From positions 2,481,001 to 2,545,000 of the forward strand of contig NZ_CP040676.1 in assembly GCF_005960665.1 (NCBI RefSeq): 64,000 nucleotides of DNA, in the 5' to 3' direction. How positions within the stretch are numbered: the stretch's first letter is position 1; every line of letters starts with the position of its first letter. The translations under genes and the position numbers were made by a program. Of this stretch, positions 1-64,000 are shown in pieces. This stretch comes from Exiguobacterium mexicanum (lineage in GTDB: Bacteria > Bacillota > Bacilli > Exiguobacteriales > Exiguobacteriaceae). The notes beneath the pieces are model-generated. The model did no database searches and had not been told where the DNA came from. It saw nothing but the letters and a program-made list of their open reading frames with translations.

Positions 1-60
1 CGCTTCCGCGATGACGAACCGGAATGTCGTCTCCTCGTTTCTAATCTCGAAGTGATGCAT
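1..60 (-). CDS. partial CDS, 5' end of an unidentified protein
   Basis: An ATG at 60 (minus strand) is preceded by a strong ribosome site, AGGAGGTGGGATC, and opens a frame that runs off the left edge. Twenty codons are visible, beginning MHHFEIRNEETTFRF. It lies just downstream of the glucosidase gene and its terminator, so it probably has its own transcript. The visible part is too short to name a family. Confidence 0.5.
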   Translation of the reverse strand, partial: MHHFEIRNEETTFRFVIAEA

Positions 61-77
61 GATCCCACCTCCTAAAA

Positions 78-106
78 AAGACACCTTCGACGTGAAGGTG
101 CCTTCT
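78..106 (-). terminator. rho-independent terminator of the glucosidase gene
   Basis: Read on the minus strand, arms CACCTTC and GAAGGTG close a short loop and are followed by TCTTTTTT. It sits directly after the stop codon at 110. Confidence 0.75.
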
Positions 107-109
107 CAA

Positions 110-1807
110 TTATAAACGATACAACCTTGCTTCGAACGGCCGCATCATAAACGTTTCCGTCTCAATCGTCTCAGGGTCCATCTCATTCGTCAAGACGAGC
201 GTCGCTTTGTCGAGACCAGGAAGCGTCGCCTCGGCAGGGTTTGCCGTCAAGTTGACGACGACATAAAATGTCTGTTCTTCAAACTTCCGTTCATAGGCGA
301 ACACTTGCAGATGGTCCGGCAGCAAATCACGGTAACTGCCGTACGTGAACGTCTCTTCGGCCCGACGAAGACGAATCATCGCCTTGTAGAACGATAGAAT
401 CGAGTGGGCATCCTTCGATTGGGCGTCGACGTTAAGCGTCTCATATTCTTCGTGGATCGGCATCCACGGCTTCGTCGTCGAAAAGCCCGCGTTCGGTGAC
501 GCGTCCCATTGAATCGGGGTGCGGACGTTGTCGCGCGACGTGCCCCATACGTGTTGCATCGAATCGATTTCGCTCATACCGTTGGCAATCCGTTCGAAAT
601 ATTCATTTTTTGTCGCCACATCGTCATAGTCATGAATCGAAGGGAGCGGTACGTTTTTCATGCCGATTTCCTGACCTTGATAGATGAACGGCGTCCCGTG
701 CATGAAGAAGTACATCATGCCAAGGGCGGTCGCGCTTTCGCGCCAGTAATGGTTCTCATCCCCAACGAGCGAGACGGCGCGCACCATGTCGTGGTTCTCG
801 ATATAGAGAGCGTTCCATCCCGTCTCGAGCAGGCCTTGTTGCCACTTGTCAAAAATCCGCTTCAGCTTGACGACATCGAGCGGAGCCAGGCGTGACTTGC
901 GCATGATGTCGACGTGGTCGAAATGGAACGCCATGTTCATCGCCCCGTTTTCCGGTCCCATCCACAAATCGGCCGCTTGTGGCTCAATTCCGTTCGTCTC
1001 ACCGACCGTCATGATGTCGTACTTGGCGAATGTCGCTTGTTTCATCTCTTGCAGATAGTCGTGGATACCCTCGATGTTCGAATACATGGAGAACGCCGTG
1101 ACGTACGGTTTCCCGTCTGGAGACGGCAACATCGTCTCAGTTGGCATCTTCTTGATGTGACTGATCGCGTCGACTCGGAATCCGTCGATTCCTTTGTCGA
1201 GCCACCAGTTGATCATGTCATAGACGGCGCCACGCACTTCTTCATTTTCCCAGTTCAAGTCTGGCTGTTTTTTAGAGAAGACGTGCAAATAATATTGCTC
1301 GGTCGTTTCATCGTATTCCCAAGCCGAGCCCCCAAAGATACTCGCCCAGTTGTTCGGAGGTGCCTCATCCGTTCCGTCACGCCAGATGTACCAGTCCCGC
1401 TTCGGGTCGTGTCTCGAACTTTTTGATTCGACGAACCATGGATGCTCGTCAGAGGTATGGTTGACGACAAGGTCTAACAGTAATTTCATTCCACGGGCGT
1501 GGACTGCTTTGAGCAACGCATCAAAGTCTTCCATCGTTCCGAACTCTTCCATAATGTCTTCATAGTCCGAGATATCATATCCGTTATCATCGTTCGGAGA
1601 CTTATACATCGGACAAATCCAAATCACATCGATCCCCAGGTCTTCTAAGTAATCCAGCTTGTCAATGATACCGCGGAGATCGCCGATTCCATCTCCGTTC
1701 GAATCTTTAAAGCTACGCGGGTAAATCTGATATGCGATCGCTTCTTTCCACCACGTGCGGGTGACCGTTTTCTGCTTCTCTTGTTGTCTACTGACCATCG
1801 ACTCCAT
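110..1807 (-). CDS. malL: oligo-1,6-glucosidase / alpha-glucosidase (GH13)
   Basis: This 565-aa protein is a cytoplasmic GH13 glucosidase that releases glucose from isomaltose- and maltose-type oligosaccharides. The TIM barrel starts at WWKEAIAYQIYPRSF, and all four GH13 regions are visible: DLVVNHTSDEH, DGFRVDAISHI (nucleophile Asp), a Glu in MTVGETNG (acid/base), and ENHD. Length is normal for the oligo-1,6-glucosidase subfamily. The start at 1807 is chosen because AGGAGG lies 10 nt upstream; a second Met three codons in is possible. It appears monocistronic. A perfect cre site and a weak promoter lie upstream, so carbon catabolite control is likely. The exact substrate among trehalose-6-P, isomaltose and sucrose cannot be fixed from sequence alone. 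Confidence 0.85.
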   Translation of the reverse strand: MESMVSRQQEKQKTVTRTWWKEAIAYQIYPRSFKDSNGDGIGDLRGIIDKLDYLEDLGIDVIWICPMYKSPNDDNGYDISDYEDIMEEFGTMEDFDALLKAVHARGMKLLLDLVVNHTSDEHPWFVESKSSRHDPKRDWYIWRDGTDEAPPNNWASIFGGSAWEYDETTEQYYLHVFSKKQPDLNWENEEVRGAVYDMINWWLDKGIDGFRVDAISHIKKMPTETMLPSPDGKPYVTAFSMYSNIEGIHDYLQEMKQATFAKYDIMTVGETNGIEPQAADLWMGPENGAMNMAFHFDHVDIMRKSRLAPLDVVKLKRIFDKWQQGLLETGWNALYIENHDMVRAVSLVGDENHYWRESATALGMMYFFMHGTPFIYQGQEIGMKNVPLPSIHDYDDVATKNEYFERIANGMSEIDSMQHVWGTSRDNVRTPIQWDASPNAGFSTTKPWMPIHEEYETLNVDAQSKDAHSILSFYKAMIRLRRAEETFTYGSYRDLLPDHLQVFAYERKFEEQTFYVVVNLTANPAEATLPGLDKATLVLTNEMDPETIETETFMMRPFEARLYRL

Positions 1808-1877
1808 ACGCCGCTTGCCTCCTACATCTCATCATTTATATTTTATATACTTGAACAGCAATACCTGTTTCAGGATG

Positions 1878-1906
1878 AATCTAATCCTAGAATAGCACTT
1901 GTGCAA
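1878..1906 (-). promoter_or_regulatory. candidate promoter of the glucosidase gene
   Basis: On the minus strand TTGCAC is separated by 17 nt from TAGATT. The -35 hexamer overlaps the cre site, which would let CcpA block RNA polymerase. The -10 is weak, so the assignment is tentative. Confidence 0.4.
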
Positions 1907-1915
1907 GCGTTTGCA
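1902..1915 (-). promoter_or_regulatory. cre site (CcpA operator)
   Basis: TGCAAACGCTTGCA on the minus strand matches the cre consensus TGNAANCGNWNNCA at every fixed position and is nearly palindromic. A LacI-family sugar regulator could bind the same sequence. Confidence 0.75.
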
Positions 1916-1928
1916 AATAATCACATAT

Positions 1929-1953
1929 AAAAAAATGCAGTCCGAGGACTACA
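1929..1953 (-). terminator. terminator of the esterase gene
   Basis: On the minus strand the arms AATGTAGTCC and GGACTGCATT (one T-G pair) are followed by a run of T. The hairpin contains the stop codon of the esterase gene. Confidence 0.65.
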
Positions 1954-2704
1954 TTTTAGAGATGGTCGCGACTTGTTCACAGAACGCACCGATGACGTCG
2001 GCCAACCGCTCGCGATCATAATCCATCGTGGCCACATGGTACGAGCGTTCGAGCACTTCCCGTTGTTTCGGTGCTTGTACTTGTTCGTAGAGCCATACCG
2101 AATCTTCTGGAGGGACCACATTGTCGATGGCGGAATGGATGACGCACGTTGGGACGGCCACCTCAGCTACCATCGGGCGCACCTCCTCGATGAGCGCGAG
2201 CAGTTCACGGATGGCTGACGTCGGGACTTTGTCATAGACGATCTCATACACGCCCGGTGCACAGATGTCCGGTTCATCTTCATCGATGAAGCGACAGACA
2301 TCATCTGTGGCGTGACAGGCATAGCCCGGGACCGACAACGCCGCATTGATGGTGACGATCGCATCGGCATGACCGGACAAGGCCGCCTTCATCGCCAGCG
2401 TTCCACCCATCGACTGCCCGACGACGATGACGTGTCGACATCGCTCGCGCAAGAGACGGATGCCGGCTTCCATCGACTCGTACCAGCAACGGCGCGTCGA
2501 GTGCCGGAACTCTTCCGGGTCCGTCCCATGTCCTTTGAGCCGAGGCGCATAGACGGTGAATCCTTTCTCCATCAAGGCGATCCCGACATCACGCACACTT
2601 TGAGGCGTCCCGTTAAAGCCGTGACACAATAAGATTCCTATTTCATTTCCTTCATAATAAAACGCGCCCGCTCCCGGGATGACCGGATAAGTAATTGTCG
2701 TCAT
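1949..2704 (-). CDS. alpha/beta-hydrolase, carboxylesterase/monoacylglycerol-lipase type
   Basis: This 251-aa protein has the alpha/beta-hydrolase fold of small Bacilli carboxylesterases. The oxyanion region is ILLCHGFNGTP, the nucleophile elbow is GQSMGG (Ser near residue 93), the acid is in HSAIDNVVPP and the base is the His of SYHVATMD. There is no signal peptide, so it should act in the cytoplasm on short acyl esters or monoglycerides. The start is set by GGGAGG 4 nt before the ATG. It is transcribed in the same direction as the glucosidase but has its own terminator, so no operon is implied. Confidence 0.8.
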   Translation of the reverse strand: MTTITYPVIPGAGAFYYEGNEIGILLCHGFNGTPQSVRDVGIALMEKGFTVYAPRLKGHGTDPEEFRHSTRRCWYESMEAGIRLLRERCRHVIVVGQSMGGTLAMKAALSGHADAIVTINAALSVPGYACHATDDVCRFIDEDEPDICAPGVYEIVYDKVPTSAIRELLALIEEVRPMVAEVAVPTCVIHSAIDNVVPPEDSVWLYEQVQAPKQREVLERSYHVATMDYDRERLADVIGAFCEQVATISKM

Positions 2705-3091
2705 TCGTTTCCTCCCTATTTAATCCACAGTTAACCGATATACTTAATTGTATTAATGAATTGTAAGAGTTGGACGACGTCCCGTCAACCCGATTGACCT
2801 CTGCCTTGTTTTCTTCTGGTCTGTAATCAAACTGTAATATGAACTTCGCAATAAGTGGATTGAGTTCTGACGTCTGCTTGGTTATGTTTAACATGTAGTT
2901 GAAAAGTTGGTAAATGATAGTGGAATCCGTCAATCGATGGAGGGAATATGAACGCATCTTCCTTACCTCAAGTCGAGTGATGTAAGCGCTATCATTTCGT
3001 TTTGACCTAAAGGGGGCATCCGCTCAAGCAAGTGACCACACGAACTGGGACATCGTATCGGCCATCTACATAATCAAAGGGAGACTAACAC
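2705..3091. other. 387-bp intergenic region between divergent genes
   Basis: No convincing gene is present; a 101-codon minus-strand frame here has no ribosome site and overlaps the esterase start. The region holds a cre match at 2981-2994 and a direct repeat TGTAAT-N5-TGTAAT near 2820-2840. The repeat has the 11-bp period of a two-part activator or repressor site. Confidence 0.5.
2981..2994 (+). promoter_or_regulatory. cre-like site upstream of the secreted nuclease
   Basis: TGTAAGCGCTATCA fits TGNAANCGNWNNCA at all fixed positions. It lies about 100 bp before the nuclease start, where it could either repress or activate. Confidence 0.55.
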
Positions 3092-6000
3092 ATGGGGAAA
3101 TTACAAGCACGTTCATTCAAACAAATGACCGGCCTCGCTTTATCGGCTGGACTCATCGTCAGCAGCATGACGCCGATTGCGGCAAACGTACACGCAGAGA
3201 CGTTGAACGCTACAGATTTATTCATTTCGGAATATGTTGAAGGCTCTAGCAACAATAAAGCGATCGAACTGTTCAATGGAACGAATACGGCCATCGACCT
3301 CTCGGCCTATAAACTTGAACTGTATTCAAACGGCGGGACGGCTCCAGGCACGACCCTCAATTTGACAGGTACGCTCGAGCCAGGTGGCACGTATGTCATC
3401 GTCAACGCCAACGCGAGCGATGCCTTGAAAGCGAAGTCGAACACGACAAGCGGTGTGACGAACTTTAACGGCGATGACACGCTCGTCTTGAAAAAAGGCG
3501 ACACGGTGCTCGACGTCTTCGGTCAAGTCGGATTCGATCCGGGTACGAAATGGGGAACTAGCGTCGCCACGGCTGACCAGTCGTTGGTTCGAAAAGATAC
3601 GGTCACGACAGGGGATGCGAACGGCGCCGATGCGTTCGACCCGGCCACTGAATGGAACACACAACCAATCGATACGTTCACGAACCTCGGAGCCCACACG
3701 TTCCAAGGCGTCGAATACGGCGATGGCGGTACGGTAGAACCACCGGCGCCGGTCACTCCGATCTCGATCAGTGACGCCCGTACGAAAGCCGAAGGTAAAA
3801 CGGTCACGATTAAAGGCGTCGTCACGGCGAAACTGGCCAACACGATTTCGATTCAAGATGCGACAGGCGGTCTCTCGGTCCGTCCGACGTCACTCGCCGT
3901 CAACGTCGGGGATGAAGTCGTCGTCACGGGTGCAATCGGTTCGTATCGTGAACTGCTTCAATTGAACAGCGCCGTCGTCGTTTCAAAACAAGCGGCGAGC
4001 GTCCCGGCTGCGCAAGTTCTCACTGGCGAACAGATCAATGAGGACGTCGAGTCTGAACTCGTCACCGTCAATAACGTCACGCTCTCGGGCAGTGGTCAAA
4101 ACTTGACGGCCACAGACGGAACGAAAGAATTCGTCGTGCGCGATGAGCGCGGCATTCTCGATTTACAGACGGACGTCAACTACTCGTCAATCACAGGAAT
4201 CGTGCAACAGTTCGATAACACGTATCAAATCATCCCGCGTGACGTATCTGACACGGTCATCGACGCGTCGGTACTCCGTCCGGCAACTGCGAAGCCAGGT
4301 GCGGGCACGTTCGTCGGTCCACAAGACGTGACACTCTCGACGACGACAGCGGGCGCTGACATCTATTACACGCTCGACGGGTCGGACCCGAAAGTGAACG
4401 GTACGCTTTATACATCACCAGTCCGCATTGAAGAAACGAAGACGCTCAAAGTGGCCGTCAAATCAGGTGATTCGTTCAGCGCCGTGACGACGTTCGACTA
4501 TAAAATCACGGACAAGATCCGCATCCACGACATTCAAGGCGCGAGCCATACGTCGCCGATGAACGGACAGACGGTCGAAGGTGTCGAAGGAATCGTCACG
4601 TACTCGTTCGTCTCGAACGGAACGACGTATTACTACATTCAAACACCTGACATGGAAGCGGACCAAGACGCACGCACGTCAGAAGGAATCATCTTGTATG
4701 GCGGCCGTTCGATCGCCGGCATTCAAGTCGGAGACCTCGTCAGCGTGAAAGGTCTCGTCAGCGAGTACGCCATCGAAGGATATAGCGACCGTCAACAGAC
4801 GGACATGAAGATGACGCAAATCGATACACGTAACGGTGGTGTTGACGTCATCAAGAGCGGTGTCGCCCTCCCGACGCCAGTGAAAATCGACGAGTCGAAC
4901 TTGCCGACCGAGTTCATCGACAGCGACGCCCTCGCCGTCTTCAACCCGGACAAAGACGCCATCGACTTCTGGGAGAGCCTTGAAGGGATGCGCGTCGAGA
5001 CGGGCAACCTTAAATCTGTCTCCCCACAACAATACGGCGACCTCGTGACCGTGCTCGAAGGAACACCCACGGAGACGTTCAACGGTGGTGTGCTTCTTAA
5101 AAAAGATGACGCCAACCCGGAACGGATCCAATTCCGTCTCGAACCAAACGTGGAAGCGCGTGAATTCGATGTCGCGACCGGTGACCGATTCAACGGCCCG
5201 ATCGTCGGAATCGTCGGATACTCGTTCGGAAACTACAAGATTCAAGCCTCACTCGACGAAATGAAAGCCGCCTTCGTCAAAGGCGATGCCAAGCGCGAGA
5301 CGACGTTCATCGAAGCCGAAGAGGACAAATTGACGATCGCCTCTTACAACCTCGAGAACTTCTCGAACAACGTGAAGGAAACATCGGATGAGAAGGCACT
5401 TAAACTCGCGAAAGCGTTCGTCGAGGAATTGAACAGCCCGGACATCATCGGCGTGACCGAGGTTCAAGACAACAACGGTGAGGGCACAGGCGATTCTGCG
5501 GCCGACCAAAGCTATCAACGCTTGATTGACAATATCGTCTCGATCGGCGGCAAATCGTACAAGTACGTCAACATCGACCCAGAAAACAACAAAGATGGCG
5601 GTGCACCGAACGCCAACATCCGTGTCGGCTTCTTGTATGACCCGGAACGTGTCTCGCTCACAGAAGGCATCCCTGCCGGTGACGCAACGACAGCTGTCGG
5701 TTATGAGAACGGCAAGTTGACGCACAACCCGGGCCGCATCGACCCGCTCAACCCGGCGTTCAACAGCTCACGTAAACCGCTCGCGGCGCAATTCGACTTC
5801 CAAGGCGAGAACGTCGTCGTCATCGCCAACCACTGGAACTCGAAAGGTGGCGACACGGGCGTCTTCGGCTCAAAACAGCCGGTCGTGCTCGGTAGTGAAG
5901 TCCAACGGAAACAAATCGCTCAAATCGTCCATGATTTCGTCGCTGACGTGAAGACGGACAACCCGGACGCGAACGTCGTCGCCCTCGGTGACTTTAACGA

Positions 6001-6598
6001 CTTCGAGTTCTCAGACGCGATGCAAATCTTCAAAGGCGACTTGATGACGAACATGGTCGAGAAAGTCCCGGCCGTCGACCGTTACTCGTACGTCTATCAA
6101 GGGAACTCGCAAGTGCTCGACCATATCCTCGTGTCGAACCGTTTAGCGGCGACGACCGAAATCGATATGATTCACGTCAACGCTGATTTCACGGAGATGT
6201 CGGGCCGCGCCAGTGACCACGACCCGGTCCTCGCACAAATCGATCTCACTCCGGAGCCAGAAGTGGAATTGACGCGTTACACAGTCGAGAACAACAAGGC
6301 GGCACGCCTCGTCCTCCAAGATGACTTCATCGGCGTGACAATCGGCAAAGGCACGAACTTCAAGAACGGCATCTTTGTACGCGGCGCCTACACGGAATTG
6401 ACAGGTGACCCGCTCAAAAACGTCGTCGTTCAAGTGAAACCGAAAGAAGCCGGTGCCATCATCGACTTCAAAGGCGCCATCGTCAAAGAAGTGATTGTCG
6501 ATGGAACGAACCTTGCGGAAATCCGCGGGGCAGAGAATGTGAAACGAATCAGCTACACGAAAGGCGCATCCGCTAACACGGTCGTCATCAAAAAATAA
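3092..6598 (+). CDS. secreted multidomain endonuclease/exonuclease (LTD-OB-CHB_HEX-OB-EEP)
   Basis: The 1168-aa product has a signal peptide (cleavage probably after NVHA, residue 35). In order it carries a lamin-tail domain (about 40-165, ISEYVEGSSNNKAIELFN), an OB-fold region (about 220-325), a chitobiase-type C-terminal Ig-like domain (about 398-472, YYTLDGSDP), a second OB-like region (about 480-735), and an endonuclease/exonuclease/phosphatase domain (about 740-1050). EEP catalytic signatures are present: SYNLENF, TEVQDNNG, ANHWNSKGG, GDFNDFEFSDA, LDHILVSN and SDHDPV. About 100 C-terminal residues are unassigned, and no LPXTG sorting signal is seen. The layout resembles YhcR/ExeM-type nucleases that degrade extracellular DNA for phosphate or nucleosides, or in biofilms. 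The ribosome site is GGGAG 8 nt before the ATG. Confidence 0.85.
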   Translation: MGKLQARSFKQMTGLALSAGLIVSSMTPIAANVHAETLNATDLFISEYVEGSSNNKAIELFNGTNTAIDLSAYKLELYSNGGTAPGTTLNLTGTLEPGGTYVIVNANASDALKAKSNTTSGVTNFNGDDTLVLKKGDTVLDVFGQVGFDPGTKWGTSVATADQSLVRKDTVTTGDANGADAFDPATEWNTQPIDTFTNLGAHTFQGVEYGDGGTVEPPAPVTPISISDARTKAEGKTVTIKGVVTAKLANTISIQDATGGLSVRPTSLAVNVGDEVVVTGAIGSYRELLQLNSAVVVSKQAASVPAAQVLTGEQINEDVESELVTVNNVTLSGSGQNLTATDGTKEFVVRDERGILDLQTDVNYSSITGIVQQFDNTYQIIPRDVSDTVIDASVLRPATAKPGAGTFVGPQDVTLSTTTAGADIYYTLDGSDPKVNGTLYTSPVRIEETKTLKVAVKSGDSFSAVTTFDYKITDKIRIHDIQGASHTSPMNGQTVEGVEGIVTYSFVSNGTTYYYIQTPDMEADQDARTSEGIILYGGRSIAGIQVGDLVSVKGLVSEYAIEGYSDRQQTDMKMTQIDTRNGGVDVIKSGVALPTPVKIDESNLPTEFIDSDALAVFNPDKDAIDFWESLEGMRVETGNLKSVSPQQYGDLVTVLEGTPTETFNGGVLLKKDDANPERIQFRLEPNVEAREFDVATGDRFNGPIVGIVGYSFGNYKIQASLDEMKAAFVKGDAKRETTFIEAEEDKLTIASYNLENFSNNVKETSDEKALKLAKAFVEELNSPDIIGVTEVQDNNGEGTGDSAADQSYQRLIDNIVSIGGKSYKYVNIDPENNKDGGAPNANIRVGFLYDPERVSLTEGIPAGDATTAVGYENGKLTHNPGRIDPLNPAFNSSRKPLAAQFDFQGENVVVIANHWNSKGGDTGVFGSKQPVVLGSEVQRKQIAQIVHDFVADVKTDNPDANVVALGDFNDFEFSDAMQIFKGDLMTNMVEKVPAVDRYSYVYQGNSQVLDHILVSNRLAATTEIDMIHVNADFTEMSGRASDHDPVLAQIDLTPEPEVELTRYTVENNKAARLVLQDDFIGVTIGKGTNFKNGIFVRGAYTELTGDPLKNVVVQVKPKEAGAIIDFKGAIVKEVIVDGTNLAEIRGAENVKRISYTKGASANTVVIKK

Positions 6599-6612
6599 CG
6601 ATTGAATCGAAT

Positions 6613-6652
6613 ACGCAAGCCGCAGACAGATTGTCTGCGGCCTTTTGCGTTT
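6613..6652 (+). terminator. terminator of the secreted nuclease gene
   Basis: A 10-bp stem, GCCGCAGACA/TGTCTGCGGC with loop GAT, lies inside weaker outer arms ACGCAA/TTGCGT and is followed by a T-rich stretch. Confidence 0.75.
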
Positions 6653-6708
6653 TCATTCGTGAAATTCGGGGATTAAGTAGAAGATGCTGATTATCGGAGG
6701 ATGACGTC

Positions 6709-7914
6709 ATGGAGATGCACAACGGGAACTTATATTGGCCGACCACAGAATCGGAACAGATCGTCTTACAAAAACCAATCAAGAAAGAGCGCTACGACGT
6801 ACTCGTTATCGGCGCGGGCATGTCGGGAACGCTGACAGCCTATACACTTTACAAGGACGGTGTCGATTTCGCCGTCATCGACCAAGGGAAAGTCGGAGCC
6901 GGGAGTACGGCAGCGAACACAGGGCTCATTCAATACTCGAACGACATCATGTTGCATGAACTCGCCGAGCAAATCGGTGAAGAAGACGCCGTCCGTTTCT
7001 ATAAACTGTGCGCCGAGGCGGTTGATGCGCTCGACGAGGTCGCCGAGACGGTCGATGCCAAAGACGTCTATATTCGACGCGATAGTCTTTGCTTTGCCAG
7101 CAGTGAGGCAGATGTCTCCAAATTGAAACGGGAGTATGAGATGCTGACGAAACATGGGCTTCAAGCCGAATGGCTCGACCGGGAGGCGTTACGCGCACGC
7201 TATCCGTTCGACAAACCGGCCGCCTTGATCACGAACGGGGACGCCGAGGTCAATCCGCTCACACTCAGCCGCCAAGTCGTCCGTTACTTGTCGACACAGG
7301 ACGTCCCAATCTTTGAAGAGACGGACGTTACGGAAGTCGTCGCCGACGGAGACGACTGGCTCGTGCTGACTCCAGCAGGAACGTTCAAGGCGGGCCACGT
7401 CATCTTCGCGACCGGCTATCGCCCGGCCCCGCTCCTCGACACGCATCGAATCGAACTCAACCGTTCTTATGCGATTGCGACGAATCCCGTCCCTGATTTT
7501 AAAGAATGGGATGGCCAGGCGCTCATTTGGGAAACGAAACGGCCGTACCTCTATTTACGGACGACCGTCGACGGCCGCATCATCGCCGGCGGGCTCGATG
7601 AAGAGAAACCAGAGACACCGCATAGCGAGGCGCTCATTCAAAAACGGGCCGAGCGGTTGCGCCAAGAAGTCGAGGCTTTGTTCCCGATGTATGATTTGAC
7701 AGTTGAATACGCCTGGGTAGCCTTGTTCGGTGAGTCAATCGACCAACTTCCCTTTATCGGGGAACACCCGGACCGCCCCAATCTCTTTTATTTACTCGGA
7801 TACGGGGGAAATGGAACGGTGTACAGCATGTTAGGTTCTAAAATTTTGAGTGAGCTGGTTCGTGGGATCGACAGTCCCGATTCTCGAATCGTACGGCTCG
7901 ACCGCACACGTTAA
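6709..7914 (+). CDS. FAD-dependent oxidoreductase (DAO family)
   Basis: The 401-aa protein belongs to the D-amino-acid-oxidase/glycine-oxidase fold family. A dinucleotide-binding motif (VLVIGAGMSGTLTAY) starts near residue 31, followed by the acidic strand end VIDQG and the GSTAANTGLIQYS substrate/FAD segment. The C-terminal FAD-contacting segment is PFIGEHPDRPNLFYLLGYGGNG. It probably oxidises a secondary amine or amino acid with release of H2O2. A catalase gene 3 kb downstream fits that but is not proof. The start is chosen for GGAGG 8 nt upstream. The gene appears monocistronic with its own terminator. Substrate unknown. Confidence 0.75.
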   Translation: MEMHNGNLYWPTTESEQIVLQKPIKKERYDVLVIGAGMSGTLTAYTLYKDGVDFAVIDQGKVGAGSTAANTGLIQYSNDIMLHELAEQIGEEDAVRFYKLCAEAVDALDEVAETVDAKDVYIRRDSLCFASSEADVSKLKREYEMLTKHGLQAEWLDREALRARYPFDKPAALITNGDAEVNPLTLSRQVVRYLSTQDVPIFEETDVTEVVADGDDWLVLTPAGTFKAGHVIFATGYRPAPLLDTHRIELNRSYAIATNPVPDFKEWDGQALIWETKRPYLYLRTTVDGRIIAGGLDEEKPETPHSEALIQKRAERLRQEVEALFPMYDLTVEYAWVALFGESIDQLPFIGEHPDRPNLFYLLGYGGNGTVYSMLGSKILSELVRGIDSPDSRIVRLDRTR

Positions 7915-7940
7915 TCCCCTGACATCAGGGGATTTTTTAT
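7912..7940 (+). terminator. terminator of the FAD oxidoreductase gene
   Basis: Arms AATCCCCTGA/TCAGGGGATT with a 2-nt CA loop are followed by TTTTTT. The hairpin starts within the stop codon. Confidence 0.85.
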
Positions 7941-7963
7941 ACATAAGAATTGGAGTGATTTAA

Positions 7964-8626
7964 ATGACAACGAAACGTAAACCGAAATGGGTGTATCGTC
8001 TAAGGCGCAGTCTTCTCTTCATCCCCGCCATGATCTTGACCGCCTATGTCTGGCCGCATGAGTCTATCGAGGAGGAACGCGATGGCACGATCACCCGAAC
8101 AGAGGCGACACATGAGGAGGGACGCTATACGATCGAGGCGAGGCAGGCCGTGAAGGAAGACGAGGCGGTCCGCTATGCATATGACGTTATCGTCCACGGC
8201 CAACCCGACGTCGAGACACTCCAATCGATCAGCAAGGATGTGATCGACGAGGTGGCCGTACAAGACACGTTCCAAGCCGCCCTCATCCGTTTTTATGACC
8301 ACGAGGCCTATATCGGTACAGAATCCCCGCTCGGCGAGGCCGTATTTGCGCCTGGTGGAGATTGGAGCCTTGCTGATACGGTAAAAGCCGGTTCTTATGA
8401 AGACATGACGTTCGGGTGGCAGTTGAAAGAAAAAGAATGGGGCACGCAACTTTCGGACAAGGAAGCACGTGTCTGGCAAGCATGGAATCGTGTCTATGAA
8501 GCGGAACAGTCGGACGATCCTGACTTGAAAGCGAAGGTGACCCGCACCATTTCCACGAAATACGACTTGAATCCGGAAGCTGTTCAACAAATTGTATTAA
8601 AGCAGAATGTTTGGGCCGCTTTATAA
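7964..8626 (+). CDS. membrane-anchored protein of unknown function
   Basis: The 220-aa product begins with a basic stretch (KRKPKWVYRLRR), followed by one hydrophobic segment at about residues 15-29, then a hydrophilic, acidic domain. This fits an N-terminally anchored extracytoplasmic protein. I recognise no family. The start is set by GGAGTG 6 nt before the ATG. It stands alone between the FAD oxidoreductase and the lyase gene. Codon use is like its neighbours and there are no signs of transfer. Confidence 0.6.
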   Translation: MTTKRKPKWVYRLRRSLLFIPAMILTAYVWPHESIEEERDGTITRTEATHEEGRYTIEARQAVKEDEAVRYAYDVIVHGQPDVETLQSISKDVIDEVAVQDTFQAALIRFYDHEAYIGTESPLGEAVFAPGGDWSLADTVKAGSYEDMTFGWQLKEKEWGTQLSDKEARVWQAWNRVYEAEQSDDPDLKAKVTRTISTKYDLNPEAVQQIVLKQNVWAAL

Positions 8627-8656
8627 CCTGAATCCTCCAGAAAAATACATCGAATT

Positions 8657-8731
8657 TTCCTTTCTTTGGCTAAATATATAATTGTATACTAATTGTATAC
8701 ACGTAACTGGTTGAACGGCCAAAGAAAGGAA
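8657..8731 (+). promoter_or_regulatory. 14-bp inverted repeat that covers the lyase ribosome site
   Basis: TTCCTTTCTTTGGC (8657-8670) is exactly complementary to GCCAAAGAAAGGAA (8718-8731). The right arm contains the AAAGGAA ribosome site of the lyase gene. If both arms are transcribed, the hairpin would hide the site. A TATAAT at 8677-8682 inside the loop could instead start transcripts that lack the left arm. Confidence 0.6.
8681..8700 (+). promoter_or_regulatory. helically phased ATTGTATAC direct repeat, candidate operator
   Basis: ATTGTATAC occurs twice with an 11-bp period, each copy containing the palindrome GTATAC. Tandem sites one helical turn apart just after a TATAAT fit a repressor operator, for example of a GntR- or LacI-type protein. 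No regulator gene adjoins. Confidence 0.4.
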
Positions 8732-8737
8732 GACGTT

Positions 8738-10822
8738 ATGAAACGATTGATGATTTTGTGGGTGCTGTTGTTCGTGATGGGTTCTACTATGACGCCACAG
8801 TCCGCCGTGGCCGCGACGACACCCCCTTATGAGGTGAGCGTCCCTTCCGGCACAACGCTTTATCAATTTGTCGGCAAGACGCTCAAGCCGAAAGCGACGT
8901 TGCGAACAGCAAAGCGGTTCAAGGCGCTCAGCACGTCCGGTTATTACTATAAAGTCCAGGACGGAAGAACCATCTATTACGTGAAAAAGAAAGCCGTCAA
9001 ACTAGTGGCGACAAACCTGTCCTTGACGACGTTTTCTGGTTCGACCTATGCACGTCTGACCCACGAATATATGCGCTCGCTCACCCGCGGCCAGACGCCG
9101 TATTACTATGATGAGTTGACAACCAAGACCGCCGTCATCCGGGCTGACGCAGCGATGAAAGGGAACTGGTATATCCCCTCCCCGCCCTATCAGCTGCGCG
9201 TCCCGAACATCGATACATACCGCTTCGACGTCAGCGTCCCGGAGGTCGACTCGAAGTCGTTCAAGTTCCAAATCCATTACTTCACGACGTTGAACCAGTT
9301 GACACAAGCATACGCCGCGACCGGAAACACTGAGTATCTCCGTTACGGAAAGCGGATCGTAACGAGTTGGACCAAGCAATATCCGGCTGGGAACTACAAA
9401 CGCTATCCATGGCCGTATCACGACCACGGCACGGCGATCCGGACGTTCCATCTGCTCAACTTCTGGAACGAGTTCCGCTCGTCCACGGTCAACACCGACC
9501 CAGCGTTCTCGCAACTGTTCGCCAAGACGCTCTATGAGCACGCGACGCTCCTCGCGACACCGAGCTTTTATAAGCCGAACAATAACCATGGCATGTTCCA
9601 AGACATGGCGTTGACCGCTGTCGCGGAGACGCACCGAAGTTTCTATCGTTCATCGTCATGGCGTTCGCTGGCAACGAACCGGCTCACACAGCAGTTGAAC
9701 CATAGCTTGAGCACGGACGGGGTCCACCTTGAGCACTCACCGTTCTATCAGATTTATTTATATGACACGCTCGCCCGTTTCAACGACTGGGCCGCCGCTA
9801 ACCGGTTCGCCTTGTCGAGCCGGATGGGAGACGTCAAAGACATGCCTGGTGCGTTGACGTATATGTTGAAGCCGAACGGGACACTCCCGATGTTCGGTGA
9901 CACCCCGTCCATCGTTCACCGTCCGGACGCGATTCCCTATGTCGAGCGTTATTCACACTTGTATTATGCGATGACACAAGGGAGATCTGGGGCGCAACCG
10001 TCGACACGGGTCGGCAAGTTGTCGAACCAGTACGCGTTCTTCCGTCAGCATTGGGGCGGTAATGCCGGTCCGTTCCACGACGCGGTCCAAGTGATGATGA
10101 CGGCCGGCTATCACAGCAACATCCATAAACATGCCGACGATTTATCGATCGACCTTTACGGTTACGGACGCGACTTTATCGTCGAGAGCGGTCGTTACGC
10201 CTATACGAATCGACCCGAACGAAAGGTCGTCATGCAGGCAGCGGCCCATAATACCGTCCATGTTGCCGGACAGAACTTCAAATTGACGCCGAGCAACTTG
10301 CGACGCAGTCAAATCACTTCGGTCGGCGCTTCATCGACACAGTGGACGGCAGCCGGGACGAGCGGACTGCTCGGCCAGGGGATGACGCACACCCGTCGCC
10401 TCGCCTACGACCGCGACGGAACGGTGCTCGTGTACGATGACATCACGAGTCCGACCACGACCTCGTTCGTCCAGCGGTTCCATCTTGGGACCGGTTTGAA
10501 CCGAGTCTCGAGCGGAAGCCGTCATGCCATGTTTAAAGACAACCAGAACCGCTCCATCCACTTGTTGCAACTCGAGGTCGGCACGACCCCGAAAGTCGCC
10601 GTCGGTGCGAGTTACGTGTCATACCGAGATTATGACTGGCAACGCCGCAATCAAGTCGTGACGACAAAGCGCGGCAAGCAAGTCGAGTATTTGACGCTGA
10701 TTCATATCGGTGAAAAGACGACGAAAATCACATCCGCCACGGTCCAGACGACGGCGCGCCACTATGTCGTGCGCTACAAACTGTCGGACGGCAAGACGAA
10801 AACCCTATCCATGTTACGCTAA
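8738..10822 (+). CDS. secreted heparinase II/III-type polysaccharide lyase
   Basis: The 694-aa product has a signal peptide ending near TPQSAVAA, then a short SH3-like segment (about 30-95). An alpha/alpha-toroid lyase region follows, with NNNHGMFQDMAL near residue 282 and HLEHSPFYQ. The C-terminal beta-sandwich typical of heparinase II/III contains HKHADDLSIDLYGYGRDFIVESG near 463. The His and Tyr residues used in this fold are present. It should cleave uronic-acid-containing polysaccharides outside the cell; the real substrate is unknown. The start at 8738 is preferred over an upstream frame start at 8693 because AAAGGAAG lies just before it and the signal peptide begins there. A 14-bp inverted repeat covers this ribosome site. 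Confidence 0.75.
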   Translation: MKRLMILWVLLFVMGSTMTPQSAVAATTPPYEVSVPSGTTLYQFVGKTLKPKATLRTAKRFKALSTSGYYYKVQDGRTIYYVKKKAVKLVATNLSLTTFSGSTYARLTHEYMRSLTRGQTPYYYDELTTKTAVIRADAAMKGNWYIPSPPYQLRVPNIDTYRFDVSVPEVDSKSFKFQIHYFTTLNQLTQAYAATGNTEYLRYGKRIVTSWTKQYPAGNYKRYPWPYHDHGTAIRTFHLLNFWNEFRSSTVNTDPAFSQLFAKTLYEHATLLATPSFYKPNNNHGMFQDMALTAVAETHRSFYRSSSWRSLATNRLTQQLNHSLSTDGVHLEHSPFYQIYLYDTLARFNDWAAANRFALSSRMGDVKDMPGALTYMLKPNGTLPMFGDTPSIVHRPDAIPYVERYSHLYYAMTQGRSGAQPSTRVGKLSNQYAFFRQHWGGNAGPFHDAVQVMMTAGYHSNIHKHADDLSIDLYGYGRDFIVESGRYAYTNRPERKVVMQAAAHNTVHVAGQNFKLTPSNLRRSQITSVGASSTQWTAAGTSGLLGQGMTHTRRLAYDRDGTVLVYDDITSPTTTSFVQRFHLGTGLNRVSSGSRHAMFKDNQNRSIHLLQLEVGTTPKVAVGASYVSYRDYDWQRRNQVVTTKRGKQVEYLTLIHIGEKTTKITSATVQTTARHYVVRYKLSDGKTKTLSMLR

Positions 10823-10849
10823 CCTCCATTTTAAAAATGGGGGTTTTTT
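10821..10849 (+). terminator. terminator of the lyase gene
   Basis: Arms ACCTCCATTTT and AAAATGGGGGT (with G-T pairing) are followed by TTTTTT, directly after the stop codon. Confidence 0.75.
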
Positions 10850-10931
10850 CTCGGTCGGTTAGGGAAAACTCGTTAAGTAGGCCAAAACGTGGCTTACAGC
10901 GCGTGTGCATACTTAAAGGGGAGGCAATAAC

Positions 10932-12941
10932 ATGGGGAACAAGAAGGAAGAGCAATTAAAACAACATATGATCGATAACGAGCAGCAAGCCGGGCTCACG
11001 ACGAACCAAGGTCTAAAGATGGCGGAGGATGAGTTTTCGCTCAAAGCCGGGCGACGCGGACCGACGCTCATCGAGGACTTCCACTTCCGTGAGAAGATGA
11101 CGCACTTCGACCACGAACGGATTCCTGAACGCATCGTGCATGCGCGCGGCGTCGGGGCCCACGGGGAGTTCCAAGTGTACGAGTCGCTCGCTGACTATAC
11201 GAAAGCCGACTTCTTGAACGACCCGTCGAAAGTGACGCCTGTGTTCGTCCGCTTCTCGACGGTGCAAGGCTCACGCGGTTCTGGGGACACCGTCCGCGAC
11301 GTCCGAGGCTTCGCGACGAAGTTCTATACGGATGAAGGGAACTATGACCTTGTCGGGAACAATATGCCCGTCTTCTTCATCCAAGACGCCATCAAATTCC
11401 CAGACCTCGTCCATGCCGTGAAACCGGAACCGCACACGGAAGTGCCGCAAGGCGGCAGTGCCCACGACACGTTCTGGGACTTCGTCGGTCAAAACCATGA
11501 GGCGGCTCACCACGTGATGTGGGCGATGAGCGACCGCGGCATCCCGCGCAGCCTGCGCATGATGGAAGGGTTCGGCGTGCACACGTTCCGACTCGTCAAC
11601 AAGGAAGGCAAGGCACATTTCGTCAAATTCCATTGGAAACCAAAACTTGGCGTCCATTCGCAAGTGTGGGACGAAGCACAGAAGGCGCTCGGGAAGAACG
11701 CCGACTTCCACCGTGTCGACTTGTATGAAGCAATCGATAAAGGCGATTACCCGGAATGGGAACTCGGGCTTCAAATTATCGCCGAAGAAGATGAGTTCAA
11801 GTTCGACTTCGATATTCTCGATCCGACGAAACTTTGGCCGGAAGAAGACGTGCCCGTCAAACTCGTCGGCAAGATGATGCTCAACCGCAACGTCGATAAC
11901 TTCTTCGCCGAGACCGAGCAAGTCGCGTTCCACCCTGGCCACCTCGTGCCTGGGATCGACTTCTCGAACGATCCGCTCCTGCAAGGACGCCTGTTCTCGT
12001 ACACTGATACCCAGTTATCACGTCTTGGAGGACCGAACTTCCATCAACTCCCGATCAACAAACCGGTCTGCCCGTTCCATAACAACCAGCGCGACGGCAT
12101 GCATCAGATGGCCGTCCATAAAGGACAGACGAGCTACCACAAAAATGCGCTCAACAACAATCAACCCGAACCTGTTCCAGCCGAGCAAGGTGGGTTCGAG
12201 CACTATCAAGAGAAAATCGACGGGCACAAGATTCGTGGCCGAAGCGACAGCTTCCTCGACTTCTATTCGCAAGCGAAGCTCTTCTATAACAGCATGACCG
12301 ACGTCGAAAAGCAGCACATTCAAGACGCTTACAGCTTCGAGCTCGGCAAATGTGAGTCGGACATGGTCAAAGAGAACGCCGTCGATTTGTTGAATCGCAT
12401 CGACCGTCACCTCGCCTCTGTCGTCGCTGACAACTTAGGCGTCGAGCTTCCGGACGAGAACAATGAAGTCGTCTCGGACAAGACCTCACCGGCGCTCAGC
12501 ATGGCCAATACAATCGCGAAACCGGACACGAAGAGCGTCGCCGTCCTCCTTGCCGGAGACGTCGATGCCGCGCAAGTGAAGGCGTGGGTCCAGGTGTTCG
12601 CTGACAACAAGGTCAATTACAGCCTCGTCGGGAAGAAGTCGTATACGCTCGGCGACCTTAAAGTGAAAGAGACGTATGATACGGTCGATTCGAGCCTGTT
12701 CGATGCCGCTTTCCTCGTCAGCACAGCGACCTCGGTCGAGGACGACGTGCTCGAATTCATCGAGAACACGTATAAGCACTTCAAGCCACTCGCGCTACAT
12801 TTGCACCACGATGAAGTGCTCGACCGCTGCCGGGTGAAGACAGATCAACCAGGCGTCTACACGTTCAAACAACATAGTCTCGATGGTTTCGATACGTTTA
12901 TCGACGGCATCGCGCAAGGACGGTTTTGGGACCGTCAATAA
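10932..12941 (+). CDS. katE: large-subunit (HPII-type) catalase
   Basis: This 669-aa haem catalase breaks down H2O2. It has the distal His in [13 protein letters not shown] (His70), the distal Asn in GNNMPVFF (about residue 142), and the proximal Tyr segment [14 protein letters not shown]. After about residue 510 there is a C-terminal flavodoxin/GATase1-like domain, so it belongs to the clade II large-subunit catalases rather than the roughly 490-aa Bacilli KatA type. No signal peptide. The ribosome site GGGGAGG is 7 nt before the ATG. It is flanked by terminators on both sides and so is monocistronic. No PerR box was recognised upstream. Confidence 0.92.
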
Positions 12942-12950
12942 TTGCTCGAC

Positions 12951-12982
12951 GTAACCGATTCGCTTTAGCGAATTGGTTTTTT
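12951..12982 (+). terminator. terminator of the catalase gene
   Basis: Arms AACCGATTCGC and GCGAATTGGTT around a TTTA loop, followed by TTTTTT. Confidence 0.8.
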
Positions 12983-13033
12983 GATTGGAATGCGTCTGTT
13001 CGGACAAACCCCTCTTCGTTTGTTATACTGCTT

Positions 13034-13052
13034 TAGTTATGTTTATTAACTA
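13034..13052. promoter_or_regulatory. palindromic operator candidate before the MFS gene
   Basis: TAGTTA-N7-TAACTA lies about 35 bp before the MFS start, in the promoter zone. The dyad resembles MarR- or TetR-type operators. No regulator gene is adjacent. Confidence 0.35.
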
Positions 13053-13086
13053 TTTATAATCAAACGGAACAGGAGGCGGGCTGCAG

Positions 13087-14271
13087 ATGCATTTGACCGC
13101 ACAAAAACTATGGACGAAAGATTTTCTCATCATCTCCCTCGTCAACTTCTTCTTGACGCTTATCTTCTTCTTACTAATGGTAACCATCGGCGTTCATGCC
13201 GTTTCCACATATGGGGCTTCGACGAGCGAGGCCGGGCTTGTCACCGGCATTTTTATTATCGGGACGCTCGTCGGGAGACTCTTCATCGGACGCTTGATCG
13301 ATTCGATTGGACGGCGTAAGACGCTTCTCATCGGTCTCACCTTCTTCACGGCGACAATTTTGCTCTATTTTATCGACCTCGGCGTTGGCTTTTTACTGTT
13401 CACCCGCTTCGTTCACGGTCTCGGAATGGGACTGTCGAGTACGGCGACCGGAACAATCGTCGCCCAGGTCATCCCCGGCTCTCGAAAAGGCGAAGGCATC
13501 GGCTATTACAGCATGAGCTCGACGCTCGCCACCGCCATCGGCCCGTTCGTCGGCTTGATGATGAGTCAGTACACGAGCTTCTCGGTCATCTTCCTAACTT
13601 GTCTCGTCGTCGGACTCATCAGTCTAGGAAGTGCCTTGTTCGTGAACGTCCCTGAGGCCGACAATCCGGAAGTTGTTCGGGGCTTGTCACTGAGTGCCTT
13701 CGTCGAACCAAAGGCGTTGCCAATTGCACTCATCATTGGCGTCGCGGCCCTCAGTTACTCGAGCGTGTTGTCTTATATCAATTTCTATGCGAGTGAACTC
13801 GATCTCGTGGAAGCGGCGAGTATTTTCTTCCTTGTCTATTCTATTACGGTCCTGATCTCGCGGCCGATCACCGGGCGCCTGATGGACGCGCGAGGGGCCA
13901 ACATCGTCATGTACCCGGCCATCGCCTTCTTTGCGATCGGCATGCTCGTCTTGAGCCAAGCAAACAACGCAGTCATGCTGTTACTCGCCGGGGCGCTAAT
14001 CGGATTAGGATTCGGGAATATCCAATCCGGCACACAAGCGATCGCCGTCAAAGCGGCGTCCCCTCACCGGATGGGCATGGCCACGTCGACCTTCTTCATC
14101 GCCTTGGACGCGGGTCTAGGATTCGGGCCTTATTTTATTGGCTTGCTCATTCCGTTGACCGGTTTTTCAACGCTCTATCTGTTGCTTGCCGGCGTCGTCT
14201 CCTTTACGTTGTTCCTCTATTACTTGATGAACGGTCGCCACGAGCGATCCGAAATGAAACAAGCTGCCTGA
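13087..14271 (+). CDS. MFS transporter
   Basis: This 394-aa protein has about 12 hydrophobic segments. The MFS loop 2-3 signature is present as GRLFIGRLIDSIGRRK, and a helix-5-like motif as ATAIGPFVGLMM. It resembles the drug or metabolite exporters of the major facilitator family; the substrate cannot be inferred. It starts at an ATG with AGGAGG 10 nt upstream. It is a single-gene unit with a dyad in its promoter region and a strong terminator. Confidence 0.85.
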   Translation: MHLTAQKLWTKDFLIISLVNFFLTLIFFLLMVTIGVHAVSTYGASTSEAGLVTGIFIIGTLVGRLFIGRLIDSIGRRKTLLIGLTFFTATILLYFIDLGVGFLLFTRFVHGLGMGLSSTATGTIVAQVIPGSRKGEGIGYYSMSSTLATAIGPFVGLMMSQYTSFSVIFLTCLVVGLISLGSALFVNVPEADNPEVVRGLSLSAFVEPKALPIALIIGVAALSYSSVLSYINFYASELDLVEAASIFFLVYSITVLISRPITGRLMDARGANIVMYPAIAFFAIGMLVLSQANNAVMLLLAGALIGLGFGNIQSGTQAIAVKAASPHRMGMATSTFFIALDAGLGFGPYFIGLLIPLTGFSTLYLLLAGVVSFTLFLYYLMNGRHERSEMKQAA

Positions 14272-14300
14272 CAGGACTTTTTACAGTCCTGTCTTTTTTA
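14269..14300 (+). terminator. terminator of the MFS gene
   Basis: Perfect arms GACAGGACT/AGTCCTGTC around TTTTAC, followed by TTTTTT; the hairpin begins within the stop codon. Confidence 0.85.
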
Positions 14301-14381
14301 GAATGTTCACACATTTCATCGTCACTTACGGTAATATGAGAATGACGCGCCGAAAAGTTTTTGATTGAAATGAGGGACATG

Positions 14382-16439
14382 ATGCACGCCGACCAGACAA
14401 TCCAACACTATTCCTCCGTCCTCCTCCGAACGTTCGACAAAATCTCTGATTTTGTCTTCTTCATGGAAGTGGACGGTTCAACTTATCGCTATATATTTGT
14501 AAACGAGCCGGGGAAGCAGGCGATCGGCTGGACAGATGCCGATATCGGGAAACGTGTCGAGGACATGGTCCCGCCCGAGACAGCCGCTCTCGTCACACGA
14601 CATTACGAGGAGGCTGTTCGGGAACGAAAGAGTATCGTCTTCGAAGACTACCGCCTGGCCGAACCTTCTTACTCGGTCCAACCCGTTTCACATGAGATTC
14701 AACTACCGGTTCATTACTACGAATCCGAGGTGACCCCGGTCTTCGACGAGGCAGGCGTCTGCACACACGTCATCTCGGTCGTCCGTGAAGTGACGGAGCG
14801 GAAGCGTCGTGAACTCGAACTGTCGATTCTGAAAGACCAGCACGAGTCGCTCCGGCGCTACTCGCCGCATGGCATCTTCGTCCTCGATGACGCGTTTCGC
14901 GTCCAATCGGTCAACCCCGCTGCCACGCAAATCACGGGTTACGGAGAAGATGATTTGTTAGGCGAGTCATTTTTAGCATGGTTGCCAGAGTCAGAACGAA
15001 TGCTCGTCGACGACGGTCTCCGCTTTGCCTTGTCCGGCACCCCGCACAAATACGGGATCACGGCGCTTCAAAAGACCGGGGATCTCCTCGACTTGGCCAT
15101 CTTGAATATTCCGATTGAAGTCGGAGGCCGAATCACGGGTCTGTTCGCCATCATTATTGACCATACTCCGGAGAAAAATGCCGAGCGTGCGACCCAAGAG
15201 AGCGAGCGTCGCTATCGCCAACTGATCGAGACGATTCCGGAAGGGATTATCGTTCATAAAGACGGCGTCATTCTATACGCCAACGCCCTAGCGCTAGAAA
15301 CGATCGGAGAGACGAATATCGAGTGCGAATCAATCTTTAAATTTGTCGCCTCGGAATTTCATGAGACGACAAAGGCGCGCCTCCAAGCCTTACGGCAAGG
15401 TGATCCCGTTCAAGACACGGAAATCGTGCTCCTCACGCCGACAGGACGAAGACTACATATGGACATCGGCAGCCTGCTCATCGATTACGAAGGCACGACT
15501 GCCGTCATGACTTTGTTGCGCGACGTCACCGAAAAGCGTGAGATGGAGCGCGCCCTGCACCAAAGTGAGACGCAATATCGCCTCATTACGGAGAACATGA
15601 GCGACCTCGTCTGTATCCTCGAGCGTGACGGTCAAGTGCGCTACGCTTCGCCGTCCCACAAGACCGTGCTTGGATATGCGCCCGAGCTTTACGAGGGTAA
15701 AAATACGCTCGACTTCATCCATCCGAATGACGTCGAGTCCGCGAGACGACAACTCGACACGATGACAGCGTCGAGCGAATCGCTCACCCTCGAATTTCGT
15801 CACCTGCACCAGGATGGACGTTGGATTTGGCTCGAGACGAAGATTCAAGCGATTTACGACGACGTCGGCCAGCTGCTCCATTATTTGACGGTCACGCGGG
15901 AGATCATGAAACGCAAAGTATTAGAGAAACAGCTCAAGCACCTGGCTTACCATGACACGTTGACCGACTTGCCGAATCGGCGCTACTTCCTCGCCTACTT
16001 GGAAGAGACATTGGTGCGATTGGATGAAGAGGACGAGTCTCTCGCCATCCTCTCGCTCGATATCGACTGTTTCAAACAGATTAACGACACACTCGGACAT
16101 GACATCGGCGACGAACTGCTACGCCAATTCTCTGCTCGCCTGACCGATGTCCTGCGAAACCAAGACGTGATCGCTCGCTTTGGCGGCGACGAATTTTCGG
16201 TGCTCATCCGTTACACGGAATCCGATGCGCCGAGACGAGTGGCCGAAAAGCTTGTCACCGCGCTCCAACTTCCGTGGTTAATCGAAGGACATACGTTCGT
16301 TACAACCTCGAGCGTCGGGGTCGCCCCTTACCGACCAGGAACGTCGACGAAACAATTGCTCAAACACGCCGATTTGGCACTATATGAAGCCAAGGCCCGT
16401 GGGCGAAACCAATACGTCGTTTTTGAAGACTGCTCCTGA
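14382..16439 (+). CDS. diguanylate cyclase with four PAS domains
   Basis: The product makes cyclic di-GMP. Four PAS-type sensor domains (about 15-140, 150-260, 270-385, 395-510) precede a GGDEF domain (about 515-680). The active site RFGGDEF is intact near residue 601, and an inhibitory site RNQD lies exactly five residues before GGDEF, so product feedback is expected. No transmembrane helix is seen, so it should be a cytoplasmic sensor. The start is uncertain: a TTG at 14361 and ATGs at 14370, 14379 and 14382 are in frame. GAGGG at 14372-14376 best serves 14382. The gene stands alone with its own terminator. Confidence 0.85.
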   Translation: MHADQTIQHYSSVLLRTFDKISDFVFFMEVDGSTYRYIFVNEPGKQAIGWTDADIGKRVEDMVPPETAALVTRHYEEAVRERKSIVFEDYRLAEPSYSVQPVSHEIQLPVHYYESEVTPVFDEAGVCTHVISVVREVTERKRRELELSILKDQHESLRRYSPHGIFVLDDAFRVQSVNPAATQITGYGEDDLLGESFLAWLPESERMLVDDGLRFALSGTPHKYGITALQKTGDLLDLAILNIPIEVGGRITGLFAIIIDHTPEKNAERATQESERRYRQLIETIPEGIIVHKDGVILYANALALETIGETNIECESIFKFVASEFHETTKARLQALRQGDPVQDTEIVLLTPTGRRLHMDIGSLLIDYEGTTAVMTLLRDVTEKREMERALHQSETQYRLITENMSDLVCILERDGQVRYASPSHKTVLGYAPELYEGKNTLDFIHPNDVESARRQLDTMTASSESLTLEFRHLHQDGRWIWLETKIQAIYDDVGQLLHYLTVTREIMKRKVLEKQLKHLAYHDTLTDLPNRRYFLAYLEETLVRLDEEDESLAILSLDIDCFKQINDTLGHDIGDELLRQFSARLTDVLRNQDVIARFGGDEFSVLIRYTESDAPRRVAEKLVTALQLPWLIEGHTFVTTSSVGVAPYRPGTSTKQLLKHADLALYEAKARGRNQYVVFEDCS

Positions 16440-16451
16440 GCGGTCTTTTTT
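16427..16451 (+). terminator. terminator of the PAS-GGDEF gene
   Basis: GACTGCTC and GAGCGGTC (one mismatch) pair around CT and are followed by TTTTTT. Confidence 0.7.
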
Positions 16452-16546
16452 CACGTGAAACACAGAAGACAGTACCTAAACACGAACATTAAAGAAGATT
16501 AACCAACGATTATCAAGAATTTTTATCTTTTATCGCTATATCCCTT

Positions 16547-16574
16547 TGACATATGCTCTAATTTACGTTACATT
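16547..16574 (+). promoter_or_regulatory. promoter of guaC
   Basis: A perfect -35 TTGACA is followed after 16-17 nt by TACATT. It lies about 65 bp upstream of the guaC start. Confidence 0.65.
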
Positions 16575-16611
16575 ACCGAATGGACGAAGTATTTATCATT
16601 CAACGAATCTA

Positions 16612-16624
16612 ATTGTTCGTAAAT
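16612..16624 (-). promoter_or_regulatory. PurR-box-like sequence in the guaC leader
   Basis: On the minus strand ATTTACGAACAAT differs at one position from the Bacillus PurR box AWWWCCGAACWWT. A weaker CGAAC copy lies near 16483. The usual paired spacing is not met, so this is tentative. Confidence 0.35.
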
Positions 16625-16638
16625 AGGAGTGTGACAAC

Positions 16639-17622
16639 ATGGATAAAGTATTTGATTATGAAGATATTCAATTGATTCCCGCAAAATGTATCGTCGACAG
16701 CAGGTCTGAATGTGATGCGAGCGTGACGCTTGGGGGCTTTACGTTCCGACTTCCGGTCGTGCCTGCCAACATGCAGACGATCATCGATGAGAAAGTCGCC
16801 TTATCGCTGGCCGAGAACGGTTACTTCTACATCATGCATCGCTTCCATCCAGAGACGCGGCTCAAGTTCATCGAAGACATGCATGGACGCGGGTTGTATG
16901 CATCGATTAGCGTCGGTGTGAAAGAGGACGAATATCGTTTCGTCGAGATGCTTGCGGAAGCCGGGCATACGCCGGAGTTCATCACGATCGATATCGCGCA
17001 CGGTCATTCGAACGCGGTCATCCGCATGATTCAACACATCAAACACCACCTTCCAGGCTCGTTCGTCATCGCCGGCAACGTCGGGACCCCGGAAGCAGTC
17101 CGGGAACTCGAGCATGCCGGGGCGGATGCGACGAAGGTCGGTATCGGACCGGGCAAAGTCTGTATCACGAAAATCAAGACAGGCTTCGGCACGGGCGGTT
17201 GGCAACTCGCCGCGCTCCGTTGGTGTGCCAAGGCGGCGACGAAACCGATTATCGCGGATGGGGGCATCCGGACACATGGCGACATCGCCAAATCGATTCG
17301 CTTCGGGGCATCGATGGTCATGATCGGTTCGCTGTTCGCTGGACACGACGAGTCTCCGGGTGAGACGTTCGAACAGGATGGGAAATTGCTCAAAGAATAC
17401 TTCGGGTCGGCTTCTGAATTCCAAAAAGGGGAACGGAAAAACGTCGAAGGCAAGAAAGTGTTCGTTGAGCATAAAGGGGCGCTCCAAGACACGTTGACCG
17501 AGATGGAGCAAGACCTCCAGTCGGCTATCTCTTACTCGGGTGGGGACAATCTCGATGCATTGCGCACCGTCGATTACGTCATGGTGAAAAACTCAATCTT
17601 TAACGGGGATAAAGTATATTGA
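16639..17622 (+). CDS. guaC: GMP reductase
   Basis: This 327-aa enzyme of the IMPDH/GMPR family reduces GMP to IMP with NADPH, in purine salvage. Visible landmarks are [13 protein letters not shown] at the N-terminus, the phosphate loop [28 protein letters not shown] and the catalytic Cys in [13 protein letters not shown] second phosphate-binding segment reads [21 protein letters not shown]. There is no CBS insertion, which separates it from IMP dehydrogenase. Length fits the Bacilli GuaC type. The ribosome site is AGGAGTG 9 nt before the ATG. The gene has a good promoter, a PurR-like box and a strong terminator shared with the convergent GNAT gene. Confidence 0.95.
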
Positions 17623-17654
17623 AAAAAGGCGACTCACACGAGTCGCCTTTTTTC
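17621..17654. terminator. bidirectional terminator between guaC and the GNAT gene
   Basis: Perfect arms GGCGACTC/GAGTCGCC around ACAC are flanked by AAAAAA on the left and TTTTTT on the right, so it works in both directions. Confidence 0.9.
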
Positions 17655-18090
17655 AATCAGCTGTCAGTTGCTTCGTCATCATATAGTAGTCCGAACCCGG
17701 CGGATAATCACGGAGCACGCCGGCGATCTCATAGCCGAAGCGCTCATAAAACGTCTTCGCCTGAAACGAGAACGTCGTCAATTTGACGCGCGTCGCCCCG
17801 AGGTCACGCGCCAACCGCTCCCCTTCCTCGAGCAGGCGGCTCCCTAGGCCTGTTCCCGTATGTTCTGACGCGACCCAGAGTCGGTCCAAGTCGAACCAGC
17901 CCCAATAGACGCTCCCGAACAACCCTGCAATCACGTCCCCGTCCTGCTCCACTTTCAGCTGAACGACCGGGACGTCCGCGTTGCGGATCCCACGATGGTG
18001 CACCGAGTGGGTGTCATTGAACATCCGCAATCGACTCGTCAAAAACTGTTGAAACGCTTCGTCCTCATCGTGTATCCGTATGATGTTCAT
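17653..18090 (-). CDS. GNAT family N-acetyltransferase
   Basis: This 145-aa acetyltransferase has the acetyl-CoA loop VASEHTGTGLGSRLLEEGE and the C-terminal segment KTFYERFGYEIAG typical of GNATs. The acceptor substrate is unknown. The ATG at 18090 shares its A with the TGA stop of the upstream MBL gene, and GAGG lies 7 nt upstream. This points to translational coupling as the last gene of a four-gene minus-strand operon (22892 to 17653). A GTG three bases earlier is a weaker start. Confidence 0.8.
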   Translation of the reverse strand: MNIIRIHDEDEAFQQFLTSRLRMFNDTHSVHHRGIRNADVPVVQLKVEQDGDVIAGLFGSVYWGWFDLDRLWVASEHTGTGLGSRLLEEGERLARDLGATRVKLTTFSFQAKTFYERFGYEIAGVLRDYPPGSDYYMMTKQLTAD

Positions 18091-18950
18091 CACGCTTCCT
18101 CGCTCGAACCGTTCACGAAGAACGAGATCAACTCTTGTACTTCTTCGTCGACGGTCCGATCTGTCAGACGTTCGTATTGAGCGGTCATCACCTCTTTATT
18201 TCCTGGGAAATCGAGAGTGATTCGGGCCAAATGGCGTAAAATGTCTCGGTCTTTCTCATATTCGGCACGAGTCACGACTTGGCCATGCGACCAGACGTAC
18301 GCCTCGGCCTCGAACTGATCGAGTACATCTAAAAGACGTAATGTCCGGGTCGGGGTCATTCGCCAAGACGGCGCGTACAAGTTCGCATAGAGGGCATCCC
18401 CTAAAAACAACACCTTTTCCTCTGGTACATAAGCCACGACTGCATCGGCAGCGTGATCTCCACCAACGTGCTTCAGAATGACGTGTACCCCGCCGAGGTC
18501 GAGGGTGAGCGTATCATCGAACGTCAGCGTCGGTAAGACGACGCGCATCGATCGCTCTTCTCCATATTCGAGTTTGATCGCTTCCGCGCAAAACGCGATC
18601 TCGCTTCCGTCTTCGACCCGTTCGGCTAAGGAAGCATCGTCCCACGCATAGGGCAGCAATCGTTCCATCCCGGCTTTTGTCGCCGTGCTTGCGATGGAGA
18701 CGGTGTCGGTCAGCGCCGACAATCCAAAGATATGATCCCAATGCCAATGCGTCAACATGACGATTGACGGTCGTTTGATGCCCCGTTTGGTCAAGGCATC
18801 TAGAAATAAAATCGTGTGCGCCTCAGAGTTCCCCGCATCAATCATGAGCGTATGGGTATCTCCGACGACAGCCCCTAAAATGGGACGGTCGGTCTCCGCG
18901 ACTGGGTCCATATACCAAAACCGTTCCGAATGCCGCTTAAGTGTCTGCAT
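18090..18950 (-). CDS. MBL-fold metallohydrolase
   Basis: This 286-aa protein has the metallo-beta-lactamase fold. The metal-binding motif reads THWHWDHIFG (about residues 66-75), later ligands are in KHVGGDHAADAVV and FLGDALYANL, and a closing His is in VWSHGQ. Three neighbouring His/Asp positions are typical of Zn- or Fe-dependent hydrolases; the substrate is unknown. The start at 18950 is chosen because GAGGAGG lies 6 nt upstream. A longer frame upstream has no ribosome site. The first 14 bp overlap the end of the P-loop gene and the stop overlaps the GNAT start, so all three are one transcription unit. Confidence 0.8.
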   Translation of the reverse strand: MQTLKRHSERFWYMDPVAETDRPILGAVVGDTHTLMIDAGNSEAHTILFLDALTKRGIKRPSIVMLTHWHWDHIFGLSALTDTVSIASTATKAGMERLLPYAWDDASLAERVEDGSEIAFCAEAIKLEYGEERSMRVVLPTLTFDDTLTLDLGGVHVILKHVGGDHAADAVVAYVPEEKVLFLGDALYANLYAPSWRMTPTRTLRLLDVLDQFEAEAYVWSHGQVVTRAEYEKDRDILRHLARITLDFPGNKEVMTAQYERLTDRTVDEEVQELISFFVNGSSEEA

Positions 18951-19695
18951 GATTGACCTCCTCTTTGCTCCGTAACACGTCGAGCGCTTCGAGTGCCCCT
19001 CGCTCGTCATTGCCGAGGCGAATCGTCCGGACCGGCAAACGCTCTAACAAGCTCAATTCACGCCGTTGCCGGTCTTTCAACAGTTGAATCGTCCCTTCGA
19101 GCCCGCCCAATCCGTTTGCCTGAGCGTAAGCGCGAGTCGTGTAATACTCGACGAAACCACGTTGCCACTCTGTCGGCCGTTCCGCATAGACATCGCGAAA
19201 CACGGTCGGAACGTCGACCGTCTCTAAATAGACGACGGTCGGGTCGAGCGGGGCCAGTAAATCTGCCACCTTCTCGATATAGGCTTCAATCTGCTCGTTC
19301 GGGACGTCTTGGGCCACCATACCGATCGTGAACGGATTTTGCAGGAAGGCACATTCGAATACGTACGTACCGTCCTCTCCCTTGACCCGCTCCACGAAAC
19401 GACGCCAACGGCCGATCATCAGTTCAACATGTATATCGAACGGCAGCTCATAGACGTCGACTCCAGAACGACGTTCGTTCGGACGATATCGTATGAATCG
19501 ACCTGTCCCATCTTGATCGATGACCTCGCCTTCCGTCATACCGTCTGCTTCGACCCAATAGACGTCATGAACATCGACCGGATGTGACGCATCGATTTCC
19601 GAATAAAACGTATAGCCCGCTGTCGCAGCGATTGTTTCCGCAAACGTCGTCTTCCCGCTCCCTGGTAATCCTTCAATCAGCCATAATTTGCTCAT
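18937..19695 (-). CDS. P-loop kinase-like NTPase
   Basis: This 252-aa protein opens with a Walker A motif, WLIEGLPGSGKTTFAET, at residues 4-20. It is then a single alpha/beta domain of the kind found in small-molecule kinases. An FRDVYAERPTEWQ segment could be part of a lid. No clear Walker B or specificity motif lets me name the substrate. The start at 19695 is set by GGAGG 6 nt upstream, and that ribosome site lies in the 14-nt gap after the stop of the large c-di-GMP gene. It overlaps the MBL gene by 14 bp. It may phosphorylate a metabolite handled by the MBL and GNAT enzymes, which is inference from context only. Confidence 0.65.
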   Translation of the reverse strand: MSKLWLIEGLPGSGKTTFAETIAATAGYTFYSEIDASHPVDVHDVYWVEADGMTEGEVIDQDGTGRFIRYRPNERRSGVDVYELPFDIHVELMIGRWRRFVERVKGEDGTYVFECAFLQNPFTIGMVAQDVPNEQIEAYIEKVADLLAPLDPTVVYLETVDVPTVFRDVYAERPTEWQRGFVEYYTTRAYAQANGLGGLEGTIQLLKDRQRRELSLLERLPVRTIRLGNDERGALEALDVLRSKEEVNHADT

Positions 19696-19709
19696 ATGAT
19701 ACCTCCGTA

Positions 19710-22700
19710 TCAATTTTCTTGATGGGAGTCGTACACGTAATACCCATCCCCACCGCAATTTTTAGCGACGTACATCGCCGCATCCGAGTGATGAATCATC
19801 GCATCGAGCGAAGCGTGGTCTTTCGAACAAGCGACGCCTATGCTGGCCGACAACCGCAAGGACAAGCCATCTCCGACGTTCATTTCCTGGGAAATGAGAA
19901 GATTCAACTCCTCAAATCGGTCTGCTCCAACTATTTCTCGTTCCGCATCGATGACGATTAAAAACTCGTCGCCTGCGAAGCGATACGCCTTCCCGTCATA
20001 CGTTTGACCGAACGAGCGAATCCGTCGTGCCGTCTCGATGAGCACTTCGTCCCCAATCAGATGACCGTAGGAATCGTTTACTTGTTTAAAATCATCCAAA
20101 TCGATGAACAACAGCACGACCGACTGCTTCCGATTCATCTTTTGTCTCATGTCGGTCATGAACGAGTGCCGGTTCGCCAGTTTCGTCAAACTGTCTTGGG
20201 TGATGAGTTCGATGACTTCCTGATGCTTACGTTCGCGCCGAATCTCGTTCTCCATCCACCGGGTCACGAGCAATATCGTATCCGTCATCTCGTTGATTGT
20301 CGCTGCGTCGACGACGTCGTTCAAGCTGCCCTGTTCGGCCAAGAACACGACCCAACCGAACGTCTTGCCATCATTGGACAACGGCAGACTGATTATCGAG
20401 CTAAACTCGATTCCATCGATCACAAGTTCGGCACGACCTAATTTTTGGTGCCCGATTGTCGTCAAAGCATGAAGGTGTTGCAGGGCATCACTCGTCCAGT
20501 CGAGCTTGCCTTCCCCGTCCTCGGATAAGACGCGATGTTTCGACTCCGTCGAGAAAACGACGGCGTGGGAATAGCCGATCCAGCCGCGGAGCACTGTCTG
20601 AATCCGTTTTAGTTTATTGCCAAACGGTTCATGAAGCGCCGTCACCTCATACAGCGACTCGAGCGTCTGTTGACGTTGGGCCTGGGCCCGTGTCTGTTCC
20701 GTCAATTCGATTTCAGCCATGACCCAACGCGCGAAATCTTCAAGCGACTGCAACGCTGCCTCGTCAAACGTGCGAGCTCGTTCGTCCGTCACACAAAGCG
20801 TGCCGATGACATGTCCGCTTCGCGTCGTGAGCGGAACACCGGCATAAAAACCGAGGTTTTCAAGCAACGGATTGTTTGTCCCGGCCTCAGACGTCTGCAC
20901 ATCCTCGATGACAACCGACGATTGGCCAGTCACGACGCGGTCGCATAATGTCCATTCCCGATCCACGTGTGGGCTCTCAAGCACCGGACCCGCACAGGAC
21001 TTGAACCATTGTTGGTCTGTCGTCAAAAACGAGATGAGCGCGACCGGCATGTTCAGCGTGCGCGCGACAAGTCGCGTAATCCGATCATAGCGCTCCTCTC
21101 GCGGAGTGTTTAAAATCTCAAGGCGCAGAATCGTCTTCAAACGCTCGGCTTCTTGCTCATCAAGTACCGTCGACGGAGAAGTCGTGGCCAACTCGAGTTG
21201 CCGCAGCGCCGCATGTTGATAGACGAGCGCATCGAGCGCCTGTTGGAGATCATTTAGCGGGAGTGGACGACTGAAGAAATACCCCTGAATCTCACCACAA
21301 CCGAGCTGTTCCATCACCCGGTACTGCGCTTCCGTCTCGACCCCCTCGGCCGTGACCTCTAAATTCAATTTTTTAGCGAGTGAGACAATCAATTTGACGA
21401 TTTCATATTCTTTCAGGCCGTTGTCTTTATCTAATTGACTGATGAATGAGCGGTCGATTTTAATGCCGTCAATCTCAAACATCTTCAAGTAATTGAGGGA
21501 AGAGTAGCTGACGCCGAAGTCGTCAATCAACACGCGAAAGCCTTTCGTTTTCAAATAGTCGACCGTCTGAATGCCAAGGAGCGGTTCTTGCATAAGCGTA
21601 TGTTCCGTGATCTCAAACTCGAACTGTTCTGGTCTCAACCCGTATGTCGCGAGCACCTGTAATAACTGTTTGATATAGTCTTGCCGAAACAACACCGGGG
21701 ATACATTGACCGCGACACGTCGCCCTGCAAACAGGTCCGGTTGCTCGATCATGTCACGACAGACACGGTCGAAAACGAACCCGGTAATGTCTTCAATCAA
21801 GAGCGACGTTTCGGCAATCTTAATAAACGTTTCCGGTGAGACGTTACCGAGCGCCGCACTATGCCACCGCACGAGCGCCTCAAAATGAACCATCCCGTCC
21901 TGACAGCCAACTTTCGGTTGATAGACGACGCTCAGTTCATCTGCTTTCAGTCCCTTGATGAGTTCCATCTCAATCGTCATCTCATCGATATAATGTTGGA
22001 CGTAATCGTCCTTTTCGTACACTTTGATGATTTGCTTGCCCGCTTGTCTCGCTTCGAGGAGCGCCGTTGACGCATTCATGATGACCCGGTCGGCGTCCTC
22101 GCTCCCCGCGCTGATTCCGAGACAACCGGATAAAGCGAACTCGGTCTCGGCCACTTGGTACGTGTACGCTGCGATGGCCGCTAGCAATCGCTCCCCATGT
22201 ATCGTCGCCGTCTCGATTGAGGTGTAAGGCAACACGGCGATAAAATCTTCTCCGTCCACGCGCCCGATAATCGAGCCTTTCGGTAACAAGTCCGATAAAT
22301 GGCGCGTCATCTCTTTAATCAGGCGATGAGATTGTTCCACGCCTTGCAAGGACAAGATGATTTTAAACCGGTTGATGTGCAACCGCATGACGCTCGTCAC
22401 TTCCGCTCCTTCTCGTTGCGTGAACAGCTTCTCGAGCTCGAGCTTCACTTTCATCAAGTTCGGCATCCCGGTCAAATAATCGATGTTCTCGATGCTGCTC
22501 AATAGCTTCATCTCTGCCTCTTCCGATAAATCGGTCGTCAGCCCTAACACATAACGCACGTTACCCGCCTCATCTTCGAGCGGCATGAGGACCGATGATG
22601 CGAAGCGGGCCGTATTGGCCTCGATGTTCATCTGCGACATGAAATAGACCGGTGCCTTCGTCGCGACGACTTCGTCATAATGCCCGATTAACTCGTTGGC

Positions 22701-22892
22701 GACATCGACCGCATACATATCATGTAAATACAAGCCACTCACATCGTCCGGGAGCGAGGACGCCAGTTTCCCCTGTTCACTGACGCGTGCGTACCGATAT
22801 CCCTCAGGCGTCACTTCCATCAAAAACACCATCCGGTATAATTGAACGAATACGTCAAACAAATAGTGCGGATCGATCTTCATCTGCTGCAT
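19710..22892 (-). CDS. dual c-di-GMP protein: PAS, degenerate GGDEF, EAL, two GAF, GGDEF
   Basis: The 1060-aa product contains, in order, a PAS-like sensor (about 1-120), a GGDEF domain with the altered motif DGEDF (about 130-295), and an EAL phosphodiesterase domain (about 310-555). The EAL domain keeps FEALVRW, FEITEH, LIDDFG, EGVE and GYFFSRPL. A GAF domain follows (about 590-740), then a second GAF-like domain (about 760-885), then a C-terminal GGDEF with the active-type motif AGDEF. The second GGDEF and the EAL look functional; the first GGDEF is probably regulatory. No transmembrane helix is visible. The ribosome site GGAGG is 6 nt before the ATG. It heads the minus-strand operon with the kinase, MBL and GNAT genes, an unusual set for such a protein. 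Confidence 0.85.
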   Translation of the reverse strand: MQQMKIDPHYLFDVFVQLYRMVFLMEVTPEGYRYARVSEQGKLASSLPDDVSGLYLHDMYAVDVANELIGHYDEVVATKAPVYFMSQMNIEANTARFASSVLMPLEDEAGNVRYVLGLTTDLSEEAEMKLLSSIENIDYLTGMPNLMKVKLELEKLFTQREGAEVTSVMRLHINRFKIILSLQGVEQSHRLIKEMTRHLSDLLPKGSIIGRVDGEDFIAVLPYTSIETATIHGERLLAAIAAYTYQVAETEFALSGCLGISAGSEDADRVIMNASTALLEARQAGKQIIKVYEKDDYVQHYIDEMTIEMELIKGLKADELSVVYQPKVGCQDGMVHFEALVRWHSAALGNVSPETFIKIAETSLLIEDITGFVFDRVCRDMIEQPDLFAGRRVAVNVSPVLFRQDYIKQLLQVLATYGLRPEQFEFEITEHTLMQEPLLGIQTVDYLKTKGFRVLIDDFGVSYSSLNYLKMFEIDGIKIDRSFISQLDKDNGLKEYEIVKLIVSLAKKLNLEVTAEGVETEAQYRVMEQLGCGEIQGYFFSRPLPLNDLQQALDALVYQHAALRQLELATTSPSTVLDEQEAERLKTILRLEILNTPREERYDRITRLVARTLNMPVALISFLTTDQQWFKSCAGPVLESPHVDREWTLCDRVVTGQSSVVIEDVQTSEAGTNNPLLENLGFYAGVPLTTRSGHVIGTLCVTDERARTFDEAALQSLEDFARWVMAEIELTEQTRAQAQRQQTLESLYEVTALHEPFGNKLKRIQTVLRGWIGYSHAVVFSTESKHRVLSEDGEGKLDWTSDALQHLHALTTIGHQKLGRAELVIDGIEFSSIISLPLSNDGKTFGWVVFLAEQGSLNDVVDAATINEMTDTILLVTRWMENEIRRERKHQEVIELITQDSLTKLANRHSFMTDMRQKMNRKQSVVLLFIDLDDFKQVNDSYGHLIGDEVLIETARRIRSFGQTYDGKAYRFAGDEFLIVIDAEREIVGADRFEELNLLISQEMNVGDGLSLRLSASIGVACSKDHASLDAMIHHSDAAMYVAKNCGGDGYYVYDSHQEN

Positions 22893-23045
22893 ACTGTACC
22901 TCCAGGCAATCTCCGTTTCTTCTAGTTTAGTGGTTTTAGCCGGTCTTGTTCACGAAACCGTTTAAAAAAAGGGGAAGACATTTTTAACGAGCGGTCAATA
23001 ATCGGGTATAGATAAATAAACGTCACAAAAGCGAGGTGAACCATC

Positions 23046-23357
23046 ATGCTCAGTCGAAACGTCACCCCACAGACACGGCCTGGAAAATGGTCGGTCCTCT
23101 TGTTGCTTGCGGTGTTCTTGCTCTTACTCCTGTCTGCCCTCATCGTCCAATCCGCTCAACCGTTCAACGTCGACACGTTATTCGACAACACGTGGGCGAC
23201 CGTCGTCTCGATGTTGGCCATCGCCGCCGCAGTCGGTGCGTTCGTCGTGGGGGTGTATACAATCTTATGCAATCACGAACGTTCGGTCGCCGTCTTTTTT
23301 ACCGTCTCGCTCGGTGGGCTTGTCGCTTTGTTCGTGCTCATGCAACTGTTCCTCTAA
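23046..23357 (+). CDS. small membrane protein, three predicted helices
   Basis: This 103-aa protein has hydrophobic segments at about 17-36, 52-73 and 81-102 and no catalytic motif. The start is set by GAGGTG 7 nt upstream. It is similar in size and sequence pattern (GKWS followed by helix 1, VGAFV in helix 2, AVFF/VLVFF before helix 3) to the broken gene at 28939-29265, so the genome carries a small paralogous family. Function unknown. Confidence 0.7.
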   Translation: MLSRNVTPQTRPGKWSVLLLLAVFLLLLLSALIVQSAQPFNVDTLFDNTWATVVSMLAIAAAVGAFVVGVYTILCNHERSVAVFFTVSLGGLVALFVLMQLFL

Positions 23358-23362
23358 CTGAC

Positions 23363-23398
23363 AAACGCACCTTTCCATTAGGAATAGGTGCGTTTTCG
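23363..23398. terminator. bidirectional terminator
   Basis: ACGCACCTTTCC and GGAATAGGTGCGT pair around ATTA, with AAA on one side and TTTT on the other. It serves the small membrane protein gene and the convergent monooxygenase gene. Confidence 0.75.
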
Positions 23399-24391
23399 TC
23401 AGAGAAGTTCTTTGGCGAGCAACCGATAGACGTTCAAGCGGCTCTCTTGTGTATGCTGGATACTGCAAATCATCGCCTCGTCAAATCCATAATGGGCCGA
23501 TTCTTCCTGCAGTTGCGTCGCAATCTGCTTCGGTGTCCCGACGAGGTGGATTTTCCGGTTGTTGGCGATGTGAATCTGATCGATCTCGGTGAGCGGATAG
23601 TCGTGGGCCGCCTCCGGGCTCATCAATTGACGGAGCTGGCCTTTCATCAAGAACAGGCGTGATAAGTCTGACGGGCGCGCCAAGTATTCAGCTTCTTCTT
23701 CCGTCTCTGCCGTCGTCACGAGATACGTGACACTGATGTCCGGCTTCTCCATGAATGCGGACGGGGTGAAGTGCTGACGATACGCGTCGAGCGCAGCGAC
23801 ACTCAGTTCCCCGTTAAAGAATTGGGCGAACGAGTAGCCGAGCCCCATCCGTCCTGCTTGGATGGCGCTGTTCCCGCTCGACCCCAGGAGCCACGCCTCA
23901 GGCAGCGTCACACCAGTCGGAGCGGCCGGCGTATTTTTATACCACCGTTCCTCTGGCGTCTCATCATTGATGAGTTGGAGTGTCGTCCCGAGCTTTTCAT
24001 ACAGGCCGTCCATCATCGGTTTTTGGCCTTGTGACATCGCGTAGATGGCGTTGGCGTCCCCGCCCGGTGCCCGGCCGACCCCGAAATCGATGCGTCCCGG
24101 CGCGAGCGCACTGAGCGTCTTGAACACCTCGGCCATTTTAAGCGGAGAATAGTGCATCATCATGATTCCACCTGACCCGAGACGAATCCGTTCTGTTTTC
24201 GCCGCAATGTAAGCCGCGACGACTTCCGGGGCCGAGCTGGCGAACGACATTCCGCCGTGGTGTTCGGCCATCCACATTCGGTAATAGCCGAGTTCTTCTG
24301 CCAATTGGGCCAGTTCGACCGCACTTTGTAACGCATGTTCTGACGTATGTCCGGATGTCACCGGCGCTTGATCCAATACACTTAATCTCAT
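23399..24391 (-). CDS. luciferase-like (LLM class) flavin-dependent monooxygenase
   Basis: This 330-aa protein has the bacterial-luciferase TIM barrel. Recognisable parts are LSVLDQAPV at the N-terminus, YYRMWMAEHHGGMSFASSAPEV, IRLGSGGIMMMHYSPLKMAE and RIDFGVGRAPGG. It matches the YhbW-like subgroup, which uses reduced flavin and O2 on unidentified substrates. The cytoplasmic protein starts at an ATG with GGAG 8 nt upstream. It is a single-gene unit. Confidence 0.85.
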   Translation of the reverse strand: MRLSVLDQAPVTSGHTSEHALQSAVELAQLAEELGYYRMWMAEHHGGMSFASSAPEVVAAYIAAKTERIRLGSGGIMMMHYSPLKMAEVFKTLSALAPGRIDFGVGRAPGGDANAIYAMSQGQKPMMDGLYEKLGTTLQLINDETPEERWYKNTPAAPTGVTLPEAWLLGSSGNSAIQAGRMGLGYSFAQFFNGELSVAALDAYRQHFTPSAFMEKPDISVTYLVTTAETEEEAEYLARPSDLSRLFLMKGQLRQLMSPEAAHDYPLTEIDQIHIANNRKIHLVGTPKQIATQLQEESAHYGFDEAMICSIQHTQESRLNVYRLLAKELL

Positions 24392-24533
24392 CTGTATCGC
24401 TCCGTTCCTAAAGTATATATGGTGAATATCTCGAATTTGTAAGACTTGCCGTCATCATACTAAAGTGAGCCGGAGAATACGAATAGTTCGCTCTTGATAA
24501 CGCTTTCTTTTTTCAGAAAATTACAACGAGTTG

Positions 24534-24563
24534 TTGCCTGCTCGACGTTCCCTTCTCTATAAT
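24534..24563 (+). promoter_or_regulatory. promoter of the YjiH-type gene
   Basis: TTGCCT, an 18-nt spacer and a perfect TATAAT. It leaves a leader of about 95 nt before the start codon. Confidence 0.6.
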
Positions 24564-24593
24564 GAATGAGAAGAAGCTATTCCTTCATAGCAA

Positions 24594-24627
24594 TTCACGC
24601 AACGCACGATGGGGACGTGCCAGTGAA
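24594..24627 (+). other. bulged hairpin in the YjiH-type leader
   Basis: Outer arms TTCAC/GTGAA enclose inner arms GCACG/CGTGC with unequal bulges (5 nt on one side, 2 on the other) and the loop ATGGGGA. It matches no riboswitch I know. It could be a protein-binding or regulatory element. Confidence 0.35.
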
Positions 24628-24663
24628 ACGCAAACTATACGTTCGGGGAAAAGGGGTAATTGA

Positions 24664-26040
24664 ATGAATCACACACCAAACCGGTCCGGTCATGATGGAC
24701 CCACATTCACATCAGCAGATTACATGAAATTCATCATTCCATCGTTAATCGGGATTCTGTTCTTCATCGTCCCAATCCCGTCTGGTGACGGGTTCACCAT
24801 TCCGGTCGCCTATTTATCGAACTGGTTGATCGATTTGATTGGCGACTTCGTACCGACGATCGCCGTCATCATGATGGGCATCTCGGTCGTCGGTTCACTG
24901 ATCACGTATGCGGTCAAACCGGCATTCATTCTAGAGCGCCCACACATGAACACGTTGTTCAACGTCACACCGTTCTGGTTCGTCATGCGCGTCATCGGGT
25001 TCATCGCCGGCGTCATGACGCTACTCGTCATCGGTCCCGAGGCGATCACGTCCGAGTTCACGGGCGGACTGTTGTTATATGATCTAATCCCGATTTTGTT
25101 CGCGACGTTCTTGTTCGCCGGGATGTTATTGCCGCTCTTGTTGAACTTCGGATTGCTCGAATTCGTCGGGACGATGCTCATCAAAGTGATGCGCCCGCTG
25201 TTCCGTCTCCCGGGCCGGGCCTCGCTCGATGCGCTCGCATCTTGGGTCGGAGACGCCACAATCGGGATTTTATTGACGACGAGACAATATGAAGAAGGCT
25301 ACTATACGAAACGAGAAGCCTCGATTATCGCCACGACGTTCTCCGTCGTCTCAATCACGTTCACGATCGTCATCTTGTCGTACATGAAGCTCGACGCCTA
25401 TTTCCCACATTATTATGGCACGATCATCCTATCCGGCATCGTCGCCGCGCTCATCATGCCACGCATCTATCCGTTGTCACGTAAGCCCGACACGGCTTAT
25501 GAGAAGACCGAATTGAAACCGGAAGAACCGGTGCCGGCGAACGTCCCGATGCGCATCTGGGCACTGCGTCAAGCGCTGCTCAAATCAAAATCGAGTAAAG
25601 GCGCCGGCGCCACGTTCAAAGACGGGTTCCAAAACGTGCTCGACATGTGGCTCGGCATTTTGCCGGTCGTCATGGCCGTCGGAACGATTGCGCTCGTCAT
25701 CGCCGAGCACACGTCATTGTTCACGATTCTCGGCAAACCGTTCGAACCGATTCTCATGCTGTTGCAAGTGCCAGAAGCAGAGGCCGCGGCCCAAACGATG
25801 GTCGTCGGGTTCGCCGATATGTTCTTACCAGCCGTGCTCGGCAGCGGCATCGAGAGCGAGTTGACGCGATTCGTCATCGCCTGTGTGTCCGTCACCCAGC
25901 TCATCTTCATGTCTGAGGTCGGTGGATTGTTGCTCGGCTCAAAATTGCCAATCTCGTTCTTCGATCTCGTCCTCATCTTCTTGTTGCGGACCATCATCAC
26001 GTTACCGATTATCGTCGGGGTCGCCCATCTCATCTTTTGA
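24664..26040 (+). CDS. YjiH-family membrane protein (nucleoside-recognition/Gate domain)
   Basis: The 458-aa product has about ten hydrophobic segments and the small-residue-rich Gate-type repeats found in YjiH-family and SpmA/B-like proteins. Examples are LASWVGDATIGILLTTRQYEEGYYTKREA and MVVGFADMFLPAVLGSGI. The N-terminal region (IPSLIGILFFIVPIP) is typical of YjiH. Transport of a small solute is assumed for the family but not established. The start has AAAGGGG 7 nt upstream. A promoter and a leader hairpin lie before the gene. Confidence 0.7.
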   Translation: MNHTPNRSGHDGPTFTSADYMKFIIPSLIGILFFIVPIPSGDGFTIPVAYLSNWLIDLIGDFVPTIAVIMMGISVVGSLITYAVKPAFILERPHMNTLFNVTPFWFVMRVIGFIAGVMTLLVIGPEAITSEFTGGLLLYDLIPILFATFLFAGMLLPLLLNFGLLEFVGTMLIKVMRPLFRLPGRASLDALASWVGDATIGILLTTRQYEEGYYTKREASIIATTFSVVSITFTIVILSYMKLDAYFPHYYGTIILSGIVAALIMPRIYPLSRKPDTAYEKTELKPEEPVPANVPMRIWALRQALLKSKSSKGAGATFKDGFQNVLDMWLGILPVVMAVGTIALVIAEHTSLFTILGKPFEPILMLLQVPEAEAAAQTMVVGFADMFLPAVLGSGIESELTRFVIACVSVTQLIFMSEVGGLLLGSKLPISFFDLVLIFLLRTIITLPIIVGVAHLIF

Positions 26041-26044
26041 CGAC

Positions 26045-26076
26045 GACACGCCCGTTCTCTCATTCCAGAGGACGGG
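26045..26076 (+). terminator. terminator of the YjiH-type gene
   Basis: ACACGCCCGT and ACGGGCGTTGT pair around a 16-nt loop with additional inner pairing, followed by a T-rich stretch. Confidence 0.6.
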
Positions 26077-26112
26077 CGTTGTTTGTATAATAAAGAAAAA
26101 GGGAGGTGCGTC

Positions 26113-26772
26113 ATGGACGAACATTACGCCGGACAGCTCGAAGTAGCGAAGAAAGGCTACGCTGGAATCATCGACCCTGAGGCATACGTGAACGACCGCT
26201 ATCACGGCCATTGGACGGTCAAAAGCGAGAAGCGCATCAGCGGGGTTCCAGTGTTGCTTCAAAAAGCGTTCAACGGGGGCAAGAACAATTGTACGCTCAC
26301 CTCGATGACGGCCGTCTTTCGTTATTACCGTGACCAAGGCTATGACCAAATCCCAGAGGACGTAATCGAGATTCAACGAGACGCTCGTGAGATTGCGCTC
26401 GCCCATCAGTTCAAAGACGAGAAAGGCACACCGCCGACTCGAATCAGTACAATCGTCACGAAACTATGGGCCCATTACGGCTACAAAGGGCACAGCAGCT
26501 CACGTTATCTATGGAAATGGTCGACGTTCGAGCGCGAACTCGAGTCCGACCGCCCTTTCATTCTGAATATGGCGAACGGGTTTTATAAAAATCACTCTGT
26601 CACTGGGATCGGCTATATCATCTTCCACAAACCCGGCTTTCCCGACGTTATCTTGCTCGAGGTGCTCGATAACCGCTCCCGCGACATCCGCTATATCGAT
26701 TTCAACGAGTTCAACTTTTGGGGCAGTATCACACGCGTTCAGCCGCCAAAGCTTGACGTTCAGCCAAAATAA
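26113..26772 (+). CDS. C39-like (papain-fold) cysteine peptidase candidate
   Basis: The 219-aa protein is not assigned by strong similarity. It shows a papain-fold pattern: a Cys in KNNCTLTSMTAVFRYY (about residue 61), a His in KNHSVTGIGYIIF (about 168), and an acidic/amide residue in LEVLDNRSRDIRYIDF. This matches bacterial C39-like peptidases. There is no signal peptide or membrane segment, so it would act in the cytoplasm or leave by an unknown route. The start at 26113 has GGGAGGTG 4 nt upstream. Its 3' end overlaps the convergent gene by 13 bp. The peptidase assignment is inference from motif order. Confidence 0.55.
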   Translation: MDEHYAGQLEVAKKGYAGIIDPEAYVNDRYHGHWTVKSEKRISGVPVLLQKAFNGGKNNCTLTSMTAVFRYYRDQGYDQIPEDVIEIQRDAREIALAHQFKDEKGTPPTRISTIVTKLWAHYGYKGHSSSRYLWKWSTFERELESDRPFILNMANGFYKNHSVTGIGYIIFHKPGFPDVILLEVLDNRSRDIRYIDFNEFNFWGSITRVQPPKLDVQPK

Positions 26773-27572
26773 CGACGAGCGCTCGCTTCGATGGCCGCTC
26801 CGATTCGGATCAGATGCTCCCGTTTCGCATACGAGCCATGGTGGAGCCCGAACGCGTCTCGACCGTTCCCGAGACCGACGAACACTTCGGACGGTTTGAA
26901 ATGCAGTCCGACCATCGGGACATGGAGCGTCGCATGATAACCGAGCTCGAACCGGGCACTTGGATACGCGTCGAGCCGTTCATTGTGCGTGAACCCATTA
27001 AATGCCGCACAGTTATCCCGCCCCAGGACGATCAAACGGGACGGGGTCACATAACGAATCGTCCGTTCGAGCAAATCGAGCGATGTCGGGTGCTCCATCC
27101 ACTGGCGTCCCGTCCGCAATTGGCCCATCTGACGCGACGTCGCATATTTGAAGAAGTCGATATGGAGTGCCGACCCATCGTAGAATGAGCGTCCCATGCC
27201 CTCAAGCAGAGCCTCGAGCTTCGCCCCGCCCGGTTTGCCGAACCAACTCGTCGTCGCCCGTCCGCCCTCAAAGTAAGTCGCAGCATAGTCAAGCGTCGCT
27301 TCGAGCGCACTTTCATCTTGTAAGTAGGTATCGAGTGATTCGTCACGCCAATAGAACTTTTGCGATTCCCCACTTCTGACGGTGCCGTCCCGTTCGTAAA
27401 ATTCGCCGCGCGACGGGTTCGTCCCGATGGTGAGCCATTGTTCCTCCGTCGGTCGCCCGTACCATAGAACCGGGGACGCCCCATCAATCAGCTCTGCCTG
27501 AAACGACGACGTCATGAGCGCTTGTTGAAATCGTATCGCGTCTTGCAATAGCAAACGTGCCTGCTCCATCAT
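26760..27572 (-). CDS. uncharacterised protein, possibly uracil-DNA-glycosylase-like fold
   Basis: The 270-aa product has no family I can name with confidence. LTIGTNPSRGEF near residue 47 and RLIVLGRDNCAAFNG near 180 recall the active-site loop and the central strand of uracil-DNA-glycosylase-like proteins, but the closing motif is not clear. The start ATG at 27572 (or 27569) follows GAGGA. It overlaps the convergent peptidase-like gene by 13 bp and is divergent from rluF. Treat the fold suggestion as weak. Confidence 0.5.
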   Translation of the reverse strand: MMEQARLLLQDAIRFQQALMTSSFQAELIDGASPVLWYGRPTEEQWLTIGTNPSRGEFYERDGTVRSGESQKFYWRDESLDTYLQDESALEATLDYAATYFEGGRATTSWFGKPGGAKLEALLEGMGRSFYDGSALHIDFFKYATSRQMGQLRTGRQWMEHPTSLDLLERTIRYVTPSRLIVLGRDNCAAFNGFTHNERLDAYPSARFELGYHATLHVPMVGLHFKPSEVFVGLGNGRDAFGLHHGSYAKREHLIRIGAAIEASARRYFG

Positions 27573-27664
27573 GCCACATCCTCTCTACTCGGTCGTTTCC
27601 CGCTTTCAGGCACCTCTAAAATACGTTATAGTGAGAGGACGAAGCCAAAAAAGGACGTGGATCT

Positions 27665-28375
27665 ATGCGTATCAACAAATTTATCAGTGAATCCGGCAAG
27701 GCGTCCCGCCGCCAAGCCGACCGCCTCATCGAAGAAGGACGGGTAACCATCAACGGGAAGAAAGCGAAAATCGGGGACCAAGTGAGCCCAGGAGACGAAG
27801 TGCTCGTCAACGGTTCGGCCGCGCGTGTCGCACGAAACAACGTCTATATCGCCGTCCATAAACCGGTCGGCATCACGAGCACGACCGAGAAAAAGGTCAA
27901 AGGCAACTTGGTCGACCTCGTCAACCACCCGCTCCGCATCTTCAATATCGGCCGTCTCGATAAAGACTCGGAAGGGCTCATCTTGATGACGAACGACGGT
28001 GATATCGTCAACGAGATCCTTCGCGCAGAGGGTGAGCACGAGAAAGAATACATCGTTTCGGTCGATAAGCCGATCACCCCGGAGTTCGTCGAACAGATGG
28101 AAGCCGGCGTGAAAATCCTCGGGCAGAAGACGTTGCCGTGTAAAGTCCACCAACTGTCGAAGTTCGATTTCAACATCACGCTGACGCAAGGTCTCAACCG
28201 CCAAATCCGTCGCATGTGTGAAGTGCTCGGTTACGAGGTGTACCGGCTTCAACGCGTACGTGTCATGAACATCACACTCGGCAAGCTCCCGCCCGGACAA
28301 TGGCGCGATCTGTCGAAGAAAGAGCGCGAGCAGTTGTTCCGCGAATTGAACTACGAACCGAAAGAATGGTATTGA
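27665..28375 (+). CDS. rluF: 23S rRNA pseudouridine synthase RluF
   Basis: This 236-aa enzyme isomerises a uridine in 23S rRNA. An S4 RNA-binding domain (residues 1-60, [25 protein letters not shown]) precedes the RsuA/RluB-type catalytic domain. The catalytic Asp is in [12 protein letters not shown] (about residue 99) and the family segment [20 protein letters not shown] follows. [10 protein letters not shown] and the final length fit RluF better than RluB or RsuA. The ribosome site is AAGGA before the ATG. Monocistronic, with a palindromic terminator shared with the convergent gene. Confidence 0.9.
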
Positions 28376-28408
28376 AAAGCAGCCTGAGACGTCTCAGGCT
28401 GCTTTATT
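28375..28408. terminator. bidirectional terminator after rluF
   Basis: A perfect uninterrupted palindrome with 15-nt arms (AAAGCAGCCTGAGAC and its complement) ends in TTTATT on the plus strand and overlaps the stop of the convergent gene. Confidence 0.8.
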
Positions 28409-28817
28409 CTTGTCGGAGCGAGTCGACATGGTCGGTCTCACGACGGATGAAACGTTTGAGTTGAGCGCTCAGATCATCGAGCTGCCCCATCGTCGTCTCG
28501 AACGAAAAGGCCGCCTGCATATCCCCGCCATCGCCTTTCATTTGTTCGACCACGGCGTTGACTTGCACGGTCCCTCTCGCATTCGCCAGTTCGAACGTCA
28601 AGGAGACGTGGACGAGCGGAACATTGAGTCTCCACGTCTGGGGTGACTTCCCGTTTCGTGCATTGAACGCGGATAACGTAGAGACGAGCGCTTCGATATC
28701 GGATGCGGTGACATACTCGTCCACCGTGACCTTGCACCATTTTGCTTTTAACGTCAATGCCACATTCATTTCGAGCGCATCCTCCCAAACGCGTCTCATC
28801 TTGAACTGTTCGACCAT
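28404..28817 (-). CDS. small protein of unknown function
   Basis: The 137-aa product appears to be beta-rich (alternating hydrophobic pattern in MNVALTLKAKWCKVTV and VHVSLTFELANARGTVQV) with a C-terminal helix. It has no signal peptide or membrane segment. I recognise no family. The start at 28817 is preferred over 28823 because GAGGG then lies 6 nt upstream. It is divergent from the broken membrane protein gene at 28939. Confidence 0.6.
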   Translation of the reverse strand: MVEQFKMRRVWEDALEMNVALTLKAKWCKVTVDEYVTASDIEALVSTLSAFNARNGKSPQTWRLNVPLVHVSLTFELANARGTVQVNAVVEQMKGDGGDMQAAFSFETTMGQLDDLSAQLKRFIRRETDHVDSLRQE

Positions 28818-28938
28818 AGCCATCCCTCACTCTCTCATTTCGACTATATCATGTCGTTTCAACGAAATTCGTCAACTTTTCACCAAAACGGGAATAGTCC
28901 TATACAGATGATTTTGTAATGAAAAAAGGTGAATCGTC

Positions 28939-29265
28939 ATGAATGGCGCCTTGTTCCCACACACCTCGGTCGGCAAGTGGTCGATTATCCTCATCGGCTT
29001 GTTCCTCGCCATGTACGTGCCGTTCCTCCTGCTCGATAACTTCGATACGACCTTCCACTCGACGCTTTAGAGCGACAACGCCGCGAACATGCTACGGCTC
29101 AGCTACATGACCACATTCTTCGTCCTCGGGCTCGGAGCGTTCGTGACCGGATGGTGGGCCATCTTGAAACAAAAAGAGTACGCCGTGCTCGTCTTCTTCG
29201 CGGCCGTTCTCGGCTCCGGACTGTTCGTTTTATTGGTCATGGAGCTCCTCGGTATCCTCGAGTAG
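28939..29265 (+). pseudogene. small membrane protein gene interrupted by an in-frame amber codon
   Basis: A normal start (ATG at 28939, AAAGGTG 7 nt upstream) opens a 109-codon frame with a single TAG at 29068-29070 and a final TAG at 29263-29265. Without the internal stop it would be a 108-residue protein with three hydrophobic segments, similar to the intact gene at 23046-23357. The helices after the stop are well preserved, so the mutation is recent, suppressed, or a sequencing error. A CAG or GAG codon would need only one base change to become TAG. Confidence 0.75.
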
Positions 29266-29271
29266 AAGGCA

Positions 29272-29307
29272 CAACAAGGAGTTCGCTGCGGCGAACTCCT
29301 TGTTTCA
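29272..29307 (+). terminator. hairpin after the broken membrane protein gene
   Basis: Arms of 14 nt (AACAAGGAGTTCGC and its complement) around TGCG end in TTT only, so termination strength is uncertain. It may also serve the convergent subtilase gene. Confidence 0.6.
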
Positions 29308-29314
29308 TGTGTAC

Positions 29315-31939
29315 TTATTTGACGACGACGTGTTTCATCTGACTCGCGCGACCTTTCGCGTCCTCGATGTGGATCGAGAGGCGCTCCCCTTTTTTAAGGG
29401 TGCGTGTCTTCGTGACGAACGTTCCCGTGAGGCCGGTCGTCCCTTTTCCGATGACTCGGCGCTTCGCGTCTCGGACGATGACCGTCATTCCCGCATCCGC
29501 GCGACCCGATACTTGCTTCGCGTTCGCACGTGGTGTCGAGACGGTCGGTTGTTTCGCACGGGCACCTTTCACAACGAGAAGGCGTTCGCTCGAGACGAGC
29601 TTCCCGTTGCTATAGACGACCCGGAGAACCGTGCCTGCTTTTTGAGCTCCGATGTTCAATGCGACACGAGCTTGTTTCGATGTTCCGGTCGCGAGACGTT
29701 TCTCGCCGTTATAGACCGTCACTGTCGTCCCGCTCTGCACGCTAGCAGCAAACACCGTCGAATTGTCACGGACGACGCCTGGCTTGGCGTAGAGACGTAG
29801 CATCGAAGCTGCATGGTGCACATTAACCTTGCCATAGCCGCTGATGTAGTCATAGTTGAACGGAAGTTCTTCTTCCGAGTCTTCCATGAAATAATCAAGG
29901 CCGTCTTCATAGCTCATTCCACCTGTCGCATCCCCGCCAGAGAAAGCAAGCGGCTCTGCCGTACGATGGAGCAATTGGCGAATCTCTTCGACTTTGAGTG
30001 CCGGACGTGTCGATAGCAGTAATCCAACGACGGCCGAGACGTGTGGCGTCGCCATACTCGTGCCGTCCATATAGACGACGTTACCGTTCGGGACGAGGCT
30101 CGCGACTTTCGTGCCCGGTGCCACGACATCGACACCATAGCCATAGTTCGAGTAATCTGAGACGATGCCGAACGTGTTCGTCGCACCGACCGAAATCGTA
30201 TACTTCGATGAAGCTGGGTACGACAGGCTTGAATCGCCATCATTCCCCGTTGCCGCCACGACGACGACACCGCGGTCATAGGCGTACTTCAACATGTAGC
30301 CGATCGTCCGGCTCTCGCTGCCGCCAAGGCTCATGTTGATAACTTTCGCACCAGCATCGACGGCATATTTGATTCCGAGCGCGATTTGTTCCGTGTCCCC
30401 AGAACCGCTCGCGTCGAGCACTTTGACTGGGAGAATCGAGACAGCAGGCATCATCCCGCGCATCGATGTCCCGTTGTTTTGAATCGCACCGATGACGCCG
30501 GCCACGTGTGTCCCGTGTCCGTGATCGTCAAGCGCGCTGCCTTCCCCGTTCGGGTCGACAAAATTTTTCTCGTTGGCGATGTCGACACGTCCTTTGAAAT
30601 CAAGGAGGCGATAGTCGACACCCGTATCGAGGACGGCGACTTTCACCGAACGGACCGGCAATTTGAGAGCCTCATACGCATCGATTCCGATTCCAGCTTC
30701 CTTGAATGGCTGCAACACCGATTTCGAGTTGAGTGACCATTGATAGTCGTAACTCGTGTCGGCCATGAACGCTTGATACGTCTGGACCGGCTCGATGAAT
30801 TCGACGTTCGCGTCACGCTCGAGCGTCGTCTTGGCCGTCGCCTGCGTTTTCGTGCTCGCCGACTCGACATCGACGACCGCGAAGTGGTCACCTGGGCGAC
30901 CGATATCGATCTGCTCTGCCGAGACGTTCGATAACGCGTTCATCTTGCCGAGCGACTTGCTCGGTGACGACTTGTATTTGACGATATAACGCGGGGCATC
31001 ATCAATTTCAATCGATACTCCGAATTTGACCATCACATCTTGAAGCGGTGTCCCGGCAAGTGTACCTGTGCCGAGTTTGGCTGCTACTTTGTTTACTTCT
31101 GCCTGTAACGCGGTCGGGACGTTTGTCGTCACGAAGGCCTGCAAGCTCTTGATGGCAGCCTCATCCGCTTTCGTGAGCGTGTACGCCTTGCGGTCGACGA
31201 GCGCGTTCATGAGTGGCTGTAGCGCCTTCAAATCATTGTAGGCTTGTTGACGTTTGGCTCCGTCTTTCACAATCGCTTTGATCAAGTACGGAGACGTGCG
31301 ATAGTACAAGGCGGCCAAATCGTTCCCGGCCTCAGACTGCGACAACACTTCCGTCTGAATGCGACGGATGAGCTTCAACATCGAGTCGCGCTCCGGCGTC
31401 GGATTCAAAATCGACTCGACGGCGCACATGCCGGCCTCAGTCTCGATGTTCTCATATTTGACCGGCAATTTGACCGGGTTGTAGACGAGCTTGATGTCAG
31501 ACGCAGCGGCCTCCTCCGCGTCTTCTGTCATTGGAAGGTACTCCACTTTGATGTAGTACGGGCCTTCCCATGCATACGGGAGACGAATCGTCGCCGCCTG
31601 TTGTTCTTCCTCTTGTGTCGCGCTCGAACGATATTGTTCGAACGTCTCATCTTTCGCTGCCATGTCGGCGCTCGGATAGACCGAGATGTTCGCGAGTTTT
31701 GTTGACTCGAACTGGATTTCCATATGTGTCATCGATGACGGGGCACCCCGCTCCATCTTGAACCAATATGTATTCGTTGCGTCCGTCCCGGTCTCAAACG
31801 CGACCTCCACTCCCGGGCTGAGCGTCTTCGCATCTTGCATGCCCGCTCCTGCATCCGCGCTCACGTAGGGCGGGATCAAGGCCAAGACGAGCATGAGCAC
31901 CGTGACGAATGATAATACTTGTTTCCATGTTGCTTTCAT
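29315..31939 (-). CDS. secreted subtilisin-like serine protease (S8)
   Basis: The 874-aa product has a signal peptide (cleavage probably after YVSADA, residue 30), then an extended N-terminal region. It includes an inhibitor-I9-like propeptide (about 310-390, RYIVKYKSS) and an S8 catalytic domain. The catalytic triad is Asp in VAVLDTGVDYR (about 438), His in DDHGHGTHVAG (about 476) and Ser in MDGTSMATPHVS (about 625). The C-terminal 160 residues form Ig-like beta repeats (VYNGEKRLATGTSKQ, VIVRDAKRRVIGKGT), probably for binding to surface or substrate. It degrades proteins outside the cell. The start has GAGG 7 nt upstream; the gene is monocistronic. Confidence 0.9.
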   Translation of the reverse strand: MKATWKQVLSFVTVLMLVLALIPPYVSADAGAGMQDAKTLSPGVEVAFETGTDATNTYWFKMERGAPSSMTHMEIQFESTKLANISVYPSADMAAKDETFEQYRSSATQEEEQQAATIRLPYAWEGPYYIKVEYLPMTEDAEEAAASDIKLVYNPVKLPVKYENIETEAGMCAVESILNPTPERDSMLKLIRRIQTEVLSQSEAGNDLAALYYRTSPYLIKAIVKDGAKRQQAYNDLKALQPLMNALVDRKAYTLTKADEAAIKSLQAFVTTNVPTALQAEVNKVAAKLGTGTLAGTPLQDVMVKFGVSIEIDDAPRYIVKYKSSPSKSLGKMNALSNVSAEQIDIGRPGDHFAVVDVESASTKTQATAKTTLERDANVEFIEPVQTYQAFMADTSYDYQWSLNSKSVLQPFKEAGIGIDAYEALKLPVRSVKVAVLDTGVDYRLLDFKGRVDIANEKNFVDPNGEGSALDDHGHGTHVAGVIGAIQNNGTSMRGMMPAVSILPVKVLDASGSGDTEQIALGIKYAVDAGAKVINMSLGGSESRTIGYMLKYAYDRGVVVVAATGNDGDSSLSYPASSKYTISVGATNTFGIVSDYSNYGYGVDVVAPGTKVASLVPNGNVVYMDGTSMATPHVSAVVGLLLSTRPALKVEEIRQLLHRTAEPLAFSGGDATGGMSYEDGLDYFMEDSEEELPFNYDYISGYGKVNVHHAASMLRLYAKPGVVRDNSTVFAASVQSGTTVTVYNGEKRLATGTSKQARVALNIGAQKAGTVLRVVYSNGKLVSSERLLVVKGARAKQPTVSTPRANAKQVSGRADAGMTVIVRDAKRRVIGKGTTGLTGTFVTKTRTLKKGERLSIHIEDAKGRASQMKHVVVK

Positions 31940-32113
31940 CTGTTTTCCTCATTTCTACATGTCCATAGCTACGACCGACGGATCCGTCAATTCATGTATA
32001 CGAGATAATGGCTTGAAGGTTCCAACAATTAACTCCAAAAAATCACTTCATTTCATTATTTTAGGAAACGCTCAATTTGTCTATCTTTAATATGGTTTTT
32101 CGAAAAATAATAT

Positions 32114-32144
32114 GAAAAAGGTCAGAGGAATTTCCTCTGACCTG
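32114..32144 (-). terminator. terminator of the SDR gene
   Basis: Read on the minus strand, AGGTCAGAGGAA pairs with TTCCTCTGACCT and is followed by TTTTTCAT. Confidence 0.8.
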
Positions 32145-32159
32145 GACAAATGATTTTTC

Positions 32160-32909
32160 TTATTTGGCCGTGACACCCCCGTCGACGGGTAGTTCGATTC
32201 CGGTGATGTGGTTCGCCTCGTCCGATGCAAGGAACAAGACAGCCGCAGCCACTTCCCCCGCCTGACCGAGATTCGGCAAAGCGATTTGATTCAGGAAATG
32301 CTGTTTATAGTCCGGGTGCTCCATGTGCGGCGCGCTCATCGGCGTCACGATATAGCCCGGATGGACCGAGTTGACGCGAATATTGTGCTTCCCGTAATCG
32401 ACGGCCGCAGCCTTCGTAAGTGAGCGAACGGCCCCTTTTGAAGCCGTATAGGCACCTGCCCCGGCCATACCGGTGAGCGCCGAGATTGACGAGATGTTGA
32501 CGATTGAACCGCCGCCATTTTGCTCCATGAGCGGGATGGCATACTGCGTCCCGAGCATGACGCCATCGATATTGATTCGATACGTCCGTGACCAGTCGTC
32601 CTCGGTCTGTTCCAAGAACGGTTTTGCAAGCGCGATGCCCGCATTGTTGACGAGAATATCGAGCTTCCCGCACACCGATTGCACTTCATCATAAATTCTC
32701 TCCCAATCACTGCGCGAAGTGACGTCGTGCTGAAGCGCGAGCGCCTCTCCTCCGTTCGCCCGGATCGTTTCGACGACACGTGTCACCGCGTCTACATTGA
32801 TGTCTGTCGCGACAACCGTCGCTCCTTCGCGTGCGAACAGTTTGGCCGTTTCTTCACCCATACCGCTGCCTGCCCCCGTAATGACCGCTACTTTCCCCGT
32901 TAACCGCAT
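32160..32909 (-). CDS. short-chain dehydrogenase/reductase
   Basis: This 249-aa classical SDR has the cofactor motif TGAGSGMGEE (residues 11-20), an Asp after strand 2 (ATDIN) that favours NAD over NADP, NNAG, catalytic Ser in NISSIS and YTASK. The substrate is unknown; the C-terminus PVDGGVTAK is typical of the glucose-1-dehydrogenase/3-oxoacyl-ACP-reductase-like group. It is transcribed divergently from a TetR gene, with a perfect palindrome between them, so it is very likely the target of that repressor. It has its own terminator. Confidence 0.88.
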   Translation of the reverse strand: MRLTGKVAVITGAGSGMGEETAKLFAREGATVVATDINVDAVTRVVETIRANGGEALALQHDVTSRSDWERIYDEVQSVCGKLDILVNNAGIALAKPFLEQTEDDWSRTYRINIDGVMLGTQYAIPLMEQNGGGSIVNISSISALTGMAGAGAYTASKGAVRSLTKAAAVDYGKHNIRVNSVHPGYIVTPMSAPHMEHPDYKQHFLNQIALPNLGQAGEVAAAVLFLASDEANHITGIELPVDGGVTAK

Positions 32910-32930
32910 TGTTCCAGCTCCAATCTTAAA

Positions 32931-32953
32931 TTATGATAGTCTAACTATCATAA
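32931..32953. promoter_or_regulatory. palindromic operator between SDR and tetR-type genes
   Basis: Perfect 10-bp arms TTATGATAGT and ACTATCATAA flank CTA. The position between divergent starts, 22 bp before the SDR start, is what is expected of a TetR-family operator controlling both genes. Confidence 0.8.
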
Positions 32954-33031
32954 TAGTAGTCGATGCACATTCGATTCTCAACGAAACTGCTTCAAAGCGT
33001 TATAATGACAAGAGAACAAAGAGGTGATGAT

Positions 33032-33658
33032 ATGAGTAAACGTCAACAAAACAAAGAAGAACGATTAAATCGCATCATCAGTCAGGCTGAAACCCTGTTT
33101 CTGAAAGACGGATTCGAGCGCGTCCAAATGCAGGATATCGCTGACGCCGCCGAAATCGGGGTCGCGACACTGTTTCGCTATTTCCCGAAAAAAGATCAGT
33201 TGATTGTCGCAGCGGCTGTCCGTAACTTGGCACCGACGCTCGACGCGTTCAAGGAATTGACGAGCCGGACGGGAGATGCGTACTCGCGACTCGAGGCGAT
33301 CATTGACTACTTGCTCGACCAACAAATGAAACGGACGAGTCACTCTCGCTTCCGTGAGGCGTTCGAGAGTTATGCCTCGTTCGTCGTAAGTCCCCTTCCC
33401 GGAATCGATAACTACATCGGACTACAGCGCGAGATCATGGAGACGCTCGAACCGCTCATTGAGCATGGGAAGACGGACGGCTCGCTTCGAGGCGACATCG
33501 ATGTGAAAACGACCGTCGTCACCATCATCAACGCGTTCGGGACGTTCGGCAACAATATCATTTTGAAGTCTCACATCAGTTATTTAGAGGACGATATCGA
33601 ACCGCACATCCAACAACGGGTGTTGCGAGAGATGCTCTTGTCGTATGTGCGCTCATAA
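33032..33658 (+). CDS. TetR/AcrR-family transcriptional regulator
   Basis: This 208-aa repressor has an N-terminal helix-turn-helix (IADAAEIGVATLFRYFPKKDQLI, about residues 32-54) preceded by LNRIISQAETLFLKDGF. A C-terminal ligand-binding helical domain follows. The start at 33032 has GAGGTG 5 nt upstream; a longer frame from 32963 has no such site and would run through the promoter. It is divergent from the SDR gene with a 23-bp palindrome in between, so it probably represses both and is released by an SDR-related small molecule. Confidence 0.88.
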   Translation: MSKRQQNKEERLNRIISQAETLFLKDGFERVQMQDIADAAEIGVATLFRYFPKKDQLIVAAAVRNLAPTLDAFKELTSRTGDAYSRLEAIIDYLLDQQMKRTSHSRFREAFESYASFVVSPLPGIDNYIGLQREIMETLEPLIEHGKTDGSLRGDIDVKTTVVTIINAFGTFGNNIILKSHISYLEDDIEPHIQQRVLREMLLSYVRS

Positions 33659-33687
33659 CAAAAGCCCCTTCGCGTGAAGGGGCTTTA
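33658..33687. terminator. bidirectional terminator between tetR-type and VOC genes
   Basis: AAAGCCCCTTC and GAAGGGGCTTT pair around GCGT. The two genes converge here. Confidence 0.8.
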
Positions 33688-34065
33688 TTCGTGCAGTTCG
33701 AGCGGCAGACCGTCCGGGTCGAAGAAGAACGTCATCTTCTCGCCCGTGAACGTGTCATACCGAATCGGTTCCGTCGTGACACCGTGCGTATTCAGTTCGG
33801 CGACGACCGCCTCGATATCGTCGACTTTAAAGGCGAGATGACGGAGCCCACACGCCTCCGGGAAGCTCGGCCGTTTCGGGCTATCCGGTTTGATGAACAG
33901 CTCGAGCTCGTACGCGCCGAGCCGCAGGTCGATCTTGTGGTCGCCTTTGTCCAGACGATGATGCTCGCGGATGACGTCGAAACCGAGGATATCGATGTAG
34001 AACCGTTTCGCCTCGTCATAATTTGAGGCGATAAGCGCCACGTGATGGATGGTATGTAGTTGCAT
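33685..34065 (-). CDS. VOC-family (glyoxalase/dioxygenase fold) protein
   Basis: This 126-aa protein consists of one vicinal-oxygen-chelate unit: two beta-alpha-beta-beta-beta modules, with His in IHHVALIASNYDEAKRFY and in LRHLAFKVDDIEA, and a Glu near the end (FDPDGLPLELHE). These are the usual metal ligands, so it may act as a lyase, isomerase or thiol transferase; it resembles the YwkD/glyoxalase I-like group. The start at 34065 is chosen because GGGGG lies 6 nt upstream. A terminator-like hairpin stands only 18 nt before the start, so expression probably depends on read-through. Confidence 0.8.
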   Translation of the reverse strand: MQLHTIHHVALIASNYDEAKRFYIDILGFDVIREHHRLDKGDHKIDLRLGAYELELFIKPDSPKRPSFPEACGLRHLAFKVDDIEAVVAELNTHGVTTEPIRYDTFTGEKMTFFFDPDGLPLELHE

Positions 34066-34082
34066 CATAATCCCCCATATAC

Positions 34083-34200
34083 AAAAAAATGAGCACCTCT
34101 CACTAGAGGTGCTCTCGAAAAGTCTACCGCGTCGAACCACGCTCCACAACGTGCTCCCGAAGGAATGTCCGCCGTCTTACATAGACCAGCTCATCGCATG
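34083..34200 (-). ncRNA. candidate structured leader or small RNA with intrinsic terminator
   Basis: A good minus-strand promoter (34207-34235) should start an RNA near 34200. The RNA can form a closing stem GTCTA/TAGAC around two hairpins (TTCC-TTCG-GGAG and GCGT/ACGC). It ends with a perfect 10-bp terminator, GAGCACCTCT/AGAGGTGCTC, plus seven T. The VOC ribosome site follows at once. It could be an attenuating riboswitch-like leader or an independent small RNA. It does not match a known class that I can recall. Confidence 0.5.
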
Positions 34201-34206
34201 TACTCA

Positions 34207-34235
34207 ACTATAGGCGAATCCGAGCCCCGCGTCAA
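34207..34235 (-). promoter_or_regulatory. promoter of the VOC leader RNA
   Basis: TTGACG, a 17-nt spacer and TATAGT on the minus strand: a near-consensus sigma-A promoter, divergent from that of htpG. Confidence 0.7.
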
Positions 34236-34253
34236 TCTTTTGTTTGTACCGGG

Positions 34254-34281
34254 TTGACATCTTCCTAAAAATTAGGATAAT
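34254..34281 (+). promoter_or_regulatory. sigma-A promoter of htpG
   Basis: A perfect TTGACA, a 16-nt spacer and GATAAT; the CIRCE element follows directly. Confidence 0.75.
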
Positions 34282-34289
34282 CAATAGTG

Positions 34290-34316
34290 TTAGCACTCTT
34301 ATATCTAGAGTGCCAA
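34290..34316 (+). promoter_or_regulatory. CIRCE element (HrcA operator)
   Basis: TTAGCACTC-N9-GAGTGCCAA matches the CIRCE consensus TTAGCACTC-N9-GAGTGCTAA with one change. It lies at the transcription start of htpG. Confidence 0.9.
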
Positions 34317-34344
34317 AAATGAAAAAACAAAAAGGAGAACGATC

Positions 34345-36213
34345 ATGACAAAGAAACAGTTTCAAGCCGAATCGAAACGAATTTTAGAGTTGATGGTCCA
34401 CTCAATCTATACGCATAAGGACATCTTCCTCCGTGAGCTCATCTCGAACGCGAGTGACGCCATCGACAAGATGTATTACCGGGCCTTGTCAGATGAGGCA
34501 ATCGACTTCAACAAGGACGACTACTTCATTAAAGTCGAGCTCGACAAAGACGCCCGCACGATCACCATCCGCGACACCGGAATCGGGATGACGGCCGAAG
34601 AGCTCGAGTCGAACCTCGGGATTATCGCCAAGAGCGGTTCGCTCGCGATGAAGCAGGCGACGAAGATGGAAGAAGACCACAGCCTCATCGGCCAATTCGG
34701 TGTCGGCTTCTACTCGGCGTTCATGGTGGCAGACCGTGTGACGGTCCGCACCCGCTCGGTCGACAGTGAACAAGGCTACTTGTGGGAGTCGGAAGGCACA
34801 GACGGTTACACGATCGAGCCGACAGATAAGACCGACATCGGGACTGAGATCACGTTGCACGTGAAAGCTGACACGGACGACGAGACGTACTCATCGTTCC
34901 TCGAAGAGTACGAGATTCGTTCACTCATCAAGAAGCATTCGGACTTCATCCGCTATCCGATTAAGCTCGACGTGACGAAGCACCGTCAAAAAGAAGACTC
35001 GGACGAGTACGAGGATTACGTCGAAGAAGAGACGCTCAACAGCATGGTGCCGATTTGGCGCAAACGGAAGAGCGAGCTCTCGGAGGAGGACTACAAGGCG
35101 TTCTATCACGAGAAACGCTACGGCTTCGATGAGCCGCTCAAACACCTTCACTTGAACGTCGACGGCTCGATCCGGTACCAGTCGATTCTCTACATCCCAT
35201 CGACGGTCCCGTTCGACTATTACACGAAAGAGTTCGAGAAAGGGCTCGAGCTGTACTCGAACGGTGTCTTGATCATGGAGAAGTCGCCTGACCTGCTCCC
35301 GGACTATTTCGGTTTCGTCAAAGGGATGGTCGACTCGGAAGACCTGTCGCTCAACATTTCCCGGGAGATGCTGCAGCAGGACCGCCAACTTCGCGTCATC
35401 GCCAAAAACGTGAAGTCGAAAATCAAAGGCATGCTCGAGAAGATGCTCCAAAACGAGCGCGAAGACTACGAGAAGTTCTTCGAGTCGTTCGGCCGTCAGC
35501 TCAAGTTCGGCGTCTACGATCAGTTCGGTGCCGCCAAGGACGAGTTGAAAGACTTGCTCTTGTTCCACTCGTCGAACGAGAACAAGCTCGTCACGCTTAA
35601 AGAATACGTCGAGCGCATGAAAGACGATCAAAAGTACATCTATTACGCGACGGGTGAATCGATTCACCGCATCGACCTTCTCCCTCAGGCGGAACGCTTG
35701 AAAGAAGAAGGGTTCGAGATTCTCTACTTCACCGAAGAAATCGACGAGTTCGCCATCAAGATGCTCCAGTCGTATGACGACAAAGAGTTCAAGTCGATCG
35801 CGAGCGGTGACCTCGGGCTCGATGACGAGGCGGCCCATTCCCTCAACGAGGACAACAAGGACTTGTTCGCCTTCATGAAACAAGAACTGGGCGACCGCGT
35901 CAAAGAAGTGCGCGCCTCGACACGTCTCAAGTCACATCCGGTCTGCTTGACGGTCGCCGGCGACGTCTCAATCGAGATGGAGAAGATTTTGAACACGATG
36001 CCGAATGGCGGCGGCATGAAAGCCGAAAAAGTGCTTGAAGTGAACGCCGATCACGCCATCTTCCGGACGTTACAGCGCATCTATAAGGAAGATGAAGCGA
36101 AAGCGAAACAGTATACCGATTTGCTCTATCAGCAAGCACTCCTCATCGAAGGGCTACCGATTGAAGATCCAGTGGCGTATTCGAATGCGGTGTGTGCGTT
36201 GATGGCAGAATAA
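34345..36213 (+). CDS. htpG: molecular chaperone HtpG (bacterial Hsp90)
   Basis: The 622-aa chaperone has the GHKL ATPase N-domain with [12 protein letters not shown] (ATP/Mg contact Asn), DTGIGM and [14 protein letters not shown] middle domain follows with the catalytic-loop segment [15 protein letters not shown], and then a C-terminal dimerisation domain. Length is typical. It refolds client proteins in the cytoplasm. The ribosome site AAGGAG is 7 nt before the ATG. A sigma-A promoter and a CIRCE element lie upstream, so HrcA should control it; in Bacillus subtilis htpG is not in the HrcA class. A strong terminator follows. Confidence 0.97.
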
Positions 36214-36256
36214 TTGAAAGGCAGAGGGGCTTTATACGCCCTCTGCCTTTCAATTA
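36212..36256. terminator. strong bidirectional terminator after htpG
   Basis: Perfect 17-bp arms (AATTGAAAGGCAGAGGG at 36212-36228 and its complement at 36239-36255) around a 10-nt loop. It also ends the minus-strand defence operon. Confidence 0.85.
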
Positions 36257-36266
36257 CTTTTTATCA

Positions 36267-36911
36267 TTAAGTATCTGGGGAGAAATCAATTCTGTCCCAA
36301 TGTCCTTTTATATACTCTATAGCGGGTAACTCTCGACACTTTTTTATCTTTTTGTATTCACAGGGAAGGAGATTTGTAGATACCCAAGAACTTTCATCCT
36401 CTGTCTCAAAATATTTTTTATTCACCCGAATCCTATATTGTCGATCTAGAGTGAAAACACCTAATTCAAAATCCGCATCATGCAGTTTACACAGCGACAG
36501 ACCGTTCCTAACATCTTTTCTCGTTTGAACATTATCACTCCACCGTACAATATGTGCCCCCACTAGATGTCTCTCTTCATTGAACCGACAATCTGGGAAA
36601 CAACACTCAAAGTTAAAATTCTCTTTTACCTGTCGCGAAAATTTTTGCTGTCCAACCCTTACTTTTATTTCTCGAATCGATTCACTATTCGATTCATTGT
36701 TTTCAGACTCAACTCCTGAATCATACGTGAAATTTGACTCTTTTATCCGTGAAATCTTATTATCCTCAAACAAAATATTAAATAATTCATTATCTACTTT
36801 TGAAAAATAAGCACCTTGTACAGTTTTAAGGTCATTTTGCCTCTGACAATAAAAGATAGCCTTTTTATCTCCTTTATCTTTACAATTATTATTTTCATAA
36901 TAAGTAATTAG
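36267..36911 (-). pseudogene. 3' part of an IS21-split HNH endonuclease gene
   Basis: This fragment encodes the C-terminal two thirds of a protein cut by an IS21 element. The HNH nuclease core is clear: FECCFPDCRFNEERHLVGAHIVRWSDN, followed by NGLSLCKLHDADFELGVFTLD, with Cys pairs for zinc and the His of AHIV. An open frame continues 48 bp upstream into the IS end, but those codons (up to HFCTPILHYT) belong to the element. Joined to 39277-39656 it forms a single 339-aa protein. The fragment may still be made from an IS-internal start but would lack the N-terminal domain. It is A+T-rich, unlike htpG. Confidence 0.8.
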
Positions 36912-36921
36912 TGTGTAATGC

Positions 36922-36978
36922 AAAATAGGAGTGCAGAAGTGTGCAACGGAAACGTACACAACTCTGCACTCCTATTTT
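36922..36978. repeat. 16-bp inverted repeat inside the left IS21 end
   Basis: AAAATAGGAGTGCAGA (36922-36937) is fully complementary to 36963-36978, with an extra GTGT/ACAC pair inside. Such a hairpin before istA can stop read-through transcription or translation from the host gene. Confidence 0.7.
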
Positions 36979-37061
36979 AGAAAAGAAAAAGGACTTGCCA
37001 GCAACCATAATCTCACCCTAACGTTTAAGTTGCGACACAAGAACGTTAGGAGATGGAAGGA

Positions 37062-38498
37062 ATGCTAGCAATGTCCGATATCAATTGTATCAAATATCTG
37101 AGAAACCACAAATCACATTCGATCAATCGAATCGCTAAAAATCTAGACCTCAACTGGAGGACGGTAAAAAAATACGCGGATTCAGCTCAACTGCCGAGTG
37201 AAACCATTCGCCCCAAGAGAGGCATGATGTACGGAACGAAATGGGGCGAGATGGTCGAGGATTGGTTGACCGAGGATCAAATGCTTCAGAAAAAGTTAAG
37301 ACGAACGAATAAAAAGCTTTATGAAACGCTGGTGGCGAACGGATTCGAGGGTTCTTACCGGACGGTCTGCAATTTCATCAAGAGCTGGCATATGACGAGC
37401 GAGGAGGAAAACGACACAAGGCAAGAACGATTGCAACACCCTCCGGGTGAGGCACAGGTAGATTTCGGGACGATGGAAGTCGTCAAAGATAGTCATGCGG
37501 TCGATGTAAAATGCCTCGTCATGAGCCTGCCCTTCAGTAACCGCACAGCAGCTGTCGCCCTGCCCGCAGAAAACCAAGAGTGCTTTTTGACGGGACTCAA
37601 AATGCTTTTTGAAGAAATCGGTGGTGTACCGCAACAGCTCAGAATCGATAATCTCCCCGCCGCAGTCATCCAACCACGAACGACAAAAGAAGAGGCGATC
37701 TATACAGATGCTTTCCTGCAGTTCATGGCACATTACGGCTTCCAAGTTCAAAGCTGTAATCCTTACAGAGGTAACGAGAAAGGAAGTGTCGAGAACAAGG
37801 TAGGATACGTTCGGTACAATTTTCTTGTCCCAGCCCCTGTCATGCATGATTACGATTCGACGAACCGGCAACTCGCAGCTTCCCTACGGGATGACATGGA
37901 GAGAGTGCATTACGAAAAGCATGTGCTGATCCGTGAGTTGTTCGAAGAAGAGCAGAGACATCTATTGCGATTGCCGCAAGAAGACTTCCCCGTCTTCAAA
38001 GAAGAACTGTTCAAGGTGAACAAGTACGGCGAAATAACGATCGATAAGACGAAAGTCTTGATCCCTTCAGGGGCTCGTCATGGGCAAGTACGCGCCATCT
38101 TAAGGTGGGATTCGATGAAGATTCTCTCACTTCACGGAGAAATCCTCTACGAAGAAAAACGTCCCTACATGATGACAAAGCGTGCGCTCCCATGGGAAAA
38201 CATCATCAGCACTTGGCACAAGAAGCCGAGAAGCTTCGGGCACTCCCGTTATTCCGAATATCTGCCGGGTAGAATCAAAGAGTACCTGGGCGTACCCAAC
38301 TTACTCGTTCGGCAGGAAAGACTGGCCTGGATCCGAGCCAAGCTCGCACTCTATCCAATCCTCGAGATCAATGAACGCCTATACGAGCTACTGAGCGAGG
38401 ACGACGATCCAGCCGTGGTTGAGGACCATCCTTATGATGTGGATTGGAGCAAGTACGATAGCCTGAATCGGCCTTGGGGAGAAGGTGGTGCAGTATGA
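37062..38498 (+). CDS. istA: IS21-family transposase IstA
   Basis: The 478-aa DDE transposase has an N-terminal helix-turn-helix (INRIAKNLDLNWRTVKKY) and a catalytic core with Asp in GEAQVDFGTMEV, Asp in QLRIDNLPAAV and Glu in KGSVENKVGYVR. A C-terminal DNA-binding domain follows. In-frame ATGs lie at 37053, 37062 and 37071; 37062 has GGAG 9 nt upstream. Its stop overlaps the istB start (ATGA), the usual IS21 coupling. The gene looks intact, so the element is probably active. Confidence 0.9.
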   Translation: MLAMSDINCIKYLRNHKSHSINRIAKNLDLNWRTVKKYADSAQLPSETIRPKRGMMYGTKWGEMVEDWLTEDQMLQKKLRRTNKKLYETLVANGFEGSYRTVCNFIKSWHMTSEEENDTRQERLQHPPGEAQVDFGTMEVVKDSHAVDVKCLVMSLPFSNRTAAVALPAENQECFLTGLKMLFEEIGGVPQQLRIDNLPAAVIQPRTTKEEAIYTDAFLQFMAHYGFQVQSCNPYRGNEKGSVENKVGYVRYNFLVPAPVMHDYDSTNRQLAASLRDDMERVHYEKHVLIRELFEEEQRHLLRLPQEDFPVFKEELFKVNKYGEITIDKTKVLIPSGARHGQVRAILRWDSMKILSLHGEILYEEKRPYMMTKRALPWENIISTWHKKPRSFGHSRYSEYLPGRIKEYLGVPNLLVRQERLAWIRAKLALYPILEINERLYELLSEDDDPAVVEDHPYDVDWSKYDSLNRPWGEGGAV

Positions 38499-39211
38499 GC
38501 CTAAAAGAAATGTGCAAATCGCTCCGCCTTGCCTATGTCGCTGAAATCTATGAATCGATTCCAACGGAATCCCCTGAAAAGTTTCTCACGGAGCTTTTCT
38601 CGATGGAAATGCGCCTCCGCGAGGAAGCGAAAGCGCAACGGTTAATCAAAAAGGCAAAATTCATCAACAATAAGTCACTAGACGACTATCATTGGGGCAA
38701 TCACATCTACTTCCCAAAGCATTTAGATAAGGACGAACTGACCTCACTGAATTTCGTCGAGCACTCACAGAACGTCGTTCTGACAGGGTCCCCGGGTACA
38801 GGAAAGACCCATTTGGCCATCGGGCTCGGGAGAGAAGCTTGTCACAAAGGTTATGAGGTGAGGTTCTTCCGGGTCTCTGAACTCGTCGAGCAACTTAACA
38901 AGGCCTGGCGGGATGGAAAACTAGGCAACTTCCATTCTCGTCTCGAGTCGGCAGATATGATTATTTTAGATGAGATGGGATATCTCCCTCTCACAAAAGA
39001 ATCTGCGGAACTTCTGTTTCATCTCATCACCGACTGGTACGAGCGAAAGAGCCTGATCATCACATCCAACCTTGAGTTCAGCCGATGGAATCGCATCTTT
39101 GGCGACGCGCGCTTGACTGCGGCACTCGTCGATCGCGTCATCCATCACGCTCACATACTAAACTTTACAGGTGACAGTTATCGTGTCACGCATGCGTTGT
39201 CGAAACACTAA
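38495..39211 (+). CDS. istB: IS21-family helper ATPase IstB
   Basis: This 238-aa AAA+ ATPase helps IstA to choose and capture the target. Walker A is TGSPGTGKTHLAIGL and Walker B is MIILDEMGYLP; the C-terminal sensor region contains RLTAALVDRVIHHAHIL. The ATG at 38495 overlaps the istA stop by 3 bases (ATGA) and has GGTGG upstream. An earlier start inside istA is unlikely. Intact. Confidence 0.92.
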   Translation: MSLKEMCKSLRLAYVAEIYESIPTESPEKFLTELFSMEMRLREEAKAQRLIKKAKFINNKSLDDYHWGNHIYFPKHLDKDELTSLNFVEHSQNVVLTGSPGTGKTHLAIGLGREACHKGYEVRFFRVSELVEQLNKAWRDGKLGNFHSRLESADMIILDEMGYLPLTKESAELLFHLITDWYERKSLIITSNLEFSRWNRIFGDARLTAALVDRVIHHAHILNFTGDSYRVTHALSKH

Positions 39212-39276
39212 AACCCAGCTGGCAAAGTTCTGTACTTTTTGTTGCATTATTGTGCACATTTGTATTGCAAAATACA

Positions 39277-39656
39277 ATTAGTTGCTCTTCATTTATTTTA
39301 AAAGTTTTTTTCAAAGATATTTCACTATTAAATTCTTGATAATTTTTCAAAGGTACTGTATAAAAAATATCGCAGTAATCGTATTTAGGGTGAGGAGCAG
39401 GTGTGCTTACAACATTACATTTACTCACAGCAACAGAATGACCTATGAATTTCATTTCATCTTTGTTTTTCGAAACGCCTTTAACGAGATGGAGTATTAT
39501 ATCACCCTTCTCTACTTCAAGCAGAGACTCCCAATATGCAGATTTTGTTGTTGCTGTACTATTTTTATATGCTGGACTCCATAGCATTTTTGAAAACTTG
39601 AAACCCTCTCTTATACCTTGTTCTTTACTGAGATCTCTCATTTCAACCCAAAGCAT
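39277..39656 (-). pseudogene. 5' part of an IS21-split two-domain HNH endonuclease gene
   Basis: The start ATG at 39656 has GAGGTG 6 nt upstream. The 126 codons before the insertion encode a compact alpha/beta domain (YWESLLEVEKGDIILHLVKGV, MKFIGHSVAVSKC) that resembles PUA/EVE-like domains used to read modified bases. After removal of the IS the frame runs on into the HNH part at 36267-36911, giving 339 aa in total. An EVE-like plus HNH layout suggests a modification-dependent (type IV) restriction enzyme; this is inference. It is the last gene of the minus-strand defence operon, 72 nt after the HIRAN gene. Confidence 0.75.
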
Positions 39657-39728
39657 ACAAGTCACCTCAAAATTAAGTTTAGAGTGCAGACAACTCAGTT
39701 GAATTCTCGTGTTTTAGGAATATCCGTT

Positions 39729-40241
39729 TTACAGAGAGTAAACACGAATCTCTAAACCCCTTGGATAACTCACCCCCGTTTTTTGTATTATTTCAGCTTT
39801 AAGACTTATCCGCCTATCCATTAAAGGAGCCAATTCTTTTGCAGTTTCTCTTGGAATCCAACCTAAACTACGATTTTTACTATCGTACACATTAATAGCA
39901 TTTTTATCGTGAGGATTGCGAGGCTCTCTTTTCAATTTTATATTTTCACTTATCTTTGTTTCAGCTATTAATTTCTGCCTACCTTCAAAAGTAACACCAG
40001 CTAACCTTATAATTCTATTAACTTTTCTCTTATGAACTTTCAAAGTTGGCGTTTGAGGTTCCTTTTTATCATGAAGAACGGGAGTTGTATTCTTATTGTA
40101 CTTTTCATCTCGATTAGTCCGCGTCGTATTATCGCTCAAACTCTTTGTGTTTACTGCCTTTGCTTGATTCAATCTTTTTTTCTTTCGTCTATCTTCAAGA
40201 AAAAGTATTACTAGGACTGCAACGACAATAAACTCTAACAT
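39729..40241 (-). CDS. membrane-anchored HIRAN-domain protein
   Basis: The 170-aa product has an N-terminal hydrophobic segment (MLEFIVVAVLVILFLEDRRKKKR), a charged linker of about 60 residues, and a HIRAN domain (about 80-170). The HIRAN core reads VTFEGRQKLIAE, REPRNPHDKNAINVYDSKNRSLGWIPRETAKEL. HIRAN domains bind DNA 3' ends or damaged DNA and are usually fused to helicases or nucleases. A single-pass membrane anchor is unusual and suggests DNA sensing at the membrane. The start at 40241 has GAGGTG 6 nt upstream. It lies 41 nt after the SF1 helicase gene on the same strand. Confidence 0.75.
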   Translation of the reverse strand: MLEFIVVAVLVILFLEDRRKKKRLNQAKAVNTKSLSDNTTRTNRDEKYNKNTTPVLHDKKEPQTPTLKVHKRKVNRIIRLAGVTFEGRQKLIAETKISENIKLKREPRNPHDKNAINVYDSKNRSLGWIPRETAKELAPLMDRRISLKAEIIQKTGVSYPRGLEIRVYSL

Positions 40242-40282
40242 TTTTTCCACCTCATTGAAAAATATGTTTACCACAAGTATCG

Positions 40283-41707
40283 TTAATACGAAACGTGGTT
40301 GTAAGTTCCGATTTCAAATTCCTCTATAAAACGACTCATCTTGTTACCATATCCAGTAATGAACAATCTAGTCTTCGCTCGCGTCATCGACACGTACAAG
40401 AGTCTTCTTTCTACCTGGATAGCGTCCTCAACTTCCTCTTCCGCTTCTGCTCTTTTAAGACTCGGTAAATTTTTATCTGTGAAACGTGGAATAATGACTA
40501 CATCAAACTCAAGTCCTTTTGCGGAATGCATCGTTACGAACTTCACTCCAGGTGTTAAGCAACTTCCGTTTTCTTTTTCAATATGCTCATGAGGAATGCC
40601 ATAAGGCATCATCCCCTTAAGCTTCTTGAGGTGCATTTTATGTCGGCATAAAACACCGATAGTGATATCTTTATCTGATGTCTTATTCCACAGCTCTCGA
40701 ACAAGCCTCAGGATACCTTCATATTCTTCTTCGTGCTTGCCATACTGATGAATTTCTGGTAAAAAACCACTACTCTTTTTAGGTACGATTAGCTCTTCAC
40801 GGGTCTCTTCACTGTTTTTTGAAGAGTTACTATTCAAATCTTTGTTGTAAAGCGGGCGTGCCATTGTGACGATTTCCTGACATGATCGATGCATCTCTTC
40901 TAAATGTTTTGTCCGTCCGCCGACAATGTTGATTCCGACACTTTTCCAAGTGAAATCTGTCTTATAAATACGTTGACCAATATCCGCAGAAATGATTAGA
41001 CTCTTCGGATTTAACTCTCTCAAGACAATGAGTTGAACTTGTGTTAAGTCTTGCGCTTCATCAATCATCACGTATTCATAGGATTCTTTTGTTTTAACAA
41101 TATTAAGATTTTGATGAATTTGAATGCCATACTCATCGAAAGGAATGATAGATGCCATCGCTAAATTTTTATCGAACTGTTCCATGAAGGTGTATACTTC
41201 TTTTCGGTCGGATTGCTGAAGGCTGACCATCCGTCCGCTTCGTCGTACGTTCAAATACTCTTCCTCAGAGACGATACCTTTCCCTTTGATCCATTCAATC
41301 TCGTCTTTTAAAAATGATTTGAATTTGTCATCACTGTAAAAACGATGATCTTTCGTTTTCTGATTCTCATAACAGTTATCGAAAATCTTATCCACTTGAT
41401 AAGAAGAGGAAGAAAAATTCCCTTTAATCTGTCTCAAATATTTGGATGCCCAAGAATGAAAGGTTCGCACTTCTAAATTACCTTGGCTATATCCTCTGTC
41501 CGCTAAATATTTCTGGGCATAGGCGGCCAACGTCTTGTTATACGTAATCAACAAAATTTTAGCATTTTGATTTGATTGTAAAATTTTTTCAATCTTCATT
41601 AAGAGAACAGTTGTCTTCCCACTACCTGGTGCTCCCTTGATTAACACGTGCTCTGCTTGAAAATTGATTGCGTCATTTTGCTGCTTTGTAACGGTGATTT
41701 TAACCAT
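40283..41707 (-). CDS. short UvrD/Rep-type superfamily 1 helicase
   Basis: The 474-aa protein has all main SF1A motifs in a small frame: Walker A KGAPGSGKTTVLL (about residues 24-36), motif Ia (LLITYNKTLAAYA), Walker B MIDEAQDLTQVQ, motif III (ISADIGQRIY), motif IV (MHRSCQEI), motif V (TMHSAKGLEFDVVII) and motif VI (RRLLYVSMTRAKTRLF). It is shorter than UvrD or Rep because accessory domains 1B and 2B are small. Such short helicases occur in defence loci. The start has GGAGTG 5 nt upstream and lies 15 nt after the small 64-aa gene. Confidence 0.85.
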   Translation of the reverse strand: MVKITVTKQQNDAINFQAEHVLIKGAPGSGKTTVLLMKIEKILQSNQNAKILLITYNKTLAAYAQKYLADRGYSQGNLEVRTFHSWASKYLRQIKGNFSSSSYQVDKIFDNCYENQKTKDHRFYSDDKFKSFLKDEIEWIKGKGIVSEEEYLNVRRSGRMVSLQQSDRKEVYTFMEQFDKNLAMASIIPFDEYGIQIHQNLNIVKTKESYEYVMIDEAQDLTQVQLIVLRELNPKSLIISADIGQRIYKTDFTWKSVGINIVGGRTKHLEEMHRSCQEIVTMARPLYNKDLNSNSSKNSEETREELIVPKKSSGFLPEIHQYGKHEEEYEGILRLVRELWNKTSDKDITIGVLCRHKMHLKKLKGMMPYGIPHEHIEKENGSCLTPGVKFVTMHSAKGLEFDVVIIPRFTDKNLPSLKRAEAEEEVEDAIQVERRLLYVSMTRAKTRLFITGYGNKMSRFIEEFEIGTYNHVSY

Positions 41708-41722
41708 GTGATCACTCCATCT

Positions 41723-41917
41723 TTAAAAAAAGTCGTCTTCAAAAAAACTCTTGCGTCTTTGTTCCTCTAATTCTTGTTCCTGCTTTTTCAAAACACTTAA
41801 ATCGGTGATTTCCTGTCGAATTCCTTGTGGCTCCCTCTTCACAAGAGGTATCATCCATGTCGATATGAACTCTTGACTCAAGGTTTCGAACTTTTCTCGA
41901 TTCCTATTTTTCATCAT
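41723..41917 (-). CDS. small charged protein between the AddB-like and helicase genes
   Basis: The 64-aa product is rich in Lys, Arg, Glu and Gln, with a likely helical C-terminal half (LKKQEQELEEQRRKSF) and an acidic, aromatic tail (FFEDDFF). Its ATG lies inside the end of the AddB-like gene (14-bp overlap), and 15 nt separate it from the next gene, so it is clearly part of the operon. It could be an adaptor or inhibitor of the helicases. I recognise no family. Confidence 0.55.
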   Translation of the reverse strand: MMKNRNREKFETLSQEFISTWMIPLVKREPQGIRQEITDLSVLKKQEQELEEQRRKSFFEDDFF

Positions 41918-44522
41918 CAATCGCGTAATGCCCCTCTCGACATATCTCTAGAAACTCACAAAAGCGACAATGGTTTCCAGGGTTAGCCAGACTATCGACA
42001 GATTGCTCTGGCTTCTTGTAAAAAAGCCTAAAGTCTTTTAAAGAACCGTTATAACTGACTTCGTCTATTTCATAGCGAGGATTTCGATATCGATTTGATT
42101 TCTGTTTAACTTCCTCCAAAATCAACTTCCGGTATGCTCCGCTAAGCTGTGGGAACAAATACGAAAGGTACATCTCAGTTTTACCCCAATCATTAAGCAC
42201 GTGGTAAACACTTTTAAGCATTTTTTTATAGAGTAGCTGCTGATGGAATCGGGACGAATAAGTTCCAAAATCATTCAGGATATAAGAAAATGTAGCGCGT
42301 TGCGGACATTGATTGGTCTCATCTTGTAACAGTCGATGCTCAAAATCTGGAAAGACGATGTCGTCGCTCCACGTAGATAGATTAAATTCTTCATCTTCTA
42401 GTTCTGGAAGTTCTTTGTTGAACCCAGCAACTTTGAAATAGTGAGCCATATCTAATTCGTAGCCTGTTTCTAAATTCCTCACGTACGAAACCCTTACGTC
42501 ATCTGCGCCAATCAACAACGTATACAACAAATATCTGGTTATGGCCCCGGATAGGTTCTTCAACTCTTTGAAAAGGTGCATCTCTGACCTTGAGACGCTC
42601 AATTCATCGATTGTTTTACTTGAAAGTGGCCAGATTTTATATTTGGTGCTCATCGGTAATGCATCCGCATCAATGAAACCGAGGTGAACATTTCGCTTTT
42701 GCTTGAACGCCATCCCATCTGCGACAAAGAGCGCCCCAACCCTGTCTATCATCTCGTCTTCGTCATCATAGCTTTGAAGTCCCGACTGCAGATAAAAACG
42801 TAAACCATCCATGATGTCTAATAATGAGAACTTCAAAGTCTCATCTTTCAATTCTTCAAACTTCATCATCAAGTCTTTTAACAGGATCACTTCTTCTTCC
42901 TGACGCTTCTCTTCAGCCGAGATACTGACATAGGTTTTGAGTTTTTCAAGATGTTCTCCAATTTTCACATCAGTTTTTACTTCGAAGAGTTCATGAACCA
43001 TTCGACCAATCATAAGGAGTCCCTGTTGTATCACTTTCATATCTTCAATGCTTACTTTGAAATAAGAAAGTTGCTCAAGAGGCCTGCCATGGAGGCGATG
43101 GACACGTCCTGCAGGTAAAGGACGGAGTGATTCCCATCTCATCTTCTCTTCTATCAAGAAATTTATCTTTTCAAGCCACTCTTCTATCGTCAAAAATTGA
43201 GCATCTCGTCCATCAAGAAATCCTTCGCCGAGATAAAAGTAAGGGAGGAGTTGGTCTAACTGTTTTGTATACATGGACATGTTGATTTTGGAACCATCTA
43301 TTCCATCGACATAAAGATGTCCACTATTAAATAGTCTTTGTAATACATCTGGTCTTAATATCTTTTCGATAACTGAAGAATTATGGTGCGGTGTCTTCTG
43401 TTCTGTGTACAAGTTGTGCAGTTCGAATAGGAAACGGCCAATCGGATAATCGATTAATGAGGGCGCTTTTTTTTCAATTAACCCAGCATAATACAACTGT
43501 TCTCTTATTTCCCCGCCTCGACAAGAAATGAAGTGCTCATACTTGTGATCTTTTTCGCGCTCTCGAATTTCCCGTTCTTTTGAGAGGAACTCTAACATAT
43601 TCGAATATACGGTCACTTTTCCTGATTCGGTTTCTGTGAACGAATGAAAACGACGACCCTCGAGTCCCGCTAACAGCTGTACCGAGTAAGGATGTTGCAC
43701 AGCTGATTCGTTGAACGAAGCCGACCACGATACTTTTTCTTTCCATAAAAATCGTTCTACCGTTTCGTAGGTGTGAGGTAGGAGTTCATCATAATAATTC
43801 ACGAATATCAATTCAAATTGTTGTTCTAAGTGCTTGAAGAAATACTCCTGTAGCGGGGTAATGAAGTAAAAACCATGTAAGACTATCTTTCCTTTACTTA
43901 ATGATGCCTCAACCCTATTGTTAATCTGATCGTCTTCGCCAATATTAAATTGATGAAGATTATTCTTGGCTTTCGCATTCTGCCGCAAGAACTCTTTTAT
44001 GAGCTGAGGGAAATACTCGGGATTTGATTGTAGTTGCTCTTCCCATGCAATCGGTCGAATATCATCATGCATTTCACTCATGATGTCATGTAGCAATGAC
44101 TCTTCATCACTTTTATCAACGAGAGTTGAAAACAGATTGTCTAACCGCAACTCTTTTAACAATCGGATAGTATAAATCAGTTCTTTCCTGTTTTTTTCGA
44201 ATGAGAGAATATGTTTCCTCATTCGAACGTCAGCTTGCGACGAAGACTCCCATCTAGTTCTAAGAACCTGTGAAATCTCTAAGTATTGACGCATTTGATT
44301 CTTTTGACTACTCCACGCCTGGCCTTGTAACGCTTCTAACAATGGATTGATTGTTAAAAGAGGTGCTTTTAACCATTGATATATTTTTAGATTTTCATTA
44401 ATTGATTCATGAAGCGTGGGTGTCGCCGTGATATGGAGAACATCGTTATATTGTGTTTGAAACTTCGAGTCCTTCCATGTCAAGTCACTTGGCACCCGGT
44501 AAGTCAGTACCTGTCTATTCAT
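41904..44522 (-). CDS. AddB-like Fe-S protein without recognisable nuclease motifs
   Basis: The 872-aa product resembles AddB/RecB-type nuclease subunits in its layout. It has a predicted four-cysteine Fe-S clamp: Cys739 in NQCPQRATF and the terminal C852-X2-C855-X5-C861, the same C-X2-C-X5-C spacing as in AddB. Between them are only 112 residues, and I find no GxxDRxD or D/ExK motif, so the nuclease may be lost. No Walker A motif is seen either. Its start overlaps the end of the AddA-like gene by 8 bp. It probably pairs with that helicase as an AddAB-like complex with a changed job. Confidence 0.65.
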   Translation of the reverse strand: MNRQVLTYRVPSDLTWKDSKFQTQYNDVLHITATPTLHESINENLKIYQWLKAPLLTINPLLEALQGQAWSSQKNQMRQYLEISQVLRTRWESSSQADVRMRKHILSFEKNRKELIYTIRLLKELRLDNLFSTLVDKSDEESLLHDIMSEMHDDIRPIAWEEQLQSNPEYFPQLIKEFLRQNAKAKNNLHQFNIGEDDQINNRVEASLSKGKIVLHGFYFITPLQEYFFKHLEQQFELIFVNYYDELLPHTYETVERFLWKEKVSWSASFNESAVQHPYSVQLLAGLEGRRFHSFTETESGKVTVYSNMLEFLSKEREIREREKDHKYEHFISCRGGEIREQLYYAGLIEKKAPSLIDYPIGRFLFELHNLYTEQKTPHHNSSVIEKILRPDVLQRLFNSGHLYVDGIDGSKINMSMYTKQLDQLLPYFYLGEGFLDGRDAQFLTIEEWLEKINFLIEEKMRWESLRPLPAGRVHRLHGRPLEQLSYFKVSIEDMKVIQQGLLMIGRMVHELFEVKTDVKIGEHLEKLKTYVSISAEEKRQEEEVILLKDLMMKFEELKDETLKFSLLDIMDGLRFYLQSGLQSYDDEDEMIDRVGALFVADGMAFKQKRNVHLGFIDADALPMSTKYKIWPLSSKTIDELSVSRSEMHLFKELKNLSGAITRYLLYTLLIGADDVRVSYVRNLETGYELDMAHYFKVAGFNKELPELEDEEFNLSTWSDDIVFPDFEHRLLQDETNQCPQRATFSYILNDFGTYSSRFHQQLLYKKMLKSVYHVLNDWGKTEMYLSYLFPQLSGAYRKLILEEVKQKSNRYRNPRYEIDEVSYNGSLKDFRLFYKKPEQSVDSLANPGNHCRFCEFLEICREGHYAIDDEK

Positions 44523-47500
44523 TTGATGTTTCCTTTCGTACAGCCATTCGTATCAATTTTTCCCACGTATCTTTATCCCATGTCCCTTTAGGTGTATGAG
44601 GTCGAGCAGCATTGATCCACAGCCGCTGCTCAGCTCGGGTCATCGCAACATAGAGCAGTCTTGTTTCTTCGTTTAACGTTTCTGTGATATCCTCAGCCTT
44701 TATCGTTTGGAAAGAGGCTGTGGTCACAACTTCATCCTCTTCCTTAAAGTGAAAAGCCAACACTTTTTCATGATCACTTAACCCTTTTGAAGTGAGAAGC
44801 ACTTTATGTCGATGGCCTTGTATCAAGCTTGAATTGGTAAACGGAATGAACACAGAGTGAAATTCGAGTCCTTTTGCTTTATGGACGGTCATCACTCGAA
44901 TGACTCTATCTCCTTTGATATCTTTTGCGTCGATATCGGCCTCATCCTCATCCCGATTAGTCGCCAATTGAATTTTCAACCAGTCATATAAAGCGACCGG
45001 ATTATTGACCTCGTTCTTCAAACGTTTGATTGCAATGTCTAAAACTTTATACAAATTTCTTTCGTACTGAATGAGTTCATGTGGTTGATACCCCTGTGCT
45101 CCCATGATTCGTTTATACGGGAGCTCCATCACAACGTTTTGAAGCACTTTGTAAAAAGGTTTGACTCGTACATCCTCTCTCGCCTTGTGCATCCACTGCC
45201 ATCTCTCGTCACCTAGAATCCGATTCATCTCTAAAGTAAGTCGGGCAATGTCCCCTTCATGCTGAATCAGATGATTGACATCAAAGGCGTCTTCGACGAA
45301 AGATGATTGATGAAGAGCAAAAAAGCTCTCCGGGCACCCCTCATTTTTTAATACGCGAATCAACAGAAGGAGGTCTTTGGCCGCCGATGATTTAAAGAGT
45401 CCCCCACCTACGGTAACTTCATATGTTAAATCATTTCGATTGTTCTTCTTTATATCTTTTAACAACTCTTTTATAGCTTGGGCCTCTTTGTTCTTTCGTA
45501 CCAAAATACCGAGTACCGATTGTTTTTTATCGTTTGATGGCAACGTGTCGTACATATGGAGAATGATGTCTTCGAGTTTAAGGTTTTTAGTTGTCGAAAT
45601 CTTTAAAATTTCTTCTTTATCGACCTCCGAAGATAGATAGGAAATCAGTCTACCCGTATCAATACCATTCTTCATCTCATTAGGTAAGCGACTGTTCTGC
45701 TTCCATACCTTGAACAGCCTTTCCATCTCTTCTAGTAACGATTTCGAACTCCGATAGTTAATCGTCAACTCATAAGAGAGAAAATCATTCTTTAGTCGTT
45801 TTAAACTCTCGAATGCTGTATGACTTGCCCCACGAAAACGATAAATTGCTTGCTTTATATCTCCCACTACAAACAACCTAGCTTTCAGTGAATTTGACAA
45901 AGACACGAGTAATTCGATTTGAGGGTCATCCGTATCTTGAAACTCGTCAACAAAGATGTAATCGATGGCAGGCTCTATCGTCAGTTGTCGGTTACCTTTG
46001 ACGACGGTCAGTAAATCTCGTTTTATGTCCGACAACGTGAGTGAATTGTCTCTCAGTTTCTCTTCCTTGATTCGCCTCGCCATGCGCTCAATCACGTACC
46101 GGGTCGCTTGCTGATACTTCATGTCTCTCGGACTGTCTTCTGCAGGGTCCCATTCAAGAGAATCACTATCCCCGCTCAGACCTTTTTTATCTAGCTCGCT
46201 TTGTACATACATGAAAAATTTAATCATTTTGTACTCTTCAACATCAGAAAAATAAGAAACCTCTTCCTCGTTAATCTCTTCTGTAAGGTACCTTGCAAAT
46301 TCTTCTCGAATGATTGTTTCTGTTCGATATTTGTACGATGCGACACCGACAGTATTTCCCCATCCCTCGACTACGCCTAATTGTTCGAACAAATACTTGG
46401 AGAAAGCGTCTATAGTCATGATTCTCATCCCATTGACTTGCTCCATCAAATCTAGATATTTAGTCAGGTTTGTAGTCTGATAATAGGATTGGAGACGTTC
46501 TTTAATTTTTTTTCGCATATGCGCCGCAGACTCTCGGGTGAACGTAATCATCACAATGGAATCTAGTCTGACGTCACTTGTATGAATCAAATACATGATT
46601 CGCGAAATCATAGTTGTTGTCTTCCCACTACCTGCGCCAGCATTCACTAAAATATCAGCAGTTGACGGTGCATGTTCGACGCGATACTGTCCCCAGTTGA
46701 ATCGGGGACTCAATTGATTATTTTCTATGTAACGTTCCTGGTTCGAAGATATCCGACCATCCTTAATCAAAAGCGTCTTATCAACTTCTTTAGAGAGCTC
46801 ATGCACTGTAAGATTTTTTTGGTTTTCTATAATTCTTGCATTTCTTGTCATAAGGTCAATCTTCGTCCCTTGTCTTGCCCATTTCTTCAGCTCGTTCATT
46901 CGATTATTTGAGAGCTCATTTTCAATCAATAAGATTGAATAGGGATTTTTTTCACAAGTGTCGGCGGTATCTTCGACTGTATAAGGTGACAATGATAAAA
47001 ACTGTTTTGGGACTACGGAAGAATCGATTTTATCCGGAGAGTCTTTCATAAAAACATCAATTATATGTTCAACATCAGCACGACTGTAAAGTTCATATGT
47101 TGTATTTCCATTTTTAATTCTTCTCTCTTGCGGTCTAGCAAATTTTCCACCCAACGGAAAATAATATTCTTTTATCCCCGACTGAATAGAACGCGTTTTG
47201 AGAGCGTTCACCATTTTTGAGGCTTTTCCATTTTCGGTTCCAGCAAATAACTGAATCCCCATAAAAATATCATCTTTTTTTACAATGACATCCAGCTTCA
47301 TCTGAAGATCTGCTTCTTCGTGGCTGATCACCTCATCAAAGTACCCGGATTCTTTGAGTAGAAGTGCGAAATGAAAATCTCGAACCAATCCTAGATATGC
47401 TGTGTGCGCTTCACTTCGAACATGATGTTTAATTAGCTCCAACTGATTAACATTTGATAAAACAGACGTAACGAAATACTCCGTATACTCTTCTACAGAA

Positions 47501-47544
47501 GGCAACCTGTCCAATAACAAAACTTGCTTCCTTAACTTTGACAA
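44515..47544 (-). CDS. AddA-like SF1 helicase with N-terminal nuclease-like region
   Basis: The 1009-aa frame has a UvrD/AddA helicase from about residue 300: Walker A LVNAGAGSGKTTTM, Walker B FVDEFQDTDDPQ, motif III VGDIKQAIYRFRGA, motif V TVHKAKGLEFHSVFIP and motif VI RLLYVAMTRAEQRLW. It ends about 35 residues later, so the C-terminal AddA nuclease is missing. Residues 35-165 instead show a restriction-enzyme-like pattern (HVRSEAHTAYLGLVRDFHF, KLDVIVKKDDIFMGIQLF), although the expected Lys is absent. The annotated TTG at 47544 has no ribosome site. Coding-like sequence continues 48 codons upstream to an ATA at 47688 that follows GAAGGTGG. First gene of the operon. Confidence 0.75.
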   Translation of the reverse strand: MSKLRKQVLLLDRLPSVEEYTEYFVTSVLSNVNQLELIKHHVRSEAHTAYLGLVRDFHFALLLKESGYFDEVISHEEADLQMKLDVIVKKDDIFMGIQLFAGTENGKASKMVNALKTRSIQSGIKEYYFPLGGKFARPQERRIKNGNTTYELYSRADVEHIIDVFMKDSPDKIDSSVVPKQFLSLSPYTVEDTADTCEKNPYSILLIENELSNNRMNELKKWARQGTKIDLMTRNARIIENQKNLTVHELSKEVDKTLLIKDGRISSNQERYIENNQLSPRFNWGQYRVEHAPSTADILVNAGAGSGKTTTMISRIMYLIHTSDVRLDSIVMITFTRESAAHMRKKIKERLQSYYQTTNLTKYLDLMEQVNGMRIMTIDAFSKYLFEQLGVVEGWGNTVGVASYKYRTETIIREEFARYLTEEINEEEVSYFSDVEEYKMIKFFMYVQSELDKKGLSGDSDSLEWDPAEDSPRDMKYQQATRYVIERMARRIKEEKLRDNSLTLSDIKRDLLTVVKGNRQLTIEPAIDYIFVDEFQDTDDPQIELLVSLSNSLKARLFVVGDIKQAIYRFRGASHTAFESLKRLKNDFLSYELTINYRSSKSLLEEMERLFKVWKQNSRLPNEMKNGIDTGRLISYLSSEVDKEEILKISTTKNLKLEDIILHMYDTLPSNDKKQSVLGILVRKNKEAQAIKELLKDIKKNNRNDLTYEVTVGGGLFKSSAAKDLLLLIRVLKNEGCPESFFALHQSSFVEDAFDVNHLIQHEGDIARLTLEMNRILGDERWQWMHKAREDVRVKPFYKVLQNVVMELPYKRIMGAQGYQPHELIQYERNLYKVLDIAIKRLKNEVNNPVALYDWLKIQLATNRDEDEADIDAKDIKGDRVIRVMTVHKAKGLEFHSVFIPFTNSSLIQGHRHKVLLTSKGLSDHEKVLAFHFKEEDEVVTTASFQTIKAEDITETLNEETRLLYVAMTRAEQRLWINAARPHTPKGTWDKDTWEKLIRMAVRKETSNE

Positions 47545-47770
47545 AAAGCTAGGAAGTCCAAATGTGGTTGCAGGATGTGTTTCTACTGGAATAGTGTCCG
47601 AGATGGAGTGATTTTTGGTATAGGTATTATCTAAAAACCCCTCTATATCTTGTGAGGACTTTAGAATGTTAAGTACTGAACGTTCTATCTTGAACTACCA
47701 CCTTCACATATTTTTTACTTAATTATACAATAACAAACATAGGCATACTTTCTAAACAGTAAACAAAAAA
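47545..47770 (-). other. 5' extension and leader of the AddA-like gene
   Basis: From 47688 to 47545 the frame of the helicase stays open for 48 codons (IERSVLNILKSSQDIE onward) but has no ATG, GTG or TTG. Ahead of the ATA at 47688 is GAAGGTGG at a normal distance. Further upstream is a TATAAT (minus strand, near 47724) without a good -35. The gene may use an AUA start or have lost its start by mutation. Confidence 0.5.
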
Positions 47771-47798
47771 CTCCCATTTCAATTAATGGGAGTTTTTT
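47765..47798. terminator. bidirectional terminator between the methylase gene and the helicase operon
   Basis: ACTCCCATT pairs with AATGGGAGT around TCAAT, with AAAAAA on one side and TTTTTT on the other. It separates the restriction cluster from the AddA-like operon. Confidence 0.85.
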
Positions 47799-47799
47799 G

Positions 47800-49134
47800 T
47801 CATTTGAAGTTATTGTACGTACCCAATAGCTGCATCTGAATCGCTTCCTGCAAGATACCTTTATCATCCTCTTGCTCATGGACTTCTGCGATTCGATGGC
47901 TCATCCGCTCAATCAATCCGACGACGAGGGCGTTCCCCATCGTGAAGTAACGTTTGCGGTCCGTCATCGTACCTGTCCATCCGTAAGGGAATCCGTTTAG
48001 TCCCTCGCACTCTTCGGGACGAAGGTAACGAAGTCTTTTCGTCTGTGGATCTTCGATGACATGGCTCGAGCGGTTGCACGTACCTTCGCTCGTCAACATC
48101 GTACGGCCCGGAAGGTCGAGCGAATCCGGATACGACATGCCGCCCTCTGCGTATACATACACGTGACCGCTTGCCGATGTCCGTTCGATTTTCTTCGGCC
48201 CTTTCAAGTAAGCCAACTCTTCCTGCTCGTTCCGACCCGATTTCTTGATTGTATCGGTGTCCAAATAATACTGTTCCGGTGCAGGACCGAACTGCTCATA
48301 TACTTCTTGAACCACTTCGCCGAGCGTCTTCGGCACTTCACGTTTCGGTAACGTCTCGAGCGTCGTCACCCGATTGCCCGACATGATTCCCGCATTGCGG
48401 TACGTCGCCGAGAACGTATCAGAGATTTCGACGATATCTTTCGGCAGTTCAAACTGTGAGCCCGGATGTTTCTCGCTCGTCAGTTCATGGACCGGGAATG
48501 CCGGGGCGAAGAATCCTGACTCGAGCAGCCATTCCTCAGGGTTTGCCTGTTGAGCACGTACCGAATGATTCAGGTCGGTGCGGGTCGCGAAGATGAAGAT
48601 GCGACGACGGCGTTGCGCGAATCCATAGTCGGCCGCATTGATGACGCGCCACTCGACCGTATAGCCTTGGTCGGCGAATGCACGAAGCATGACGCTGAAG
48701 TCACGTCCCCGTTGTTTGGCCGGAGACTTCATGAGGCGATCGACGTTCTCGAGCAACACGTATGGCGGTTTCTCTTGTTCGATGATGTTCATGATTTCCC
48801 AGAACAAGACGCCCTTCTTCCCTTGAATGCCTTGCTCGTTCTTGAGGCTGCGCGAGACACTGTAGTCTTGGCACGGGAAGCCCCCGACTAACAGGTGGTG
48901 CGGACCCGCCTCCATCCACGACAAGGCGATATCTTCATTCGAATGTATACCTCGGTTCTTGAACCGTTCGGCGTAGCAATCGAAAGCCGGTTGACTCTTC
49001 GTCGCCGGTTCCCATTGATTGCCCCAAACTACATCGAATTTGTCCGATGTAGGCTCGGCATTCACGTCTTTAATTCCTTCAAGTGCGATGCGGAAACCTC
49101 CTACACCAGCAAATAACTCAACTACTTTAATCAA
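47800..49134 (-). CDS. DNA (cytosine-5) methyltransferase, GATC-type
   Basis: The 444-aa enzyme has the C5-methylase motifs in order: I (ELFAGVGGFR), IV (GGFPCQDYSVS with the catalytic Cys), VI (LLENVDRL), VIII (YGFAQRRRRIFIFA), a target-recognition region of about 150 residues, then IX-X (GYGWTGTM..., TMGNALVVGLIERM). It lies divergent from a Sau3AI-like endonuclease gene, so the target is probably GATC with 5mC. The start is TTG at 49134, with AAAGGGTG 6 nt upstream; a GTG at 49143 lies inside that ribosome site. It protects host DNA from the two neighbouring endonucleases. Confidence 0.88.
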   Translation of the reverse strand: MIKVVELFAGVGGFRIALEGIKDVNAEPTSDKFDVVWGNQWEPATKSQPAFDCYAERFKNRGIHSNEDIALSWMEAGPHHLLVGGFPCQDYSVSRSLKNEQGIQGKKGVLFWEIMNIIEQEKPPYVLLENVDRLMKSPAKQRGRDFSVMLRAFADQGYTVEWRVINAADYGFAQRRRRIFIFATRTDLNHSVRAQQANPEEWLLESGFFAPAFPVHELTSEKHPGSQFELPKDIVEISDTFSATYRNAGIMSGNRVTTLETLPKREVPKTLGEVVQEVYEQFGPAPEQYYLDTDTIKKSGRNEQEELAYLKGPKKIERTSASGHVYVYAEGGMSYPDSLDLPGRTMLTSEGTCNRSSHVIEDPQTKRLRYLRPEECEGLNGFPYGWTGTMTDRKRYFTMGNALVVGLIERMSHRIAEVHEQEDDKGILQEAIQMQLLGTYNNFK

Positions 49135-49143
49135 TGGGAACAC

Positions 49144-49289
49144 CCTTTCGTATTTTCTATCTTAAATTTACTCTATTTCATAAGTTATCTCAAATGAACT
49201 TTCTCGATGAGATTAGTTTAACAGAAAAGGTGAATGGGATCAACAACAAGCTATAATGGTTATATATGTAAACTGTAGGAGGAATTATT
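49144..49289. promoter_or_regulatory. divergent promoter region of the restriction cluster
   Basis: This gap holds the start signals for the methylase (minus) and endonuclease (plus) genes. On the plus strand a TATAAT lies at 49252-49257, and a GATC (49238-49241) falls in the spacer upstream of it. Methylation of that site could tune expression. No C-protein gene is seen. Confidence 0.45.
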
Positions 49290-50660
49290 TTGCGGTATGA
49301 AACGATTCAAGAATTGATGGACAAGGCAAGAGAGGCCGAAGGAAAGACGTTCGGAGAGATCGACACGACCGGGCGCATCAAGAATGTTCGATCGAAAGGT
49401 GCCCTCGGACATGTTATCGAGGAGAGCCATTTCGGTTACCCTATCAATTCGGACGCTCGACCTGATTTCGAGGAACTCGGCATCGAGTTGAAGGTCACCC
49501 CTTTCAAGAAAAACAAGAATGGTACATATTCATCGAAGGAGCGGCTCGTTTTGAACATGATTGATTATCATAACGAGCACGAGTATTCGTTCGAGACGTC
49601 AAGCTTCTTATCCAAAGCCACGAGCATGCTTATCATGCTTTATCAATATGAGCCAAACATCCCTATCGACGACTACCGTATCTATAAAGCGTTCTTGAAT
49701 GAGTTCTCAGAAGAGGATTTGGACGTGATGCGGCAAGACTGGGAGACAATCGTCGCAAAAATCAAACGTGGCGAGGCCCATTTGATCTCCGAGGCCGATA
49801 CGATGTACTTGTCAGCCTGCACGAAAGGAGCAAATGGTTCGGTCGTCCGCAGTCAACCGTTCTCAGAGCAACCAGCAAAACCACGTGCCTTTTCGCTCAA
49901 AGCTTCTTATATGTCGGGGCTTGTCCGTAAGTATTTGACCCCTGAATTGATGGAGTCAATCGCCAATCACGGTGAGTTGAAAGATATGTCGATTGAGCAG
50001 CTCCTCGAGGCACGACTCTCTCCTCATTACGGAAAGACGTTACTCAAGTTGTGCGAAGAAACAGGTATCCCATATAACCCGGGCAATAAGGCGATGATTC
50101 CACGAGTCATGGCAAAACTTTTAGGAGTCAGGAAGACTGATTTGTCGAGCATCGAAGAGTTCGCGAAAGCGAACATCAAGTTCAAGACGATTGCGCGAGA
50201 GCCTGACGGCAAGATTCGGGAACACATGTCGTTCGGAAAAGTCGATTTCGACGACTTATCTCGAGACGAGTGGGAAGAATCCGACTTGTATGACACGTTC
50301 GCCGAACAGAAATACCTCTTCCTCGTATTCCGATATGACGAGGAGTACGTGCCCAAACAAAAACGTATCCCTCGTTTCGAAGGGATACGTCTATGGAACA
50401 TGCCGCTTGAAACGGTCGATGGCGAATTGAAGTCGATGTGGCTCGAGGCTAAACACATTGTCCATACTGGAGTAAAACTGACACCTTCGGGTAAACGAGT
50501 TAAAAACAATCTTCCCGGCCCGAAGTTCAATCAGGTCGCCCATGTGCGCTCAAAAGGAGCCGACGGTCAGGACAAAGTGAAACTCCCAGACGGTCAGTGG
50601 ATCACAAAACAATCGTTTTGGTTGGACAGAAACTACATCCAGCAGATTCTAGACGCGTAA
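49290..50660 (+). CDS. Sau3AI/MutH-like type II restriction endonuclease (GATC)
   Basis: The 456-aa protein has the MutH/Sau3AI nuclease motif RPDFEELGIELKVTP near residue 58 (Asp, Glu-X-Lys), preceded by KGALGHVIEESHFGYPINSDA. A second, degenerate copy of the fold makes up the C-terminal half (about 240-456). This two-domain layout is that of Sau3AI, which cuts GATC. The start is TTG at 49290, with a strong AGGAGG 7 nt upstream. It is divergent from the 5mC methylase and 54 nt before vsr, so it is one module with them. Confidence 0.85.
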   Translation: MRYETIQELMDKAREAEGKTFGEIDTTGRIKNVRSKGALGHVIEESHFGYPINSDARPDFEELGIELKVTPFKKNKNGTYSSKERLVLNMIDYHNEHEYSFETSSFLSKATSMLIMLYQYEPNIPIDDYRIYKAFLNEFSEEDLDVMRQDWETIVAKIKRGEAHLISEADTMYLSACTKGANGSVVRSQPFSEQPAKPRAFSLKASYMSGLVRKYLTPELMESIANHGELKDMSIEQLLEARLSPHYGKTLLKLCEETGIPYNPGNKAMIPRVMAKLLGVRKTDLSSIEEFAKANIKFKTIAREPDGKIREHMSFGKVDFDDLSRDEWEESDLYDTFAEQKYLFLVFRYDEEYVPKQKRIPRFEGIRLWNMPLETVDGELKSMWLEAKHIVHTGVKLTPSGKRVKNNLPGPKFNQVAHVRSKGADGQDKVKLPDGQWITKQSFWLDRNYIQQILDA

Positions 50661-50714
50661 AATGAGTACTTATCTCCCTCACGTGGAATCTTCCTATTAG
50701 AGGGAGGTGAAGGT

Positions 50715-51161
50715 ATGGCCAGAAATGTACCAAAAGCATCGAGTCCAGCCGTCTTCAAGACGATGAGCGGCAATCGCGGCAAGGACACGAAGATGGAAGT
50801 GAAGGTCCGGAAAGCACTATGGGCTGCCGGATATCGATATCGGAAGAACAATCGGAAGTTGTATGGGACACCGGACATCTCGTTTCCCGGACTCCGTGTT
50901 GTCGTCTTTTTGGACTCCTGCTACTGGCACGGCTGCCCCCTTCACTTCAAACTTCCGAAGACGAACGCCGAGTTCTGGCGTCAGAAAATCGGTCGCAACA
51001 TCGAACGGGATGCTGACGTTACAAGACACTACGTCGAAGAAGGATGGGTCATCCTCCGGTTCTGGGAGCATCAGGTCAATGAAGACTTTGATCATGTGAT
51101 TTATACCATCACCCATTTCGTAGACATGGCCAAAACCAATCGACATATACGAAGTGGATAA
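50715..51161 (+). CDS. vsr: very short patch repair (Vsr) endonuclease
   Basis: The 148-aa enzyme nicks next to T:G mismatches formed by deamination of 5-methylcytosine. It has the Vsr landmarks MSGNRGKDTKMEVKVRKALWAAGYRYR, GTPDISFPGLRVVVFLDSCYWHGCPLH (catalytic Asp, zinc-binding Cys/His) and the C-terminal GWVILRFWEHQV. It travels with the cytosine methylase, as expected. The ribosome site GGGAGGTG is 5 nt before the ATG, and the gene follows the endonuclease gene in the same direction. Confidence 0.92.
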   Translation: MARNVPKASSPAVFKTMSGNRGKDTKMEVKVRKALWAAGYRYRKNNRKLYGTPDISFPGLRVVVFLDSCYWHGCPLHFKLPKTNAEFWRQKIGRNIERDADVTRHYVEEGWVILRFWEHQVNEDFDHVIYTITHFVDMAKTNRHIRSG

Positions 51162-51174
51162 TAGAAATTACATG

Positions 51175-51861
51175 TTAATCTAAGTCCTCATCAAACAACG
51201 GCTCATCATAAGTTTCTGTTGCATCATCGACAATCTGGTTCGTGTAGAATCCTTCTACACGGCCTCTTTTTTTGCCCTTTTCATTAAAATGCTCGACAAT
51301 CCTGAACGTATCGGGTGCTTCAAGCCCGATGATGACGATTGGTACGGTCAACTGAGTGTTCAACGGTTTCAAATGGTGGACATATTTCTCATATGTACCG
51401 ATGGCGTTGTCGAAATTTCCGGCCCGCTGAAGTCTTTGGGTCGCACAAATAATCACACCAATCCGTGTTTGAATTGCCTTCTCGACATGGTTCAACTCGC
51501 TCGCAATGACCGGTTTCAATAGATTCCATGCAATCGTTCCCGAATGGTTGAAACCTACTTCCAGCGAGATATTCTCTTTGGCAAAATCGAGACGCCATAC
51601 ATTCTCTGAATAGTCACGGTCTTGGAAGATCGGACTTTCGCTGGCCCATCCTCTCTTTGAAAACTCTGATTTGAATAAATCATTCAAGGTTGAGGACAGA
51701 CTTTTATTCTTGTCCGCATACTTCTCTTCGAATTTTTGAATGATGTCATCATCACTTATGGAAGATATGATGTCATGAATTTCTCTCCAAATCTCTGTGA
51801 ACTCCTCATCATTTTTAAGTATTGTCTCCCCGAAGCGGTGTGAATGAATTCGATAGTTCAA
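51175..51861 (-). CDS. BglII/BstYI-family restriction endonuclease
   Basis: The 228-aa protein has the BglII-family layout: N-terminal helices, then RLDFAKENISLEVGFNH, with Asp and Glu nine residues apart as in BglII. The Gln two residues after the Glu is Gly here. The family closing segment VPIVIIGLEAP is present. Family members cut AGATCT or RGATCY, sites that contain GATC, so the neighbouring methylase could protect against this enzyme too. The start is probably TTG at 51861, with AAAGGGTG upstream, as in the methylase gene; a GTG at 51870 is less likely. Convergent with vsr. Confidence 0.7.
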   Translation of the reverse strand: MNYRIHSHRFGETILKNDEEFTEIWREIHDIISSISDDDIIQKFEEKYADKNKSLSSTLNDLFKSEFSKRGWASESPIFQDRDYSENVWRLDFAKENISLEVGFNHSGTIAWNLLKPVIASELNHVEKAIQTRIGVIICATQRLQRAGNFDNAIGTYEKYVHHLKPLNTQLTVPIVIIGLEAPDTFRIVEHFNEKGKKRGRVEGFYTNQIVDDATETYDEPLFDEDLD

Positions 51862-52184
51862 CTGTCTCACCCTTTTATATGTAATTGATAATGATGTACT
51901 TCATGACGAGAATAAACGACTTTCCTTCACTCGATTCAAAACTCTCGCTATTCCTAATCACTTTATCAGGATACAGGATTGAAAACAAAAGCACATTTAT
52001 TTTGTAATCGTTTTCTTCCCTTTCGTCAAGCGATTTATCCATTTAACATTGATATATCAACATTTTACCAGACATGCAAATGCCTTGACATTTTTGGCGG
52101 GTTATATGAAGTTAGTATTACATTATAATTATTCTAGTAGAGACGAAAGTCCACTAGAGTAAAAAACTAAGGAGGACATATCCC
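51862..52184. other. 323-bp intergenic region before ahpC
   Basis: No gene is seen. It marks the right edge of the defence island. It carries TTGACA at 52085-52090, a perfect TATAAT at 52124-52129 inside a PerR-like box, and the ahpC leader. Confidence 0.5.
52123..52137 (+). promoter_or_regulatory. PerR-box-like operator of ahpC
   Basis: TTATAATTATTCTAG matches the PerR/Fur-type box TTATAATNATTATAA at 13 of 15 positions and contains the -10 hexamer, so binding would block transcription until peroxide stress. Confidence 0.65.
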
Positions 52185-52748
52185 ATGTCATTAATCGGCA
52201 AAGAAATCTTACCTTTCAAAGCACAAGCATTCCAAACAGGTGAATTCCTCGAAGTATCGGACAACGACTTCAAAGGTCAATGGAGCGTCGTTTGCTTCTA
52301 CCCAGCTGACTTCACATTCGTCTGCCCGACTGAACTTGAAGACCTTCAAAACGAATACGCGACACTTAAAAACCTCGGCGTCGAAGTCTACTCAGTATCG
52401 ACTGACACACACTTCACGCACAAAGCATGGCACGAAACGTCTGAGAAAATCGGTAAAATCGAGTACATCATGATTGGTGACCCATCACACACAATCTCAC
52501 GTAACTTCGACGTCTTGAACGAAGAAGATGGCCTTGCTGACCGTGGTACGTTCATCATCGACCCAGACGGCGTCATCCAAACAGTTGAAATCAACGCAGG
52601 CGGCATCGGCCGTGACGCGAGCACACTCGTCAACAAAGTCAAAGCGGCACAATACGTCCGCAACAACCCAGGCGAAGTTTGCCCGGCTAAATGGGAAGAA
52701 GGATCTGCAACACTTCGCCCGAGCCTCGACCTCGTCGGCAAGTTGTAA
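52185..52748 (+). CDS. ahpC: alkyl hydroperoxide reductase subunit C (peroxiredoxin)
   Basis: This 187-aa typical 2-Cys peroxiredoxin reduces H2O2 and organic peroxides. The peroxidatic Cys is in [13 protein letters not shown] (about residue 47) and the resolving Cys in [11 protein letters not shown] (about 166). AhpF, encoded 12 nt downstream, returns it to the reduced state. The ribosome site is AAGGAGG before the ATG. Codon use is strongly biased, in keeping with high expression. A PerR-like box overlaps the promoter. Confidence 0.97.
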
Positions 52749-52760
52749 GGAGCGGATTTC

Positions 52761-54284
52761 ATGTTAGAAGCAGATATTAAACAACAGTTGGACCAATATC
52801 TCCAGCTCATGGAGGGCGACGTCGTCCTCCGTGTCAGCGCTGGAGACGACGCGGTCTCAAAAGAGATGCTCGACCTCGTGAACGAACTCGCGAGCATGTC
52901 GTCACGCATTTCGGTCGAGAACGTCACACTCGAACGCACACCAAGCTTTAGCGTGAACCGCCCGTCTGAAGAGACAGGGATTGTCTTCGCAGGAATCCCG
53001 CTCGGTCACGAGTTCACGTCACTCGTCCTCGCGTTGCTCCAAGTGAGCGGCCGGGCGCCGAAAGTGGACGCGGATGCGATCAAACAGATTCAAAACATTC
53101 AAGGCACGTACCACTTCGAATCATATATCAGCCTCAGTTGCCACAACTGCCCGGACGTCGTCCAGGCACTCAACGTCATGAGCGTCCTCAACCCGAACAT
53201 CTCACACACGATGATCGACGGTGGCGCGTTCAAGGCAGAAGTGGAAGCGAAAGAGATCATGGCTGTCCCGACCGTCTTCTTGAACGGTGAGGCGTTCGGC
53301 AACGGACGCATGTCACTTGAAGAGATTTTGACGAAACTCGGAACTGGTCCTGACGCTTCGGCGTTTGACAACAAAGAACCGTATGACGTCCTCGTCATCG
53401 GTGGCGGTCCAGCTGGTGCGAGCGCAGCGGTTTACGCGGCTCGTAAAGGTATCCGGACCGGCATCGTCGCGGAACGCTTCGGTGGACAAGTGATGGACAC
53501 GATGGGGATTGAGAACTTCATCGGCACATCTTACACGGAAGGCCCGAAACTCGTCGCGAGCTTGGAAGAGCACGTGAAAGAATACGGCATCGACGTCATG
53601 AATCTCCAACGCGCGAAGCGTCTTGAGAAAACTGACCTCGTCGAAGTCGAACTTGAGAACGGCGCCGTCTTGAAGAGTAAGAGTGTCATCCTGTCGACGG
53701 GTGCACGCTGGCGTAACGTCAACGTCCCAGGTGAAGCTGAGTTCAAAAACAAAGGTGTGGCCTACTGCCCGCACTGTGACGGCCCTCTCTTCGAAGGCAA
53801 GCGCGTCGCAGTCATCGGTGGCGGCAACTCTGGAATTGAAGCAGCGATCGACCTCGCTGGGATTGTTAAACACGTGACGGTGCTCGAGTTCGCTTCTGAA
53901 CTCAAAGCCGACCAAGTGCTTCAAGACCGTCTCCACAGCCTCCCGAACGTGACCGTCGTCACGAACGCACAGACGACAGAAATCACGGGTACGGACAAAG
54001 TGAACGGCATCTCGTACTTGTCACGTGAGACGAACGAGACGCATCACGTTGAACTCGAAGGTGTCTTCGTCCAAATCGGACTCGTCCCGAACACGGACTG
54101 GCTCGACTCGGTCGAACGCAACAACTTCGGTGAGATCGTCGTCGACCGTCACGGTGCGACGAACATCCCAGGCGTGTTCGCAGCAGGCGACTGCACGAAC
54201 AGCGCCTACAAACAAATCATCATCTCGATGGGATCTGGTGCGACTGCCGCACTCGGTGCTTTCGATTATATGATTCGCAACTAA
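52761..54284 (+). CDS. ahpF: alkyl hydroperoxide reductase subunit F
   Basis: The 507-aa flavoprotein moves electrons from NADH to AhpC. A tandem thioredoxin-fold N-terminal domain carries the redox pair in LSCHNCPDV (about residue 130). A thioredoxin-reductase-like part follows, with the FAD motif [12 protein letters not shown], the active-site pair YCPHCDGP (about 335) and the NADH motif [12 protein letters not shown]. Length is normal. It forms an operon with ahpC and ends at a strong terminator. Confidence 0.97.
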
Positions 54285-54287
54285 TGT

Positions 54288-54322
54288 AAAATGCGTCCTC
54301 GAACCTGAGGACGCATTTTTTA
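54288..54322. terminator. terminator of ahpCF
   Basis: ATGCGTCCTC and GAGGACGCAT pair around GAACCT, followed by TTTTTT; AAAA on the other side makes it usable for the convergent gene. Confidence 0.85.
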
Positions 54323-54721
54323 GATTTCGAATGTTTTTCCAGAGTCCGGGATAAACAACAACTTTTGTCCCGCTTCTGTTTTAAAGACATAGGCGACATT
54401 TGAAATGAACGGGTTCCACTCGTCCCCTTCCGTGCGCACACTTTCTGTATACGTAACATTTCCATACACCGTAGACAGCTCTTGTTGTGCCGCAGCGACC
54501 GAGTAAGTCGGAATCGATAAGACAATTGTCGCACCGACCAAAAAGACAGCCACGAACGCAGACCACCATTTACGTTTGGGATACGTCATCTTCACTAAGA
54601 TCAATATTGAAATCATCCAACTGATCGGCACCCAAAACGTCGCTGCATTTCCATACCAGGTGTCATTTACATAAAGTAATGCAATCGTCAAAATTAATCC
54701 GCTGATCCACCACCACTTCAT
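54320..54721 (-). CDS. small membrane protein, paralogue of the gene at 60175
   Basis: The 133-aa product begins MKWWWISGLIL and has three hydrophobic segments, followed by a soluble C-terminal domain of about 50 residues. It shares its N-terminus (MKWWW...YVN..WYGN) and about 55 bp of upstream DNA with the gene at 60175-60435, so the two arose by duplication. The start at 54721 has GAGAGGTG 6 nt upstream. Function unknown; converges on ahpF. Confidence 0.7.
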   Translation of the reverse strand: MKWWWISGLILTIALLYVNDTWYGNAATFWVPISWMISILILVKMTYPKRKWWSAFVAVFLVGATIVLSIPTYSVAAAQQELSTVYGNVTYTESVRTEGDEWNPFISNVAYVFKTEAGQKLLFIPDSGKTFEI

Positions 54722-54776
54722 CCCCATCACCTCTCTTCAATTATCCCAAAAACAGGAAAATAGGCAACTTCATTTT
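54722..54776 (-). repeat. promoter block shared with the paralogue at 60436
   Basis: About 55 bp are nearly identical to 60436-60490. On the minus strand they include TTGCCT, a 16-nt spacer and GATAAT, so the shared block is the promoter and ribosome-binding region. Confidence 0.65.
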
Positions 54777-54792
54777 GGTTTGATGAATTATA

Positions 54793-55572
54793 AAATTAAG
54801 TGCAACACCCAAAAGTGAACGCACAAAAAGCCCACAGCGACGTCCTCGTGTAGAATGAAGTTACGACACAAACATTCAGACGGAGGAATCGCTATGAGCT
54901 ATATTCATCTTACCACAACGGAACGCGTGAAAATAGAGACGTATCTGGAGCTTGGGATGTCCATCCGGTCCATCGCGAGACGGCTCGGGCGACAGCCCTC
55001 GACCGTCTCGCGGGAAATCAGACGGAACCCCGACTACGTGGCTGAACGTGCCCAGAAACGCTACGAGAAGGCGAAGACCAACTGTGGCGCCAAGACGAAA
55101 CTCGACGACACGATGCGCCGGACGATCGTCGGGAAGCTGCGTGCGACCTGGTCCCCGGAACAGATCGTCGGCCGTCTCTACACAGGAATAATTGCCTTCT
55201 CCACCATCTACCGTTGGATCTATGCGGGACGGATCGACGTGCCCCTGACCGTGCTCCGCCAGAAAGGGAAACGTCAAAAGCCGATCGCGGACCGCACCGC
55301 AGCCTCGATGGAGGGGGCGATTCATGCGGTGCACGCCGCCTTCCCAGAGGGCACGTTCAGGACGGCGACGACGGACCGGGGCAAGGAGTTCAGCTGCCAC
55401 GAGAACGCCAACGGCCTCCTGCGCGAGTTCTTCCCGAAAGGATCGGACTTCGCGACGGTCGGCCAAGGAGAGATCGTGGACGCGCTCGCCAAGATCAACG
55501 GGCGGCCGAGGAAATGTCTCGGCTGGAAGACCGCACACGAGGCCTTCGCGGAGGAAGTGTTGCGCTTAATTT
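54793..55572 (+). mobile_element. internally deleted IS30-family element
   Basis: Terminal inverted repeats AAATTAAGTGCAACAC (54793-54808) and the complement of 55557-55572 (AAATTAAGCGCAACAC) differ at one base. The element is about 780 bp instead of the 1.0-1.2 kb usual for IS30. No clear target repeat was found. It sits at the left edge of the A+T-rich metal cassette. Confidence 0.7.
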
Positions 55573-55574
55573 GA
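54894..55574 (+). pseudogene. IS30-family transposase with two in-frame deletions
   Basis: The frame is open for 226 codons and starts with the IS30 helix-turn-helix (ERVKIETYLELGMSIRSIARRLGRQPSTVSREIRRN). After GKRQKP the catalytic segment with the first Asp (normally ...HWELDTV...) is missing and the frame resumes at IADRTAASM. After EFSCHE about 20 residues are missing before NANGLLREFFPKG. The second Asp (TTDRGKEF) and the Glu remain. Without the first Asp it cannot be active; the kept DNA-binding part might act as a repressor. Ribosome site GGAGG 7 nt before the ATG. Confidence 0.8.
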
Positions 55575-55728
55575 CAAACCGTCCAGAGTAATTAGCTTAG
55601 TTAATAGGGGTGTTTTGCTAATGAATTATGCAGTTGACACAAGTTTATGTCATCTTGGTAAAATAAGTGCCAAATAAGTAGCCATTTCTCTTTCTTTTTG
55701 TAGATAAACATTGTTAAATCAACAAAAA

Positions 55729-55764
55729 TTAGCAATCCATTTTATATGCTAATTGGATTGCTAA
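55729..55764. repeat. 11-bp inverted repeat in the A+T-rich gap
   Basis: TTAGCAATCCA and TGGATTGCTAA are separated by 14 nt, in the 261-bp gap after the IS30 remnant that otherwise shows no gene. It may be a hairpin terminator or the end of another element. Confidence 0.45.
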
Positions 55765-55835
55765 AATGTTTGTTATTTTATGTTTTGTACTATTAAACTT
55801 AACACGTTAATGATGGCACGCTACTCTGCTTATAT

Positions 55836-56543
55836 TTATTTAGTATGAAGTAACAATTGATCTAAATCCATTATTTTAATTTTCTTTTTCGGTAACTGTT
55901 TAATCAATCCAAGTTCTTCTAGAGTAGTAAATTTACGGCTGATTGTTTCTGGTGTGGTACCAAGATACGAGGCTAAATCCTTTTTGGACATTGGTAAGAT
56001 AATCGTTGGACTATTGCCACTTCCCTTTTCAATATTCTCAGCTAAAAAGGATATAATGCGGGTTTCTACATTTTCAATCGCTACTTGTGTGGTTTGTTTT
56101 TCAGAATCCTTTAAACGCATCGTTACTTCTGACAGTATTTTTAATGAGATCTGCGGATATTCCACCAAATACTTCTGTAAATCACCTCGTTTAATTAAAC
56201 AAATAGATGTATTTTGTAGTGCTTCCGCATAATTCTCATGAATACTTCCAGGTTGGAAAATGGCGACTTCACCTGTAAAATCACCAGGATTTAAAATGCG
56301 AACAAGTTGTTCTTTTCCAGAATCCGATAAGCGGTAAATCCGAGCCTTACCTGAATTGATAATATATAAGGTATCATCTTCCTCATCTGCACGGAATAAC
56401 ATTTCCCCTTTTTTAAGATGAAGTGTCTTGGCAGATTCCGCAATCAAATCCATTTGTGAGTCTTCCAAATGGTTGAAAATGGGGACAATACGAATACATT
56501 CTGCATGTCCATGTTGGTGATGACAACATTGGTTTTGTTCCAA
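55836..56543 (-). CDS. Crp/FNR-family transcription regulator with Cys/His-rich N-terminus
   Basis: The 235-aa protein has an N-terminal cluster CCHHQHGHAEC that could bind metal or an Fe-S cluster, then a cyclic-nucleotide-like beta-roll (about 20-140). A dimer helix follows, then a C-terminal helix-turn-helix (SKKDLASYLGTTPETISRKFTTLEELGLI). It lies next to metal genes preceded by perfect FNR boxes, so it is their likely regulator, sensing oxygen, nitric oxide or metal. The start is TTG at 56543, with AGAGG 5 nt upstream. A terminator separates it from the upstream gene. Confidence 0.8.
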   Translation of the reverse strand: MEQNQCCHHQHGHAECIRIVPIFNHLEDSQMDLIAESAKTLHLKKGEMLFRADEEDDTLYIINSGKARIYRLSDSGKEQLVRILNPGDFTGEVAIFQPGSIHENYAEALQNTSICLIKRGDLQKYLVEYPQISLKILSEVTMRLKDSEKQTTQVAIENVETRIISFLAENIEKGSGNSPTIILPMSKKDLASYLGTTPETISRKFTTLEELGLIKQLPKKKIKIMDLDQLLLHTK

Positions 56544-56561
56544 AATAACCTCTTCCTTTTA

Positions 56562-56590
56562 TAAAAAGCCTAAGAGGGCATCCTAGGCTT
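56562..56590 (-). terminator. terminator between the first metal-binding gene and the FNR-type gene
   Basis: On the minus strand AAGCCTAGGA pairs with TCTTAGGCTT (one G-T pair) around TGCCC, followed by TTTTTA. Partial read-through would supply the regulator gene. Confidence 0.75.
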
Positions 56591-56607
56591 CCTTTCTATT
56601 CACTCGA

Positions 56608-56841
56608 TTAAGCAGGTTTTACCTTTGATTTGACAACAGGATATCCTAAGTCTTCAATTGCCTTTTCGATATCGTTAATAGCGACTGCTTCTGAATCAAA
56701 ATCTACTTTTACTTTACTTGCATTGAACATTACTTTCAAGCTATCTTGATTCACACCGTTTATTCCTTTCACCGCATTTTCAATCTTTTGGAGACAAGAT
56801 GGGCAAGATAAGGTTTCTAATTGAATCGTTGCTTTTTGCAT
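56608..56841 (-). CDS. heavy-metal-associated (CopZ-like) protein, copy 1
   Basis: The 77-aa protein consists of one HMA domain with the metal-binding loop LETLSCPSCLQKIENAV (CxxC at residues 13-16). It is about 88% identical to copy 2 at 57240-57473, so the two are a tandem duplication around the Ric-like gene. The nearby P1B ATPase has no HMA domain of its own, so these proteins may deliver metal to it. GGGGG lies 10 nt before the ATG. Confidence 0.82.
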   Translation of the reverse strand: MQKATIQLETLSCPSCLQKIENAVKGINGVNQDSLKVMFNASKVKVDFDSEAVAINDIEKAIEDLGYPVVKSKVKPA

Positions 56842-56906
56842 AAATCATTTCCCCCTTCATTTTTTAACGACCGTAAACCAATCTATTCTTTTGTTTTTGA
56901 GTTACT

Positions 56907-57206
56907 TTAAGCCTGATATGCTTTATCTACTTCTGATAACATCTCGAATGTGCCTCCATACGTTTCACATACATCTCCAGGAATGGTGTAGTTGTCTGTG
57001 ATTTTTCGTAATTGAGCAAATTCAGCATCTAAGTCAGGTTTGTTCGTACCTGCGTCTTTTACTTTTCCACTAATTGTTTCAAACAATTCACGTACTTCAA
57101 AGGCTTCTGGGTGATTCTTACCATGGGCCCGTGTAATTGCAGTGGTGTATAAATCCAGCTTTTCAAAATGGTTTGTTATTACTTCGTTAAATGTCTGTTC
57201 AGACAT
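56907..57206 (-). CDS. Ric-like (Fe-S cluster repair family) N-terminal-type protein
   Basis: The 99-aa helical protein has LDLYTTAITRAHGKNHPEAFEVRELFETIS and ITDNYTIPGDVCETYGGTFEML, segments that resemble the front part of Ric/ScdA-type di-iron proteins. The hemerythrin-like rest is missing, so it may be a stand-alone scaffold or a shortened copy. It lies between the two CopZ-like genes on the same strand, within the FNR-boxed operon. A role in nitrosative or metal stress is inferred. Confidence 0.55.
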   Translation of the reverse strand: MSEQTFNEVITNHFEKLDLYTTAITRAHGKNHPEAFEVRELFETISGKVKDAGTNKPDLDAEFAQLRKITDNYTIPGDVCETYGGTFEMLSEVDKAYQA

Positions 57207-57239
57207 TATTCGTTCCCTCTTTCTTGTGGTTTTTTGGTC

Positions 57240-57473
57240 TTAGGCCGATTTTACTTTTGATTTGACGACTGGATATCCTAAGTCTTCAATGGCTTTTTCG
57301 ATATCGTTAATGGTGATCGTTTCTGAATCAAAATCTACTTTTACTTTACTGGCATTAAATAATACTTTTAAGCTATCATGATTAACCCCGTTTAATCCTT
57401 TCACCGCATTTTCAATCTTTTGCATACAAGATGGACAAGATAATGTTTCTAATTGAATAACTGCTTTTTGCAT
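57240..57473 (-). CDS. heavy-metal-associated (CopZ-like) protein, copy 2
   Basis: The 77-aa HMA-domain protein has the metal loop LETLSCPSCMQKIENAV. It is the first gene of the operon copy 2, Ric-like, copy 1, FNR-type regulator. A perfect FNR box lies 93 bp upstream. It differs from copy 1 by about nine residues, mostly conservative, so both copies appear to be under selection. Confidence 0.82.
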   Translation of the reverse strand: MQKAVIQLETLSCPSCMQKIENAVKGLNGVNHDSLKVLFNASKVKVDFDSETITINDIEKAIEDLGYPVVKSKVKSA

Positions 57474-57565
57474 GAATTATTTCTCCTTTCATCTTATCTT
57501 TTATTTTTTTGTTTTCCCTCTTCTTCTTTACAATTTAAGTATAGTTCAGGTTCAACGAAATGAAT

Positions 57566-57579
57566 TTGATGCAAATCAA
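57566..57579 (-). promoter_or_regulatory. FNR box upstream of the metal-binding operon
   Basis: TTGATGCAAATCAA fits TTGAT-N4-ATCAA perfectly. Confidence 0.75.
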
Positions 57580-57664
57580 GTTTTAAGAAAAAGTAGGGGA
57601 GTATTTTGTTCTTCCTACCTGAATACTTCCCTTTATCATTCATCAAGACTGCTTTCTATTAAAA

Positions 57665-59518
57665 TTATTCTCTCAAACGGTATCGAAGCAATCTCATACC
57701 ATTCAAGATGACTACTAAGATACTTGCTTCGTGAACCAACATCCCGATTGACATATTCATCCATTCACCAAATAGTAGGCTGGCAAGTAAGACTAATACC
57801 ACACCAACTGCTATGGTAATGTTCTGTTTCATGTTTCTTGAAGTTGATTTTGTTAAGCCTAATGCGTGTGGTAAACGACTAAAGTCAGAATTCATTAAAA
57901 CAACATCTGATGTTTCAATTGCAACATCTGTTCCACTTCCCATGGCAATTCCGATATCTGCTAAGGCTAGTGAAGGACTATCATTCACTCCGTCACCGAC
58001 AAAGGCAATGATCCCGCCTTCTGCTTGCATTTTTTCGATATAAGCAGATTTTCCTTCCGGTAGCATATGACCATGTGCTTCTGTTAACCCAAGTTCTCGA
58101 GCAACTAAATCTACGGTTCCTTGGTTGTCCCCAGAAAGAACGACAAGGTTTTTGACCCCTAGTTTTTTCAGTTTTTGAAGATCTTTTTTAACACCTGGGC
58201 GGATTTGATCCCGAATACCCATCAGAACGTTTAATTCTCCGTCGACCGCAGTTAACACAAGAGAATTCCCATTTTTCTCAAAGCGTTCGACGTCTTTTTT
58301 AGCTTTTTCGCTTAATTTCACATTTTTCTTTTCCATTAAAGCTACGTTACCAACGGCTATACGATGAACACCTATTTTTGCTACAATTCCGCCACCTTTA
58401 ACGACTTCGGTTTCTTCAACAGTAGAGAAAGTTATCTCGCCAATATCCTGTAGGACAGCTTTCCCTAGTGGGTGGTCCGATTCACGCTCCACACTTGCTA
58501 AATATCCTAGAACCTCTTCAGTATTTTTTCCGTAAAATTCTTTTTCGGCAACTTCAGGGTTTCCTACTGTCAATGTTCCTGTTTTATCAAAAACGATAGT
58601 ATCTACTCTGCTAAAGTCATTGATAACTTCACTACCTTTTAAGAGGACACCATTACGTGCACCGTTTCCGATACCGGCAACGTTGGATACAGGAACCCCG
58701 ATAACTAATGCACCTGGACATCCTAAAACAAGAATCGTGATAGCTAGTTCAATATCTTTTGAGAAAAACCAAACAATAAAACCAAGGACTAACACAGCTG
58801 GTGTATAGTATTTTGAGAATCGGTCAATGAAACGTTCTGCTTCTGATTTGGAATCCTGTGCCTCTTCCACTAATTCGATAATTCTACCAAATGTTGTATC
58901 TTCTCCAACGCGATCAGCTCGAATTTGGATCGTTCCATTTTCTAAGATAGATCCTGCAAATACTTCCGAATCAACCTTTTTACTTACAGGTAGAGATTCT
59001 CCAGTAATACTTGCTTCATTAATATGACCTTCACCAGTTAACACTGTTCCATCTACCGGAACTTTTGCACCCGTTTTAACTAATAAAATATCACCTTCGT
59101 CTACATCATCGACATCTACTTCTTCAAATTCTCCGTTTTCCATTTGCTTTAAAGCACTTTCTGGTGCCAGCTCTGTTAATTCTTTAATGGCAGAACGTGT
59201 TTTGTTCAAGGTACGCTGCTCCAAGTAAGAACCAAATAAGAATAAGAAAGTAACGATGGCTGATTCCTCATAATTTTGAATCAATACTGCTCCAATAACT
59301 GCAATGGTAACTAAAACATCAATACTGACAACTTTTACTTTTAATGCCTGATAGGCTTGGATTGCAATCGGCGCCACACCAAGAATGGATGCAATGATGA
59401 GCGACCAATTGAAAATGGCCATGTTGTCTAAGGAAAATCGTCCGAAGAATGCAAGTGCAATCAAAATTGCACTGATCAGTGTAATGGAATTCTTTTTACT
59501 TAATATATATCTTTGCAT
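57665..59518 (-). CDS. P1B-type heavy-metal-transporting ATPase with CPG motif
   Basis: The 617-aa membrane ATPase has the P1B core: the actuator motif TGESLPVSK, the transmembrane metal motif GCPGALVIGVP, the phosphorylation site FDKTGTLTVG, the HP motif SDHPLG and GDGVNDSPSLA. The last helices contain HEASILVVILNGMRLL as in Cd/Zn exporters. CPG replaces the usual CPC, CPH or SPC, and there is no N-terminal HMA domain. The metal cannot be assigned from this. The start at 59518 has GGAGGG 7 nt upstream. It forms its own unit behind a perfect FNR box. A+T-rich compared with the surroundings. Confidence 0.88.
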   Translation of the reverse strand: MQRYILSKKNSITLISAILIALAFFGRFSLDNMAIFNWSLIIASILGVAPIAIQAYQALKVKVVSIDVLVTIAVIGAVLIQNYEESAIVTFLFLFGSYLEQRTLNKTRSAIKELTELAPESALKQMENGEFEEVDVDDVDEGDILLVKTGAKVPVDGTVLTGEGHINEASITGESLPVSKKVDSEVFAGSILENGTIQIRADRVGEDTTFGRIIELVEEAQDSKSEAERFIDRFSKYYTPAVLVLGFIVWFFSKDIELAITILVLGCPGALVIGVPVSNVAGIGNGARNGVLLKGSEVINDFSRVDTIVFDKTGTLTVGNPEVAEKEFYGKNTEEVLGYLASVERESDHPLGKAVLQDIGEITFSTVEETEVVKGGGIVAKIGVHRIAVGNVALMEKKNVKLSEKAKKDVERFEKNGNSLVLTAVDGELNVLMGIRDQIRPGVKKDLQKLKKLGVKNLVVLSGDNQGTVDLVARELGLTEAHGHMLPEGKSAYIEKMQAEGGIIAFVGDGVNDSPSLALADIGIAMGSGTDVAIETSDVVLMNSDFSRLPHALGLTKSTSRNMKQNITIAVGVVLVLLASLLFGEWMNMSIGMLVHEASILVVILNGMRLLRYRLRE

Positions 59519-59596
59519 GTTGATTCCCTCCAATTTCATTTTCATTTGTATTCCTTGTTGATGACTCTAGTCTAGGATGTTTCTATGAAATAAAAA

Positions 59597-59610
59597 TTGA
59601 TTCGAATCAA
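59597..59610 (-). promoter_or_regulatory. FNR box upstream of the P1B ATPase gene
   Basis: TTGATTCGAATCAA is a perfect palindrome and matches TTGAT-N4-ATCAA. It lies 79 bp before the ATPase start. Confidence 0.8.
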
Positions 59611-59725
59611 GTTCTATTGTAAAAGTGAAAAATTATAAAAGAACAGCAAAACAAAACCAACTGTTTTACGGAATAACTCTTATATATTTTCGAACATCGA
59701 CATACAATCACAAAAATTCATTATA

Positions 59726-59905
59726 TTGTACATTCTTTATTCAGCAGGCTTTAGAAAAGTAGTTAGTTTAAGTGTACTCTTTCACATTATCCATTGGCGT
59801 TACTCAGAATTTGCTCCAATTACTAAACAAAAGCTAATGAAGATTATGGAACAACATGATCCAGTTACCGGTTTTTTTTGGAATATCCGCCATAGGCTCA
59901 AATAG
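59726..59905 (+). pseudogene. short open frame, possible remnant of a transferred gene
   Basis: A 59-codon frame starting at TTG ends with the protein-like stretch HWRYSEFAPITKQKLMKIM and EQHDPVTGFFWNIRHRLK. No ribosome site is seen. It looks like the C-terminal end of a longer gene left at the cassette edge. Family unknown. Confidence 0.25.
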
Positions 59906-60174
59906 TTTGTTTAACAAACAGCTATCATCCTAATCACCTAAACAGGTAGTTTTGTTTAACATTTTGTCGCGAATGTGTGAATAACTCAACTATTTAACGA
60001 AACCCTCCAAGCTATAATAAAAAAATGGTGCTCATCCAAACACTAACAGAAAGTGTAAAAAGGGCCGTTTTGTATTTCATCATTAATTTTCGTTTATTAT
60101 CTTTAAACACCAAACAAACACCAACTCTAAATCAAAAGCGCGTAAGATCGCGTGTTTTCGGGCTTTGTTCGGTA

Positions 60175-60435
60175 TCAGTGTGAATGTTTCAAAGTATGTT
60201 CCGCCTCGGCGACTGAATAACTCGGCAACCCAAAGTAAATCGCTTCAGCAATCAATAATGAAAAGATGACTCCCATTCTTATCCGATATCGGTTTTCTAA
60301 ACTCTTTAGGCCAATCCACGCCACGATAATCATACTGGTCGCCGTTCCAAATGCCGCCGAGTTTCCATACCAAGCCTCATTGACGAACATCATTCCTCCA
60401 ATGGCCAATATCCCGAACATCCACCACCACTTCAT
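60175..60435 (-). CDS. small membrane protein, shorter paralogue of the gene at 54320
   Basis: The 86-aa product begins MKWWWMFGILAIGG and has three hydrophobic segments; the C-terminal soluble domain of its paralogue is missing. Both share the motif SYSVAEAE/TYSVAAAQ after the third helix. The start at 60435 has GAGGTG 6 nt upstream and the same promoter block. Function unknown. Confidence 0.68.
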   Translation of the reverse strand: MKWWWMFGILAIGGMMFVNEAWYGNSAAFGTATSMIIVAWIGLKSLENRYRIRMGVIFSLLIAEAIYFGLPSYSVAEAEHTLKHSH

Positions 60436-60490
60436 CCCCATCACCTCATGCCAATTACCCCAAAAACAGGAAAATAGGCAACTCCATTTT
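60436..60490 (-). repeat. promoter block shared with the paralogue at 54722
   Basis: About 55 bp nearly identical to 54722-54776, including TTGCCT and the ribosome site. Confidence 0.65.
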
Positions 60491-60577
60491 AATTAACTCC
60501 GACCGATTCAAACGTTTGATTCCCCGGGAAAGTGGAATATCGGACAAGAGAACGGATTTTGAATGAGGAGGCATTTC

Positions 60578-61414
60578 ATGAACATCCCAACCATCAAACT
60601 ACATGACGGCTACGAGATTCCGGCAATCGGGCTCGGCACCGTTTATTTACGAGGTGAACCGGGCGTCGACGCGATCACGAGCGCTATCCGCAACGGCTAT
60701 CGTCTCATCGATTCGGCAATTCGCTATGACAATGAAGGAACGGTCGGCGAGGCCATTCGCCAATCCGGCATCCCGCGCGAGCAACTGTTCTTGACGTCGA
60801 AGCTTCGCGCCCAATACTTCGACTACGATGATGCGCTCGAGATGATTCGTGAGTCGCTCTACCGGGCGAATCTCGACTATTGGGACTTGTTCTTGTTGCA
60901 TTGGCCGAACCCGAAACAAGACAAATACGTCGAGGCGTGGCGTGCCCTTATCCAAGCGAAAGAGAACGGGTGGATCCGCTCCATCGGCGTCTCGAACTTT
61001 ATGCCCGAGCATCTCGACCGTTTGATTGAGGAGACGGGTGAGACACCGGTCATCAACCAAATCGAGCTCCACCCATACTTCTCCCAAGTGGAGCAGCGTC
61101 AGGCTGACAAAGAGCGCGGCATCATCACTGAGGCATGGAGTCCGTTGAGCCGAGCCCGGACCGTCACGCATGACGAGACGATCGCGGAACTAGCAAGACA
61201 AAAAGGCAAGACCGTGTCCCAAGTCATTCTGCGTTGGCACGTCCAACTCGGTGTCATCCCGCTCCCGCGTTCGTCGAGCGAGTTGCACCAAAAAGAGAAC
61301 CTCGACGTCTTCAACTTCGAATTGACCGAGGACGAGATGGAGACGCTCAACGCCCTGACGAAGCAAGACGGCCGCATCGATAATCAAGACCCGAGAGAAT
61401 ACGAGGAATACTAA
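60578..61414 (+). CDS. aldo/keto reductase
   Basis: The 278-aa NADPH-dependent reductase has the AKR barrel: IGLGTVYLRG at the N-terminus, catalytic Asp and Tyr in LIDSAIRYDNEGTVG, Lys in LTSKLRAQ, His in FLLHWPNP, and cofactor contacts in SNFMPEHL and PLPRSSSELH. It probably reduces small aldehydes or ketones. The start at 60578 has GAGGAGG 6 nt upstream; an upstream in-frame start at 60563 lies before this site and is unlikely. Monocistronic. Confidence 0.88.
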   Translation: MNIPTIKLHDGYEIPAIGLGTVYLRGEPGVDAITSAIRNGYRLIDSAIRYDNEGTVGEAIRQSGIPREQLFLTSKLRAQYFDYDDALEMIRESLYRANLDYWDLFLLHWPNPKQDKYVEAWRALIQAKENGWIRSIGVSNFMPEHLDRLIEETGETPVINQIELHPYFSQVEQRQADKERGIITEAWSPLSRARTVTHDETIAELARQKGKTVSQVILRWHVQLGVIPLPRSSSELHQKENLDVFNFELTEDEMETLNALTKQDGRIDNQDPREYEEY

Positions 61415-61447
61415 AAAAGATTGAGCCGTCTGGGCTCAATCTTTTCT
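61412..61447. terminator. bidirectional terminator between the AKR gene and metQ
   Basis: AAAAGATTGAGCC and GGGCTCAATCTTTT pair around GTCT. Confidence 0.88.
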
Positions 61448-61449
61448 CG

Positions 61450-62268
61450 TTAAAACGCCGGAATCGCCGTTTCTTCGTAATTTTCTTCCAAGAACGCACG
61501 GACTTCGTCACTTGTGAGTGCTTCGCCGAGTTTCTGGATGGCTTCTTCATCTTTGTTGTCTTCACGGGCCACGAGTGTGATGGCGAAGTCGTTCTCGACA
61601 CCTTCCGTCAAGAGGGCATCACTCTTCGGCGTCAAGCCGAGTGGCGCCGCATAGGCCGGCGTCATGAGGACCGCATCGACGTCATCGTACGCACGCGCGA
61701 GCATGAGCAAATCGACTTCCTCGAACTTGAGGTTCTTCGGGTTTTCTGTGATATCGGCTTGCGTGTAATACGACCCGTTCTTCTCACCAAGCTCGATTAC
61801 ATCGTGTTGCGCGAGCAATGAGAGCGAGCGGTCGATGTTCGACACGTCGTTCGCGATGGCGATTGTCGCGCCTTCCGGGATGTCGTCCATGTTGTCATAC
61901 TCTTTCGAGTAGACACCGTAGTTGGCGAAGTAAATCGGTTCGATTGGGACGAGGTTGGCGTCATTGCTGCGGTTGAACTCTTCCATGTACGGGACGTGTT
62001 GGAAGAAGTTCGCGTCGACTTCTTTTGCTGCGAGCGCTGTGTTCGGTTGGACGTTGTCACCGAGGACGACGATTTCGAGCTCGATGTTGTCTTCTGCGAG
62101 TTGCTCTTTCGCGATTTCAAGCATATCCGTCATCGGTGGGATGAGCGATGCGACTTTGAGCGTCTGCGGCTCGTTTGACGGGGCTTCCGTCGTGTTCGTT
62201 TCGGAATCGTTCCCACACGCCGCGAGGACGAGTGTGAGTGAGGCGAAAAGCGCCATTAATTTTTTCAT
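61450..62268 (-). CDS. metQ: methionine ABC transporter, substrate-binding lipoprotein
   Basis: The 272-aa protein has a lipoprotein signal (LVLAACGN, Cys18 lipidated) and the NlpA/MetQ fold, with SLIPPMTDMLEIAKEQ, ANFFQHVPYMEEFN and IAIANDVSNIDRSL. It captures D- or L-methionine outside the membrane. It is the third gene of metN-metI-metQ, 25 nt after metI. Confidence 0.92.
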   Translation of the reverse strand: MKKLMALFASLTLVLAACGNDSETNTTEAPSNEPQTLKVASLIPPMTDMLEIAKEQLAEDNIELEIVVLGDNVQPNTALAAKEVDANFFQHVPYMEEFNRSNDANLVPIEPIYFANYGVYSKEYDNMDDIPEGATIAIANDVSNIDRSLSLLAQHDVIELGEKNGSYYTQADITENPKNLKFEEVDLLMLARAYDDVDAVLMTPAYAAPLGLTPKSDALLTEGVENDFAITLVAREDNKDEEAIQKLGEALTSDEVRAFLEENYEETAIPAF

Positions 62269-62293
62269 AAGTTCTCCTTCTTTCTTTAGGTAA

Positions 62294-62956
62294 TTAGCGT
62301 TTGTCGATGAGCCGAGCCACCGTCGTACCGGTGAACTGAATCATCTGGACGAAGACGAGCATGATCAAAATCATGTACATCATCAGCTCCGTCTTGAACT
62401 GTTGATAACCATAGCGGATGGCAAAGTCACCGATGCCACCACCCCCGACCACCCCCATGATGGTCGAGTACGAGATGAAGCTAATGATGGACGTCGTCAG
62501 CCCGAGGACGAGACCGGAACGGGCCTCGACGTACAAGAACTTGAAGATGACGTCTTTGATGGACGCCCCCATCGACACGGCCGCCTCGACGACGCCGCGT
62601 GGGACGTCAAGGAGTGACTGCTCGACGAGTCGTGAGTAATGGGCGATGGCGATGATGGCGAGCGGCACGGTTGCCGCCGCCGTCCCGATGGCCGTTCCGA
62701 TGATGAGCCGCGTAAATGGAATCAAAAACACGACGAGTAACAGGAACGGGAACGAGCGGACGATATTGACGATCAAGTTGAGCACGGAGAAGACGGCCCG
62801 ATTTTCGAGCAGTTGCCCTTTTCGTGACAAGTAGAGCCACGTCCCGAGCGGCAGGCCGAGGAGGACGGCCGCGAGAATCGAGACGCCGACCATGATGAAC
62901 GTCTCGCCGATCGATTGCCAAATCTCGGTCTGATATTGCAGGAGCACCTCAGGCAT
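62294..62956 (-). CDS. metI: methionine ABC transporter, permease
   Basis: The 220-aa permease has five or more hydrophobic segments and the ABC coupling motif (VEAAVSMGASIKDVIFK). The start ATG at 62956 has AGGTG 6 nt upstream and overlaps the end of metN by 8 bp; a GTG at 62965 lies inside that ribosome site. Coupled translation with metN is likely. Confidence 0.92.
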   Translation of the reverse strand: MPEVLLQYQTEIWQSIGETFIMVGVSILAAVLLGLPLGTWLYLSRKGQLLENRAVFSVLNLIVNIVRSFPFLLLVVFLIPFTRLIIGTAIGTAAATVPLAIIAIAHYSRLVEQSLLDVPRGVVEAAVSMGASIKDVIFKFLYVEARSGLVLGLTTSIISFISYSTIMGVVGGGGIGDFAIRYGYQQFKTELMMYMILIMLVFVQMIQFTGTTVARLIDKR

Positions 62957-63695
62957 GTGGTTCACCTGCCTTCTTCAGTTGATCGACGAACCAGGACGGA
63001 TTGTCGTCGATGTCTGCGACCCCGCTCGGAATGACGTCAATCGTCTCATACACCGCACCGTCCGTCATGACGGTCACGCGGTCACACACTTGTTTGATGA
63101 CGTCCATCTCATGCGTCACGATGACGATGGTGACGCCGAGCCGCTCATTGATCGACTTCAACACGCCGAGCACTTCGGCCGTCGTGTTCGGGTCGAGCGA
63201 CGACGTCGGCTCATCACACAATAAGACGTGCGGTTCGTTCGCGAGCGCCCGGGCGATGGCAACACGCTGTTTCTGCCCGCCGCTCAACTGTGCCGGGTAC
63301 TTGTCTTTGAACGACTCGAGCCCGACGAAACGAAGGCACTCGAGCACCCGGGCCTCGTGCGTCGCCCGCGGTCGGCCGGCCAGTTTCAGCGAGGCGGCCA
63401 CATTGTCATAGACGGTCTTGTTCGCGACGAGATTAAACTGTTGAAAAATCATGCCGATGACGTGCCGCTTCTCGCGTAGTTGTCGACTCGACAGGCCCGT
63501 CAACTCATCGCCATCGATCGTGACTTGCCCTGTATCCGGTGTCTCGAGCAGGTTCATCAGCCGGAGCAACGTCGATTTGCCGGCTCCGCTCGCGCCGATG
63601 ATGCCATATACCTCGCCACGCTCGATTTGAAGCGAGACGTCACGGACGGCTGCGTCGCGGCCGAACTGTTTGCTGACATTCGTTAGCGTGATCAT
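62949..63695 (-). CDS. metN: methionine ABC transporter, ATP-binding protein
   Basis: The 248-aa ATPase has Walker A GASGAGKSTLLR, the Q-loop in MIFQQFNLVANKTVYDNV, the ABC signature LSGGQKQRVAIARAL, Walker B VLLCDEPTSSLD and the H-loop IVTHEMD. It lacks most of the C-terminal regulatory (ACT-like) domain found in E. coli MetN. The start at 63695 has AAAGGA 7 nt upstream. The leader is only about 45 nt, so there is no room for an S-box riboswitch. Confidence 0.92.
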   Translation of the reverse strand: MITLTNVSKQFGRDAAVRDVSLQIERGEVYGIIGASGAGKSTLLRLMNLLETPDTGQVTIDGDELTGLSSRQLREKRHVIGMIFQQFNLVANKTVYDNVAASLKLAGRPRATHEARVLECLRFVGLESFKDKYPAQLSGGQKQRVAIARALANEPHVLLCDEPTSSLDPNTTAEVLGVLKSINERLGVTIVIVTHEMDVIKQVCDRVTVMTDGAVYETIDVIPSGVADIDDNPSWFVDQLKKAGEPHA

Positions 63696-63745
63696 AGACG
63701 GTTCCTTTCTTTCGTGATGAAAAAGTGGATGATAACCGTTTTCCA

Positions 63746-63774
63746 TTTTAGCGAACTAAAGCAAACTTGTCAGG
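63746..63774 (-). promoter_or_regulatory. promoter of metNIQ
   Basis: CTGACA, a 17-nt spacer and TAAAAT on the minus strand. Confidence 0.6.
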
Positions 63775-63786
63775 TGAGGTGCTTCA

Positions 63787-63812
63787 CAAAAAAAAGAACC
63801 GCACGTGGCGGT
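63787..63812 (-). terminator. terminator of the partial gene at the right edge
   Basis: On the minus strand GAACCGC pairs with GCGGTTC around CACGT, followed by eight T. Confidence 0.85.
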
Positions 63813-64000
63813 TCACTTTAACGGGTGCTGTTTGAAATGCTCAGCGATATGGCGCCGCATCGATTCACGATTCTCGGCAAAGATTCGATGTCGATGGCCG
63901 TTTCCCCCTGATGGATGGGGAAATCCGCTCACGACGCGCTCTGGCGCGATGATGCCCTTGTCGACGAGCGTCTCGACGGCACGACGGACGTTAATCCCCA
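63813..64000 (-). CDS. partial CDS, 3' end of an uncharacterised protein
   Basis: About 61 codons are visible before the TGA at 63813-63815. The sequence GFPHPSGGNGHRHRIF contains the PHPS...GHR pattern seen near the C-terminus of some uracil-DNA-glycosylase-like proteins. The 5' part lies outside the window, so the family remains open. Confidence 0.5.
   Translation of the reverse strand, partial: GINVRRAVETLVDKGIIAPERVVSGFPHPSGGNGHRHRIFAENRESMRRHIAEHFKQHPLK

What the first reader, a model, noticed from the sequence alone, without database searches (positions are those of the whole stretch)
34083..34235. Structured leader or small RNA with a terminator before a VOC gene
A near-consensus promoter, about 80 nt that can fold into a closed multi-hairpin unit, and a perfect terminator 18 nt before the VOC start together look like a ligand-controlled attenuator or an sRNA. 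It matches no riboswitch class I can recall (not T-box, S-box, ykkC, ZTP, fluoride, or THF).
Basis: partly seen in the sequence, partly recalled or inferred. Interest (0 to 1): 0.6.

Follow-up and report, generated by a model that had tools for sequence, protein, structure and literature searches.

The report
BsrF small RNA beside htpG
The segment is an Exiguobacterium copy of BsrF, a small regulatory RNA already known from Bacillus; it is a free-standing RNA gene and not a new riboswitch for the neighbouring gene, and its job could not be settled here.

Summary
On the minus strand lie a promoter (34235-34207), a structured RNA (34197-34083) and a strong terminator (34114-34083). It is an sRNA, not a leader for VOC: BsrF is in 19 of 19 genomes of the genus, but VOC follows it in only 12 of 19. 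In 106 distinct loci not of Exiguobacterium type, the next ORF is convergent in 59; it lies on the same strand within 100 nt in 18, none a VOC homologue. Pairing is conserved: 16 of 22 pairs change on both sides, covariation score 0.513 against 0.221 +/- 0.012 in shuffles. The second genus of the family lacks it, 0 of 19. BsrF is described as CodY-activated in B. subtilis (passage); my CodY-box scan could not test this. The mRNA-target search gave only mid-gene sites among the 12 of 59 hits read. Mechanism is inferred. Ordinary as a find; low interest.

The parts
34207..34235 (-). bsrF promoter: -35 TTGACG (34235-34230), 17-nt spacer, -10 TATAGT (34212-34207)
   Evidence: matching promoter in 19 of 19 genomes of the genus
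34083..34199 (-). BsrF small RNA gene, about 115-117 nt; the first conserved base is G34197, the exact start is inferred from the -10 box
   Evidence: Rfam RF01411 over 34197-34091, 57.8 bits, cut-off 50; T run read
34187..34197 (-). Conserved 5' tail GCGAUGAGCU-G, outside the consensus helices
   Evidence: first 9 bases invariant, tenth at least 90%, in 41 distinct sequences; GCGAU is unpaired and GAG is paired in the minimum-energy fold, and the whole tail is unpaired in the centroid
34122..34186 (-). Core: outer helix P1 (34186-34181 with 34127-34122), conserved internal loop UAAGA, helix P2 and two hairpins P3 and P4, with conserved UGUGG in the P4 loop
   Evidence: 16 of 22 pairs with change on both sides; columns
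34083..34114 (-). Intrinsic terminator: 10-bp stem 34114-34091 and T run 34089-34083
   Evidence: terminator-like site in 112 of 123 distinct loci, 4 of 123 after one base shuffle each
33685..34068 (-). VOC/glyoxalase gene downstream of the terminator; a neighbour, not part of the element
   Evidence: Pfam PF00903, E 3.3e-23; behind BsrF in 12 of 19 genomes
34345..36213 (+). Divergent htpG (Hsp90); neighbour in 19 of 19 genomes of the genus
   Evidence: Pfam PF00183, E 1.4e-114; tblastn
34254..34281 (+). htpG promoter TTGACA-N16-GATAAT, back to back with the bsrF promoter (18 bp between the two -35 boxes)
34290..34316 (+). CIRCE-like operator of htpG
   Evidence: 1 mismatch to the perfect CIRCE in 19 of 19 genomes of the genus

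Best explanation
It is the Exiguobacterium bsrF gene. A sigma-A type promoter makes a short RNA of about 115 nt that folds into a closed core with two hairpins and ends at its own terminator (anatomy shown by sequence and covariation; transcription inferred). The RNA most likely works in trans. The invariant 5' tail and internal-loop bases are its contact surface, probably for base-pairing with mRNAs (my odds about 0.6), possibly for a protein or ligand (inferred). By analogy with B. [quoted passage not shown] The VOC gene is a local neighbour that may live on read-through from the bsrF promoter in the genomes that have it (inferred). The confidence below is for identity as a free-standing BsrF sRNA.
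For: Rfam RF01411 above cut-off over the full model, 1-113. One copy in each of 19 of 19 genomes of the genus. In the class sample 54 of 398 genomes and 17 of 145 genera, 53 of them over the cut-off and 19 of the 54 being this genus (stricter filters); the B. subtilis control rings. Covariation. Matching promoter in 19 of 19 genomes of the genus and a terminator in 112 of 123 distinct loci. RNA kept where VOC is absent; other neighbours elsewhere. B. subtilis BsrF is described as CodY-activated (PMC3574147, passage; PMC4634765, passage, which merges it with SR1). CodY is encoded in the window's genome.
Against: No expression data here. No CodY box stands out: best matches in the genus have 3-5 mismatches, and only 4 of 19 beat shuffles at p below 0.05. 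The scan also finds only 4-5 mismatches in six Bacillus loci used as a yardstick, so it cannot decide. The complements of the 5' tail that I read (12 of 59 non-self hits) are all mid-CDS, which does not favour simple antisense at start codons. The 11 of 123 loci without a terminator call were not examined further. Five of the 106 loci share one same-strand neighbour family within 100 nt and three share another, so single lineages do have constant neighbours.
Confidence: 0.93

Rival explanations
1. A ligand-controlled transcription attenuator (riboswitch) of the VOC gene.
For: Promoter, structured RNA, terminator and the VOC start lie in a row; VOC follows in 12 of 19 genomes of the genus.
Against: 7 of 19 genomes of the genus keep the RNA without VOC behind it. 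None of 35 loci outside the genus has a VOC or HtpG match by tblastn within 1.5 kb. In 59 of 106 distinct loci not of Exiguobacterium type the next ORF is convergent, so it cannot be controlled in cis. Known sRNA family.
Confidence: 0.03
2. A structured trans-acting RNA that binds a protein or small molecule with its invariant loops, and not a base-pairing antisense RNA.
For: 25 invariant columns in 41 distinct sequences, many outside the helices: 5' tail, UAAG, UGUG. No start-site mRNA targets among the 12 sites read.
Against: The rows were found with a model that rewards those bases, which inflates invariance. An invariant seed is also what a base-pairing sRNA with conserved targets would show. 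My target search was narrow. SR2/BsrF has a row in a table of Hfq-associated RNAs of B. subtilis (PMC3574147, row seen without its column heads), which fits a base-pairing sRNA.
Confidence: 0.25
3. Chance fold with a terminator left over from another transcript.
For: Single-sequence folding is only mildly better than shuffles, z -1.88.
Against: Covariation score, 0 of 500 shuffles as high; Rfam E-value 5.5e-08 over the whole window.
Confidence: 0.005

Closest known systems
BsrF (SR2), Rfam RF01411, Bacillus subtilis
   Same: Full-length covariance match above the curated cut-off with the same order of elements (5' tail, closed core with two hairpins, terminator); promoter and terminator signals of its own.
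   Different: Sits beside htpG; in B. subtilis it is listed between yobO and csaA (PMC3574147, table row). Inner P1 pairs differ: A-U where 34 of 41 have G-C, and G-G where 26 of 41 have G-C. CodY control not shown.
Riboswitch or attenuator leaders ending in a terminator before a gene
   Same: Structured RNA followed by an intrinsic terminator close to a start codon.
   Different: The RNA persists without that gene and before convergent or other genes.

Membership tests
BsrF (RF01411) | Covariance-model score at or above Rfam's gathering score over the full model | tested here: met
   57.8 bits, cut-off 50, model 1-113
BsrF (RF01411) | Conserved paired core | tested here: met
   91.7% of cells paired, 16 of 22 pairs with double changes, aligned with copies from other genera; the alignment was fitted to this structure, which leans the counts
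BsrF (RF01411) | Independent gene with its own promoter and terminator | tested here: met
   by sequence only
BsrF (RF01411) | Transcription activated by CodY (reported for B. subtilis) | tested here: inconclusive
   CodY present but also in 73 of 73 genomes searched, 19 of them without BsrF; box scan uninformative also in six Bacillus loci
BsrF (RF01411) | Expressed as a discrete RNA of about 115 nt | not testable with these tools
   no expression data
Riboswitch/attenuator of the VOC gene | Conserved association with the gene it controls | tested here: not met
   VOC behind the RNA in 12 of 19 genomes of the genus and 0 of 35 loci outside it
Riboswitch/attenuator of the VOC gene | Match to a known riboswitch class | tested here: not met
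   only RF01411 reaches its cut-off in the window; no riboswitch among the four matches up to E 10 in 34000-34345
Riboswitch/attenuator of the VOC gene | Ligand binding and an alternative antiterminator fold | not tested
   no alternative-fold analysis was made; binding cannot be tested here

The most novel reading that the evidence does not exclude
BsrF is a stand-alone receptor-like RNA: its invariant bases outside the helices (GCGAUGAGC tail, UAAG internal loop, UGUG of the P4 loop) form one binding site for a protein or metabolite, and it acts in trans as a decoy or sensor and not by antisense. In Exiguobacterium a VOC gene has settled behind its terminator as a read-through passenger.
Probability: 0.15. 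Interest if true: 0.5.

Novelty: new member of a known kind. Interest (0 to 1): 0.15.

Why it matters
It settles a possible orphan riboswitch as a known sRNA and describes BsrF in Exiguobacterium. The RNA is in 19 of 19 genomes of one genus and 0 of 19 of its sister genus, and the bases kept across genera can be mutated to ask what BsrF does, for which the passages I saw name no clear target.

Tried and rejected
VOC leader: rejected by gene neighbourhoods.

CodY box: scan of 200 nt upstream in 54 loci with the 15-base consensus AATTTTCWGAAAATT (recalled), with shuffles, and of 250 nt in six Bacillus loci as a yardstick, without shuffles (record titles: B. inaquosorum, B. spizizenii, B. safensis, B. 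pumilus and two unnamed Bacillus). No clear site in either, so undecided. Most of the best genus matches, at about -76, overlap the htpG promoter spacer.

mRNA targets of the 5' tail: the 10-mer complement in 19 genomes gives 245 hits, 19 of them expected to be bsrF itself, against 182 for the reversed pattern (my sums of the table). The 18-mer with up to 3 mismatches gives 78 hits, 19 of them bsrF, so 59 others against 18 control hits (my sums). I fetched 12 of the 59: seven are one gene (L115, L117-L122), two another (L116, L125), and L123, L124 and L126 are single. All 12 lie 318 or more nt inside their longest same-strand frame, and the repeated sites sit at the same place of one conserved protein, as coding conservation would give. 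The other 47 of 59 were not read, so the excess over the control is not fully explained.

Sister genus: searched with Rfam's model and my own model R1 at E up to 5: only chance-level hits in 2 of 19 genomes, best E 1.09. The htpG upstream regions of these 19 genomes were printed.

Alignment detours: one search aligned the genus loci in contig orientation, not RNA orientation, and was set aside. The RNAalifold run on the full-length alignment missed the outer helix, and the structure written for it was not used. I realigned the core and named the structure by hand.

Papers: the original CodY study (PMC2725614) is not held; what I know of it beyond the citing passages is recall. RF01411 is in no paper of the library. 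The word BsrF alone returns mostly unrelated physics and materials papers (listing); with Bacillus subtilis it gives 10 papers (listing).

Full report
What is there. On the minus strand between htpG and a VOC gene lie a promoter (TTGACG-N17-TATAGT, 34235-34207), an RNA-like stretch beginning GCGAUGAGCU at 34197, and a perfect 10-bp terminator stem with a T run (34114-34083). The VOC start codon is at 34068 (or 34065), 14 nt after the T run.

Identity. A scan of the whole window against Rfam 15 gives one match at gathering score: RF01411 BsrF, 34197-34091 minus, 57.8 bits (cut-off 50), E 5.5e-08, model positions 1-113 of 113. A local search of 34000-34345 up to E 10 lists four matches, none a riboswitch; the second, ctRNA_pGA1 (an antisense RNA), has 15.7 bits against a cut-off of 45.

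Structure. The single sequence folds only mildly better than shuffles (z -1.88, 8 of 200 as good). I therefore took 54 copies: 19 from the genus and 35 from other genera of the class. From 43 of these I cut out the core, 41 of them distinct, aligned the 41, wrote the structure by hand, built model R1 and realigned all 54 copies, which again hold 41 distinct rows. Over 22 pairs, 91.7% of cells are paired, 16 pairs have a change on both sides (4 of 500 shuffles reach this), 157 cells have such changes (shuffles 44.0 +/- 6.2) and the covariation score is 0.513 (shuffles 0.221 +/- 0.012, 0 of 500 as high); slid controls score 0.093 or less. The alignment was fitted to this structure and the copies were found with a related model, which leans the counts; the margin is large all the same. 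Against the structure, of 41 rows 18 break the outermost pair of P1, 15 the innermost (among them the seven distinct Exiguobacterium rows, G-G) and 14 the next one.

Invariant bases outside helices. Twenty-five columns are identical in all 41 distinct cores, among them bases 1-9, UAAG of the internal loop and UGUG of the P4 loop. Ascertainment by a model that rewards these bases inflates this.

Free-standing gene, not a leader. In the genus, htpG is divergent in 19 of 19 genomes, while VOC lies behind the terminator in 12 of 19. In the other 7 the RNA, terminator and promoter remain. Pooling the 54 and the 80 and removing 11 loci with identical RNA and near flanks leaves 123, of which 17 are of the Exiguobacterium type. 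In the other 106, the first downstream ORF is convergent in 59 (42 within 100 nt), on the same strand within 100 nt in 18, farther off on the same strand in 26, and none is in the stretch held in 3. By BLASTP the 18 fall into groups of 5, 3, 2 and 2 plus 6 single ones, and phmmer finds no VOC homologue among them. ORF calls there are mechanical (70 codons or more), so single cases may be wrong. A terminator-like site follows the core in 112 of 123 loci, against 4 of 123 after one base shuffle each. One paper used the B. subtilis bsrF terminator as a heterologous terminator in constructs (PMC5848175, passages).

Distribution. Genus 19 of 19. The second genus of the family 0 of 19 with Rfam's model, and with R1 only chance-level hits in 2 of 19. 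Class sample 54 of 398 genomes (53 over the cut-off) and 17 of 145 genera, with stricter filters that lose weak matches. None in viral contigs by exact pattern. In the second genus htpG has its CIRCE (19 of 19 with at most 1 mismatch) without BsrF beside it. Whether this is loss there or gain beside htpG here I cannot tell.

Regulation and function. PMC3574147 states that B. [quoted passage not shown] it also has a table row SR2/BsrF among Hfq-associated RNAs (passages). PMC4634765 says that SR1, also called BsrF, is activated by CodY and represses translation of AhrC (passage); PMC3574147 lists BsrF and SR1 apart, so I take this as a mix-up of names, from recall and not tested. PMC2784878 lists bsrF among known RNAs detected by tiling arrays (passage). 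CodY is encoded in the window's genome, but also in all 73 genomes searched, 19 of them without BsrF, so its presence says nothing. The CodY-box scan gave no clear site here or in six Bacillus yardstick loci. The complement of the 5' tail recurs in the genus above a reversed-pattern control, 59 against 18 hits by my sum, but the 12 of 59 that I read are deep inside coding regions. The mechanism is therefore inferred: a trans-acting RNA, most likely base-pairing, with protein or ligand binding as the main rival.

The VOC gene. The consensus scan found no other minus-strand promoter in 33400-35500. With 14 nt between T run and start codon, VOC in this genome may depend on read-through of the bsrF terminator. 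This is what remains of the attenuator idea and is an inference.

Literature on the genus. PMC10837837 counts predicted sRNAs in Exiguobacterium, but BsrF and riboswitch do not occur in its main text (passages). A search for Exiguobacterium with small RNA and sRNA held 5 papers (listing); RF01411 occurs in none of the library. I could not see Rfam's own species list, so Exiguobacterium copies may already be in it.

Verdict. Real, well conserved and already a named family: low interest as a discovery, with a modest open question about what BsrF does.

Noticed in passing
34290-34316 (+), upstream of htpG 34345-36213: A CIRCE-like HrcA operator precedes htpG. It has 1 mismatch in 19 of 19 genomes of the genus; in the second genus it is perfect in 18 of 19 and has 1 mismatch in the other. 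From recall, B. subtilis htpG is not under HrcA, so the regulon seems to differ here; of my paper search I saw only the listing.
   Followed up: partly
34263-34277 (+): A perfect palindrome TCCTAAAAATTAGGA lies in the spacer of the htpG promoter and runs into its -10 box: exact in 14 of 19 genomes of the genus, 1 mismatch in 4, 3 mismatches in 1, and 3 or more mismatches in the 19 of the second genus. In the window shuffles 8 of 100 hold a match with up to 1 mismatch. It could be a second operator for htpG; no regulator is assigned.
   Followed up: partly
L002, L004, L005, L007-L010, downstream of bsrF: The VOC gene is missing behind bsrF in 7 of 19 genomes while bsrF stays; in 4 of the 7 (L005, L007, L008, L010) the same TetR and SDR genes follow directly, so VOC has been lost or inserted just behind the terminator.
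   Followed up: partly
37053-38498 (+): A 481-aa ORF that by eye resembles an IS21-type transposase lies downstream of htpG (sequence; name from recall, no search made).
   Followed up: no
L142 (JAGGQZ010000026.1): A record titled Chryseobacterium sp. ISL-80 carries the BsrF pattern; the other 79 listed titles are, as far as I know the names, Bacillus-like genera or unnamed Bacilli, so the title is probably a misnaming.
   Followed up: no
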